Shown here piece by piece: positions 1 through 46,873 of a stretch of DNA of 46,873 bases (the first letter of the stretch is position 1; every line of letters begins with the position of its first letter). The stretch covers positions 1 through 46,873 of the forward strand of contig JABIUV010000039.1 of NCBI GenBank assembly GCA_018700895.1, given 5' to 3'. The position numbers were made by a program, and so were the translations under genes. The notes beneath the pieces were generated by a model. That model made no database searches. It was not told where the DNA came from and saw nothing but the letters and a program-made list of their open reading frames with translations. This DNA comes from Bacteroidota bacterium. Lineage in GTDB: Bacteria > Bacteroidota > Bacteroidia > NS11-12g > UBA9320.

Positions 1-1
1 T

Positions 2-118
2 AAAGCTGAAAATGGAACATTTAACGTAAGCCTTGCTAACCAAGCTAACGGTATATACTACGTGAAAATGAACGTTCAGGACAAAATCGTAACGAAGAAA
101 ATCATTCTGAACAAATAA
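2..118 (+). CDS. C-terminal tail of a T9SS cargo protein (partial)
   Basis: The frame is open from the window edge to a TAA at 116-118 and encodes 38 residues. The peptide includes GIYYVKMNVQDKIVTKKIIL, which has the shape of a type A T9SS C-terminal sorting domain: a Gly-Ile-Tyr-Tyr-Val strand followed by a basic-hydrophobic final strand. This signal directs export across the outer membrane, after which it is removed. The functional part of the protein lies upstream of the window, so the product cannot be named. A strong terminator follows at once, so this gene is probably transcribed separately from the ECF sigma gene. Confidence 0.75.
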   Translation, partial: KAENGTFNVSLANQANGIYYVKMNVQDKIVTKKIILNK

Positions 119-140
119 GATTATCCAATCTTAAACCAAT

Positions 141-172
141 AAAAAAGGCTCGACTTTCGTCGAGCCTTTTTT
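141..172 (+). terminator. Intrinsic terminator after the T9SS cargo gene
   Basis: A perfect 8-bp stem GGCTCGAC (147-154) / GTCGAGCC (159-166) closes a TTTC loop. It is flanked by six A (141-146) and six T (167-172). The symmetry would allow it to work in both directions. It separates the cargo tail from the ECF operon. Confidence 0.9.
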
Positions 173-184
173 ATATTATTATTT

Positions 185-213
185 TGCAACCTTTTGGTAA
201 CACCTGTGTCTAA
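185..213 (+). promoter_or_regulatory. Putative ECF-type autoregulatory promoter
   Basis: TGCAACCTTTT at 185-195 carries the AAC core typical of ECF -35 elements. GTGTCTAA at 206-213 carries a GTC-type -10, about 17 bases after the AAC. It lies just upstream of the ECF sigma start at 231, the usual place for an autoregulated ECF promoter. The sequence is visible; its use by this sigma factor is inferred. Confidence 0.5.
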
Positions 214-230
214 TGTAAAACAAGAGCAAA

Positions 231-761
231 TTGATTAGTGACGAAGAACTTATAACAGGTTGTAAGGAACAAAATCAACGAGCTCAGAAAATGCTCTTTG
301 AAAAGTATGCCGATAGAATGATGGCAGTTTGCATGAGGTACACCAAAAACCAAGAAGACGCAAAAGACTTGCTTCAAGATGGTTTTTATAAAGTCTTTGT
401 AAACATCAAAAAGTTTAAAGGGAATAGTAGTATCACAACTTGGATGACTCGTGTTTTTATTAACCTAGCTATAAATAAACAGCGACTAGGAAGAAATAAA
501 TATGACCACCTTGAGTTTGACCCTTCCAAAGAAAAAGTTTTCGAGGAAGCCTCTGAACCTGAAAAGCAACCCGAACCAGAAACGGTTCTCGCTGCTCTTA
601 ATAAACTTCCTGATATTTATAAAACTGTATTAAACATGTATGCTATCGATCAACTATCTCACAAAGAAATAGCCAAGCAATTGGGTATATCTGTGGGATC
701 TTCTAAAAGCAGACTTTCCAGAGGACGTGTAATGCTAAATACTTTGTTAAACAACAAATAG
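231..761 (+). CDS. ECF-subfamily RNA polymerase sigma factor
   Basis: This 176-residue protein has the two-domain layout of ECF sigma factors. Sigma region 2 lies at about residues 22-90 (FEKYADRMMAVCMRYTKN, then DAKDLLQDGFYKVF). Sigma region 4 lies at about 118-172, with LPDIYKTVLNMYAIDQLSHK and the helix-turn-helix EIAKQLGISVGSSKSRLSRG. It should direct RNA polymerase to a small regulon and be held in check by an anti-sigma factor. The start is TTG; the next in-frame Met (residue 21) would cut into the domain. Ten bases separate it from the next gene, a membrane protein likely to be its regulator. An ECF-like promoter lies directly upstream. Confidence 0.9.
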   Translation: MISDEELITGCKEQNQRAQKMLFEKYADRMMAVCMRYTKNQEDAKDLLQDGFYKVFVNIKKFKGNSSITTWMTRVFINLAINKQRLGRNKYDHLEFDPSKEKVFEEASEPEKQPEPETVLAALNKLPDIYKTVLNMYAIDQLSHKEIAKQLGISVGSSKSRLSRGRVMLNTLLNNK

Positions 762-771
762 AGGCTTTAGA

Positions 772-2073
772 TTGGATAATTTACAACATATCGACAACCT
801 GCTCAAACAAGCGTCACAAGTGCCCGCCAATGCCTTAGTGACCGCCTCTGATTGGGCTGCTGTCGAGAAAAAATTGAAGCAGCGAAAGAACCGCATTTAC
901 GCTATGTGGTTCTTTCTAGCTTTGATTTGTGCTGGAACTGTAATTGGGCTTATTGTCACCAATATCCACTCTTTACAAACCAATCCTAATAACCACGTTG
1001 TTGCTGATACAAAGACAGAAGTGATTGATAATGCCCATTTAAGTCAGTCCCCGAATAAAGAAAATGACTACGACATTTCTACCACAGATGAAATCGACAT
1101 TAACAAACTGTTAAAACACAACAAAACGACAGAGCCCAGCGAGACGACAGAAGCTCAAATAAGCATAGACGAAGTGTCAAGATTCGGTCTGTTAGAAGAA
1201 TCTACTCCAACCCGTGAAAAGACATCAATAAAAACTTCTGCAGACGAAGGACGTTTGGAGATATTCAACCTTCTGCCAATTTCAGCCACTTTCACTCAAC
1301 CAAATCTCCCTGTACCGAGTAAGCAACATATAGGCTATTCGGATGTGTCGTTGCCTACAGACAAATCTGAACTACAGTCACACTGGGAAATGGGTCTCTC
1401 GTTTACACCGGGTTTGTCAAATAAGATAGCTTCCGTAAACAACGCTCTATCATATCTTATAAACCCAACGTATAATAATACGGTTAAGCTAGGCGAACAA
1501 GCTGCCTTTAGTAATACATTTGGTTTCAATACACAATATCACCGTTCTCAATGGTTTATAGCTTCAGGTTTATTTATGACCCAAAGAAATGAGAGAATTG
1601 ATTATAACTACAAAATTGAAATAAGTCCTACTTATGACAACGAGATTTTTAATAAGTTCTTGCCCGTTGTTCCAGGAGCCCAAGAGTCTATCGTGTACTC
1701 CGGGTCAAATTCATATCATTTTATAGAAATACCGATAAGCATAGGGTACAAGCAGTCTGTTTCACCTACTTTTGAGATAAGAACACAGGTTGGTCTCTCC
1801 TATATGGCCTTGCTCAACAGAGAGGGTAAGAAAGGTAATTTCACCACACTGAGATTAGACGATTTAAAAAAATTGCAGTTTAACCAACATAATATAGCCG
1901 CCAATATCAAGACTGGTCTATATCTCAACAAGCCTCGTTTTGTTGTAGGAGTAGAACCATTATTTGGCATAAATATTAACTCACTGCGATCTCCAGAAAC
2001 TTCTGCAATCAAAACCAATCCATATGGATACGGTGTGAATCTAACTACTGCTGTAAAATTATTTAGATTATGA
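772..2073 (+). CDS. Membrane-anchored protein with barrel-like C-terminus, candidate anti-sigma factor
   Basis: The protein has 433 residues and a TTG start. Residues 1-42 are short, charged and predicted cytoplasmic. Residues 43-63 (YAMWFFLALICAGTVIGLIV) form one transmembrane helix. Residues 64-200 are polar and low in complexity. Residues 200-433 alternate hydrophobic and polar residues and have glycine- and aromatic-rich strands, resembling small outer-membrane barrel (PorT-like) domains. Its place directly after an ECF gene, with a cytoplasmic N-terminus and one helix, fits an anti-sigma factor. I see no zinc-binding anti-sigma (ZAS) motif and no clear FecR domain. The anti-sigma role is inferred from context. 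The stop overlaps the next ATG (ATGA). Confidence 0.6.
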   Translation: MDNLQHIDNLLKQASQVPANALVTASDWAAVEKKLKQRKNRIYAMWFFLALICAGTVIGLIVTNIHSLQTNPNNHVVADTKTEVIDNAHLSQSPNKENDYDISTTDEIDINKLLKHNKTTEPSETTEAQISIDEVSRFGLLEESTPTREKTSIKTSADEGRLEIFNLLPISATFTQPNLPVPSKQHIGYSDVSLPTDKSELQSHWEMGLSFTPGLSNKIASVNNALSYLINPTYNNTVKLGEQAAFSNTFGFNTQYHRSQWFIASGLFMTQRNERIDYNYKIEISPTYDNEIFNKFLPVVPGAQESIVYSGSNSYHFIEIPISIGYKQSVSPTFEIRTQVGLSYMALLNREGKKGNFTTLRLDDLKKLQFNQHNIAANIKTGLYLNKPRFVVGVEPLFGININSLRSPETSAIKTNPYGYGVNLTTAVKLFRL

Positions 2074-4493
2074 GGGGCATAATATTACATATCATACTCC
2101 TTCTCACTGCGATAGGTTCACAAGCTCAAGTTATGAGCCCACTGGGCAAGGGACTACCCGCCGCACCCGACAAAATAGCCAATCACAAAAATGGCCTGGT
2201 AGCTGCATATGATGACAGGGATGGCAACATTAATGTTCAGATATGGAATGGCGACTTTTGGCACTCATTACCCACTCCTATGTTGCCTAAAACTGGGGAT
2301 TATCAGATAACTGATATTGTAAGTTTTGGTGACGAAATATACTTAATGACTAGCTACACAACTTATATAAGTGGTGTAACTAAAAACAGTATTCTCAAAT
2401 GGGATAATAACTCTTGGTTAAACACCACAAATGCTACAATTAGTGATAGTAGATCATTGAATAGCTTCTTTGTACAAAACGGTATTCTGAAGTGTGTAGG
2501 TGTATTCCAAAACACAAATACAGAATCCAACGTAGCTCAATATGTAAATGATGCTTGGGAAATGCAGGGGAATCTCATTACTAGCAATCTTACTAAAGAC
2601 TCATTCATAAGTGTAGTAAAAAATGGCGACCGTTTATTCGCGACCGGCACTTTTACCAATCCCCAAAACAACAACCTATCTCTAGTAGAATGGAATGGTA
2701 CCAAGTGGACAACTACCAATTTTCCTCCATTTTTACAACAAAATATTGCTCTTGGGTCATATAATGACAAGGTGGTAGCTTATGGCACCTCAACTTTCAA
2801 TACTGCTCCTATTAAAATAAACGATAATGGAAATTGGAAAGATCTGGATGCCGGTTTGCAAGATATATCGATACGAAATATCACACAGTTTGCCGAGTTA
2901 GACAACCAATTGCTTGCACTTGGTTCGTTTGTAGATAACTCAAATGCTCAACAGACCAATTTATTATTGTATGACGGGCAGCAGTGGAAACCATCCACTA
3001 TCACTTTGCCCCACATAGACGAAATACACTCTTTTGGTAAGACCGTAGCTCTATCAGGAGATTATGACGACAATGGTTTATTGCGAGGTGTCGCACAGGT
3101 ACACGTGAATATGTCCCAGATTATCACACGTGTTTTTGAAGATAAAAATGGTAATTGTACCAAAGATGCTAATGAGTCATGGATTAAACATCATCCAGTG
3201 AAGCTTAACGAAGCTAGTCTTATCAGTACAGGAGAAAATGGTGTGATGTACGCTCGTGTAGCGTCAAACAATACGTATAAACTTAACGCAGCTGAGTACA
3301 GACACTATGTGCCTACGTGTGACGACATAACATTAGAAGTCACAGAAAATGCAACCTATTATGGTTCTGCACTTGGCGTACGCCAAACTCTCGGCATTAC
3401 CGATGCGGCGATATATCTAACTGATAATGCTGGAAACACTTATCAGCCGGGAGATCAAAAAAACGCAACACTTTGTGTCAATAATTTTGGTAGTCAACCC
3501 CTTACTGATGCGATCATTTCGTTAGATTTACCTGCTGGTTTAGGAAACTTTGTTTCCAGCACCACTCCAACTAATATTATAGATGATGTCGCTCAGTGGT
3601 CTGTAGACCTATCGGCTAATACACAAACCTGTATCGACTTAGCATATAATCTCAATGGTACCGATGACTTAAAGCTAAAAGCTCAGATTAATCCGCAATC
3701 TGGAATCGCCGATGCTGAAATTAATAATAATCAAGCAGAGTTTACCTACTACTCTAGCCAAGAAGAACTTAAGACTAAATATTGCTTAAATGGTAAAGCT
3801 ATAGAGCCAAATGAGAAGAACCTCAATTATAAAATCAGCTACAAAAACGATAATGCAGCAACGGTAACGGCTATAAAAGTAGTAGATATCCTAGATGATG
3901 ATATTATAAGAAGTGTAGAAGGTATATACATTAAAACAAGTCACGCAACTGACGCAACAATCTACTCTGATTACGACTTTGTAACCAATGATGCAGGGAA
4001 TACTGTGCTCAAAATCGTAACTACCATAGAAAACATAGCAATACCGCCTTCATCTGTAAATGAAGCCCTTGCAGGAGCCTTTGTAGACTACCAAATAGGT
4101 ATAAGAAGTGACCTTATGGATGAGGATGCTGAAATATGCAATACAGCTAAAATTTATCTTGCTTTTGAGAATGGTGTTTTTGATGAGCCCATCACGACCA
4201 ATACAGTTTGCAGTTTCTTTGGCGAAACATTAACTACAACTAACACAACCGATCAATATTTGCTATCTAATGCACTAACCATAGGGCCAAATCCTGTTAC
4301 GTACCACATTAACATATCAAACAGTAGTTCTGAGGTTATACAACTTCAACTTGTAAATAGCCTTGGTAAGCAAATAGATACTTCTGAAGTTAACAAGAAA
4401 TCAAGTATGGATATGGATGTTAGTTCATTAGCCTCAGGCATTTATTTTGTATACGCCAATGGCCTGTTTGCTCAGAAAGTTATCATTCAGTAG
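2070..4493 (+). CDS. Secreted T9SS cargo protein with propeller-like repeats and a type A sorting domain
   Basis: The 807-residue protein starts with a signal peptide (MRGIILHIILLLTAIGSQAQ). Residues 30-350 hold repeats built around W-x-G/N-x-x-W (IWNGDFWHSL, WDNNSWLN, WNGTKWTT, YDGQQWKP), typical of Kelch-like or WD-like propellers. A linker with a GVFEDKNGNCTKDANE-like motif resembles SdrD_B/DUF11 cell-surface modules and runs to about residue 700. The C-terminus (LTIGPNPV at about 730 to VIIQ) is a type A T9SS sorting domain. It overlaps the preceding membrane gene by 4 bases, so its expression is tied to the sigma/anti-sigma pair. The binding partner is unknown; a surface adhesin or sensor ligand is possible. 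Confidence 0.75.
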   Translation: MRGIILHIILLLTAIGSQAQVMSPLGKGLPAAPDKIANHKNGLVAAYDDRDGNINVQIWNGDFWHSLPTPMLPKTGDYQITDIVSFGDEIYLMTSYTTYISGVTKNSILKWDNNSWLNTTNATISDSRSLNSFFVQNGILKCVGVFQNTNTESNVAQYVNDAWEMQGNLITSNLTKDSFISVVKNGDRLFATGTFTNPQNNNLSLVEWNGTKWTTTNFPPFLQQNIALGSYNDKVVAYGTSTFNTAPIKINDNGNWKDLDAGLQDISIRNITQFAELDNQLLALGSFVDNSNAQQTNLLLYDGQQWKPSTITLPHIDEIHSFGKTVALSGDYDDNGLLRGVAQVHVNMSQIITRVFEDKNGNCTKDANESWIKHHPVKLNEASLISTGENGVMYARVASNNTYKLNAAEYRHYVPTCDDITLEVTENATYYGSALGVRQTLGITDAAIYLTDNAGNTYQPGDQKNATLCVNNFGSQPLTDAIISLDLPAGLGNFVSSTTPTNIIDDVAQWSVDLSANTQTCIDLAYNLNGTDDLKLKAQINPQSGIADAEINNNQAEFTYYSSQEELKTKYCLNGKAIEPNEKNLNYKISYKNDNAATVTAIKVVDILDDDIIRSVEGIYIKTSHATDATIYSDYDFVTNDAGNTVLKIVTTIENIAIPPSSVNEALAGAFVDYQIGIRSDLMDEDAEICNTAKIYLAFENGVFDEPITTNTVCSFFGETLTTTNTTDQYLLSNALTIGPNPVTYHINISNSSSEVIQLQLVNSLGKQIDTSEVNKKSSMDMDVSSLASGIYFVYANGLFAQKVIIQ

Positions 4494-4504
4494 GTAGCTA
4501 CTGC

Positions 4505-5179
4505 CTACGACGCCAGACTCAGCCTCAACCCCTTTACATCTAGCAATACTTCACCGCACGAAATCATAGTAGATCCCGTAGTGATTACATCATCTATTAA
4601 AAGAACGTGTTTATTTTCTAACAGCTCGGGAGTATTAACCCGAAAGAGTTCCTTGGCGTTGATATAGCGTTCATATCGTTTCTTTTTAGTTTGTGTAACA
4701 TTGTATCGCTCTCTCGTTACTGCATCACTCGCAACAGGTATTTGTGTTACTTCATGAAGCCCGCGACATAGTAATTCAGCCTGATTATATCCTCTTTCCC
4801 GCTGTCGTTTATTATGAAGTGGAATGGGAATCAGAACATCAACGTTGGCTAGCAGATCATTTTTGTTTAACGCCCAACCCAACCATTTTCCCATCTCAAT
4901 TCCTAGCTCCCTATTACCGCGATATTTGAGTTCGTGCATAAGCCTTTGTACTGCACCACCTTTGCCATATGTCAAATAAGCCGTAGCGACATCCGTTTTT
5001 ATACTACCCCAAAATTTCTTGGCCACCGCATTATCTTTCTGTTCAAACGACTCAAAACGCGGAAGTTCAAACTCGCAGAAATCACATATAAATTTTTCTT
5101 GTTGGCTGAGGTAGCCTTGGCAGCAAATACACAGATTAGGAAATAGCAATTGTCCAATTGACGCTAATAAATTTTTCAT
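4505..5179 (-). CDS. comF: ComF family amidophosphoribosyltransferase-like protein
   Basis: The 224-residue protein has the ComF layout. An N-terminal zinc-ribbon-like cluster has Cys at 17, 19, 20, 32 and 35. A phosphoribosyltransferase core follows, with the hallmark VLIPIPLHNKRQRERGYNQA at about 115-134 and the PRPP-binding loop LLIDDVITTGST at about 193-204. ComF proteins are needed for natural DNA uptake in transformable bacteria; their enzymatic substrate is not established. The gene faces the T9SS cargo gene tail to tail with an 11-base gap and is divergent from thiL. Confidence 0.88.
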   Translation of the reverse strand: MKNLLASIGQLLFPNLCICCQGYLSQQEKFICDFCEFELPRFESFEQKDNAVAKKFWGSIKTDVATAYLTYGKGGAVQRLMHELKYRGNRELGIEMGKWLGWALNKNDLLANVDVLIPIPLHNKRQRERGYNQAELLCRGLHEVTQIPVASDAVTRERYNVTQTKKKRYERYINAKELFRVNTPELLENKHVLLIDDVITTGSTMISCGEVLLDVKGLRLSLAS

Positions 5180-5224
5180 ATTCCCTTCAAATTAAACGAA
5201 ATACATGACCTTTGTCAAATAATT

Positions 5225-6301
5225 ATGTTCGAAGACAGAGAAAAAACCCATATCAGTGAATTAGGTGAATTTGGATTAATAGATCACCTCACCAAAAAGT
5301 TTGAGAGCACCAAACCCGAAACAATTCTCGGAATAGGCGATGATGCGGCAATTACTGCAAGTGACTTTAGGCATCAAGTCATTAGCACCGATATGTTTGT
5401 AGAAAACATACACTTTGATATGATGTACTCACCTCTAGTACACATTGGGTATAAATGTATATCCTCTAGCATAAGTGACATATGTGCAATGAATGCTACG
5501 GCTAGTCAGGTTTTGGTTTCTGTAGCCTTATCGAGCAAATATACCCTACAAGCAGCTGAGGAGTTATACGCTGGAATGCACGCAGCTTGCGAAAAATATG
5601 GTGTAGACCTCATAGGGGGAGATACTAGCAGCTCTGTAATAGGGATGTGCATAAACGTAACCGCTATAGGATATGCCAATGAAGAAACTATCGTAAAACG
5701 AAGTGGAGCCAAAGAAGGCGATTTGTTATGCGTGTCGGGAGATTTAGGTGGAGCGTATATGGGCTTACAGATACTTGAACGTGAAAAGCAAGTTTTTTTG
5801 GAGAATAACGAGATGAAACCCGATCTAGAAGGCAAAGACTACATAGTAGGGAGACAATTGCGTCCAGAAGCTCGTAAAGACATCATAGACCTTTTTAACG
5901 AATTAGAAATACGTCCTACTTCTATGATAGACATTAGCGATGGTTTGAGCAGTGAGATTTTTCACCTGTGCAAACACTCTGAAGTAGGAATGAAAGTATA
6001 TGAAGAGAAGCTTCCAATAGACCAACAGACGTATGATACAGCTATCGAATTTAACCTAGCACCAACCACTTGTGCTATGAATGGTGGGGAAGACTATGAA
6101 TTGCTATTCACTGTTCCTCAGTCCGCATATGATAAGCTGAAAAACTCCATGGACATTAGTATTATCGGCTATTGTACCGCTGTACACGAAGGCAAGGAGC
6201 TCATTACCAAATCTGGAAATGTAGTGTCGTTAGAAGCTCAAGGTTGGGAAAACTTCACAACCACCACGACCAAGAGTGATGAAACCCAAACAGAAGATTA
6301 G
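5225..6301 (+). CDS. thiL: Thiamine-monophosphate kinase
   Basis: The 358-residue protein phosphorylates thiamine monophosphate to thiamine diphosphate with ATP, the last step of cofactor synthesis. AIR-synthase/ThiL fold landmarks are in order: GIGDDAA at 36-42, the STDMFVE metal-binding segment at 54-60, SDICAMNA at 84-91, GGDTSSS at 131-137, DISDGLSSE at 236-244 and NGGEDYELLF at 286-295. The acidic residues expected for Mg2+ and ATP binding are present. Length is slightly above the usual ~330 owing to a polar Thr/Lys-rich tail. The stop overlaps the convergent rhodanese-thioredoxin gene by 4 bases. No TPP riboswitch is visible upstream. Confidence 0.95.
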   Translation: MFEDREKTHISELGEFGLIDHLTKKFESTKPETILGIGDDAAITASDFRHQVISTDMFVENIHFDMMYSPLVHIGYKCISSSISDICAMNATASQVLVSVALSSKYTLQAAEELYAGMHAACEKYGVDLIGGDTSSSVIGMCINVTAIGYANEETIVKRSGAKEGDLLCVSGDLGGAYMGLQILEREKQVFLENNEMKPDLEGKDYIVGRQLRPEARKDIIDLFNELEIRPTSMIDISDGLSSEIFHLCKHSEVGMKVYEEKLPIDQQTYDTAIEFNLAPTTCAMNGGEDYELLFTVPQSAYDKLKNSMDISIIGYCTAVHEGKELITKSGNVVSLEAQGWENFTTTTTKSDETQTED

Positions 6302-7008
6302 ATATATTTGTTGAGCAAAGCTTCTAGTTCTTCGGCGGTATGGTAACCTGTTCTGTCATAGACTTCTTTACCATCCTTATATACCTTTATTAGTGGAATA
6401 GCATTTATCTTGAAATGGCTTGATACCTCCAGGCTCTTATCTGTATCTACTTTGAGAATCACCAAGTTGTCGCCATACTTCTCTTTCATTGTTTCTATGT
6501 GAGGGGCCATCATTTTACACGGACCACACCAGGGTGCATAAAAATCTACTAAAACAACTTTACCCGCCTGCACAGCCTCATTATAGGCTGCTAACGTATA
6601 ACCAGAGTTCGATTTTTTCTTATCAGCTACTACAGCGTATCCACTGCTTTGCCAGGTAAGTATACCTCCTTTTAGGTCGTGTACGGTATACCCCATAGTT
6701 TTTAGTTGCTCAGCCGCACGTGCACTTCTGCCACCTGATTTGCAGTATACCAACACCTCTTTGCCTTTATCTAATGCTCCTGCCTTTTGCTCAAAATCTG
6801 CTCCATTTACGTCGATATTCTCAGCTCCTGCTATGTGATTGGTCATAAACTCATCTGGTGTTCTCACATCTACGAGTGTGTACTTTTTGCTCTCCACTTT
6901 TTCTGCAAAAGCGGCTACATCAGTTTGTGCTTCCTTAGCTTGATTCACTCCACAAGCCGAAGCAAAAATTAGTGCTAGTGCTGCTAAGCTTAGTTTTATA
7001 TTTTTCAT
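6298..7008 (-). CDS. Rhodanese-thioredoxin fusion lipoprotein
   Basis: The protein has 236 residues. It begins with a lipoprotein signal (FASAC, lipidated Cys19), so it should be anchored on the periplasmic side. Residues 30-125 form a rhodanese domain with DVRTPDEF and the active loop CKSGGRSA (Cys89). Residues 135-236 form a thioredoxin domain with WCGPCKM (CxxC at 161-164) and the cis-proline region NAIPLIKVY. The pairing suggests transfer of reducing power or sulfane sulfur in the envelope. The ATG overlaps the stop of the upstream GH3-type adenylase by one base (TAATG), so the two are probably translationally coupled. Confidence 0.9.
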   Translation of the reverse strand: MKNIKLSLAALALIFASACGVNQAKEAQTDVAAFAEKVESKKYTLVDVRTPDEFMTNHIAGAENIDVNGADFEQKAGALDKGKEVLVYCKSGGRSARAAEQLKTMGYTVHDLKGGILTWQSSGYAVVADKKKSNSGYTLAAYNEAVQAGKVVLVDFYAPWCGPCKMMAPHIETMKEKYGDNLVILKVDTDKSLEVSSHFKINAIPLIKVYKDGKEVYDRTGYHTAEELEALLNKYI

Positions 7009-8516
7009 TATTTATTTATTTCTAAAATATCTTCTATGATCGTTCTGTCATTGCAAAGTTTAGGAATCTTATGTTGACCGCCCAACTTTTGCTTGTTTTT
7101 TAACCACGTGTAAAATGTTTTTGGCCTACACACCACAATATCGGGTAAACCTAAGGCCATATTGCCCGCTCTTTTAGCTTCGTAATCTGAGTTAGCACTT
7201 CGTATGGTCTCGTCTAAGACGCTAGTGAAATAAGCTAAATCCTCCGGCTCTTGCTCAAACTCTATGGCCCATTGGTGCTTGCCCTTACCTTCTCCTGAAT
7301 GATAAACGGGTGCAGCAGTAAATTCTGACACGATTGCCCCTGTTTTTTGTTGAGCTACAGTAATAGCCTGCTCCGCAGTATGTACCATAAGCTCCTCACC
7401 AAATGCATTGATGAAACTCTTGGTACGTCCTGTTATTTTTATTCGGTGGGGATTCTTGCTTGTAAATTGTATGGTATCTCCTATGACATACCTCCAGAGA
7501 CCTGCATTGGTATTAAGCACCACCGCATAGTTTTCCCCGAGTTCTATCTCATCTAGCCACAGTGTTCTTGGATTATCTATTCCAAACTCTTTCATAGGAA
7601 TAAACTCATAAAAGATGCCGTAATCCAGCATTAAAGCTATGTCCTCCGTGGCTGAATCCTGTATGGCGAAAAAGCCTTCAGACGCATTATACGTTTCTCT
7701 ATAGGCAATCTTTCCGCCTATCAACGACTCAAACTGATCCTTATATGGGTGAAAACTTACGCCACCGTGCACATACAGCTCCAGATTGGGCCATACCTCT
7801 AATATGTTTTTAGCACCCGTTTTTTGTAATATTCCTTTGAGTAATAACAAGGTCCAAGAGGGTACACCAGATATATTGGTTACATCCTCTGTGCAGGTAC
7901 TGGCTATCATTTTTTGCATTTTGTCTTCCCAATTGGGTAACAAAGCAATGTCCATACTCGGTGTTGCCAAAAAACTAGCGATAAACGGCATGTTATTCAT
8001 CATAACAGCACTTAGATCTCCATAATAGGAATTAGCACTCAGCGTATTTACCTCATGACTCCCCCCTACTATAAGCCCCTTACCTTGGAATACTTTAGCC
8101 TCAGGATGCGTATGATAATACCACGCCAACACGTCTCTACTGCCCATAAATTGGCACTCTTCTAACGCTTCATAGCTTACCGGGATAAACTTACTTTTAT
8201 CGGCAGTAGTGCCACTCGATTTTGCAAACCAACTAATCTCACCCGGCCATAATACACTGGACTCTCCCTTCATAATACGCTGTATATAAGGTTTGATATC
8301 ATCGTATGTTACTAATGGTACTCGCTCACGCCACTGCTTTATGGTTTTTACATCATTTAGCTTAAGGTCTTTGCCATAGCTAGTTTTTTTTGCCTCGCTA
8401 AGCAGTTGCTCAAACATCCTATGCTGTACCTCCTCCCCATGGGCAAAATTGTATGTCATATCTGACATCCTTTTTTTCAGATACCAAGCCATAAACGAAT
8501 TGACAAAACCCAGCAT
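7008..8516 (-). CDS. GH3 auxin-responsive-promoter family acyl-adenylating enzyme
   Basis: The 502-residue protein belongs to the GH3 branch of the ANL adenylating superfamily. The nucleotide-binding loop WFAKSSGTTADKSKFIPVS is at about 96-114. A YNASEGFFAIQD motif lies in the middle, and GDTIQFTSKNPHRIKITGR precedes a FGEELM hinge to the mobile C-terminal domain. Plant members join amino acids to jasmonate or auxin; bacterial members are common in Bacteroidota and their substrates are unknown. The gene sits between an M28 peptidase (2-base gap upstream) and the rhodanese-thioredoxin gene (1-base overlap), so an operon is likely. A peptide- or amino-acid-linked role is only suggested by that neighbourhood. 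Confidence 0.85.
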   Translation of the reverse strand: MLGFVNSFMAWYLKKRMSDMTYNFAHGEEVQHRMFEQLLSEAKKTSYGKDLKLNDVKTIKQWRERVPLVTYDDIKPYIQRIMKGESSVLWPGEISWFAKSSGTTADKSKFIPVSYEALEECQFMGSRDVLAWYYHTHPEAKVFQGKGLIVGGSHEVNTLSANSYYGDLSAVMMNNMPFIASFLATPSMDIALLPNWEDKMQKMIASTCTEDVTNISGVPSWTLLLLKGILQKTGAKNILEVWPNLELYVHGGVSFHPYKDQFESLIGGKIAYRETYNASEGFFAIQDSATEDIALMLDYGIFYEFIPMKEFGIDNPRTLWLDEIELGENYAVVLNTNAGLWRYVIGDTIQFTSKNPHRIKITGRTKSFINAFGEELMVHTAEQAITVAQQKTGAIVSEFTAAPVYHSGEGKGKHQWAIEFEQEPEDLAYFTSVLDETIRSANSDYEAKRAGNMALGLPDIVVCRPKTFYTWLKNKQKLGGQHKIPKLCNDRTIIEDILEINK

Positions 8517-8518
8517 TG

Positions 8519-9790
8519 CTACTTGCTAAACGAACAAATGAAATCTCTAATGAGTAAAAAGCTCTTATCGTAGTAGGGGCCCAATTTCAAATTAGCCGCA
8601 TTGTCGGCTGGTATATGGTAGTGCTTGTAATCCCCCATTAAGTAAATGAAAAACGACGGCACCCCCAATTCAGAAAAGAAATAATGGTCGCTATTGGCCG
8701 CCTTGCCTCTTGATTTTATTTTGGGTAAATAATCGTTGGTGGTATTAATATTCACCAAACGCTCAAAATCTGATTTGAATACTGAACCATTCACGATAGT
8801 AGCTCCTTGTTCTCCGCTACCCATCAAGTCCATGTTGAACACAAACTTGGTTTTGCTCAAGGGCACAATAGGATTTTTCACATAATGCAAAGACCCTACT
8901 AGGCCTGCCTCCTCCGCCCCAAAAGCCACAAATGCTACTGAATATTTCTGAGGATTATTTACAAAGTATTGTGCCATATCTATGAGCATACTGATACCGC
9001 TAGCATTATCATTTGCCCCATAAAAAATAGCCTCACCCATTTTACCTAAATGGTCGTAATGACCACAAAATATTATCACACTATCAGGGTACTCCGTTCC
9101 GGGAACATATCCATAAACATTCTGAGTTGTATAATCTTTTATAAGCTCGCTTTTCACTTCAAGGGAAATATCCTTGGTCATTTGATCAAAAGCACTTGCC
9201 AATAGCCAGATTTCTGCATTCTTAGCTTGCTCGCGACCTACACTCCAAGTCAAACTCTCCTTTAGCCATATCATATCAGCATCTACACATTTGCGTATTT
9301 CCTTAGCATTGCTGGCAGCTATTTCATCTTTAGGATCGTAGCTGCTTATCACGGGGATGTACCCTTTTCTTACTGCTCGTTTTACTTTTTTGGCAACATT
9401 GGTGGAGCTGAGCATACGCTGCGATACATAAAACACCTTACCTGCTACGTTGGCACTTCCACTATTGGGAGCGGTGAGGTAATCTACTCCTGCCAATAGT
9501 TCCTTATTGTCCAAGACTATCTTTGTTTCTGTAATTGTATTTACATCCAGCGAAAAAGGCTGCAGATAGTTAGTCGTTTTAGATGATAGGCCTATTTTCT
9601 TGAAATGCTCCGCAATGTACCTTGCCGCTTTTTGCTCACCTTGGTTGATATAACCTCTACCCGCCATTTCATCGGTACATAAATCTGCGATAATTTGTTG
9701 AGCTTTGGCTCGATGCTGAGCCTGGAGTGTATATGCCGTGAGCAGAACCACAAGCAAGGTAACTGTCCGTCTGTATGTTGTGATAATCAT
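8519..9790 (-). CDS. Secreted M28-family zinc aminopeptidase
   Basis: The 423-residue protein has a signal peptide (TLLVVLLTAYTLQAQ) and an M28 peptidase domain. Expected two-zinc ligands are visible: H244 (CGHYDHLG), D261 (GANDNASG), E293/E294 (GAEEAG), D321 (NMDLMG) and H369 (NSDHYFF). A protease-associated-like insert occupies about 85-215. I chose the ATG at 9790 over a TTG at 9823 because it gives a clean signal peptide and because a TAGCTTCG promoter element (9806-9799) lies between them. The gene is probably first of a three-gene operon with the GH3 adenylase and rhodanese-thioredoxin genes. Confidence 0.9.
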   Translation of the reverse strand: MIITTYRRTVTLLVVLLTAYTLQAQHRAKAQQIIADLCTDEMAGRGYINQGEQKAARYIAEHFKKIGLSSKTTNYLQPFSLDVNTITETKIVLDNKELLAGVDYLTAPNSGSANVAGKVFYVSQRMLSSTNVAKKVKRAVRKGYIPVISSYDPKDEIAASNAKEIRKCVDADMIWLKESLTWSVGREQAKNAEIWLLASAFDQMTKDISLEVKSELIKDYTTQNVYGYVPGTEYPDSVIIFCGHYDHLGKMGEAIFYGANDNASGISMLIDMAQYFVNNPQKYSVAFVAFGAEEAGLVGSLHYVKNPIVPLSKTKFVFNMDLMGSGEQGATIVNGSVFKSDFERLVNINTTNDYLPKIKSRGKAANSDHYFFSELGVPSFFIYLMGDYKHYHIPADNAANLKLGPYYDKSFLLIRDFICSFSK

Positions 9791-9798
9791 TAGTTTTG

Positions 9799-9806
9799 CG
9801 AAGCTA
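9799..9806 (-). promoter_or_regulatory. -7-type promoter element before the M28 peptidase
   Basis: TAGCTTCG on the minus strand is one base from the Bacteroidota -7 consensus TAnnTTTG and ends 8 bases before the chosen ATG. No clear -33 element was found, so this is a weak call. Confidence 0.35.
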
Positions 9807-9875
9807 ACGATAAATGAAGACAATGAGATTAAGAATTTTCATAGTATCTAACCGACACATCAAGCTATATAACAC

Positions 9876-10433
9876 GTGAGTTTACAAAACATAGAAATAC
9901 TGAGTGTGGTCATGAATTTGATATTCTTATACCTCTACATTCAAGAAAATAAGTTTGGATGGTTATGTGGCATAGTAGGCTCACTCCTCGGAGCCTATAT
10001 TGTGTATTGTGTAAATCTATATTCTGAGATGGGTCTATACCTATTTTATGCCGTAATGGGTGCATTTGCATTCGTAGTATGGCAGGTGAAGGATGGCGAA
10101 AACTTTGTGATAAGGCGAATAAAGCCTCAGATGATCATACTTACCATCATTACGGGAATTGTATTGAGCTTAGGGCTTGGATATCGCATGTCAAGCACCG
10201 ATGCCGAAAAACCCTTTTGGGATGCTATCAGCACGGTGTTTGGCGTAATTGCTACGTTTTTGGAAATTTATAAATACTACGTAGCTTGGAGTTTTTGGGT
10301 AGTTATAAATGTGTATTCTACGTTTTTGTACTTTTCTACCGAGTTGTACTTTTATGCTGGTCAGGGAGTATTGTACACCATTATGTCGGTATATGGATTA
10401 CTGGCTTGGAAAAAAAAGATTAACTCAGTATGA
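9876..10433 (+). CDS. pnuC: PnuC-family nicotinamide riboside/vitamin transporter
   Basis: The 185-residue integral membrane protein has about seven hydrophobic segments. It carries PnuC family landmarks: YIQENKFGWLCGIVGS near the N-terminus, FYAVMGAFAFVVWQVK in the middle, then FWDAISTVFGVIATFLEIYK and WSFWVVINVYST in the core, ending in the YTIMSVYGLLAWKKK region. PnuC proteins move nicotinamide riboside by facilitated diffusion; related PnuT proteins move thiamine, so the substrate is uncertain. The start is GTG. The stop overlaps the ATG of the next gene (ATGA), which is interrupted by a stop codon. Confidence 0.88.
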   Translation: MSLQNIEILSVVMNLIFLYLYIQENKFGWLCGIVGSLLGAYIVYCVNLYSEMGLYLFYAVMGAFAFVVWQVKDGENFVIRRIKPQMIILTIITGIVLSLGLGYRMSSTDAEKPFWDAISTVFGVIATFLEIYKYYVAWSFWVVINVYSTFLYFSTELYFYAGQGVLYTIMSVYGLLAWKKKINSV

Positions 10434-10762
10434 TACTGCATCTCGTAGGACCACTCCGATATCTGCTACCTAAACACGTTTCTGCTATCACCTTATGGCC
10501 ATTTATTGTGTTCAGAAATGGAGCTGATAAAACCAATACCCGAATATAAAACCACGAACGTATTCATATTAAGCCACAAATAGAGCTGTTGGTGCTCCCA
10601 TTTTACTTGATTTATCTTAGCGAATATCTCTTTTTGCTCATTAAGCATCGCCATTATGATACGGCCTATCGTTCCATCTCTTTTGAGAAAGAAGCTTACA
10701 CCTATGACCGAGAATCAACGTACCTCCTAAAACGTAAGTTATGGGGTATGTGGCGAGAATAA
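10430..10762 (+). pseudogene. Small HExxH-motif membrane-associated protein, interrupted by one in-frame TAA
   Basis: ATG at 10430 overlaps the pnuC stop. The frame encodes 39 residues (starting MILHLVGPLRYLLPKH), meets TAA at 10547-10549, then stays open in the same frame for another 70 codons to a TAA at 10760-10762. The second part starts NHERIHIKPQIELLVLPFYL and continues with YRSISFEKEAY and LKRKLWGMWRE. From memory, this matches a family of ~110-residue Bacteroidota proteins in which an aliphatic residue precedes Asn-His-Glu-x-x-His, so the stop could come from TTA by one base change. HERIH looks like a zincin metal motif, but no function is known. The frame is otherwise undamaged. It ends directly against the SRPBCC gene on the other strand. 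Confidence 0.7.
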
Positions 10763-11344
10763 TTAAAGTACTTCTTGCATCTCATTTGCTTGTTCTAATT
10801 GGCGAAGTAGCAACTGTTTGTTTTCTTTTTCCGCTACGATTTTCAGATTAGCCAGTCCTGCCTCAAAATCAGGTGCTACCATTTTTTCAATCGCGTAATT
10901 GAATAATGTAAAGGGATAACTCTGCTTAGATATCATCACCCATTTTACGCTAGTACGATTACCTTTCTCATCTAGTAGAAAATATCCGCTCTTAGGATTA
11001 CCGTCAAAATAAAAGGTATAATCCAATCGCTCCTTGCCCGATATTTTGTCCATTTTCATTTTGCCCTTGCCTACACCCTTGTTTTCAGATGACCACGAGT
11101 ACCGCTGATTTTGACTGCCCACTTTACCTATATAGGTGCGTACCTGATTAGTATCTTTCCTGTACCAAGCATCCCATTTTTTCCAATTCTCAAAATTTGC
11201 CACTTGCTCAAAAATCACTTCTCGTGTAGCATCTATCTCAATGGAGCGTACCACTTGTTTTTCGCTAGGAGCGAAGAGTGCCGCTAGTAGCAATGCCCCC
11301 AGGGTTATCAAAACAAAGTAACCTAATCCTTTTAATACCTTCAT
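10763..11344 (-). CDS. SRPBCC (START/polyketide cyclase-like) domain protein with N-terminal membrane helix
   Basis: The 193-residue protein starts with one hydrophobic helix (LGYFVLITLGALLLAALFA). An SRPBCC fold follows, recognisable from IEIDATREVIFEQVANFENWKKW. The core of the hydrophobic-cavity domain continues with YSWSSENKGVGKGKMKMD and SVKWVMISKQSYPFTLF. Such proteins bind lipids or other small hydrophobic ligands; the ligand here is unknown. I chose the ATG at 11344 over a TTG at 11371 because the helix starts there. The gene is divergent from the peptidyl-prolyl isomerase gene. Confidence 0.8.
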   Translation of the reverse strand: MKVLKGLGYFVLITLGALLLAALFAPSEKQVVRSIEIDATREVIFEQVANFENWKKWDAWYRKDTNQVRTYIGKVGSQNQRYSWSSENKGVGKGKMKMDKISGKERLDYTFYFDGNPKSGYFLLDEKGNRTSVKWVMISKQSYPFTLFNYAIEKMVAPDFEAGLANLKIVAEKENKQLLLRQLEQANEMQEVL

Positions 11345-11424
11345 ACCATTAAATCCTAAATGTGGATACAAATTTGCACCAAATTCTTACACGTACATCA
11401 CATTTTATTACCCGTAGATAATCC

Positions 11425-11432
11425 TAAATTTG
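11425..11432 (+). promoter_or_regulatory. -7 promoter element for the PPIase-pgk operon
   Basis: TAAATTTG is a perfect match to the Bacteroidota consensus TAnnTTTG and is followed by CAC. It implies a leader of about 90 bases before the ATG at 11532. No convincing -33 TTTG was found at the right distance. Confidence 0.45.
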
Positions 11433-11531
11433 CACACCTGCTGGCAACGGTAGCCAAACATCACTTTGCAGTATGATAACTACTGCCAGCTGAATAAGAA
11501 CAATACGAAATACAACTTAAACACAATAAAC

Positions 11532-12089
11532 ATGGAGAACGGACTTTATGCCAAAATGAATACTTCTAAAGGAAGTATCTTGATTCAACTCGAATTTGAA
11601 AAAACACCACTTACGGTAGCCAGTTTTGTAGGCCTTGCCGAAGGAAAAATAGAAAATACCGCCAAGGATGCAGGCGTACCTTACTATGATGGTATCACTT
11701 TTCATAGGGTGATACCCAACTTTATGATACAGGGTGGCGATCCTATGGGTATGGGCATGGGCGGTCCCGGATATTCTTTCAAAGATGAGTTTCACCCAGA
11801 CCTAAAGCACACAGAACCAGGTATACTCTCAATGGCAAATGCAGGCCCGGGTACTAATGGTAGTCAGTTTTTCTTAACTGTGGCTCCTACACCTCACTTA
11901 GATGGCAGACACTCTGTATTTGGTAAGGTAGTAGACGGCATGGACGTAGCTTACGCTATATCAGATGCACCAAGAGACGGGAGAGATATGCCAACTGATC
12001 CTATTTTCATAAACACGATGGAAATTATTCGTGTAGGTGAAGCTGCGGAAGCTTTTGACGCTGCCAAAACCTTCGAAGAATTGAAATAA
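11532..12089 (+). CDS. Cyclophilin-type peptidyl-prolyl cis-trans isomerase
   Basis: The protein has 185 residues, one cyclophilin domain and no signal peptide, so it is probably cytoplasmic. Family landmarks are [14 protein letters not shown] at 57-70, containing the catalytic Arg59, [13 protein letters not shown] at 105-117 and [11 protein letters not shown] at 123-133. It speeds proline isomerisation during folding. I chose the ATG at 11532 over an upstream TTG at 11466, because the extra 22 residues do not look like family sequence. TAA and the pgk ATG overlap by one base (TAATG), so the two genes should be cotranslated. Confidence 0.93.
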
Positions 12090-13276
12090 TGAAAACAATA
12101 GATTCATACAACTTTGCGGGAAAACGAGCACTCATACGTGTAGACTTCAATGTACCGCTTGATGCTGATAGAGCCATAACCGATGACAGTCGTATGACGG
12201 CTGCATTGCCTACTATAAGTAAAATATTGGCCGATGGCGGTTCTGTTGTGCTTATGTCGCACCTTGGCAGACCAAAAACGGGCCCTGAGGAGAAATACTC
12301 ACTTCAACACCTCGTACCTCATTTAGAAAAGCTGACCAATGCCACTGTGACTTTTTCTGATGATTGCATCTCAGATGATGCGGTAAGTGCTAGCCAATAT
12401 TTAGCAGCGGGGAGCATTCATTTGCTAGAAAACTTGCGTTTTTACAAAGAGGAGACCGCTGGTGATGTTGACTTTGCTAAGAAACTAGCTGCTCACGGAG
12501 ATATCTATGTGAACGATGCCTTTGGTACAGCACATAGAGCTCACGCTAGTACTGCTATCGTTGCGGCATCTTTTGCCGATAAGTGCTTCGGACTATTGAT
12601 GGCCAAAGAAGTAGCCAATGCTCAAAAACTAATGAGTGCTCCCGACAGACCATTTACAAGTATAGTAGGTGGGGCTAAGGTGAGTGATAAGATTCTCATC
12701 ATAGAAAACCTACTCAACATTGTGGACCACATCATCATAGGTGGTGGTATGGCATACACCTTCTCTGTAGCCAAAGGCGGTAGCATAGGTGATTCACTCT
12801 TTGAGGCGGATAGAGTAGATAAATGTGCCGAGATACTAGCCAAGGCAGCCGAAAAAGGAGTACAGATACATCTACCAACAGATAATGTGATAGCCGATGC
12901 ATTTAGCAATGAAGCTAGCCAAAAGTTATGCGACAGTTCAGCTATTCCAAACGGATGGATGGGGTTGGATATAGGCGATGACTCTTCTAAAGCTTTTGCG
13001 GAGGTACTTCATAACTCCAAAACGATATTGTGGAACGGCCCCATGGGTGTGTTTGAGATGACGAGTTACGAAGCTGGGACCAGAGCTGTGGCCGAGGCTG
13101 TCGCCACTGCTACCCGAAGCGGAGCATTCTCACTCATAGGCGGTGGAGATAGTAGTGCGGCGGTCAAAAAATTTGGGTACACTGACGATGTTAGCTATGT
13201 ATCCACCGGTGGTGGTGCTTTACTCGAGTTTTTTGAGGGTAAAGAGTTGCCTGGTATTGCGGCGATAGAGGGGTAG
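12089..13276 (+). CDS. pgk: Phosphoglycerate kinase
   Basis: The 395-residue protein interconverts 1,3-bisphosphoglycerate and 3-phosphoglycerate while making ATP in glycolysis. Substrate-binding segments are RVDFNVPLD (17-25) and HLGRP, followed by RFYKEET and NDAFGTAHRAHAS. The central GGAKVSDK hinge precedes the C-terminal nucleotide-binding domain with WNGPMGVFE, GGGDSSAAV and STGGGALLEFFEGKELPG. Length is typical. It follows the cyclophilin gene with a TAATG overlap and is the last gene before a 517-base non-coding gap. Confidence 0.97.
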   Translation: MKTIDSYNFAGKRALIRVDFNVPLDADRAITDDSRMTAALPTISKILADGGSVVLMSHLGRPKTGPEEKYSLQHLVPHLEKLTNATVTFSDDCISDDAVSASQYLAAGSIHLLENLRFYKEETAGDVDFAKKLAAHGDIYVNDAFGTAHRAHASTAIVAASFADKCFGLLMAKEVANAQKLMSAPDRPFTSIVGGAKVSDKILIIENLLNIVDHIIIGGGMAYTFSVAKGGSIGDSLFEADRVDKCAEILAKAAEKGVQIHLPTDNVIADAFSNEASQKLCDSSAIPNGWMGLDIGDDSSKAFAEVLHNSKTILWNGPMGVFEMTSYEAGTRAVAEAVATATRSGAFSLIGGGDSSAAVKKFGYTDDVSYVSTGGGALLEFFEGKELPGIAAIEG

Positions 13277-13332
13277 GTATGTGAGAAGCAAACCTATCCT
13301 ACGAGCAGAAATTTACTTTTTTTGAAACTTAC

Positions 13333-13367
13333 TGAGCTTCTAATTCTATTTAAGAATTAGAAGTTCA
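13333..13367. repeat. Imperfect 15-bp inverted repeat after pgk
   Basis: TGAGCTTCTAATTCT pairs with AGAATTAGAAGTTCA across a 5-base loop (13348-13352), with one G-T wobble. The 11-bp inner stem is perfect. No T-run follows, so it is not a classic terminator, but it sits 57 bases after the pgk stop and could protect or end that transcript. Confidence 0.6.
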
Positions 13368-13612
13368 ATTTCACCTTTTGCTGGTCAATAGCATAACTTT
13401 CATTGCTAAAACCTGGTACACTAACGCTCAATGTTACTTAATTTTAAACAGATTAAAAATCTGTGCAAATCAGCCTAATCCGTTCGTCGCGGCGAATCAG
13501 CAAGTAATCTTTAGTTCGACGTCACATTAGTAGTCCGTAGCCCATTAAGTGTGAGTTGAATTTTATCGATACACCTCCAAACGAGGATTACACCTCGCTA
13601 AAAAAAATGCTC

Positions 13613-13626
13613 ATTGACTAGTCAAT
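13613..13626. repeat. 14-base perfect palindrome ATTGACTAGTCAAT
   Basis: The sequence equals its own reverse complement. It lies about 170 bases upstream of the KAS III start and could be a dimeric regulator site. A chance palindrome of this size is possible. Confidence 0.4.
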
Positions 13627-13793
13627 TTCCGACGCTCTCGTTTTTGCAAATTAGACGTTATATAAAAAACAATACACTTATTTATTATCTTACTATCAAC
13701 ACTTTAACACCCTTCACTCATAATTATGTTTCGTAAAATAATTAACTTTTAGCAGGTTCATTTACGCAAAGCACACCTACTTGCGTTGCTAAT

Positions 13794-14876
13794 ATGTCAC
13801 AAGTTCAAAGTATCATCACAGGGTCGGGTCATTATTTGCCCAATAAGGTAATGCCCAATGAGTCGTTTGGCTCTCATTCATTTTATACCGAAAAAGGTGA
13901 GCCTTTCTCAAATGAGACCGCTGATATCATTCGTAAATTTTATGATATAACCGGCATACAAGAAAGAAGATACCTAGAAGAAGACCTTAAGTCATCGGAC
14001 ATGGCCGCGTTCGCTGGTAAAAAAGCAATAGCCGCTGCGGGGATAAACCGTGAGGATATAGACCAAGTAATCGTGGCTCACAATTTTGGAGATATACGTC
14101 ACGGCTCATTGGTGCCAGACCTTATGCCTAGTTTGGCAGCAAAAGTGAAAAACCTACTGAACATTAAGAACCCTAGTTGCGTTGCCTATGATATAATATT
14201 TGGTTGCCCAGGATGGGTACAGGCAATGATACAAGCAGACATCTATATCAAGAGTGGAAATGCTCAGCACTGTTTGGTGATAGGCACTGAGGCTTTGTCC
14301 CGTGTGGTAGATCCTTCGGACAGAGATTCTATGATATTTGCTGATGGAGCAGGTGCTTTTGTGCTTTCTGCTGGTGAAGGGTCTGTAGCCGCTAAAACTG
14401 GAATGCTCACTCACGCCAGTGTTACCCACGCTATGCAGGATGTGAACTATCTGAGCATGGGAGAGAGCAACAAGGCCGAAGAAGCTGATAACCTGTACAT
14501 CAAAATGCAGGGTAGGAGAATATACAATTACGCTCTTTTGGAAGTGCCAAAAGCCATAAAATCTTGTCTGGATAAAGCAAATGTTCATATAGATGATGTG
14601 TCTAAAGTACTTATCCATCAGGCTAACGAAAAAATGGATATGGCTATCGGTGATAGATTATATTCGCTGTACGGATACGATGAGATGCCCAAGGATAAAA
14701 TGCCCATGAACATACAAAAAATGGGGAATAACTCCGTGGCTACAGTACCAGTGCTGTACGATATGATTGCCAACGGAGACTTGGATGGCCACTCGTTCGG
14801 ATCTGGTGATTTGCTTGTAATGGCATCTGTAGGTGCTGGAATGAGTATCAATGCATTTTTATATAGAATACCTTAA
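13794..14876 (+). CDS. KAS III-like (FabH-family) condensing enzyme
   Basis: The 360-residue thiolase-fold protein has the KAS III catalytic triad: Cys138 in DIIFGCPGWVQAM, His275 in LIHQANEK and Asn312 in MGNNSVATVP. A DGAGAFVLS segment around 184-192 is also typical. It differs clearly from the second FabH copy at 25729, which has the standard NQCSGF, HQANLR and GNTTAAS motifs and is the likelier housekeeping enzyme. This one probably condenses an acyl-CoA or acyl-ACP with a malonyl unit in a more special pathway. Eleven bases separate it from an HMG-CoA synthase, so the two likely share a transcript and a pathway. Confidence 0.85.
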   Translation: MSQVQSIITGSGHYLPNKVMPNESFGSHSFYTEKGEPFSNETADIIRKFYDITGIQERRYLEEDLKSSDMAAFAGKKAIAAAGINREDIDQVIVAHNFGDIRHGSLVPDLMPSLAAKVKNLLNIKNPSCVAYDIIFGCPGWVQAMIQADIYIKSGNAQHCLVIGTEALSRVVDPSDRDSMIFADGAGAFVLSAGEGSVAAKTGMLTHASVTHAMQDVNYLSMGESNKAEEADNLYIKMQGRRIYNYALLEVPKAIKSCLDKANVHIDDVSKVLIHQANEKMDMAIGDRLYSLYGYDEMPKDKMPMNIQKMGNNSVATVPVLYDMIANGDLDGHSFGSGDLLVMASVGAGMSINAFLYRIP

Positions 14877-14887
14877 ACAAAACATAA

Positions 14888-16213
14888 ATGGAAAACACAT
14901 TTGGGATTGACGATATCGCCTTTAAGGCACCTTCACTCTACTTGCCTATTCAAGATCTAGCAGAGCAAAGGGGAATAGACCCAAATAAACTTACCAAAGG
15001 GCTTGGCTTGACCAATATGTCAATGTGTGACGTAGATGAGGACATTGTTACATTGTCAGCTGCTTCGGTCATTAAATTATTACAACAAAATCCAGATATA
15101 AAGCCTGAAGACATAGGTAGAATATATGTGGGTACTGAGAGTAGTATAGATGGTGCTAAACCCATAGGTACGTACATACACCAATTGGTTTCCGACTATT
15201 TCGAAGCACAGCACGTAGATACCTCTAAAATGAAGCACGTAGATGTTATTGATATGACGTTTGCGTGTATTGGTGCGGTAGATGCTATGCACAACTCGCT
15301 GTACTACCTCTATGCTGAGCCAGATAAGGTAGCCATAGTAGTAGCAGCCGACATTGCCAACTACGATCTCGCATCACCAGGAGAGTACACCCAAGGAGCA
15401 GGTGCATTATCCGTACTGCTCAAAAAGAATCCATCACTTGTACAAGTGGGTAAAAAATGGGGAACCTCCGTAAAAAGTGAGCACGATTTCTTTAAGCCCA
15501 TTAGGTACCAGATGCAAAACAATGAAATCATTGAACTGCACGACGAAAAACCTGTATTTGATGGACAGTTTTCTAACGACACCTACCAAAACAGAATTAC
15601 GGAAGCGTGGGAACAGTTTAGTACCGAAGAAAGCTTGAGTGATTACGAGCAGTTACTCTTTCATCTGCCTTACGCCTATCACGGTAGACGTATAATATCA
15701 TCTATTAAGCAAAAAGAACTTGTAGAGCAAGGCACTTTTGAAACGGTATGTAAGGAGAATGACATAGACCCTAATGATGAGCAGGTTAGCCGATTGTTTG
15801 GCAAGACACCATATTACAAAAATTGGGTAAAAGAGACCATAGCAGCAGGAGACCGTCTCTCATCAGAAATGGGAAACCTGTATACTGCCAGTATATTTTT
15901 GAGTCTACTGAGTTATTGCACGTCATCGCAAATAGCGGAAGGTAATACCGTACTCTTCTTTGCTTACGGAAGTGGTTCTAAAGCCAAAGTTTTTGAGGGT
16001 ACAATTGCTGCAGGTTTTGCTGCAAAAGCGGCCTTATGGAGGGTAGACGAAGTTCTTGCTCAACGCAAGCAAGTAACATTTGACGAATATATTTCTCTCC
16101 GAGCCAAAAAGGTGGAAACACCACTATCAGAACAAAATGAGATTATACAAGTGGCTTCTGGTGTGAGCCCCACCAACAAGTTTGAACGCACCTACACGTT
16201 CAAGTCAAAGTGA
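14888..16213 (+). CDS. Hydroxymethylglutaryl-CoA synthase family protein
   Basis: The 441-residue protein has HMG-CoA synthase features rather than KAS III ones: catalytic Glu84 in YVGTESSIDGAKP, nucleophile Cys127 in DMTFACIGAVDAM and His259 in LLFHLPYAYHGRR. HMGS condenses acetyl-CoA with acetoacetyl-CoA to make HMG-CoA, the entry to the mevalonate route. Related enzymes also add beta-branches in polyketides. No other mevalonate gene is in the window, so I do not assign mvaS firmly. It follows a KAS III-like gene by 11 bases. Its 3' end overlaps the end of the interrupted bioY on the opposite strand by 9 bases. Confidence 0.85.
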   Translation: MENTFGIDDIAFKAPSLYLPIQDLAEQRGIDPNKLTKGLGLTNMSMCDVDEDIVTLSAASVIKLLQQNPDIKPEDIGRIYVGTESSIDGAKPIGTYIHQLVSDYFEAQHVDTSKMKHVDVIDMTFACIGAVDAMHNSLYYLYAEPDKVAIVVAADIANYDLASPGEYTQGAGALSVLLKKNPSLVQVGKKWGTSVKSEHDFFKPIRYQMQNNEIIELHDEKPVFDGQFSNDTYQNRITEAWEQFSTEESLSDYEQLLFHLPYAYHGRRIISSIKQKELVEQGTFETVCKENDIDPNDEQVSRLFGKTPYYKNWVKETIAAGDRLSSEMGNLYTASIFLSLLSYCTSSQIAEGNTVLFFAYGSGSKAKVFEGTIAAGFAAKAALWRVDEVLAQRKQVTFDEYISLRAKKVETPLSEQNEIIQVASGVSPTNKFERTYTFKSK

Positions 16214-16741
16214 TCTGCCTTTAGCCTGCAGATAGCGATTTATGGCTATTACAATAAACCAAGCAATTATGCTTTTTATAATAGCTCCAGGCAAAAGCTC
16301 TATGACTACTTTTAACGGGCTCGAAGCAGATCCGCCGTGGTAAAACATCACTAACACACCTAATGCTACAATGACAGCGTGTATCGCTCCAAAATACAGT
16401 AGGTCGTGCTTATGCTGACTTGGTGTTGGAATAAAAGCAGCTAGGGAAAAGCCTGTAAAAAAACCTAGCGGCCAAGAGCTGAAGTACTCCCATCCCGCAC
16501 CACCATTAAATACGGGTACTCCCACAATTCCCAAAGCCAAATACATACCTATCATTCCTAGCCTGAACCTTATGGGCAGATAATATTACGCTAAGCATAC
16601 TGCTAAGGTCTGTAGGGTGAATGAAATGGAGTAAACTACATATAAATCCACCTTGGCACCCAAAGTGAGGAGCAACAAAAAAGCACCCGCTAATAGCAGG
16701 TGCTTTAATGTAAATGGTGAAGTCGTCTTATTTTTGAGCAT
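16205..16741 (-). pseudogene. bioY: Biotin transporter BioY (S component), interrupted by one in-frame TAA
   Basis: An ATG at 16741-16739, inside the end of the DUF4197 gene, opens a frame whose first 51 residues include KHLLLAGAFLLLLTLGAKVD and SFTLQTLAVCLA. It then meets TAA at 16588-16586. The same frame continues with YYLPIRFRLGMIGMYLALGI, then GVPVFNGGAGW and the rest of a BioY protein, to TGA at 16207-16205. With the stop replaced, the product would be 178 residues, a normal BioY length. QTLAV and GVPVFxGG are family signatures. BioY is the membrane S unit that captures biotin, alone or with an ECF energy module. A Met at 16555 could give only the last 116 residues. A terminator hairpin overlaps codons 12-23. 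Confidence 0.78.
16675..16706 (-). terminator. Terminator hairpin after DUF4197, inside the bioY frame
   Basis: On the minus strand AAAGCACCTGC pairs with GCGGGTGCTTT across a TATTA loop (11 bp, one T-G wobble) and is followed by more T. It begins 22 bases after the DUF4197 stop. It also lies within the first codons of bioY, so it could act as an attenuator for bioY. Confidence 0.8.
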
Positions 16742-17456
16742 CGGCGTAGCCAAATACTTTTTTAAGCAAAGGGGTAATACGAGCTACGGGATTAGCACGT
16801 ATCTTATCTTCCTCTTGGTTTATCTGGTTGAAGAGAGCCGTCATTGCATTATCCGTTACGTACTCATTCAAGTCTGTTTTTACACTTTTACCCATTACGG
16901 TATTGTAGGCACTTGTTACTTTAGTCCAAGGGTCATTGATATTAACCTTGTCTAAAGAGTTTTTGATTACCGGCGTAAACTTACTCTTGAGTTGAGCCGA
17001 GGTTGTACGTTTTAAGTATTCTGTTCCTGCACCCTTCCCTCCAGTTACTATACCTATAGCATCAGTGATACTCATGGATTTGATAGCATTCACAAAAATT
17101 GGTTTTGCCTCAGCCATTGCGTTTTCAGCTCCTTCGTTCATTGCTGTTTCTACTTTGGTAAGGTATGGAGATGCTAGTGCATTTGTAATTGGGTTTGCTT
17201 TTATCTTAGTTACTGCATCTTGAACTTCAGAAGGTATTAAAATTTTGTAAGCCGCATTTTTTAAGAAGCCTCCTTTCTGTCCGAGTGCTGAAGTGCCCGA
17301 AAGTACTCCTTTTTCCAATGCTTGTTTTAGTCCTGACGCTGCTTCGCTTTGAGTGATGGAGGGCGATGTCCCTCCTGTAGATGCGAGTAAGTCTAATAAC
17401 TCATCACACGACGACATCGAGAACACTACTATTAGACCTAAAATCAATTTTTTCAT
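16728..17456 (-). CDS. DUF4197 family lipoprotein
   Basis: The 242-residue protein has a lipoprotein signal (MKKLILGLIVVFSMSSC, lipid-anchored Cys17). The body is mostly helical and rich in Ala, Lys and Thr. It contains SEAASGLKQALEKGVLSGT, a pattern typical of DUF4197, with ITDAIGIVTGGKGAGTEYLK further on. Function is unknown; the family occurs in Bacteroidota and Proteobacteria, usually as a lone envelope gene. A TATTTTTG promoter element lies about 40 bases upstream and a strong terminator lies downstream. Its last codons overlap the start of the interrupted bioY. Confidence 0.82.
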   Translation of the reverse strand: MKKLILGLIVVFSMSSCDELLDLLASTGGTSPSITQSEAASGLKQALEKGVLSGTSALGQKGGFLKNAAYKILIPSEVQDAVTKIKANPITNALASPYLTKVETAMNEGAENAMAEAKPIFVNAIKSMSITDAIGIVTGGKGAGTEYLKRTTSAQLKSKFTPVIKNSLDKVNINDPWTKVTSAYNTVMGKSVKTDLNEYVTDNAMTALFNQINQEEDKIRANPVARITPLLKKVFGYADAQK

Positions 17457-17494
17457 TTGATTATTTGTTTTGTTGATTGTAGTAAAATATCGTT

Positions 17495-17502
17495 CAAAAA
17501 TA
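17495..17502 (-). promoter_or_regulatory. -7 promoter element for the DUF4197 gene
   Basis: TATTTTTG on the minus strand matches TAnnTTTG exactly, 38 bases upstream of the ATG at 17456. The -33 region is not clear. Confidence 0.4.
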
Positions 17503-17513
17503 GTGCCGAATGA

Positions 17514-20441
17514 TTACGGGAGCAGGAAACTCTCATAAATAACATCCATAATATTTGTCCTAACTCCAGTTCTAATCAATTTTTTGTTTTCTTGTGTAGG
17601 ATATACCCTATTACTCAAAAACACGTAAACCAAGTCATACTTAGGGTCTACCCACACCATTGTACCTGTAAAACCAGTATGCCCGAAGCATAAGGTAGAC
17701 GCTCTATCCGAAGCAGGATTTACCTTCTTACGATTCATCTCTGGCTTATCCCAGCCTATTCCTCGGCGAGAATCACTGTGATGTTTCTTGGTAAACTCTG
17801 CGATTGTCTCTTTTTTTAGATACTGAACGTTATTGTAAACTCCGTCATTCAGTAACATTTGCATTAAGGCCGCAAGGGATTGTGCATTGCCAAACAAGCC
17901 CGCGTGACCACTTATACCTCCTAGCATAGCTGCTGCTGGGTCGTGCACGTTACCGTGTACCAGTCCTTTTCGCATATCTGGACTTATAGATGTAGGTACG
18001 ATATCACTCTGCTCAAATTTATCCAATGGTAAAAATGTAAGCCTATCTATGCCCATAGGGTCGTAGAACGCCCCATTCACAAAATCACTAAAATCTGTTC
18101 CCACTACATTTTCGATGAGTTCTTTCATCAATATCATGCCCAAGTCGCTGTACTTGTACTTGCCTTTAGTACCCATTTCTGACTCATATATGCGTTCCAT
18201 TATGACTTGCTTGTAGGTATCTAAGATATACAATCCGTTGCCTACATATATGGTGTGCACATCCGTTGGTTTGCTGGCATATATGGAGTCATAGACTTGC
18301 TCATCTTCTATGGTTTCTTTGTAAAATGGTATCCAACTTTTAAGCCCCGCTCTATGCTCCAATACCGCCCGTATGGTCATATTTTCTTTGTTTGTTCCCA
18401 CCAACTCTGGCAAGTACTTCGACATTTTATCGTCTAAGGTGAGCTGCCCATCTTCTACCAGTTTCATAATCGTGATAGTTGTAGCTGCTACTTTGGTGAT
18501 GCTGGCCAGGTCGTACAAATCTGTTATCTGTACTTTTTGGCTGCTGTTAAAAGTGTGCTTACCAAAACTTTTGTTGTACACTGTTCTTCCATTTTTGGCG
18601 ACTAGTACTTGACAACCCGGTGTTGCACCATTGGCTATAGCGTCGTTAGCTATCTTATCAATCTTTTTTAGGCGAGCACTGCTCATTCCTACTTCTTCAG
18701 GCAAGGCCGCATTTAGTTCTCCCGAGGAAAAGGTATTTATACCCATTGTAGCGACATAATCATCTCCTACAGAAACGGGTAGTGTACCATTCACTCCTAT
18801 TACGCCATACACCGCCTCGGCTGCCTTAACTTGATGTGCCTTGGTATCCTCATAGGCTACCAATACTGAACTTTGCGTTCCGAATTTTTTTAAGTTATAG
18901 GGATTTCCAAAATCTACCAGTAATGTATTGCTTTGTGCACCGATAGATGAAATAAACGCAGCTGCCTGTCCTGTTACCCCAAAATTGGGTGGATACTTAC
19001 TCGTATTATGCAAGGACACGATAGTCATATCATAGTTTGCAATGCTTGCTTTCAATTTGTTAAAATCTGCCGTAGTTGCGTTTTTATTGATAGCAACCGT
19101 TTTTACATTTCCTAGTTTACTTAATTCACTTTGAAAAGTGCTTTTAACCCCTTTTCCTATCGCAATAGAGAGCACGCTTTTCTCCTCATCTCTGTTAATA
19201 GGCAATAAGCTAGCATTATCCTTTACCAAACACATCGTTTGCTCTACGAGCTGATAGTTGATATGTTTTGCTTCTGTTGTGTTAAGATCCTTTTCTACGC
19301 CATACTCATTATGTGGTTCCCACTCGTGTAGGCCCATTGCATGTTTGTAGTTAAGTATTTTGTGCACTTTATCCCATACGTATTCCTCACTAAGGCGTCC
19401 ATCTTCCATTGCTTTCCTGATAAGACGTTTCGCCTTTGGGATGTCGCCAGGAGCAAGTAATACATCATTTCCAGCCATAAGAGCCTTTAGCTCAAGCTCA
19501 CCGTCCGGATGAAACTTTGCAACACCTTGCATATTGAGAGCATCAGTAAAAGACAAGCCAGTAAAGCCCATCTCACGTCTGAGTATTCCGTTAATCGCTT
19601 TATCCGATATACTTACGGCAATGTTTTTACGGTCATCTATTGCAGGTATATATAGGTGGGCTGTCATTACGGACATTACACCCATTTGAGTAAGGTATTG
19701 AAACGGCTGAAACTCCACTTCGCGTAATCGCTCCAAACTATGATTGATTACAGGTAAATCTTTATGTGAATCTACATCTGTATCGCCGTGACCCGGAAAG
19801 TGCTTGGCACAAGCAATCACTCCAGCATCTTGCATACCACTGGCATACGCCCAACCTTTGTTACATACATTCTTTGGATCTTCGCCAAATGAGCGATAGT
19901 TTATCACAGGATTGTTGGGGTTATTATTGACGTCTATCACTGGGGCAAAATTGACATGAATACCCATTCGCTTGCATTGACGACCTATCTCTTTGCCCAT
20001 GTTGTAAATAACCTCTTCGTTTTGGATACCACCCAATCCTAGTTGATACGGATATGCTATGGTATTGGATAATCGCATGGCAAGTCCCCACTCACCATCT
20101 ATAGCAACGAGCATTTTGGTTTTACTCATTTGCTGAAACTTATTAGTCAGCTTCACTTGATCCGTAGGATTACCCTTAAAGAAAATAACGCCACCTACCT
20201 GATGTTCTTCTATAGTACGTTGTACAGCTGCTAAATGCTTGGCTCCGTAGGTTGGCCTTACCTCTATCATAAATAGCTGAGCCAATCGCTCATCTACCGA
20301 TAGAGAATCAAAGGTAGTTTCGGCCCACGTGTTGCTATGTGATTGCTCTTTAACACTGGGAGGACCAAATAATTCTGAAGTAGAAAATATAAGCAGTAAT
20401 AAAACTGTAAGTGTATTTCTTGTCATTTTGTATATAAGCAT
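17514..20441 (-). CDS. GH3 glycosidase/class C beta-lactamase-like fusion protein
   Basis: The protein has about 975 residues from ATG 20441; an ATG at 20426 also gives a signal peptide (NTLTVLLLLIFSTSELFG). Residues ~40-365 form a glycoside hydrolase family 3 domain close to NagZ. It has KHFPGHGDTDVDSHKDLP at 213-230 and the probable nucleophile Asp300 in SFTDALNMQG. Residues ~400-570 are a GH3 C-terminal sandwich. Residues ~585-975 form a serine beta-lactamase/PBP-like domain with the SxxK motif SITK (Ser647, Lys650) and a later YSDLG motif. Such fusions are known in Bacteroidota and probably trim peptidoglycan fragments outside the inner membrane; substrate specificity is not shown here. 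Confidence 0.9.
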   Translation of the reverse strand: MLIYKMTRNTLTVLLLLIFSTSELFGPPSVKEQSHSNTWAETTFDSLSVDERLAQLFMIEVRPTYGAKHLAAVQRTIEEHQVGGVIFFKGNPTDQVKLTNKFQQMSKTKMLVAIDGEWGLAMRLSNTIAYPYQLGLGGIQNEEVIYNMGKEIGRQCKRMGIHVNFAPVIDVNNNPNNPVINYRSFGEDPKNVCNKGWAYASGMQDAGVIACAKHFPGHGDTDVDSHKDLPVINHSLERLREVEFQPFQYLTQMGVMSVMTAHLYIPAIDDRKNIAVSISDKAINGILRREMGFTGLSFTDALNMQGVAKFHPDGELELKALMAGNDVLLAPGDIPKAKRLIRKAMEDGRLSEEYVWDKVHKILNYKHAMGLHEWEPHNEYGVEKDLNTTEAKHINYQLVEQTMCLVKDNASLLPINRDEEKSVLSIAIGKGVKSTFQSELSKLGNVKTVAINKNATTADFNKLKASIANYDMTIVSLHNTSKYPPNFGVTGQAAAFISSIGAQSNTLLVDFGNPYNLKKFGTQSSVLVAYEDTKAHQVKAAEAVYGVIGVNGTLPVSVGDDYVATMGINTFSSGELNAALPEEVGMSSARLKKIDKIANDAIANGATPGCQVLVAKNGRTVYNKSFGKHTFNSSQKVQITDLYDLASITKVAATTITIMKLVEDGQLTLDDKMSKYLPELVGTNKENMTIRAVLEHRAGLKSWIPFYKETIEDEQVYDSIYASKPTDVHTIYVGNGLYILDTYKQVIMERIYESEMGTKGKYKYSDLGMILMKELIENVVGTDFSDFVNGAFYDPMGIDRLTFLPLDKFEQSDIVPTSISPDMRKGLVHGNVHDPAAAMLGGISGHAGLFGNAQSLAALMQMLLNDGVYNNVQYLKKETIAEFTKKHHSDSRRGIGWDKPEMNRKKVNPASDRASTLCFGHTGFTGTMVWVDPKYDLVYVFLSNRVYPTQENKKLIRTGVRTNIMDVIYESFLLP

Positions 20442-20552
20442 ACTAATAGTTGTACTTAGGAACAAAATAGCTGATAAAAGCCTGAAAATGAGTTAAGAAG
20501 ATACGCTTACTTATAAACGCACGTGTGCTGTATAATGTACAACATTTCGTTC

Positions 20553-21644
20553 TTAAGCGATCTGGGGACTTCCCAGCTTTCTAAGAAACACAAGATGAGA
20601 AATAAATGCTTCTCTGAATGTGTTAAACTCTTGATAGTTGATACCGTGTTTGAGAGCGGTTTCTTTTACTATCTCATATAATTTTGGATAGTGGGCGTGT
20701 GATATATTTGGGAATAGGTGATGAATCACTTGGTAATTCAACCCGCCACAGTACCACGTCAACGCTTTGTTTTTTACTGCAAAGTCAAATGTGTTATGTA
20801 TTTGATGTACAGTCCACTCATCTTCACTTGTTCCGTCAAATTTATCGTGGTTAGATAAGTCAAACTTATCTACTACATGAGCCAACGAGAAGATTACTGC
20901 CAAAATCCACCCTGCTACAAACTCTACTACGAAAGCACCTATTAGCACTTGCCACAAGCTGAAGTCTAACACAAGCGTAGGTATGACAATCATATAGGCG
21001 ATGAATATCAGTTTGAAGAAAACCATTTCTCCATACTCTTTTACTATCGCAAATCCTTTTGCCTTGTTCAATCCTTTTTTGCGGTACTCGCCATATTTTG
21101 TAAAGTCAGCAAAGAACCAACCTAGTGTTAAAAAGCCATAAAAAAGAGCCCAGTATACGTGTTGAAACTTGTGAATCTTGTTACGTGGAGCATCTTTGGT
21201 AAAACGGAATAACCCCTTACCGTGCACATCCTCATCGTGCTCATATATATTCGTATAAGTGTGGTGCAGTCTGTTATGCTGGTTTATCCAATTGTTAGAA
21301 CTTACACCGAGTATATCTGCTGTGTGTCCGAATATTTTATTTACCGTTTTGTTTTTAGAAAATGAACCGTGATTTGCATCATGCATCAGTCCCATTCCGA
21401 TTCCCGCTTTAGCCAATCCCATTAGTACGCAAGTGAGTAATATCGCCCACCAAGACATCCCTAAAAATAAGATTGAAAAATAAGCTCCAAAGAAACTTAC
21501 CAAGAGGATTACTGCTTTTACTTTGAGTGATGGGGTAGCAAATTTTGAGATTTTAGATTCTCTGAAATACTTCTCTACATTGGATCTTAGTTCACGACTA
21601 AAATCTGTGGCTAACTTGAATTTTGGTAAAACAATGTTTGTCAT
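20553..21644 (-). CDS. Membrane fatty acid desaturase (acyl-CoA/lipid desaturase)
   Basis: The 363-residue integral membrane di-iron desaturase has the three histidine boxes: HDANHG at 88-93, HNRLHH at 123-128 and a third near residue 310 in YQVIHHLFPNISHAHY. Four hydrophobic stretches surround the boxes. Members of this family insert double bonds in membrane lipid acyl chains and help adjust fluidity in the cold. I chose the ATG at 21644 over TTG at 21653. A TACCTTTG promoter element ends 6 bases before this ATG. It lies 16 bases downstream of the OstA-like gene. Confidence 0.92.
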   Translation of the reverse strand: MTNIVLPKFKLATDFSRELRSNVEKYFRESKISKFATPSLKVKAVILLVSFFGAYFSILFLGMSWWAILLTCVLMGLAKAGIGMGLMHDANHGSFSKNKTVNKIFGHTADILGVSSNNWINQHNRLHHTYTNIYEHDEDVHGKGLFRFTKDAPRNKIHKFQHVYWALFYGFLTLGWFFADFTKYGEYRKKGLNKAKGFAIVKEYGEMVFFKLIFIAYMIVIPTLVLDFSLWQVLIGAFVVEFVAGWILAVIFSLAHVVDKFDLSNHDKFDGTSEDEWTVHQIHNTFDFAVKNKALTWYCGGLNYQVIHHLFPNISHAHYPKLYEIVKETALKHGINYQEFNTFREAFISHLVFLRKLGSPQIA

Positions 21645-21650
21645 GGAGTG

Positions 21651-21658
21651 CAAAGGTA
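21651..21658 (-). promoter_or_regulatory. -7 promoter element abutting the desaturase start
   Basis: TACCTTTG on the minus strand matches TAnnTTTG exactly and ends 6 bases before the ATG. Transcription would start at or next to the start codon. Confidence 0.5.
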
Positions 21659-21660
21659 TT

Positions 21661-23172
21661 CTAATTTAAAAAACTGAATTTTTTAGGTCGCATTTTATCT
21701 TTCCACTTGAAACCGGGCAAGCGACTCTTATCACCCAGAAACTTCTCCAAGGGATAAAATGTCGCCTTGGGCTTATTCTTGAAAACGATGGTGCTAATTC
21801 GATTGGTCGTATCAATGTGGATGACCATACGGCCACAAAGCACATCATTCACACCGCTATACTGGGTGCTATCCTCGCGAGCATAGTACACGCTCTGGCC
21901 GTTGCCGTCTACCTCTACGCGGTTTATTCTCCCTTTTGTGAAATAAGCGTCTATCCGCTTGCCTTTTATCTGATTGAATAACCCATTGGGGTCTTTTTCT
22001 ATCACAAATCCATTTTTATATGCCTCCAGATGTTCTAGCCCATCTTGATTTCGGAATACTACAATGGTGTCACCCGTTATTTGGTTACTATCGGTCCATA
22101 GTATAGGGTCGGTATAAAAGGATATGGTGCTATCTGTAAAATTGTAAACCATAGAATCGGCTACGGCTTGCAAATCACTTTTGTAGGCTCTTACCTTTCG
22201 GTAGGCGTTAAGCACGCGTTTCTGATTATTTGTGGTGTCTGCTATATCTAGAAAAGTGTCTGCCTTGAGATAAAAAGAATCTCCGTCTATGTTTTTGATA
22301 GCCATAGGCTCACCCGTAATCAGTGTAAGCTTGCTCAGTCGCTCGTACTTCCCGTATTGCCCGAGTATTGTAATCTGCTCCACGGTGTCTATCATCTTTA
22401 GGTTACCAAAGGCCTCACCTAAGCCTGTATTTCGGTAATACATCATACTGTCGGCTATTAGCTTATTGCTCTCGCCTTGTATATATGCTCCTTTGCTAAA
22501 TTGAGAGATATTAGTTCCTGTATTGTACCATCCGTATTGACAATAGATGGTATTCTCTTCACTGCGTATGTACGTTGGTCCAAGAAATGTGGCCAATTTA
22601 GAAACGGTATTGTACTTCAGTGTGTCGCTATCCATAGTATACTCAGGATTAGACAGTTTTACCGAATCTTTGAAAAATAGTTCTTTGCTACGTGAGAAGT
22701 AGGTGCCTCGCTGGCTGTACAGCGTATCTTCACCATTCACGGTAGTTCCTCCGGTGGTATAGTAGCCTACTTTATCTACCATATCATAATTAAGTTGCTG
22801 GGTGGTAAGCACCATTTTGCCATCCGAGAGTTTCACATCTTTACTTACTTTGGCTAGTCGTGTCTCGCCATCATATTCTAGGTATCCTCCCCACAAGTCA
22901 AGCGTATCTTTTTGGCGAATGTAAATTTTGCCAAAGGCTTCTATCCTATTTACTTCCTCATAAAAGTAGGCACTATCGCAGTCCATGAGCATCTCATCCT
23001 GCTTAAAACGTACACTACCTCGGCATATCTGATAACGGCCACGCTCCTGGTTATACACAAGCTCGTCTGTACTTAATATTTCTATTTTAGTCTGACCGCT
23101 GCTTACTTGAGTTTGGGCTAGAGCAGCGATACTCGCAATGCCAAAAAGATATAAGAATGCAGCTCTAAGCAT
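21661..23172 (-). CDS. OstA/LptA-like LPS-transport family protein
   Basis: The 503-residue protein begins with a signal peptide (MLRAAFLYLFGIASIAALAQ). The body consists of repeated short beta strands typical of the OstA-like N-terminal jellyroll domain (ELVYNQERGRYQICRGSVRF, then YDGETRLAKVSKDV and YDMVDKVGYYTTGGTTVNG). In LptA and the N-domain of LptD this fold carries lipopolysaccharide across the periplasm. I see no LptD barrel, so it is longer than LptA but not LptD. I chose ATG 23172 over TTG 23187. The gene is upstream of the desaturase on the same strand. Confidence 0.85.
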   Translation of the reverse strand: MLRAAFLYLFGIASIAALAQTQVSSGQTKIEILSTDELVYNQERGRYQICRGSVRFKQDEMLMDCDSAYFYEEVNRIEAFGKIYIRQKDTLDLWGGYLEYDGETRLAKVSKDVKLSDGKMVLTTQQLNYDMVDKVGYYTTGGTTVNGEDTLYSQRGTYFSRSKELFFKDSVKLSNPEYTMDSDTLKYNTVSKLATFLGPTYIRSEENTIYCQYGWYNTGTNISQFSKGAYIQGESNKLIADSMMYYRNTGLGEAFGNLKMIDTVEQITILGQYGKYERLSKLTLITGEPMAIKNIDGDSFYLKADTFLDIADTTNNQKRVLNAYRKVRAYKSDLQAVADSMVYNFTDSTISFYTDPILWTDSNQITGDTIVVFRNQDGLEHLEAYKNGFVIEKDPNGLFNQIKGKRIDAYFTKGRINRVEVDGNGQSVYYAREDSTQYSGVNDVLCGRMVIHIDTTNRISTIVFKNKPKATFYPLEKFLGDKSRLPGFKWKDKMRPKKFSFLN

Positions 23173-23184
23173 GTGTGTAGGTGA

Positions 23185-23192
23185 CAAAATTA
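23185..23192 (-). promoter_or_regulatory. -7 promoter element for the OstA-like gene
   Basis: TAATTTTG on the minus strand matches TAnnTTTG exactly, 12 bases before the ATG at 23172. The implied leader is only a few bases. Confidence 0.4.
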
Positions 23193-23226
23193 ACTTTATG
23201 TTTGTTACTTAATTATCGCAAACATC

Positions 23227-24540
23227 GTGCTGCAAACTGTAAAGTCATTCATCATCGAACACAAACTGTTTGATAAATCAGACCAAATGGGCTTGGCTAT
23301 AAGCGGGGGCAAAGATTCTGTGTGTATGGCTCACATCCTCCAAGCTTTGGAAATACCCTTTGTGATGATTCACATCAACTTCCAGCTGCGTGGTGATGAG
23401 AGTGATGGCGATGCTCTTTTTGTGCAAATGCTAGGAGCACAATTGACCTACTGTAAGGCCGTGTTTACAAAGGTGATAGATACACAAGCTTACGCAGCGG
23501 AGCATAAGGTCAATACCCAACTAGCTGCCCGAGATATCCGTTATGATTATTTTGAGGAATTACGCGACAAGGGTATCATCACCAAGCTTATTACAGCACA
23601 TCATCAGAGTGATATGGTGGAGACTTTTTTCATAAACCTTCAAAGACAAGCAGGAATAAATGGACTAAAGAGTATACCGATAAAACGCGATTTTATTGTT
23701 CGTCCCTTCTTAGCTGTGAATAGCGAGGCTATAGTAGATTATCTTGAACAAAATAACATTGACTACCGCAGCGATAGCTCCAATAACAGCAATAAGTACA
23801 CCCGCAATACTTGGCGAAATATACTACTGCCTCAACTCAAAGAACATGTGCCTGAGATAGAACAAAATGTAGTAAGTGCTATTCACCAACTACAACAAGA
23901 AAATGAAGTGCTCTCTTGGCTACTGAAAGAGAAAATTGACGCATTAGCGACCTCCATTAAAAACTCATTGCACATTGATAGTGAGACACTTGCAACTTAT
24001 CCACAAGCGACCGTATTTTTGTATCGTATAGTAGACAAGTATGGATTTAACTTTGCCCAGTGCCTACAAATTTTGGATAAAAACACCAAGGTAGGAGCCA
24101 CCTTTTATTCCAATTCACATCAGCTATTGGTAGACCGTAAAGCCTTTATACTAGAGCCTATAACCGAAAGAACGACGCATACTCTTACAGTCACGGGAGT
24201 AGGTGTTTATAAACTCGATGGGCAGGAGCTTACCGTTGCTGAAATAAACCAAACGGAGTTTAACTCAAACCAAAAGGAGGAAACAGTAAGTATCCCAAGT
24301 AGTCTATTTCCACTCATCCTAAGATTTTGGCAAGAGGGTGATCGCATACAGCCATTGGGGATGACGGGTAGCAAGCTGCTCAGCGACTTTTTTATCGACC
24401 AAAAAATAAACAACTCTGAGAAGCACACTGTCCCACTCTTGTGCAAAGACAGTGAAGTCCTGTGGGTATGCGGCCATCGCATATCTGATAAAATAAAAGT
24501 GCGAAATGACGAGTTAGTGTATAAACTCACACTCGCATGA
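23227..24540 (+). CDS. tilS: tRNA(Ile)-lysidine synthase
   Basis: The 437-residue protein converts C34 of tRNA-Ile(CAU) to lysidine, changing its reading from AUG to AUA. The PP-loop ATP-pyrophosphatase motif LAISGGKDSVCMAHIL is at about 22-37. The catalytic domain continues with LITAHHQSDMVETFFINL, whose His and Asp are conserved. The C-terminal TilS domain has the signature IQPLGMTGSKLLSDFFIDQKI split near SGNR-type PCI motifs. Length is normal. The start is GTG. The gene ends with an ATGA overlap with the GldM-like gene. Confidence 0.95.
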   Translation: MLQTVKSFIIEHKLFDKSDQMGLAISGGKDSVCMAHILQALEIPFVMIHINFQLRGDESDGDALFVQMLGAQLTYCKAVFTKVIDTQAYAAEHKVNTQLAARDIRYDYFEELRDKGIITKLITAHHQSDMVETFFINLQRQAGINGLKSIPIKRDFIVRPFLAVNSEAIVDYLEQNNIDYRSDSSNNSNKYTRNTWRNILLPQLKEHVPEIEQNVVSAIHQLQQENEVLSWLLKEKIDALATSIKNSLHIDSETLATYPQATVFLYRIVDKYGFNFAQCLQILDKNTKVGATFYSNSHQLLVDRKAFILEPITERTTHTLTVTGVGVYKLDGQELTVAEINQTEFNSNQKEETVSIPSSLFPLILRFWQEGDRIQPLGMTGSKLLSDFFIDQKINNSEKHTVPLLCKDSEVLWVCGHRISDKIKVRNDELVYKLTLA

Positions 24541-25685
24541 AAATAAAATTATTCTCTTTCTTGCTCGCTGTTATTCTCCAGCTCACAAGTTACAGTCAGA
24601 TAACAACAGAGCTCATTTATCCTGTAGTTCCTATAGCTGACAATTGTCACCTTTTATTGGATGATACGGCTTCTACACGAATTATATCTAAGGCCAATTT
24701 TCTTGCAATCAAAAGACTTTGGACCACACAAGACATATGTTATAATGAACCGGTTGATACTCTCTACATCAAAAAGTTTGACATCTCATTTACGAGCTTA
24801 GACGGCAGAACCAAAAGTATCTACTACATAGAGGATGGACTTATGGAAAGCGAGTATCAATCTTCACTAATGCTTGCAAGAGAAAACCTAAAGCCATTTA
24901 CCAAGATAGAACTCAATGACATTCAGTACGAACAGGATGGAGCGTTTTATCAAATCGCTCCTGTAACCTATTATATTGATTCCATCGTAGTTCCAAAGGT
25001 AGATAGCTGCTGGACTGTTTTGGATGTGCCTTCCGGTTTTAATAATGCTATTTCCCAAGAAAGGCTTATTCACCTGATACGCGATTCTTTGGGTATAAAT
25101 ACGTGCACCAAAGAGCGGGAGTGGTCCAATGATTCGCTCAAAATACTAATGATGATGGGCAGCAATTATTTTCCAACTAATGGTAAATTTCCATCCTCTC
25201 GTCAATTTTACTTATCACCGGATAGTAATAACCACCAAGCGATAGAGGCCATAAAACTGCTAGACGATGGCGATGTTGTGCAATTTAGTGCTACACTATA
25301 TGAACAAGGAAAAATTTACTACAAAACGCGGTTCACACATTTACAAATAGCAGATTCTACCCCGTGTACCCTTACTACTGACGTTACAAACATTGACATG
25401 GCTCGTTTTACAGAAATTATAAACAGTATCAGGAAATCTACTACCTACAAAAAGATTTGTTTTACAGATTCTACGGGTTCTCCCGTTAGATTCAAACTCA
25501 TTTTTGCCTCAAGAAAATATCCTGCTCAATTAAAATCGATACGCAAGGGATACATTACCAAGTCTGCTTGGCTTTATATCCGTGATCTAAAGGATGGCGA
25601 TAGACTCGTTATGGAAGGAATACATAAGGTTAGTACTAATGGTGAAAAAAAGTACTACGACCCATTTATAATTACTTTAGAATAA
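24537..25685 (+). CDS. Secreted protein with three GldM C-domain-like repeats
   Basis: The 382-residue protein has a signal peptide (FSFLLAVILQLTSYSQ). I see three similar units at about 80-145, 195-275 and 310-382. Each has a segment like AxxxLKxGDxIxxxxI followed by a beta strand; examples are ARENLKPFTKIELNDIQYEQ, AIKLLDDGDVVQFSATLYEQ and AWLYIRDLKDGDRLVMEGIH. This pattern resembles the C-terminal beta domains of GldM/PorM, the periplasmic spring of the T9SS/gliding motor, but the transmembrane N-terminus of GldM is missing. The likeness is by eye. It overlaps tilS by 4 bases and precedes fabH by 43 bases. A periplasmic partner of the T9SS is possible. Confidence 0.55.
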   Translation: MKIKLFSFLLAVILQLTSYSQITTELIYPVVPIADNCHLLLDDTASTRIISKANFLAIKRLWTTQDICYNEPVDTLYIKKFDISFTSLDGRTKSIYYIEDGLMESEYQSSLMLARENLKPFTKIELNDIQYEQDGAFYQIAPVTYYIDSIVVPKVDSCWTVLDVPSGFNNAISQERLIHLIRDSLGINTCTKEREWSNDSLKILMMMGSNYFPTNGKFPSSRQFYLSPDSNNHQAIEAIKLLDDGDVVQFSATLYEQGKIYYKTRFTHLQIADSTPCTLTTDVTNIDMARFTEIINSIRKSTTYKKICFTDSTGSPVRFKLIFASRKYPAQLKSIRKGYITKSAWLYIRDLKDGDRLVMEGIHKVSTNGEKKYYDPFIITLE

Positions 25686-25728
25686 AGAGAGATGTAGCCC
25701 ATTTATATTTTCTTTTTAAATTGCACCA

Positions 25729-26733
25729 ATGAATAGTGCAATCATAAAAGGAATGGGATACTACGTACCTAGTAATGTAGTAACCAATGACGACCTTTCT
25801 AAAATAATGGATACCAATGATGAGTGGATTACGGAGCGTACCGGTATCAAGGAACGAAGATGGATCAATAGCAAGGAGGAGAGTACTTCTTCTATGGCCC
25901 TTGAAGCATCTAAAAATGCCATAGCTGATGCCAAAATAGATAAAGCAGCTATCGACTTTATAATATTTGCCACACTTAGCCCTGATTACTATTTCCCTGG
26001 CCCAGGAGTAACCCTACAAAAAGAACTTGGACTAGACACCATAGGAGCCTTAGACGTGAGAAACCAATGTAGTGGTTTTGTGTATGCCCTTTCCATAGCA
26101 GACCAATACATCAAGACAGGAATGTATGAGAACATCCTCGTAGTAGGATCGGAATATCACAGTGGTGGATTAGATAAAACTACTAGAGGAAGAGGTGTTT
26201 CTGTGATATTTGGTGATGGAGCAGGTGCTGCTATAGTATCTAAAAGCCCAAGTGCAGACAGAGGTATATTGAGTACTCACTTACATGCTCAAGGTGAGTA
26301 TGCCGAGGAGCTTGCTCTTATAGGGCCAAGTACCAAGCGATGGGTTCCCGAAATTTTTAATGGAAAAGGATTAGAAGATGAGGCGATATATCCCTACATG
26401 AATGGAACCTTTGTGTTCAAGCATGCTGTAACCCGTTTTCCGCAGGTAATAGGAGAAGCATTAGAAAAAAACGGACATCAAAGTACCGATATAGACTTGC
26501 TCATACCGCATCAAGCCAACCTACGTATATCTCAGTTTGTACAAAAGAAAATGCAACTACGCGATGACCAAGTATTTAATAACATACAGAAATACGGAAA
26601 TACTACTGCTGCATCTATTCCTATAGCACTTGCCGAGGCTAAACAAGCTGGTAAGGTAAAGGAAGGTGATTTGATTTGTCTTGCAGCCTTTGGTAGTGGT
26701 TTCACATGGGCCAGTGCTCTCATCCGATGGTAG
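25729..26733 (+). CDS. fabH: 3-oxoacyl-ACP synthase III
   Basis: The 334-residue enzyme has a complete KAS III triad: Cys114 in DVRNQCSGFVYAL, His261 in LIPHQANLRIS and Asn291 in YGNTTAASIP. It should start fatty acid synthesis by condensing acyl-CoA with malonyl-ACP. This is the more standard of the two KAS III-type proteins in the window, so the likely housekeeping copy. The ATG follows the GldM-like gene by 43 bases. Its last bases overlap the start of the MscS channel gene by 7. Confidence 0.94.
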   Translation: MNSAIIKGMGYYVPSNVVTNDDLSKIMDTNDEWITERTGIKERRWINSKEESTSSMALEASKNAIADAKIDKAAIDFIIFATLSPDYYFPGPGVTLQKELGLDTIGALDVRNQCSGFVYALSIADQYIKTGMYENILVVGSEYHSGGLDKTTRGRGVSVIFGDGAGAAIVSKSPSADRGILSTHLHAQGEYAEELALIGPSTKRWVPEIFNGKGLEDEAIYPYMNGTFVFKHAVTRFPQVIGEALEKNGHQSTDIDLLIPHQANLRISQFVQKKMQLRDDQVFNNIQKYGNTTAASIPIALAEAKQAGKVKEGDLICLAAFGSGFTWASALIRW

Positions 26734-27578
26734 TGGACATTAATCAACGAGAAGGGATACAGATAGCTATAATTATTGCAACATCTTATCTGATGGTGCA
26801 ACTGGGCAAACGCCTCATTAGGAGACGTATAAACAAAACCTACAATGATCCAGAAGAAAATGAAGATCGCGTAACGGGATTAAAATTTCTGTACAATACG
26901 CTATCATTTTTAGTGTATACATTTGGTGTAATTGCTATCATATACACCATACCTCCGCTTCAAAGTATCGGAAAAACACTCTTTGCTGGAGCAGGAATAT
27001 TTGCCGCTATTTTGGGTTTTGCCTCGCAACAGGCCTTTAGCAATATTATAGGCGGTATATTCTTGGTACTTTTCAAGCCATTCAGAGTAGGAGACTTGAT
27101 ACGAGTAGGTAGCAAAAACGAGGGATTCGTAGAGGACATTACCCTACGACATACCGTAATACGAGATTTTGAGAATAAACGTATCGTGATACCGAACTCA
27201 CTTATTAGTACGGAAACTATTCATAATTCTACCATAAAAGATTCTAAAATCCTTAATAGGATTCACTTTAGCATTAGTTACGAGTCAAATATAGATGTGG
27301 CCATTGATATAATAAAAACGCACGCTATGAGCCATCCAAATTACATCGATAATAGAAGTCAAACTGAAATGGATAACGGCACTTCACCAGTGGATGTAAA
27401 AGTAATATCTTGGGATGATTCAGGTATTACATTAAGGGCATACGTATGGACCAAATCCCAAGGAGATGGTTTCACATTAAAGACGGATATGTACTACTCC
27501 GTAAAAAAAGCTTTTGAAGAGAATAACATCGATATTCCCTATCCACATCAGGTACATTTGGAAAAACTAAAACCATAA
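26727..27578 (+). CDS. Small-conductance mechanosensitive channel (MscS family)
   Basis: The 283-residue protein has two or three N-terminal transmembrane helices. The pore-lining helix is GKTLFAGAGIFAAILGFASQ with the following AFSNIIGGIF at about 87-116, the glycine/alanine-rich TM3 of MscS. The beta domain follows with FKPFRVGDLIRVG and the RHTVIRDFENKRIVIPNS signature, then the C-terminal mixed domain. The channel releases solutes when the membrane is stretched. I chose ATG 26727, overlapping the fabH stop by 7 bases, over ATG 26706, which would add seven residues that do not look natural. Confidence 0.92.
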   Translation: MVVDINQREGIQIAIIIATSYLMVQLGKRLIRRRINKTYNDPEENEDRVTGLKFLYNTLSFLVYTFGVIAIIYTIPPLQSIGKTLFAGAGIFAAILGFASQQAFSNIIGGIFLVLFKPFRVGDLIRVGSKNEGFVEDITLRHTVIRDFENKRIVIPNSLISTETIHNSTIKDSKILNRIHFSISYESNIDVAIDIIKTHAMSHPNYIDNRSQTEMDNGTSPVDVKVISWDDSGITLRAYVWTKSQGDGFTLKTDMYYSVKKAFEENNIDIPYPHQVHLEKLKP

Positions 27579-27774
27579 AATGCGTCTGTAACAAATACAC
27601 CGTAAAACAGATTCCAACCCTAATCGCTCTGCTCAGGCAGGATGATAAGGGTATATAAAAACGAAGTAATGCAGCCGGTAACAAGTATGGCTAGCTAAAC
27701 GGAATGAATTGATTTATACCAAAATAGCTTTGACAACCTATCCATAAGGATACAAAACCGCCTAGCCATAATAT

Positions 27775-29508
27775 TTATTGAACTTCACTCAGTTGCTTAT
27801 CATGAAGAGAATATACCTTATCACAAAGTTCTAACTCATCTTCCTTATGTGTGATAAAAATAGCGGTTTTACCTTGCTCCTTTAAGGTACTTATTACATT
27901 CAGTGTTTGTTCTTTACTTTCTGTATCTAAGTTATTAGTCACTTCATCAAAAATGAATATTTCAGCATTATTGTACAATGCCCTAGCAATTGCTATACGC
28001 TGACGCTGTCCTCCGCTTACTTGCTTGCCTACCTCGCCCACATGTGTATGTATGCCATCAGGTAAGTGGTCTATCCACTCTCCTAAATTTACTTTTTTCA
28101 AACATTCCAAAACACGTTGTTCATCTGGATTTTCGTCAAAAAAAGCGACGTTATGTAGCACACTCTCATCCAGCATAAATACCTCCTGCTTCACATACGA
28201 AAAAAGGTGCCTATAGCCCTTCAGATTTTCGCTCGAAACAAGCTTGTCATCCAGTGAAATAGACCCGCTCGTTGGTGTAATAAGTGAGCATATTAGATTG
28301 ACCAGTGTAGACTTGCCCTCACCACTTTGACCAATGAAGCCGATAAAATCTCCTTTGTGAATCGTTAGGTCTAATTTGCTTATTATCTCATTATCAGTAG
28401 TATAACCGAAACTTACAGTATTCAAACGGATGCTACGCTGTAGCTCTACTTTAGAAAACTTAGTGTCTTCTGTAGCAAACTGACCAGACCGTTCCAGATA
28501 ATCAAGAATATACGTATTGGTAGATAGCGTATTAGAAGAAACAATGACCCTATTCATACTAGGCAACAAACGAAACGATACTCCAGCATATATAGATGTC
28601 GCCGATATCATAGCTCCTGACCCAAGCTGACCATAAACCCCGTACAAAACGACGCATAGTATCCCCGCAATAGCCATTACTTCGTACACCCTAGGCGGTA
28701 CATGGGTAGAGCGTATGTAGATACTCTTTTTATAGGCGTACATCTGTTCTCTAATTTTGCTGTGCTCGTTCAATGAATAGTGGGCACTGTTGCCTAACTT
28801 TATTTGCGTGATACCATACGTGAATTCAGAAATATTTTGAAAGAGTCGTGTGTATAAGTCACGCAATTGCTGACCTTGAAGAGTCAATGCTTTACGGTTG
28901 CTGTAAATGAGGATAGCTGCAATAGGAACAATAGATACGAGCGTAAATAAAAACAATGCCGGTTGGTAAATGAGAATACCGATTAGCATAAAAACAATCA
29001 TAAAAAGCTCCGCAAAAACGACAACACTTGATAATAAAACACCTTCGGTAAACGAGAGGGAAATAGCAATTACCTCATTGATAATATCTGCACTTTTTCT
29101 ATGGCTAAAATAAAGCAGTTCATTGCGGGTAAGAAATGTATAGTGCTTATCTGCCAATAAGGTACTAATGTCAAAAGCTAATTGTACTTGCCATTTATTA
29201 ATTTGTACCAAGACAATATTTTTGAGTACGTATGAGGCAAAAAGCAGTACGGTAATAATTAGAATAAATTTTTGCTCACTCTTGGTTTGAAATAGTTCAT
29301 ACAACTATTTAATGACTTCATTCTCTTGTATAAAGTCTGGATTTAGAATGGAGAGAACGGTATGCAACAATATACCCAACCCAGCTATTTCGAGCAGAGC
29401 TACGATTACGCTCAGAGCTATTACCAAACTGTACTTAGCCCTACTCTTAGGGTCTAGCAGACGCCACAATCTCGCCCAATTAGCCGATATATTTTGAAGC
29501 TTAATCAA
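27775..29508 (-). pseudogene. ABC exporter (transmembrane plus ATPase domains), interrupted by one in-frame TAG
   Basis: A single frame runs from TTG at 29508 to TGA-free open sequence ending in TAA at 27777-27775, broken only by TAG at 29307-29305. The first 67 residues hold the N-terminal membrane helix (KYSLVIALSVIVALLEIAGL). The 509-residue second part (LYELFQTKSEQKFILIITVL onward) holds the remaining membrane helices and a full ATPase domain: Walker A GQSGEGKST, signature VSGGQRQR, Walker B IFIFDE and H-loop ITHKE. With the stop read through it would be a normal 577-residue exporter half-transporter. W or Q at that position could give TAG by one base change. The stop is directly followed by TTG, so restart is conceivable, but it would lack the first helix. 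The gene overlaps the FKBP gene by 8 bases. Confidence 0.75.
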
Positions 29509-30310
29509 GTACCTCTAATATTTCTAACTCTATAAGTATAGGCATATAACCCGGTACTCGTTTATTTCCCTCGGCACCATAAGCCATGTCAGAAGGGACC
29601 ACCGCCCTCAAACTTTCACCCTCGGCTAGCTGTGATATCAAAAATTTAATCCCTTTTAATGTGGTCTTACTCTTAGCATCGTACAGTAACGGGTCACCAT
29701 CCTGACTACTCGCTATAAGTTGCTCATTCAGTGATTTAATCAGATATTTTACCTTAGCCTTGTTTGGGCTTTGGGGTTTATCATTAGTTTTAAGTTTCTC
29801 GTACACGATACCCGTTGTACTGTCTCGTGAGCCATTCCACCTGAGGTTATTTACATATTGATCTATGGCATTACGTTCGTACATCTTTTTGTAGGCGATG
29901 TGTTCTATATCCGTAAGTTTATCTCTTACTTTTACCATAACTTCTATGAGTTCACTCTCCTTGAGATAAGGTGGGACACTGCCACTCATCCCGGTGTAAA
30001 AAACCTTAGCAGGCAAAATCATCAATACACTGTCGCTCTCACACGTTTCATCTAGAATAGAAAACACGGCTGACGAACTATCCAGCACGAGTTTGTGTAC
30101 TTCTATTTTCCGTCCTAGGTCATTTGTATTCAGGTATACAGAATCTTTACTGTTTTGTGCTTTGAGGTCAAGGAGCCAGTGATTTTTGTCAGGCGTAAGG
30201 CACGCTTGCCCTCCCCTTCGGTAAGTGATATCGCCCAACTGCTCCATGGGTTTTTCACTACACGCAGCAACCATAAGTGCACCTAAGGCAATCAGTATAA
30301 TCTTGTTCAT
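29501..30310 (-). CDS. FKBP-type peptidyl-prolyl isomerase lipoprotein
   Basis: The 269-residue protein has a lipoprotein signal (MNKIILIALGALMVAAC, Cys17). The clearest FKBP signature is at the C-terminus: LRAVVPSDMAYGAEGNKRVP followed by GYMPILIELEIL. An earlier unit around 90-180 (GMSGSVPPYLKESELIEVMV) suggests a second, more diverged FKBP-like domain. It should assist folding in the periplasm. The ATG overlaps the nrnA stop by one base (TAATG). The 3' end overlaps the ABC gene by 8 bases, so nrnA-FKBP-ABC look like one operon. Confidence 0.85.
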   Translation of the reverse strand: MNKIILIALGALMVAACSEKPMEQLGDITYRRGGQACLTPDKNHWLLDLKAQNSKDSVYLNTNDLGRKIEVHKLVLDSSSAVFSILDETCESDSVLMILPAKVFYTGMSGSVPPYLKESELIEVMVKVRDKLTDIEHIAYKKMYERNAIDQYVNNLRWNGSRDSTTGIVYEKLKTNDKPQSPNKAKVKYLIKSLNEQLIASSQDGDPLLYDAKSKTTLKGIKFLISQLAEGESLRAVVPSDMAYGAEGNKRVPGYMPILIELEILEVLD

Positions 30311-31317
30311 TACAGATGATTACGATATGATATGATAGATTCTTTGAATTTCGCAAGCGTGTTAGCAAGTGTATCCTTGCTCGCTCCACCCGCCGCATTT
30401 TTATGGCCTCCTCCATTAAAAAATTCTGCACTAAACTCATTACACGGAAATGCATTGGCACTCCTGAAACTCATTTTTACCAGATACTCTCGGTCTATGA
30501 TTAAGGCACTCATTTTCACTCCTTTTATACCCAATCCATAATTTACAAAACCTTCGGTATCGCCGGTTATCACATTATATTTTTTGAGCTCCTCTACCGT
30601 AAGGTGAGCGAGAGCCACTTTACCGTCTTCTATCAGTTCTATTTTATTGGCCAAAAAATAGCCTAACAGTTGTAGTCGCTCCAGCCTATTTTGGTCAAAA
30701 AGCGAACGGTATATTTGATCAGGAACTACGCCCAAATCCATCAAGTCGGCAGCGGTGCGTATAGTGCTACTGGTAGTGCTGCCAAAGCGGAATGAGCCCG
30801 TATCAGTTATCAATCCGGTATATATACACTCGCCCATTTGTTTGGTCATTAGACTTAGGTCAAGGTGTGTTTGCACGTACTTATATATGAGCTCACAGGT
30901 AGAGCTCGCCCCCACCTCTACAAAACGCTCGTTGTCAAAAGGTTGCGGGTCTTGATGATGGTCTATCATCACTACGGTAGCATCGCTCTGAGCAATAGAA
31001 TCACCCATTTCATTTATGCGTCCCAGAGCATTAAAGTCTAAACAAAAAACATACGAAGCCTTATTTATAAGTTCGTTACTCTTCTGTACATCATCGGTAT
31101 ATACCATTACCGTATCATTACCCGGTAGCCAATGTAGAAATTCCGCATAATCCGTTGGCGTAATAATCTGACTGTCAATACCGGCTTCTTTCAAGTAATG
31201 ATATAACCCAAGGCTAGATCCCATGGCATCTCCATCAGGTTTGTGATGCGTAGTTATTACTATTTTTCCGGAGTGTTTCTGGAGATCTTGTAAGTTATGT
31301 TTTATGGTATCTTGCAC
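30310..31317 (-). CDS. nrnA: DHH-family bifunctional oligoribonuclease/PAP phosphatase
   Basis: The 335-residue protein has the DHH/DHHA1 layout of NrnA. The Mn2+-binding motifs are THHKPDGDAMGSS at 23-35, CLDFNALGR in the middle and the DHH motif MIDHHQDPQPF. The DHHA1 domain ends in FNGGGHKNAAGG, which binds the RNA substrate. NrnA degrades nano-RNA to monomers and hydrolyses pAp, a toxic by-product of sulfate activation. Length is normal. It is the first gene of the nrnA-FKBP-ABC set and is divergent from ndk. Confidence 0.93.
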   Translation of the reverse strand: MQDTIKHNLQDLQKHSGKIVITTHHKPDGDAMGSSLGLYHYLKEAGIDSQIITPTDYAEFLHWLPGNDTVMVYTDDVQKSNELINKASYVFCLDFNALGRINEMGDSIAQSDATVVMIDHHQDPQPFDNERFVEVGASSTCELIYKYVQTHLDLSLMTKQMGECIYTGLITDTGSFRFGSTTSSTIRTAADLMDLGVVPDQIYRSLFDQNRLERLQLLGYFLANKIELIEDGKVALAHLTVEELKKYNVITGDTEGFVNYGLGIKGVKMSALIIDREYLVKMSFRSANAFPCNEFSAEFFNGGGHKNAAGGASKDTLANTLAKFKESIISYRNHL

Positions 31318-31363
31318 GCTCTATTTATTTGACGCAAAACTCGTAAAAAGTATGATATATATC

Positions 31364-31371
31364 TATTTTTG
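31364..31371 (+). promoter_or_regulatory. -7 promoter element for ndk
   Basis: TATTTTTG matches TAnnTTTG exactly, 26 bases before the ndk ATG. No TTTG was found at the expected -33 distance. Confidence 0.5.
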
Positions 31372-31397
31372 CGGCCATTTAACAATAGAAAACAGTA

Positions 31398-31814
31398 ATG
31401 TCAAACATCACATTCACAATGATAAAGCCAGATGCAGTAGCAAATGGTCACACTGGAAACGTAATTAATGATTTCATCGTAGGTGGTTTCTCACTTAAAG
31501 CGATGAAATACCTACAGCTTACCAAAGAGCAAGCAGAGGCTTTTTACGGCATACACCGTGAGCGTCCATTTTTCAATGATCTTGTAAGCTTTATGATATC
31601 AGGTCCTATCGTAGCAGCAGTTTTAGAAAAAGACAACGCAGTTACCGATTTCAGAACACTCATAGGTGCTACCAACCCGGCTGAGGCCGCAGAAGGTACC
31701 ATACGTGCTAAGTACGCTAAAAGCATAGACGCTAATGCAGTACACGGAAGTGACAGTGACGAAAACGCAGCGATAGAAGCTTCGTTTTTCTTCTCGTCTT
31801 TCGAGATGCACTAG
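31398..31814 (+). CDS. ndk: Nucleoside-diphosphate kinase
   Basis: The 138-residue enzyme moves phosphate between nucleoside triphosphates and diphosphates through a phospho-histidine. The active site is His116 in [12 protein letters not shown]. Other landmarks are FTMIKPDAV at the N-terminus, the [19 protein letters not shown] segment and [19 protein letters not shown]. Length is normal for bacterial Ndk. A hairpin and an intrinsic terminator follow, so the gene is probably monocistronic. Confidence 0.97.
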
Positions 31815-31843
31815 TAGGAACACGCCTCAGAGGCATATTCCTA
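31815..31843 (+). repeat. Two-tier hairpin directly after the ndk stop
   Basis: TAGGAA (31815-31820) pairs with TTCCTA (31838-31843), and an inner GCCT pairs with AGGC. It starts immediately after the stop codon and has no T-run. It may protect the 3' end of the ndk transcript. Confidence 0.4.
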
Positions 31844-31861
31844 CAAACAGATACCAAAAAG

Positions 31862-31893
31862 ATACCGATCAGTAACTTGGTCGGTATTTTTTT
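31862..31893 (+). terminator. Intrinsic terminator after ndk
   Basis: ATACCGATC (31862-31870) pairs with GGTCGGTAT (31879-31887), with one T-G wobble and an 8-base loop, followed by a run of seven T (31887-31893). Confidence 0.85.
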
Positions 31894-32015
31894 GTTTTTG
31901 GCGGTTATGTGATAACACCTAACAGAATATTTCGTTACTTTGGTGTAGTCAAAATGGTGAGCTGAATATTTTTGGAATACTATTTGAACCTACATCACCC
32001 AACACAGATATATAA

Positions 32016-34103
32016 ATGAAAGTAAAACATACATTTTTCTTAGTGATGCCTCTTCTTTTTGTCGCATTTGGCTTTTATCTCAAAAAACAAGATGCAGGAG
32101 AAGACATACTACTAAGAGCCATAACCGCAAGTTTACAAAATGCTCATTATGATGCTCCTTCAGTAGATGATGAATTCTCTGTAAAAGCATTCAATCAGTA
32201 TCTGGATAATATAGATGCAAACAAGCGACTATTGCTACAAAGCGACGTAGACGCTCTGCGTAAGTACGAAACCACTATAGACGATGAAACTAAGAATGGT
32301 ACGTATGATCTATTCAATGCTTCTGTTGATATTTTGGATAGACAGATTAAGAACACACAAGAATATTTTGAGGAAATATTAACACAACCTTTTGACTTTG
32401 ACAAAGAGGAAGAAGTGACCTTTGGCGATGATATAACTTATGTAAAAAGTGATAAAGAATTAAAAGACAGATGGCGTAAGTATTTGAAATACAACGTTTT
32501 GACACGACTATACGCTGACAAACTAGCTCAAGATAAGCTTATCGCCTCTACAGACACTGTAATAGTTCCAGTGTCGCTTGACTCACTAGAAGCTAAGGCT
32601 AGAGCTGGTGTGCTCAAAACGCACAGAGATTACTACAAACGACTGAACAGACTAGAACGTAGAGAACGGCTTTCTTTATATGTCAATAGTATTACGAGTG
32701 TGTACGACCCGCATACCAATTACTTCCCACCTGAAAAGAAAGAAGATTTTGATATACAAATGAGTGGTAGGCTAGAAGGTATAGGAGCTCAACTGCAAGA
32801 AAAAGACGGCTATATTAAAATAACAAACATTATACCCGGTGGGCCATCCTCCTTACAAGGCGAATTGCAGGCAAATGACTTGATAATCAAAGTAACCCAA
32901 GAAGGTGAGGAGCCTGTAGATGTAGTAGACTGGAGAATAGGCGATGCCGTAAAAATTATACGCGGCAAAAAAGGAACCAAGGTTACACTGACAGTTCGCA
33001 AACCGGACGGTTCGCAAAAAGACATTACAATTACCCGAGACATCGTAGTACTGGAAGAAACCTACGCCAAATCACTAATCTTAAAAGACCAAGATGAGTT
33101 ACAAGCAGGATACATCTACCTGCCAAGTTTTTATGCCGATTTCCGCAATCCTCGTGGAAGATTTAGCTGGAAAGACGTAAAAAAAGAAGTAGAAAAACTG
33201 AAGGAGGCCGGTGTAAAAGGAATCATACTTGACCTTCGAAATAATGGTGGTGGCTCACTAGATGATGTGGTGAAAATGGGTGGCCTTTTCATAGACGAAG
33301 GACCCATAGTGCAAGTAAAAGAGAAAGGAAGACCTGCTCGCGTACTCAAAGATGAATACGCTGGTACTGAGTGGGATGGAGCATTGGTCATTATGGTAAA
33401 TGAGTTTAGTGCATCTGCTTCCGAAATAATGGCAGCAGCTATGCAAGATTACGGAAGGGCAGTCATAGTTGGTTCATCATCTACCCATGGTAAAGGTACT
33501 GTTCAGCGTTTTCTGAACCTAAACCGCACTGTAAGAAGTAAGGACGTTCCAGACCTTGGCAGTATAAAACTCACCATTCAAAAATTCTACAGAATAAACG
33601 GAGACGCTACTCAGCTGAAGGGAGTTAGCTCAGACATCTTATTGCCAGACAACTATATGTACATCAAAACAGGCGAAAAAGAAAATGAATATCCGATGGC
33701 TTGGGACCAAATACCAAGTTCTGATTACGACACCAAAATGTATAATAATATATCTAACAAGGTATACAAAAAGAGTGAGGCTCGTGTGACGGAAAGCGAA
33801 ACATTTCAGCTCATAGAGGAAAATGCACGTCGCTGGGAGAGAGAGCGAGCCTACAATACTTACCCGTTAAGTTTTTCGGCGTACACTGCACAAGAGGAGC
33901 GAGATAAAAAAGAAGGCGAAAAATTTGAGGTGCTCAGTAAACTAGTGATAGACGGATTTGAGGTAACTAACCTTGAAGAAGATTTAGAGGCGATAAATAC
34001 CGAAGAATCACGCCAAAAACGTAACACCGATTGGATAAAAAACATAAGCAAAGACCCTTATGTATACGAGTCTCTTCAAATTATAGAAGACCTTAACAAG
34101 TAG
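32016..34103 (+). CDS. prc: Tail-specific protease (S41, Prc/CtpA type)
   Basis: The 695-residue periplasmic protease has an N-terminal signal segment (FFLVMPLLFVAFGFYL). A helical N-domain precedes a PDZ domain at about 242-335 (GRLEGIGAQLQEKDGYIKIT). The S41 core has LDLRNNGGGSLDDVV, the serine in EFSASASE (Ser467) and the lysine in THGKGTVQ (Lys493). The C-terminal DUF3340-type extension is also present. It cuts misfolded or tagged proteins from the C-terminus and trims lipoproteins or cell-wall enzymes. It stands alone, with an inverted repeat downstream. Confidence 0.94.
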   Translation: MKVKHTFFLVMPLLFVAFGFYLKKQDAGEDILLRAITASLQNAHYDAPSVDDEFSVKAFNQYLDNIDANKRLLLQSDVDALRKYETTIDDETKNGTYDLFNASVDILDRQIKNTQEYFEEILTQPFDFDKEEEVTFGDDITYVKSDKELKDRWRKYLKYNVLTRLYADKLAQDKLIASTDTVIVPVSLDSLEAKARAGVLKTHRDYYKRLNRLERRERLSLYVNSITSVYDPHTNYFPPEKKEDFDIQMSGRLEGIGAQLQEKDGYIKITNIIPGGPSSLQGELQANDLIIKVTQEGEEPVDVVDWRIGDAVKIIRGKKGTKVTLTVRKPDGSQKDITITRDIVVLEETYAKSLILKDQDELQAGYIYLPSFYADFRNPRGRFSWKDVKKEVEKLKEAGVKGIILDLRNNGGGSLDDVVKMGGLFIDEGPIVQVKEKGRPARVLKDEYAGTEWDGALVIMVNEFSASASEIMAAAMQDYGRAVIVGSSSTHGKGTVQRFLNLNRTVRSKDVPDLGSIKLTIQKFYRINGDATQLKGVSSDILLPDNYMYIKTGEKENEYPMAWDQIPSSDYDTKMYNNISNKVYKKSEARVTESETFQLIEENARRWERERAYNTYPLSFSAYTAQEERDKKEGEKFEVLSKLVIDGFEVTNLEEDLEAINTEESRQKRNTDWIKNISKDPYVYESLQIIEDLNK

Positions 34104-34133
34104 CTTTATATAGATACAACTTGAAGACAATGC

Positions 34134-34171
34134 ACGTATTTAGTAGTCCTATCATTTCTTACTAAATACGT
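34134..34171. repeat. Perfect 12-bp inverted repeat with 14-base spacer before the NMO-like gene
   Basis: ACGTATTTAGTA (34134-34145) is the exact reverse complement of TACTAAATACGT (34160-34171). The right arm shares its last base with the promoter element TACATTCG. No T-run follows, so a regulator site is as likely as a terminator for prc. Confidence 0.65.
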
Positions 34172-34178
34172 ACATTCG
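34171..34178 (+). promoter_or_regulatory. -7-type promoter element abutting the NMO-like start
   Basis: TACATTCG is one base from TAnnTTTG and ends only 4 bases before the ATG at 34183. Transcription would start at or inside the start codon. Confidence 0.35.
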
Positions 34179-34182
34179 TCCT

Positions 34183-35130
34183 ATGCAAAATAGGATAACC
34201 TCACTGTTTGGTATACAGTACCCTCTCATACAGGCAGGTATGATTTGGTGCAGCGGATGGGAACTCGCAAGTGCGGTGTGCAATGCTGGCGGACTTGGAA
34301 TACTGGGTGCAGGAAGCATGTATCCAGACGAGTTACTGGATCAAATCACCAAATGCAAAGCCGCAACCAACAAACCATTTGCTGTAAACTTGCCTTTGCT
34401 ATACCCCGATATAGACCAACACATCCAAATCATTATAAAAGAAAAGGTACCCATCGTATTTACCTCTGCGGGTAATCCTGCAAAATGGACAGACACACTC
34501 AAAAACGAGGGGATTACCGTGGTACACGTAGTAAGTAACGAAAAATTTGCACGAAAAGCAGAAGCAAGTGGTGTAGATGCCATAGTAGCCGAAGGATTTG
34601 AAGCAGGAGGACACAATGGAAGAGAAGAAACCACTACCATAGTACTTATCCCTCAAATAACACAAGCTGTAAAAATTCCGGTGATAGCCGCCGGTGGAAT
34701 AGGTACTGGCAAAACAATGCTAGCCGCCATTGCTCTAGGAGCAGAAGCAGTGCAAATAGGCAGTAGATTTGTCGCCACTCAAGAGAGTAGTGCTCACCCT
34801 AATTTTAAGAAGGCAGTAATTGATGCTAAAGATGGCAGTACCCAGCTAAGTCTGAAAAAACTCACACCCGTACGGCTGATAAAGAATCCTTTTTGGGAGG
34901 AAATAGCGGAGGCAGAAAATGAAGGTGCAACTCCCGAAAAATTAGCAGAAATACTAGGGAGAGCCAGAGCTAAAAAAGGCATGTTTGAAGGAGATATGAC
35001 CGAAGGAGAGCTTGAAATAGGACAAATAAGCGGTTACATTAATGAAATCAAACCTGCGGCTGAAATTGTTAAAGAAATAGTAAAAGAGTACAATCAAGAA
35101 TTGAATAATCTAGCCAATAAAGAACTATAG
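34183..35130 (+). CDS. Nitronate monooxygenase/FabK-like FMN enzyme
   Basis: The 315-residue TIM-barrel flavoprotein has the family pattern IQYPLIQAGM at the N-terminus, GGLGILGAGS, the catalytic-His motif EGFEAGGHNG and the FMN phosphate-binding segments AAGGIGTG and GAEAVQIGSRF. The class includes nitronate monooxygenases, which detoxify nitroalkanes, and FabK enoyl-ACP reductases; the sequence alone does not separate them here. A charged C-terminal tail is present. A dyad overlaps its promoter region. Nine bases separate it from the AlbA_2 gene, so the two are likely cotranscribed. Confidence 0.85.
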   Translation: MQNRITSLFGIQYPLIQAGMIWCSGWELASAVCNAGGLGILGAGSMYPDELLDQITKCKAATNKPFAVNLPLLYPDIDQHIQIIIKEKVPIVFTSAGNPAKWTDTLKNEGITVVHVVSNEKFARKAEASGVDAIVAEGFEAGGHNGREETTTIVLIPQITQAVKIPVIAAGGIGTGKTMLAAIALGAEAVQIGSRFVATQESSAHPNFKKAVIDAKDGSTQLSLKKLTPVRLIKNPFWEEIAEAENEGATPEKLAEILGRARAKKGMFEGDMTEGELEIGQISGYINEIKPAAEIVKEIVKEYNQELNNLANKEL

Positions 35131-35139
35131 CAACTTGCT

Positions 35140-35766
35140 GTGAACGACCGCATCAAATCATATCTCATAGAAGGTGAAGGAGACACCTTAGACTATAAGC
35201 AAGAAATAAGCAGTGCTCATAAAATAGCGAAGACAATGGTAAGCTTTGCCAATCATAAAGGCGGAACTTTACTGGTAGGTGTAAGGGACAACAGGAGCAT
35301 TGCAGGAATACGTACCGAAGACGAAAAATACATGCTAGAGCTAGCAGCTGCATTCTATTGCAAACCCGAAATTATACTGGAAATAGAAGAGCACAACATC
35401 GGAGGCAAGATAATACTGGAATGTGTGGTGCCTGAAGGTGATGATAAACCCTATAGTGCTAAGGATGAAGGAGGCAAATGGTGGGTATATGTAAGAAACA
35501 AGGATAAAAGCCTGCTAGCCAGCAAAATAGTGGTAGACGTATTGCGACGTAAAGCCAGTAGCAAAGGCACCCTCATCAAGTATGGAAAAAACGAAGAAAT
35601 GCTACTCCAATACTTGGAAAATAATGAGCGAATTACCCTTCAAGAATTTCGTAAAAAAGTCAACATTAGCAAATGGCGAGCATCTAAAATTTTGGTGAAT
35701 TTGATAAGTGCAGGTGTGATCCGAAACCACACGCACGAGAAAACTGAATTCTTTACCCTCGCATAA
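35140..35766 (+). CDS. AlbA_2/Schlafen-type DNA-binding protein with winged helix
   Basis: The 208-residue protein starts with GTG. Its N-terminal half is an AlbA_2 domain: DTLDYKQEISSAHKIAKTMV leads into SFANHKGGTLLVGVRDN, the glycine-rich putative nucleotide-binding turn, with YVRNKDKSLLAS near the end. Residues ~145-205 look like a winged helix-turn-helix (RITLQEFRKKVNISKWRASK, then ILVNLISAGVI). The family is annotated as putative transcriptional regulators; targets are unknown. It follows the NMO-like gene by 9 bases, so it might act on that gene. Confidence 0.82.
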   Translation: MNDRIKSYLIEGEGDTLDYKQEISSAHKIAKTMVSFANHKGGTLLVGVRDNRSIAGIRTEDEKYMLELAAAFYCKPEIILEIEEHNIGGKIILECVVPEGDDKPYSAKDEGGKWWVYVRNKDKSLLASKIVVDVLRRKASSKGTLIKYGKNEEMLLQYLENNERITLQEFRKKVNISKWRASKILVNLISAGVIRNHTHEKTEFFTLA

Positions 35767-35802
35767 GCCAATAAAACATCTTAATAATTCGTTAATAAGT
35801 AG

Positions 35803-35810
35803 TAAATTCG
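35803..35810 (+). promoter_or_regulatory. -7-type promoter element for the DUF6089 block
   Basis: TAAATTCG is one base from TAnnTTTG and lies 41 bases before the ATG at 35852. The -33 region is not clear. Confidence 0.3.
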
Positions 35811-35851
35811 CAAGCTATTGTAAATGGTAGTCGCATTTTAATCAAAATATT

Positions 35852-36790
35852 ATGATGGCAAAAAGAAATAAAATCGTTTTACTCAGCACATTACTTATGA
35901 TCTGCGGTCTCAGTTTTGAGGCTAGTGCACAACGCTGGTTTCGTACAAGTTCGTTGGAGTTCGGGCTCATTGGCGGGGCAAGTCACTACTCCGGAGATCT
36001 TCAAGAGGTATACATAGACCCACGGGGACTCAAACCAAGCGTAGGAATTATCACGCGATATAGCCCTGGAGAAATCCTTACATTCAGACTAAGTGCCCAA
36101 TACGGGAGTTTAGAAGCAAGAGATGACTGGTATGAAGATCTAACTGCGTTGAGCAGAAGAAACTTAAGTTTCACATCGGAACTCTGGGACTTTACCGGAG
36201 GTTTAGAGGTTAATTTAAGACGCATGGAAGCTAAACAGAGATCAGGGATATACCCCTATCTATTTACGGGTGCGAGTGTATTTAAGTTTAATCCTAAAAC
36301 CACTTTTGTATATGACCCAACCAGTGCAATAGCACAATATATGGAGCAGAGTACACCTGGTTCTTATACTGGTCTTATAGATAGAGATGGAGAAGAAGTA
36401 GAGCTTCAACCACTCGGTACGGAAGGACAAGAAACCACAGAATTTAACGACAGGAAAAGATACGCACTTACTCAGGTAGCTATACCTGTAGGTGGTGGAA
36501 TCAAATTCAAACTAAATCACAAGTGGACCGCCGCAGTAGAATATGGAGCACGCTTCACCTTCACCGATTATATAGATGATGTAAGCAGCACCTACGTTGA
36601 CCCTGTAAGACTTACAGCTCAATACGGACCAATGTCTTCTGCTGTAGCTGTAAGAAATCCTGAGTTTGACCCTGCAAGAATAGAGGGGTTAAAACGTGGG
36701 GATCCTAATGATAACGACATTTATGGTATATTAGGAATATCCCTTACTTACAGGCTGTATGGCAATAGACCCGTATGCCCTTCGTTTTAA
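35852..36790 (+). CDS. DUF6089 outer-membrane beta-barrel protein (copy 1)
   Basis: The 312-residue protein begins with a signal peptide (IVLLSTLLMICGLSFEASAQ). An alternating-strand barrel follows and ends in LTYRL-type strands. Shared with copy 2 are the early SLEFGLIGGASHYSGDLQ strand, the RRNLSFTSELWDFTGGLEVN strand, and the late FTDYIDDVSSTYVDP motif. DUF6089 proteins lie next to uppS-bamA in many Bacteroidota and are presumed outer-membrane proteins; the role is unknown. Copy 2 follows in tandem. The start could also be the second Met codon. Confidence 0.85.
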   Translation: MMAKRNKIVLLSTLLMICGLSFEASAQRWFRTSSLEFGLIGGASHYSGDLQEVYIDPRGLKPSVGIITRYSPGEILTFRLSAQYGSLEARDDWYEDLTALSRRNLSFTSELWDFTGGLEVNLRRMEAKQRSGIYPYLFTGASVFKFNPKTTFVYDPTSAIAQYMEQSTPGSYTGLIDRDGEEVELQPLGTEGQETTEFNDRKRYALTQVAIPVGGGIKFKLNHKWTAAVEYGARFTFTDYIDDVSSTYVDPVRLTAQYGPMSSAVAVRNPEFDPARIEGLKRGDPNDNDIYGILGISLTYRLYGNRPVCPSF

Positions 36791-36845
36791 ACTAGAATAA
36801 ACACTCGTTTAACTCATCCAAAATATTCTTACGTAACATTTCAGC

Positions 36846-36853
36846 TAGTTTTG
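36846..36853 (+). promoter_or_regulatory. -7 promoter element for DUF6089 copy 2 and downstream genes
   Basis: TAGTTTTG matches TAnnTTTG exactly, 33 bases before the TTG at 36887. It could drive DUF6089 copy 2, uppS and bamA. The -33 element is unclear. Confidence 0.45.
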
Positions 36854-36886
36854 CGTAATAGAAAACAAGAAAGCACGATTTAGATA

Positions 36887-37663
36887 TTGAAAAAAGCGAT
36901 ATTATATATTGTCATCTGTCTTGTAGCACAGAGTACCATGGCCCAGTCTTGGGAGGTAGGTGCTATGGCTGGTGGCTCCAACTATCACGGAGATTTGGCT
37001 TATAATATCGTTCCCAAGGAAACCAATGTCTCCGGAGGAGCTTTTTTTAAGTATAACTTTAACGAATACTGGACCGTACGTCCCACCCTTTCTTACATGA
37101 AAATAAGTGGGGCTGATAGCAATTTTAATGAATATCGCCTACGAAACTTGAGTTTCCGTAACAATATCTACGAGGTGTCCAACGTGATGGAATTTAATTT
37201 TCAACCGTTTAGTAATCAAGCCATACACGGCAGAACAACTGCCTATGCTTTATTGGGTCTAGGTCTTTTTTTGCACAAACCCGAAGCTAAGCTCAATGAT
37301 GAATGGGTTAGCCTACAACCTCTCCGCACCGAAAATCAAAAATATAAACTGATGCAGATAAGTGTGCCAATGGGTATTGGAGTAAAACACGCCATCAATC
37401 CTAATTTCATAGTAGGTTTTGAGGCTGGGTGGAGAAAAACATTTACGGACTACTTGGACGACGTAAGCAGTACCTATGCAGACCCAACAGACGGCGGAGC
37501 CACATACAGAGCCCTAGTAGATCGCTCATACGAAGTAAGCGAAACTGGACAACCACTTGCCTCGCAAGGAGATGTACGTGGAGACGCCAATTTAGACGAC
37601 TGGTTTTTTCAAACAGCATTTTCCATATCCTACAGGTTTACGCCTATTAAGTGTCCTTTCTAA
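36887..37663 (+). CDS. DUF6089 outer-membrane beta-barrel protein (copy 2)
   Basis: The 258-residue protein uses a TTG start and a signal peptide (MKKAILYIVICLVAQSTMAQ). It shares with copy 1 the opening EVGAMAGGSNYHGDLA strand, the RLRNLSFRNNIYEVSNVMEF strand and FTDYLDDVSSTYADP, so the two arose by tandem duplication or are old paralogues. It is shorter than copy 1 (258 against 312 residues). It precedes uppS by 18 bases and probably shares its transcript. The role is unknown, but the neighbours point to the outer-membrane assembly block. Confidence 0.85.
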   Translation: MKKAILYIVICLVAQSTMAQSWEVGAMAGGSNYHGDLAYNIVPKETNVSGGAFFKYNFNEYWTVRPTLSYMKISGADSNFNEYRLRNLSFRNNIYEVSNVMEFNFQPFSNQAIHGRTTAYALLGLGLFLHKPEAKLNDEWVSLQPLRTENQKYKLMQISVPMGIGVKHAINPNFIVGFEAGWRKTFTDYLDDVSSTYADPTDGGATYRALVDRSYEVSETGQPLASQGDVRGDANLDDWFFQTAFSISYRFTPIKCPF

Positions 37664-37681
37664 TAATAAGAGATCCCAACT

Positions 37682-38422
37682 ATGAGTAAAGAGCGTATAG
37701 ATCAATCTAGGCTGCCCAAACATATTGCCATAATAATGGATGGCAACGGAAGGTGGGCCAAAGAGAAAGGAAAGTTTAGAATATTTGGTCACGAAAACGG
37801 AGTGAAAGCCGTACGTGAAGTGTCAGAAGGGTGTGCTGAGCTAGGCATTGAGTGCCTTACACTATATGCCTTCAGCACCGAAAACTGGAACCGCCCTAAA
37901 ATAGAGGTAAATGCCCTGATGACATTACTCGTAAAAACCATCAAGAGCGAAACCAAAACGCTCATGAAAAATGGTATAAAACTAGATGCCATAGGCGTCC
38001 GTAGTAATCTACCCAAAGACTGCCGAAGGGAATTAGAAGAGGCTATAGATGCTACCAAAAATAATACGGGAATGACCCTGATATTAGCATTGAGCTATAG
38101 TGCCAAGTGGGACATTGTGAATGCTACCAAAACCATCGCCCAAAAAGCCCTGAACGGTGAAATAACCTTAGAAGATGTAGATGAGGAATTGATAGATAAA
38201 ACACTAACTACTCACAAGTATCCTCACCCAGAACTCATGATACGTACGAGCGGCGAACTGCGTATAAGTAACTTTTTACTTTGGGAGATTGCCTACAGTG
38301 AATTATACTTCACTACCGTACTCTGGCCTGATTACAGAAAAGAACACCTCTACGAAGCCATACTCGACTTCCAAGGTAGAGAAAGAAGATTCGGAAAAAC
38401 TAGCGAACAACTCTCCTCATAA
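37682..38422 (+). CDS. uppS: Undecaprenyl diphosphate synthase (isoprenyl transferase)
   Basis: The 246-residue cis-prenyltransferase makes the C55 lipid carrier for peptidoglycan and O-antigen. Landmarks are AIIMDGNGRWA at 17-27 (catalytic Asp20), FGHENGVKAVRE, the YAFSTENWNRP motif and the C-terminal LMIRTSGELRISNFLLWEIA with YSELYFT. It sits between DUF6089 copy 2 and bamA, with 10 bases to bamA, in an order found in many Bacteroidota. Length is typical. Confidence 0.96.
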   Translation: MSKERIDQSRLPKHIAIIMDGNGRWAKEKGKFRIFGHENGVKAVREVSEGCAELGIECLTLYAFSTENWNRPKIEVNALMTLLVKTIKSETKTLMKNGIKLDAIGVRSNLPKDCRRELEEAIDATKNNTGMTLILALSYSAKWDIVNATKTIAQKALNGEITLEDVDEELIDKTLTTHKYPHPELMIRTSGELRISNFLLWEIAYSELYFTTVLWPDYRKEHLYEAILDFQGRERRFGKTSEQLSS

Positions 38423-38432
38423 AAGATAACAC

Positions 38433-40934
38433 ATGAAGAACATATTTCTCATACTATTAGCCTTATGTACACTATCTAGCAACGCACAACTGCAAGATAA
38501 TACTAATCCAGTGATCATAGATTATGACGAACCTCAGAAATATGAAATTGGCGGCATAGAGGTAAGCGGCAATACCTTCACGCCAGATAACATCATTGTA
38601 CTCGTAGCAGGACTAACCAAAGGACAATCTATTACCATACCGGGTGATGACATATCTCTAGCCATCGATAAACTTTGGAAACAACAACGATTCAGTGATA
38701 TCGAAATAGGAATACTTAAGACCGAAGGCTCTAAAATATTTTTAAATATTCACGTAAAAGAACGTCCACGATTGAGCAAATACTCTATCAAAGGGTTAAA
38801 GAAAGCGGAAACCAATAATGTACGTGATGAGATATCACTTACCAAAAATCAACTTATTACCGAAGATCTCGTAAATGCCACAAGGAGAGAAATAAAAGAA
38901 TATTTTCACGAAAAAGGATATTACACCGTAAATGCAACATTCAAACAAGAAGAAGACCCCGAAAAACCTAACTATCAGATACTTCGTATTGACATTAACA
39001 GAGGTAAAAAAGTGAAGTTGCAAGACATTGTTTTTGTGGGAAATGACAATGTGGAAGACAAGAAACTACGTAAACTCCTGAAACCAAAGCGTAAGTATAA
39101 GAAGCTAAACTTATTCGCTTCTTCCAAGTTTGTAACGGAAACCTACGAAGAAACCAAACCTGCTATCCTTCAAACGTATAGCAGCCTAGGATATCGAGAT
39201 GCTTCATTACTATATGACTCTGTAATTCAAGTAGCTGAGGATCGTGTAGTTCTTAAAATTGGTATCAATGAAGGAATTAAGTACTATTTCAGAGACATAA
39301 AATGGACGGGAAATACGAAGTATAGAACCTCATTACTCGATACCTTATTGGGCATAAAACGAGGTGATGTATATGATCAGTCTAAACTCGAAAGCAAGTT
39401 GTTTATGAGTGAAAATGGTTTTGATATCTCGAGTCTATACATGGACGATGGGTACCTGTTCTTTAACGTAAACCCAGTAGAGATACTCGTAGAGGGCGAT
39501 AGTATAGACCTGGAAATGAGGATATATGAAGGCAAACAAGCAACAGTAAGTCGTGTAACGGTAGTAGGTAATGACAAAACAAGTGACTTCGTAGCTCTGC
39601 GTGTTATTCGTACACGACCTGGTGATAAATTTAGCCGCAGTGACATACAGCGTAGTATGAGGGAGCTCGCACAGCTTGGATTCTTTGACCCAGAAGGGCT
39701 AGATGTAAATCCAGTACCCAATCCTCAGAATGGTACGGTAGATATAGAATACCGAGTAACCGAAAAACCAAGTGACCAAATAGAAGCTTCTGGTGGTTGG
39801 GGTGGTTTTGGGGGTTTTGTGGGTACGCTAGGACTTACGCTTAATAACTTTAGCTCTCGCAAAATGTTTGAAAAAGGTGGTTGGAACCCTATACCTGCAG
39901 GAGATGGTCAGAAACTGTCTATACGTGCACAGAGTAATGGCCCACAGTTCCAAGGATACAACTTCTCATTCACCGAGCCTTGGCTGGGTGGCAAAAAACC
40001 GAACTCACTATCTGTAAGTTTGTTTCATAACGTTCAATCCACTTTCAGTTTTGAGTCAGATAGACCTAAGTTTACCACTTCTGGTGCTACTATTGGTTTC
40101 GGTAAACAGCTGAAATTTCCAGATGATTACTTCTCATTCCAATCCTCGGTAACCTACCAACGTTATGGTCTGAATGATTGGGCCAATTTTGGTTCTGCCG
40201 AGCTAGGCTTTACCAATGGTGTAGCCAATAACCTTAGTTTTACGAACGTATTGGCACGTAACAGTACCAATCATCCAATATATCCAACGGAGGGTAGCTC
40301 ATTTAGTGCCAGTGTACAGATGACTCCTCCATTCTCATTGCTCAGTAATAATAAAGACTTTACCAGTCCAGACTTGAGTGCTCAGGATAGATTTAAGTGG
40401 ATAGAACTCGTAAAGACCAAGTTCAGCGGACAATGGTTCTTAGGCATTGGTCAAGGAAAACGCCAGTTAGTAGTTTCGCCAGCTTACCGTTTTGGAGCTG
40501 TGAGTCCTTGGAACAAAGACGTAGGCTACTCACCCTTTGAGCTCTTCAGAGTAGGTGGTAGTGGGTTGTCTAACTTTGTACTGTACGGTACAGATATCAT
40601 TTCTCAGCGTGGATATGACGAGGGAAGAGTAAGTGACCCCGTGGCTGGTCAACAAGGACTTCCTATCTATACAAAATACACCTTAGAGGTTCGTTACCCA
40701 CTTACAGTAGGACAATCTTCTACCATATATGCACAAACCTTCTTAGAAGCAGGTAATGCATACCGAAGTTTCGAGGAGTTTAATCCCTTTAACGTAAGAC
40801 GAGCGGGCGGCGTAGGTGTACGTTTGTTCTTACCTATGTTTGGTTTACTAGGCGTAGACTATGCTTGGGCTATGGACCCACTACCACAGGAGCAAGGCGG
40901 ACAATTTCACTTCTTTATAGGTCAGCAGTTTTAG
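38433..40934 (+). CDS. bamA: Outer-membrane protein assembly factor BamA
   Basis: The 833-residue outer-membrane insertase has a signal peptide (IFLILLALCTLSSNAQ). POTRA repeats run to about residue 440, for example EIGGIEVSGNTFTPDNIIVL, RPRLSKYSIKGLKKAETNNV, and ATVSRVTVVGNDKTSDFVAL with VIRTRPGDKF. The 16-stranded barrel follows, ending in the phenylalanine-terminated strand GQFHFFIGQQF, itself the type of signal BamA recognises. VRGY-like loop residues occur near SQRGYDEGRVSD. It inserts barrel proteins, including the two DUF6089 proteins upstream. No skp (ompH) follows; an OmpA-family gene does. Confidence 0.95.
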   Translation: MKNIFLILLALCTLSSNAQLQDNTNPVIIDYDEPQKYEIGGIEVSGNTFTPDNIIVLVAGLTKGQSITIPGDDISLAIDKLWKQQRFSDIEIGILKTEGSKIFLNIHVKERPRLSKYSIKGLKKAETNNVRDEISLTKNQLITEDLVNATRREIKEYFHEKGYYTVNATFKQEEDPEKPNYQILRIDINRGKKVKLQDIVFVGNDNVEDKKLRKLLKPKRKYKKLNLFASSKFVTETYEETKPAILQTYSSLGYRDASLLYDSVIQVAEDRVVLKIGINEGIKYYFRDIKWTGNTKYRTSLLDTLLGIKRGDVYDQSKLESKLFMSENGFDISSLYMDDGYLFFNVNPVEILVEGDSIDLEMRIYEGKQATVSRVTVVGNDKTSDFVALRVIRTRPGDKFSRSDIQRSMRELAQLGFFDPEGLDVNPVPNPQNGTVDIEYRVTEKPSDQIEASGGWGGFGGFVGTLGLTLNNFSSRKMFEKGGWNPIPAGDGQKLSIRAQSNGPQFQGYNFSFTEPWLGGKKPNSLSVSLFHNVQSTFSFESDRPKFTTSGATIGFGKQLKFPDDYFSFQSSVTYQRYGLNDWANFGSAELGFTNGVANNLSFTNVLARNSTNHPIYPTEGSSFSASVQMTPPFSLLSNNKDFTSPDLSAQDRFKWIELVKTKFSGQWFLGIGQGKRQLVVSPAYRFGAVSPWNKDVGYSPFELFRVGGSGLSNFVLYGTDIISQRGYDEGRVSDPVAGQQGLPIYTKYTLEVRYPLTVGQSSTIYAQTFLEAGNAYRSFEEFNPFNVRRAGGVGVRLFLPMFGLLGVDYAWAMDPLPQEQGGQFHFFIGQQF

Positions 40935-40994
40935 CCACTTTTTGGCGGAGCTTCTCCAATATAATAGGCAGAACTTCCGTTTATGTAGTAACCA

Positions 40995-42599
40995 ATGAGA
41001 TTTCTGCTTGCCTTTATCACAATTTACGGCGGTAAGTTACTCGCTCAAGATACTATATACTATGACAAACTCTACGCTCGAAATGTAGGAGAAAGCATTG
41101 AGTTTGAATATAAGTCTCGTACCACGGGGCAAATGGAAAAAGACAAGCTACCTACAGGCAAATGGCTTTCACTTGATAGTAATGACAACATACTGGTAGA
41201 GACCAACTTTGTCGTTAACAAGCGTAAAAAGAGGACGCTTAAGGTAGGTTTACAACTTTTTAGAGACCCTATTACCGGTGACACCTTGCTCATGCGAGAG
41301 TATAACAAAGCGGGAGTGCTTACGCAACAACTAGGGTTGCAGCCTGCAATTTTAGTTGTCGTAAATTCTATCCTACACATTTACAAAGACTTTGGTTCTT
41401 ATACCATAGCGGAGTATCGCAAGAGTTATAGTGGTGCAAATGATTTTACCACGATATGGAAATCGAGCTTAGAGGACCCGACAGCCATATTTGGCGATTC
41501 TAATTACCTCAACTTTGAAAAACGAATAGGTGACTCTACCCTATTAATGCCCGCCAGTTTTAGCACCAAGGCCGAGTATAATTATATCAGTAATCCAGAG
41601 TTCGAGAAACACCCCAGTGCATATTTCTCTATTATGTCGTTCGAGGATCAGGTGAGTGACTGGTCAGTTGCTTCTATATCACCCGATTTTTATCTATCCA
41701 AGGTAGGAGCCCTTAGTGGAAATAGTTATGTAGGTATTCGGGTATTTAGCCTTCGCAAAGACATAGAATACATTCAGAATAAACTCCGCCAACCCCTCGT
41801 AAAGGACTCTATATATTGCTTTAGTGCCTATCTGAAACTATCACCTGGCAGTAGGTACGCTACTAACGCTTTTGGTTTTCTCATCACTCAAGAAAAAACC
41901 TACATCGATACCGATGAGTTACTCGACATTAAACCAAGCAAAAACCTTAACACTCAAATACTTAATTATAAAACACAATGGATGAAGGTACAGTGTACCT
42001 ACAAGGCCAAAGGCGGTGAGCAATATATAACGCTAGGTAGTTTTCAGAATCACAAAGAACTTGAACTCGTGGAGGTACCCGGAACCTCACCCGAAAGTTA
42101 TTACTACATAGATGATGTGAGCCTAGTGCCAATAGCTCGCGAAGAGGACTGTGCTTGCAATTTTGCTGACTATCGCAAACCACCGCCACCGCCACCTGTT
42201 TCCACAGCAACAAGCGATTCGCTAGCCACGAGTACATATGAGCAACTACAAGTAGGCGACACATTAATATTAGACAATATTCATTTTGACAATGATGAAT
42301 CCAAGCTCCTAGCGGCATCCTTTAGCATATTGTACGAGTTATTAGTTTTTTTGCATAAAAACAATCGCGTACATATCAAAATATCTGGGCATACGAGCAG
42401 CGTAGGTGGACACAGACACAATGTGGTACTTAGTGAACGTAGAGCAGCTGCCGTAAAACGATTTTTGACCAATAACGGCATAGAGACTGAGCGAATAGAA
42501 ACCGAAGGTTTTGGCCCAGACTATCCTATTGCTAGTAATGATACGCAAGAAGGTCAGAAGGAAAATAGGCGTGTAGAATTCACTATTCTCAAAAAGTAA
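40995..42599 (+). CDS. OmpA-family outer-membrane/cell-wall anchor protein
   Basis: The 534-residue protein has a signal peptide (MRFLLAFITIYGGKLLAQ). The N-terminal ~400 residues contain MORN-like charged strands (GKWLSLDSNDNILVETNF) and a carbohydrate-binding-like sandwich at 190-385 (SNPEFEKHPSAYF to YYIDDVSLVPIA). A proline-rich hinge (KPPPPPPVS) leads to a C-terminal OmpA domain at about 420-534 with IHFDNDESKL, ISGHTSSVG and EGQKENRRVEF, which binds peptidoglycan. It stands 60 bases after bamA and likely anchors the outer membrane to the wall. The middle domain is an inference from its strand pattern. Confidence 0.85.
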   Translation: MRFLLAFITIYGGKLLAQDTIYYDKLYARNVGESIEFEYKSRTTGQMEKDKLPTGKWLSLDSNDNILVETNFVVNKRKKRTLKVGLQLFRDPITGDTLLMREYNKAGVLTQQLGLQPAILVVVNSILHIYKDFGSYTIAEYRKSYSGANDFTTIWKSSLEDPTAIFGDSNYLNFEKRIGDSTLLMPASFSTKAEYNYISNPEFEKHPSAYFSIMSFEDQVSDWSVASISPDFYLSKVGALSGNSYVGIRVFSLRKDIEYIQNKLRQPLVKDSIYCFSAYLKLSPGSRYATNAFGFLITQEKTYIDTDELLDIKPSKNLNTQILNYKTQWMKVQCTYKAKGGEQYITLGSFQNHKELELVEVPGTSPESYYYIDDVSLVPIAREEDCACNFADYRKPPPPPPVSTATSDSLATSTYEQLQVGDTLILDNIHFDNDESKLLAASFSILYELLVFLHKNNRVHIKISGHTSSVGGHRHNVVLSERRAAAVKRFLTNNGIETERIETEGFGPDYPIASNDTQEGQKENRRVEFTILKK

Positions 42600-42602
42600 A
42601 GT

Positions 42603-42974
42603 CTACTTTTGGTGATAATGCACAAGCATTTTCGCCGAACTCTTATTGGTAGCCAAAGCAACATTATGAACGTCACACAGGCGTAGCAACATAGAGATAT
42701 CTACATCGTGAGGATGTTTATCCAATGGGTCTCTGAAGAAAATAACCGCCTGCATCTCCCCTCGGGTTATCATAGCACCTATTTCTGCATCACCACCCAT
42801 CGGTCCGGATGCTACACGCTGCACTTTGGTTACTCCAGCATCTATGAGCATTTTGCCCGTTGTACCTGTCGCTATTACGTCTATGTCTGGTCTGTTGAAA
42901 AAATCGAGACGTTTCAGAACAAAGGAGACCAAATCAGCCTTTTTCCCATCATGGGCTATTAATGCAAATTTCAT
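42603..42974 (-). CDS. mgsA: Methylglyoxal synthase
   Basis: The 123-residue enzyme turns dihydroxyacetone phosphate into methylglyoxal and phosphate, a bypass that relieves phosphosugar stress. The MGS fold is visible: IAHDGKKADLV at 6-16 (His8, Asp9), ATGTTGKML at 35-43, the catalytic Asp62 in SGPMGGDAEIGA and His89 in DPLDKHPHDVD. The length is slightly short of the E. coli enzyme (152) but matches other Bacteroidota copies. It lies 21 bases after the 3-hydroxyacyl-CoA dehydrogenase-like gene on the same strand. Confidence 0.93.
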   Translation of the reverse strand: MKFALIAHDGKKADLVSFVLKRLDFFNRPDIDVIATGTTGKMLIDAGVTKVQRVASGPMGGDAEIGAMITRGEMQAVIFFRDPLDKHPHDVDISMLLRLCDVHNVALATNKSSAKMLVHYHQK

Positions 42975-42995
42975 AATTAGGATTTTTATTAACTC

Positions 42996-43658
42996 TTAAG
43001 CTTGCTGTGTGAAGCTTTGTAAATACTCCGTTTTGAGTAGTGAGCAAATCTTGTATCTCTCGTCTTTGGTATCTTGATAGAGGGCATCCAACGTTTCGTA
43101 AACGTGGTCTAATCCTATCTCATCGCACCAAGCAAAAGGACCCTTGGGGTAAGCTGTACCTAGTTTCATACCCAAGTCTATATCCTCACGCGCGGCCGTA
43201 CCTTCTTGTACGGTATAATACGCCTCATTTATAATCATGCAAACAATACGCGGCGTGACTAGCCCTACCCTACTTTTTACAAAACGCGTTTCGAGACCTA
43301 AGCTTGCCAATTTCTCTTTGGCCACGGTCGCATCCATATCATTAGTAGCACAACACTCTACTATGGGTCTATGAATAAATGTAGGTAGTGTATTCATTCC
43401 AACGATCGTACATGTAGGTGTAGATCCTAATTCGGCATACAGTTCTTCTAATTGTATTTTTACCGTACCCAATACCACTAGCTTGTTTTGCAGGTAGGCG
43501 TATTGACCTATAGACTCTGGTGTATCATCAAAATCGAGGTCGAAGATGACATCGTATTTGTCTATTTCATTAGATTTGAACGGTAGAATAGGCGTCCCGT
43601 GCAATAGCTCACTAAGTTCTTGGAGTTGATTGGGTTGGCCTTTGGCAGCTATATTCAT
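42996..43658 (-). CDS. Short 3-hydroxyacyl-CoA dehydrogenase-family protein
   Basis: The 220-residue protein has a clear 3HCDH C-terminal domain: VKSRVGLVTPRIVCMIINEA, EGTAAREDIDLGMKLGTAYP and KGPFAWCDEIGLDHV. The N-terminal half is short and diverged; I do not see the GxGxxG dinucleotide-binding loop expected of an active enzyme. It may therefore be inactive, bind another ligand, or use a degenerate NAD site. I chose the ATG at 43658 because the preceding 31 residues (from 43751) are hydrophobic, run into the divergent ridA gene, and lie upstream of a promoter element. Confidence 0.75.
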   Translation of the reverse strand: MNIAAKGQPNQLQELSELLHGTPILPFKSNEIDKYDVIFDLDFDDTPESIGQYAYLQNKLVVLGTVKIQLEELYAELGSTPTCTIVGMNTLPTFIHRPIVECCATNDMDATVAKEKLASLGLETRFVKSRVGLVTPRIVCMIINEAYYTVQEGTAAREDIDLGMKLGTAYPKGPFAWCDEIGLDHVYETLDALYQDTKDERYKICSLLKTEYLQSFTQQA

Positions 43659-43664
43659 ACCGAG

Positions 43665-43672
43665 CAAAGGTA
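43665..43672 (-). promoter_or_regulatory. -7 promoter element abutting the 3HCDH-like start
   Basis: TACCTTTG on the minus strand matches TAnnTTTG exactly and ends 6 bases before the ATG at 43658. It supports that start and a nearly leaderless transcript. Confidence 0.5.
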
Positions 43673-43707
43673 AAGGCACAAGAGGATAAACGTAAAAGAA
43701 AATTAAA

Positions 43708-44088
43708 ATGAACAAAAAGATAATCTCAACCAACGATGCACCGGCAGCCATTGGCCCATATAGTCAGGCGATACTAGCAGGAGATACATTATACTGCAGT
43801 GGGCAAATAGCCATAGACCCTGGTACAGGATTATTGGTGATGGACACCATTACAGCCGAGACGCACCAAGTTATGAAAAACATAAAAGCGGTACTTGCTG
43901 CTGCCGATATGAACTTGGACAACGTAGTAAAGTGCAGCATATTTATGAGTACTATGGACCACTATGCTGCCGTAAACGAAGTGTATGCTGAATATTTCAG
44001 CAGTAATCAGCCAGCTAGAGAAGCAGTTGCAGTAAAAACACTACCTAAAGAAGTAAATGTAGAAATCAGCGTAACAGCTGTAAGGTAA
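43708..44088 (+). CDS. ridA: RidA family enamine/imine deaminase
   Basis: The 126-residue protein hydrolyses reactive enamine/imine intermediates, such as 2-aminoacrylate, and protects PLP enzymes. RidA landmarks are APAAIGPYSQAI near the N-terminus, YCSGQIAIDPGTG, the catalytic-Arg segment QPAREAVAVKTLPKEVNVEI (Arg105), and the final ISVTAV strand. Length is normal. It is divergent from the 3HCDH-like gene and convergent with ppc. Confidence 0.94.
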   Translation: MNKKIISTNDAPAAIGPYSQAILAGDTLYCSGQIAIDPGTGLLVMDTITAETHQVMKNIKAVLAAADMNLDNVVKCSIFMSTMDHYAAVNEVYAEYFSSNQPAREAVAVKTLPKEVNVEISVTAVR

Positions 44089-44113
44089 CGACTATTCTCT
44101 TGGAGTTGACTAT

Positions 44114-46657
44114 TTAAGCTGAATTTCTGCTCGCATTGATATTGCCATATAGCGAACGTGTAATTATCTTTTCATACGCTTCTTTGTACTCATCAGCAGT
44201 TTGTACAGCTTGCAGTGCACTCTGCTGAATGACTAGTAATGGCAATACAATCTTCTCGCGAATAGCGATAGAGGCTTTAGAGATAGGCTCTGTCTGCATC
44301 AGCTCATCATAACCCGATACCAGTAGCATCATTTCCTTACTTAAGAGGTACTCGGCCTCTAATATTTTCCAAAATGAGCCGTATGTTTTGTCATTTGCCA
44401 TATAACTCGTCAGCTCAAAATACGTTTTGGAAAGCGACATCATGCTATTCATACACAAAGCCTTAAACAAGGGAACCTTGTGAAATAAATCCTGTACTTC
44501 TGATAGTCGTCCTTGGTCTACCAATGTTTTTATAGCAGTTCCGGTCCCGAAATAACCTGGCACATTTTGTTTCAATTGACTCCACGATCCTACAAACGAG
44601 ATAGCCCTAAGGTCTGATAACTCTAGTTTTGCCTTATTGCCACGTTTGCCAGGTCTACTTCCTATATTGGCTTTGCCATAATACTTGAGTGTACTCCTAT
44701 GCTCCAGGTAACTCATAAAATCAGGATGGTGTTTCAAGGCATTATATTTCTCGAAACTGAGCTCCGATAGTTGCTCTAAAAGCTCGCGATTCTCTTTGGT
44801 CAATTCATTTTTACCCGCTGCGTACTTCTTGGCAAGTCCCGCAGTAATCATTCGCTCACAGTTATAGTTAAACTGCTCTGGCGTTCCATAATTGCTCGTA
44901 ATCGTTTGCCCTTGTATCGTCAGTTGTATCTCATTATTGGCGATTGCCTCACTTTGTGCTGCATAAAAACGATGAGATTTTCCACCACCACGTGATGGAG
45001 GACCCCCTCGCCCATCAAAAAATAGTGCTTTCACGCCGTTTTCGTCACATACTCTCGTTAGACTTTCTTTGGTTTTGTAAATACTCCAGTTGGCTTTGAA
45101 ATAGCCGCCATCTTTGGTACCATCCGAAAAACCGAGCATTATTGTATGGTCACTGTTACGTCGTGCCACGTGCTCCTTGTAAGCGGGTAAGGCAAAAAGT
45201 TGGTTCATGGTATCTTCGGAATCTCGCATACCAAGCATAGTCTCAAACAACGGAACGATATCAAAGGTGATATCTTCTATATCCCAACCACTCCACCTGA
45301 ATAAGGCGAGTACATAAAGTACGGAATATTTATCTTCCGAGTTGCTTATAATGTAGCGATGGCAACCATCTTCTCCATTTCTATCTTGAATGCTTTTGAG
45401 TTGAGCAATATTGGCAATGGTGTCATTGATAAGTGCGTCACCGTAATCATGTCCTCGTGCATCTATTTTAGCGGTCAGGAGGGTACTCACCAGCTCTTCA
45501 TCGCTAAGTTCACTTACATTGTCGGTTACCAGTCCTGCCTTTATCAAGATAGCTTGCACAGCACTAGCATGTACCGAGTGGTCTTGGCGTATATCCAATG
45601 AGGCAAAATGGGTTTTAAAAATAGATACCTTATTGATAAGCTTATCTAAATCTTCCAGATACATCTGGTGATATTTATCCTTTACTACGTCTCGTATTTT
45701 GAGTAATAGTTCCCGTATTTCTGCATAAGAAAGGGTTACCTCTTGGTCAAACATAGTATCGTATAACTTGCTTCTCAGTGCCTGTATTTCGTCCTCCACT
45801 TCTCTGAAACTCAATTTCTTTTGCAACGCCTTCACATCATTGTAATAACACTTCATAAGCGTAATACGGAGTTCATTAGCTACTTGCCACGTACTCTCTG
45901 CAGTTACAAATGGGTTCCCATCTCTATCACCACACGGCCAGAATCCAAGTTTTACGATATTGTAATTATCTAGCTTGTGCTCCGCTAAAATGCCCGAAAC
46001 TAACGAGTAAAAATCACCCACCGCATCATAATACACATTACGTAAGTAGTAAATAATATTCTTAGCCTCATCTAGCGGTGTTGGTTTTTTGGAGTTGATA
46101 AGGGATGTAAGCCCGAGCTGTTGCAGGGCGGTATCTATCTCACCTATTCCATTTTGGGGAATAAGCTCACGCAACTTGGCGATAATATCGAGTACAGAAG
46201 GGGAATAAAACTGCGTAGGGTGGGCCGTAAATACAATACGGACACTAAATGCTGCCAACCATTCTAATATTTGCTCCTTAGTCTGAGTAGGTGATTCTAG
46301 CTTGAGATAGTCTGCAATGGTTTTGTGTATATTGTCTACGTGCAATTCTTTGAAAGCAGCATCCTCTACACTATCATACAGTACTACTTGTCGCTCCACA
46401 TATTGAATGACCCTGAACATAAAGTCTATACGCTCCTTCTCTGTAACCAGGTTTGTGTGTTTATCAAAAAACGCAGCTAACATATCGGCAGGATTTTCTC
46501 CATTATTCAAACCCGCTTTACACTCATCAAAAAGCAACGGTATGAGCATTCCTATATTGCTTACACTACGGTAGGGGAGATTAAGAAAAAGACTGTTGTA
46601 TACGTTGAATTTGGTCGTTACTTCTTTTTCAAATTTGGTGTATCGTGCGGTTGACAT
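44114..46657 (-). CDS. ppc: Phosphoenolpyruvate carboxylase
   Basis: The 847-residue enzyme adds bicarbonate to phosphoenolpyruvate to make oxaloacetate and refill the TCA cycle. The catalytic-His motif TAHPTQ is at 144-149 (His146). The second signature is FFDGRGGPPSRGGGKSHRFY, in the middle of the chain; its lysine and arginine are in the expected glycine-rich loop. GFWPCGDRDGNPFVT in the first half and LGFSDGTKDGGYFKANW are typical. It ends in SRNSA rather than the E. coli-type RNTG. A clear divergent -33/-7 promoter lies upstream. Confidence 0.95.
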   Translation of the reverse strand: MSTARYTKFEKEVTTKFNVYNSLFLNLPYRSVSNIGMLIPLLFDECKAGLNNGENPADMLAAFFDKHTNLVTEKERIDFMFRVIQYVERQVVLYDSVEDAAFKELHVDNIHKTIADYLKLESPTQTKEQILEWLAAFSVRIVFTAHPTQFYSPSVLDIIAKLRELIPQNGIGEIDTALQQLGLTSLINSKKPTPLDEAKNIIYYLRNVYYDAVGDFYSLVSGILAEHKLDNYNIVKLGFWPCGDRDGNPFVTAESTWQVANELRITLMKCYYNDVKALQKKLSFREVEDEIQALRSKLYDTMFDQEVTLSYAEIRELLLKIRDVVKDKYHQMYLEDLDKLINKVSIFKTHFASLDIRQDHSVHASAVQAILIKAGLVTDNVSELSDEELVSTLLTAKIDARGHDYGDALINDTIANIAQLKSIQDRNGEDGCHRYIISNSEDKYSVLYVLALFRWSGWDIEDITFDIVPLFETMLGMRDSEDTMNQLFALPAYKEHVARRNSDHTIMLGFSDGTKDGGYFKANWSIYKTKESLTRVCDENGVKALFFDGRGGPPSRGGGKSHRFYAAQSEAIANNEIQLTIQGQTITSNYGTPEQFNYNCERMITAGLAKKYAAGKNELTKENRELLEQLSELSFEKYNALKHHPDFMSYLEHRSTLKYYGKANIGSRPGKRGNKAKLELSDLRAISFVGSWSQLKQNVPGYFGTGTAIKTLVDQGRLSEVQDLFHKVPLFKALCMNSMMSLSKTYFELTSYMANDKTYGSFWKILEAEYLLSKEMMLLVSGYDELMQTEPISKASIAIREKIVLPLLVIQQSALQAVQTADEYKEAYEKIITRSLYGNINASRNSA

Positions 46658-46678
46658 AATATCCGTTTTTTCTTGCTA

Positions 46679-46708
46679 CGAAGGTAAGGATAACTCGCGA
46701 GGGCAAAA
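46679..46708 (-). promoter_or_regulatory. -33/-7 promoter for ppc
   Basis: On the minus strand TTTTG (46708-46704) and TACCTTCG (46686-46679) are separated by 17 bases. Together they match the Bacteroidota -33/-7 arrangement with one mismatch in the -7. The leader to the ppc ATG is about 20 bases. Confidence 0.55.
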
Positions 46709-46793
46709 CACCCTTTAATGCAGTACACGTCTAATACAACGGCTTATGTACTTTATTTAAGACTCTCTTTGTTCTTAAATATTTAATAGGCTT

Positions 46794-46823
46794 TTTGCAT
46801 TCAAAAATAATGTGCTATACTTG
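46794..46823 (+). promoter_or_regulatory. -33/-7 promoter reading out of the window
   Basis: TTTG at 46794-46797 and TATACTTG at 46816-46823 are separated by 18 bases; the -7 has one mismatch to TAnnTTTG. It points to the right, into a gene beyond the end of the window. No start codon for it was identified in the last 50 bases. Confidence 0.5.
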
Positions 46824-46873
46824 CGGAGCCTTTCAGGCAATTCTCAAGAAAATTTCCAATTTTTCCAGAATCA

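Follow-up and report, generated by a model that had tools for sequence, protein, structure and literature searches.

Positions 231-4493 of the window, by which we mean the whole 46,873-nucleotide stretch of DNA analysed here, hold a three-gene operon in which an ECF sigma factor is followed by a 433-residue membrane protein and an 807-residue type A cargo of the type IX secretion system (T9SS). We consider it probable that this operon works as a self-regulating sigma switch of the Das-Dma type that spans the envelope and has a dedicated surface partner. The gene order, the domain layout, the barrel of the membrane protein, the conserved promoter and the near-obligate association of the genes are all shown by computation.

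All three genes lie on the forward strand. The sigma gene (231-761; TTG start, 176 residues) is followed by the middle gene, which encodes a putative Dma-type trans-envelope anti-sigma protein (772-2073; TTG start), and by the cargo gene (2070-4493; ATG start), and the last two overlap by four bases at an ATGA (2070-2073). On the same strand upstream are the last 38 codons of another T9SS cargo (3-118; TIGR04183 match at C11:11-109). Between this gene end and the sigma gene lies a terminator-like hairpin, GGCTCGAC-TTTC-GTCGAGCC, followed by a T run (147-172, forward), and hairpins occupy the same site in relatives. The predicted autoregulatory promoter of the sigma factor, TTGCAACC-N14-GTGTCTA (184-212, forward), is also kept in relatives. 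Downstream, a comF-like gene on the opposite strand ends at 4505. The genome encodes its own T9SS, as judged from a SprA match of 2456 bits. A preliminary description of this DNA had joined the sigma factor, the middle protein and the overlapping cargo into one unit behind an ECF-type promoter, beginning at 185, where the conserved TGCAACC box of the promoter starts. The coordinates, the domains and the order kept in relatives bear out the unit, and the conserved motif bears out the promoter.

In 31 cassettes extracted from two families the three genes follow one another in this order, often with four-base overlaps, even where the middle proteins share just 14-24% identity. We then read 40 loci of further full-length cargo homologues, of which roughly half are second copies and 39 have upstream sequence. 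A Dma homologue lies directly upstream of the cargo in 37 of these 39, and the sigma gene comes next beyond Dma in all 34 loci whose contig extends far enough. The operon is thus real and conserved, and the 31 cassettes together with the 34 further loci rule out chance neighbours. Both exceptions are extra cargo copies, in genomes G034 and G030. A cargo profile stripped of the sorting domain finds matches in 101 of the 108 genomes of the order, across which full-length cargo relatives are present. We rejected a phylum-wide distribution of the cargo family: beyond the order, just parts of the protein match, mostly residues ~355-710 or 85-340.

The sigma factor matches Pfam Sigma70 r2 (E 2e-13), Sigma70 r4 (E 1e-16) and TIGR02937 (E 1e-28), and in a tree with long branches it groups with sigma factors that adjoin Dma-like genes in Parabacteroides and Dysgonomonas. 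From the family models and the tree we predict a Das-type, ECF21-like factor. The genome holds 11 sigma-70 family matches, one of them primary-type; three of its sigma factors match a profile of the window sigma at 1e-50 or better, and the rest at 1e-25 or weaker.

The middle protein reaches the barrel family model OMP_b-brl_2 only below the Pfam cut-off (E 0.009), so recognition of the barrel required structure prediction. An AlphaFold2 model built on an alignment of 32 sequences shows a helix at residues 25-66, disorder at 67-198 and eight strands within 204-431 at a pLDDT of ~97, and among solved structures the barrel best matches the transmembrane domain of OmpA (Z 16.5-16.6), followed by NspA (Z 15.9). 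Along the forward strand the gene therefore divides into a predicted cytosolic anti-sigma domain (codons 1-42, 772-897), which is among the best-conserved parts and is homologous to other sigma-linked N-termini; an inner-membrane helix (codons ~43-64, 898-963), evident as a hydrophobic stretch; a disordered periplasmic tether (codons 67-198, 970-1365) with pLDDT <50 throughout; and the 8-stranded outer-membrane barrel (codons 204-431, 1381-2064; OmpA Z 16.6). The tether has 14% pairwise identity and many indels. Unlike the tether, the barrel loops are almost indel-free, with identities for loops versus strands of 0.45 versus 0.57 in the genus and 0.34 versus 0.36 elsewhere in the family. By likeness to OmpA, the N-terminus of the barrel would lie on the periplasmic side, with the short turns inside and the long loops outside. 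So oriented, the middle protein would reach from the cytosol to the cell surface, and sequence and model together suggest that it spans both membranes.

Dual membrane-spanning anti-sigma (Dma) proteins of Bacteroidota consist of an N-terminal anti-sigma domain, a helix, a disordered tether and a C-terminal barrel, and are encoded beside an ECF21 sigma factor (PMC13088901). The middle protein, with its single helix after a short N-terminal domain, long disordered tether and C-terminal β-barrel, is Dma-like in each of these features, and by this precedent its N-terminus is predicted to restrain the sigma factor. The preliminary description had proposed an inner-membrane helix joined to a barrel-like C-terminal half, and both the hydrophobic stretch and the AlphaFold2 model uphold this. 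A barrel forms the C-terminal half, and in every relative with room on its contig the middle gene adjoins the sigma gene. The topology that it called odd is real but not isolated, since it is the layout of the Dma family from Bacteroides thetaiotaomicron (PMC13088901). Its suggestion of an anti-sigma role gains support from the same source, where this layout belongs to a genetically supported anti-sigma factor. The sensing of T9SS status that it also suggested is a hypothesis. In one relative (L034:2706-4050, genome G009), the Dma gene is split into two overlapping frames, through either an assembly error or a real frameshift.

The cargo scores 39.8 bits against Por_Secre_tail (cut-off 27) and 32.7 against TIGR04183 (cut-off 23), and DUF7619 and DUF11 are also above their cut-offs. 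Its N-terminus carries a hydrophobic segment ending in SQAQ, which we read as a signal peptide. The protein thus combines a signal peptide with a C-terminal sorting domain in a T9SS-bearing genome, as a type A cargo does. In the structure model (mean pLDDT 86), the signal peptide is followed by a propeller-like domain (~20-357), β sandwiches including DUF11 and DUF7619, and the sorting domain (~740-807). Invariant residues are spread along the full length of the protein. A likeness to integrins was considered and set aside. Integrin alpha ectodomains top the Foldseek list (E 2e-17), but the TM-scores of 0.15-0.26 and an rmsd near 30 indicate that the cargo shares with integrins only the order of a propeller followed by sandwiches, and we draw no function from it. 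The cargo gene of one relative (L044:1-10135, G022) is split into two overlapping frames, again by assembly error or real frameshift.

In nearly every relative, a promoter of the form TTGCAACC[T/A]TT, 10-11 bases, GTGTCTA starts 41-49 bases upstream of the sigma start, with GCGTCAT replacing GTGTCTA in the second family. Across 34 genomes including the window's own, exact matches number 16, and the reversed pattern has none; in 15 cases the site precedes this sigma gene, and in one it precedes a giant T9SS cargo gene upstream of sigma. In its own genome the operon's promoter is the sole exact site. A broad sigma regulon was rejected: with fewer than three mismatches the scan of this genome returned the operon's own site only, and eight three-mismatch sites compare with ten for the reversed control. 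In relatives the giant upstream cargo, whose counterpart in the window is the partial gene at 3-118, is ~1385 residues long, with Ig-like, GEVED and sorting domains. Its promoter site lies ~80 bases before the start in G009 and G006, has the variant TGCAACT in G011 and G017, and is degenerate in G016. These sites point to a predicted regulon, resting on motifs, of the operon plus the adjacent giant surface protein, and we lean towards the latter, which has the same promoter, as a better candidate output than the operon's own cargo. The giant gene lies directly upstream of sigma at L237:3385-7542, L238:5035-9192, L240:655-4845 and L241:582-4736, and sometimes two occur in tandem.

In the switch that we propose, the Dma protein would hold the sigma factor through its cytosolic N-terminus, cross the inner membrane once, run through the periplasm as a disordered tether and end in the outer membrane as an OmpA-like barrel, whose long, well-conserved loops would face outside. 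The T9SS would export the third protein, which would come to sit on or near the barrel. Should this cargo be missing, mis-delivered or bound to something outside, the Dma protein would be loosened or cleaved and the sigma factor set free to transcribe the operon that encodes it and also, within this genus, the gene for the adjacent giant T9SS surface protein. The contact between cargo and barrel, the direction of the signal and the mechanism of release are what we infer for this model. The preliminary description had counted the cargo as part of the sigma and regulator system, as its signal, its surface receptor or its output; the near-obligate association supports its membership, and among these roles we lean towards that of a dedicated partner. 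Divergence of the barrel tracks that of the cargo, with partial correlations given sigma of 0.54 (32 sequences) and 0.85 (12 sequences), while in the same two sets the N-terminal domain gave 0.22 and 0.24 against the cargo and 0.31 and 0.55 against sigma; the sequences are few and related, and the barrel strands follow the cargo no less closely than the loops. These values are suggestive only of an outside pair of barrel and cargo and an inside pair of N-terminus and sigma. Against a dedicated partner stand the two full-length cargo copies that lack sigma and Dma neighbours, and the finding that deletion of the third gene of the Bacteroides dma2 operon left vesiculation unchanged (PMC13088901).

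The cargo might instead be merely an output, a surface protein made when sigma is free, with sigma and Dma sensing something else. The cargo gene does lie within the autoregulated operon, the operon's neighbour in relatives is a second T9SS cargo gene preceded by the same promoter, and in B. thetaiotaomicron deletion of dma2 strongly induces the third gene, which the vesiculation phenotype does not require (PMC13088901). A mere output, however, need not be so strictly tied to its regulator as 37 of 39 loci show, paralogues included, nor diverge in step with the barrel, and we regard this explanation as unlikely, if one to be taken seriously. Sensing of outer-membrane assembly or integrity by the barrel itself, with an incidental cargo, would suit the families in which most Das-Dma loci have no third gene, as well as the control of vesiculation by Dma1 and Dma2 (PMC13088901). 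It would leave both the conserved cargo and the conserved extracellular loops unexplained, and seems to us quite improbable. That the middle protein is an ordinary outer-membrane protein co-transcribed with the sigma gene, and no anti-sigma factor, is very hard to credit: Pfam anti-sigma domains find no match in its first 42 residues, but this N-terminus is well conserved and common to other sigma-linked membrane proteins, in place of the expected cleavable signal peptide the barrel has a long internal helix in front of it, and an anti-sigma factor of the same layout has genetic support in Bacteroides (PMC13088901).

The Dma type of regulator and its topology are already known, and what seems new is the near-obligate pairing with a T9SS cargo, together with the sister form ending in a sorting domain that is described below. 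In the FecI-FecR-FecA system, an outer-membrane signal reaches an ECF sigma factor via an inner-membrane anti-sigma factor, in a system of two proteins with a TonB-dependent receptor. A similar route is proposed here, but through one protein with a helix and a small 8-stranded barrel; the window operon has no TonB-dependent outer-membrane receptor. The closest relatives are Dma1/Das1 and Dma2/Das2 (PMC13088901), in which an ECF sigma factor likewise sits beside a protein built of N-terminal domain, helix, tether and barrel. In B. thetaiotaomicron, dma2 is one of three genes in its operon, and its deletion frees Das2 and strongly raises expression of that operon (PMC13088901), much as the window operon has three genes and is predicted to regulate itself. 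The third gene there encodes a DUF4943 protein, whereas that of the window encodes a T9SS cargo found almost only with sigma and Dma, and the Dma report contains neither a T9SS link nor a named signal (PMC13088901). In Porphyromonas gingivalis, signalling through PorXY-SigP is affected by PorA, which carries a T9SS sorting domain (PMC7712824). There too a surface protein with a sorting domain influences an ECF sigma factor, the role that we propose for the window cargo, but the signal passes via a two-component system, whereas the window operon has a candidate membrane-spanning anti-sigma factor and no two-component gene. An ECF pair of Flavobacterium psychrophilum acting at SM6 promoters has targets that include T9SS machinery genes (PMC9723704), whereas the predicted targets here are T9SS cargos. 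A partner almost never found without Dma is a concrete candidate for what Dma proteins sense. If the cargo or its export were the signal, the cell would monitor type IX secretion from surface to promoter with a single regulator protein.

Third genes differ among other Das-Dma loci, for which the automatic classes are rough and give a general picture only. In Parabacteroides and Tannerella the third gene encodes a NigD-like lipoprotein, in two other loci a lipoprotein with LVIVD repeats, and in many loci of family f6 no same-strand third gene follows. An exported or lipid-anchored partner is therefore common and not universal, and the many Das-Dma loci without a cargo gene indicate that such a partner is not required by every Dma. 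The NigD-like lipoprotein (PF22221) follows Dma in Bacteroidales-type loci at L205:7870-8670, L138:6879-7694 and L091:2939-3718. NigD1 is required for vesiculation of a dma1 mutant (PMC13088901), and with NigD-like third genes in these loci it is worth asking whether third genes and known outputs are related by family.

All three sigma factors of the window type in this genome are followed by a membrane protein and then a T9SS cargo, on contigs C11 (the window), C9 and C28. With ~80 sorting-domain matches in 2.4 Mb, the background is about one gene in 27, assuming ~2,100 genes by our estimate, and three of three is far above chance. The C9 cassette (L071:2720-6284, G000:C9) comprises sigma, a 492-residue Dma and a 519-residue type A cargo whose body is unrelated to that of the window cargo; cargos with a C9-like body follow Dma genes in other genomes, for example at L150. 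The C28 cassette (L366:6864-14499, equal to G000:C28:61863-69498) comprises a related sigma, a 415-residue protein and a 2019-residue cargo ending in a type B domain. Membrane proteins of the C28 type (402-430 residues) have a Dma-like N-terminal domain and helix, and no barrel; they end in a T9SS type B sorting domain. The CHU_C type IX sorting domain is above the Pfam cut-off in all five tested, TIGR04131 is above or near its cut-off in most, and the N-terminal domain aligns with that of Dma at an hhalign probability of 97.6 (E 3.5e-12). Across the family the gene runs without interruption in 17 loci, those of the window's own genome and 16 full-length relatives (L342-L356 and L358), with sigma directly upstream in 17 of 17; the large type B cargo (~2019 residues) is complete in L366, and L342-L358 hold only its first part.

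In the sigma tree, whose branches are long and support modest, the sigma factors of the barrel form and the sorting-domain form are intermixed, and both stand apart from the other ECF sigma factors of the genome. C28-like proteins follow related sigma factors in other Bacteroidia as well, and Cryomorpha ignava (L173) has a C28-like cassette in which the C-terminal domain falls below TIGR04131. The open-access literature that we searched contained no anti-sigma factor with a T9SS sorting domain, and an anti-sigma-like protein of this kind looks undescribed. As a tentative generalization, possible but somewhat doubtful, T9SS-bearing Bacteroidota may have one sigma subfamily wired to the T9SS, with an anti-sigma factor that ends either in a cargo-paired barrel or in a type B sorting domain and with T9SS delivery of a dedicated cargo as the signal. 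If so, anti-sigma factors whose distal end is a T9SS sorting domain would form a new class of regulators that cross the envelope, and this form would suggest a sensing role for T9SS signals besides their role in export.

Elsewhere in the window, two adjacent similar secreted proteins of 312 and 258 residues (35852-37663), both outer-membrane-barrel-like, lie upstream of uppS-like and bamA-like genes.
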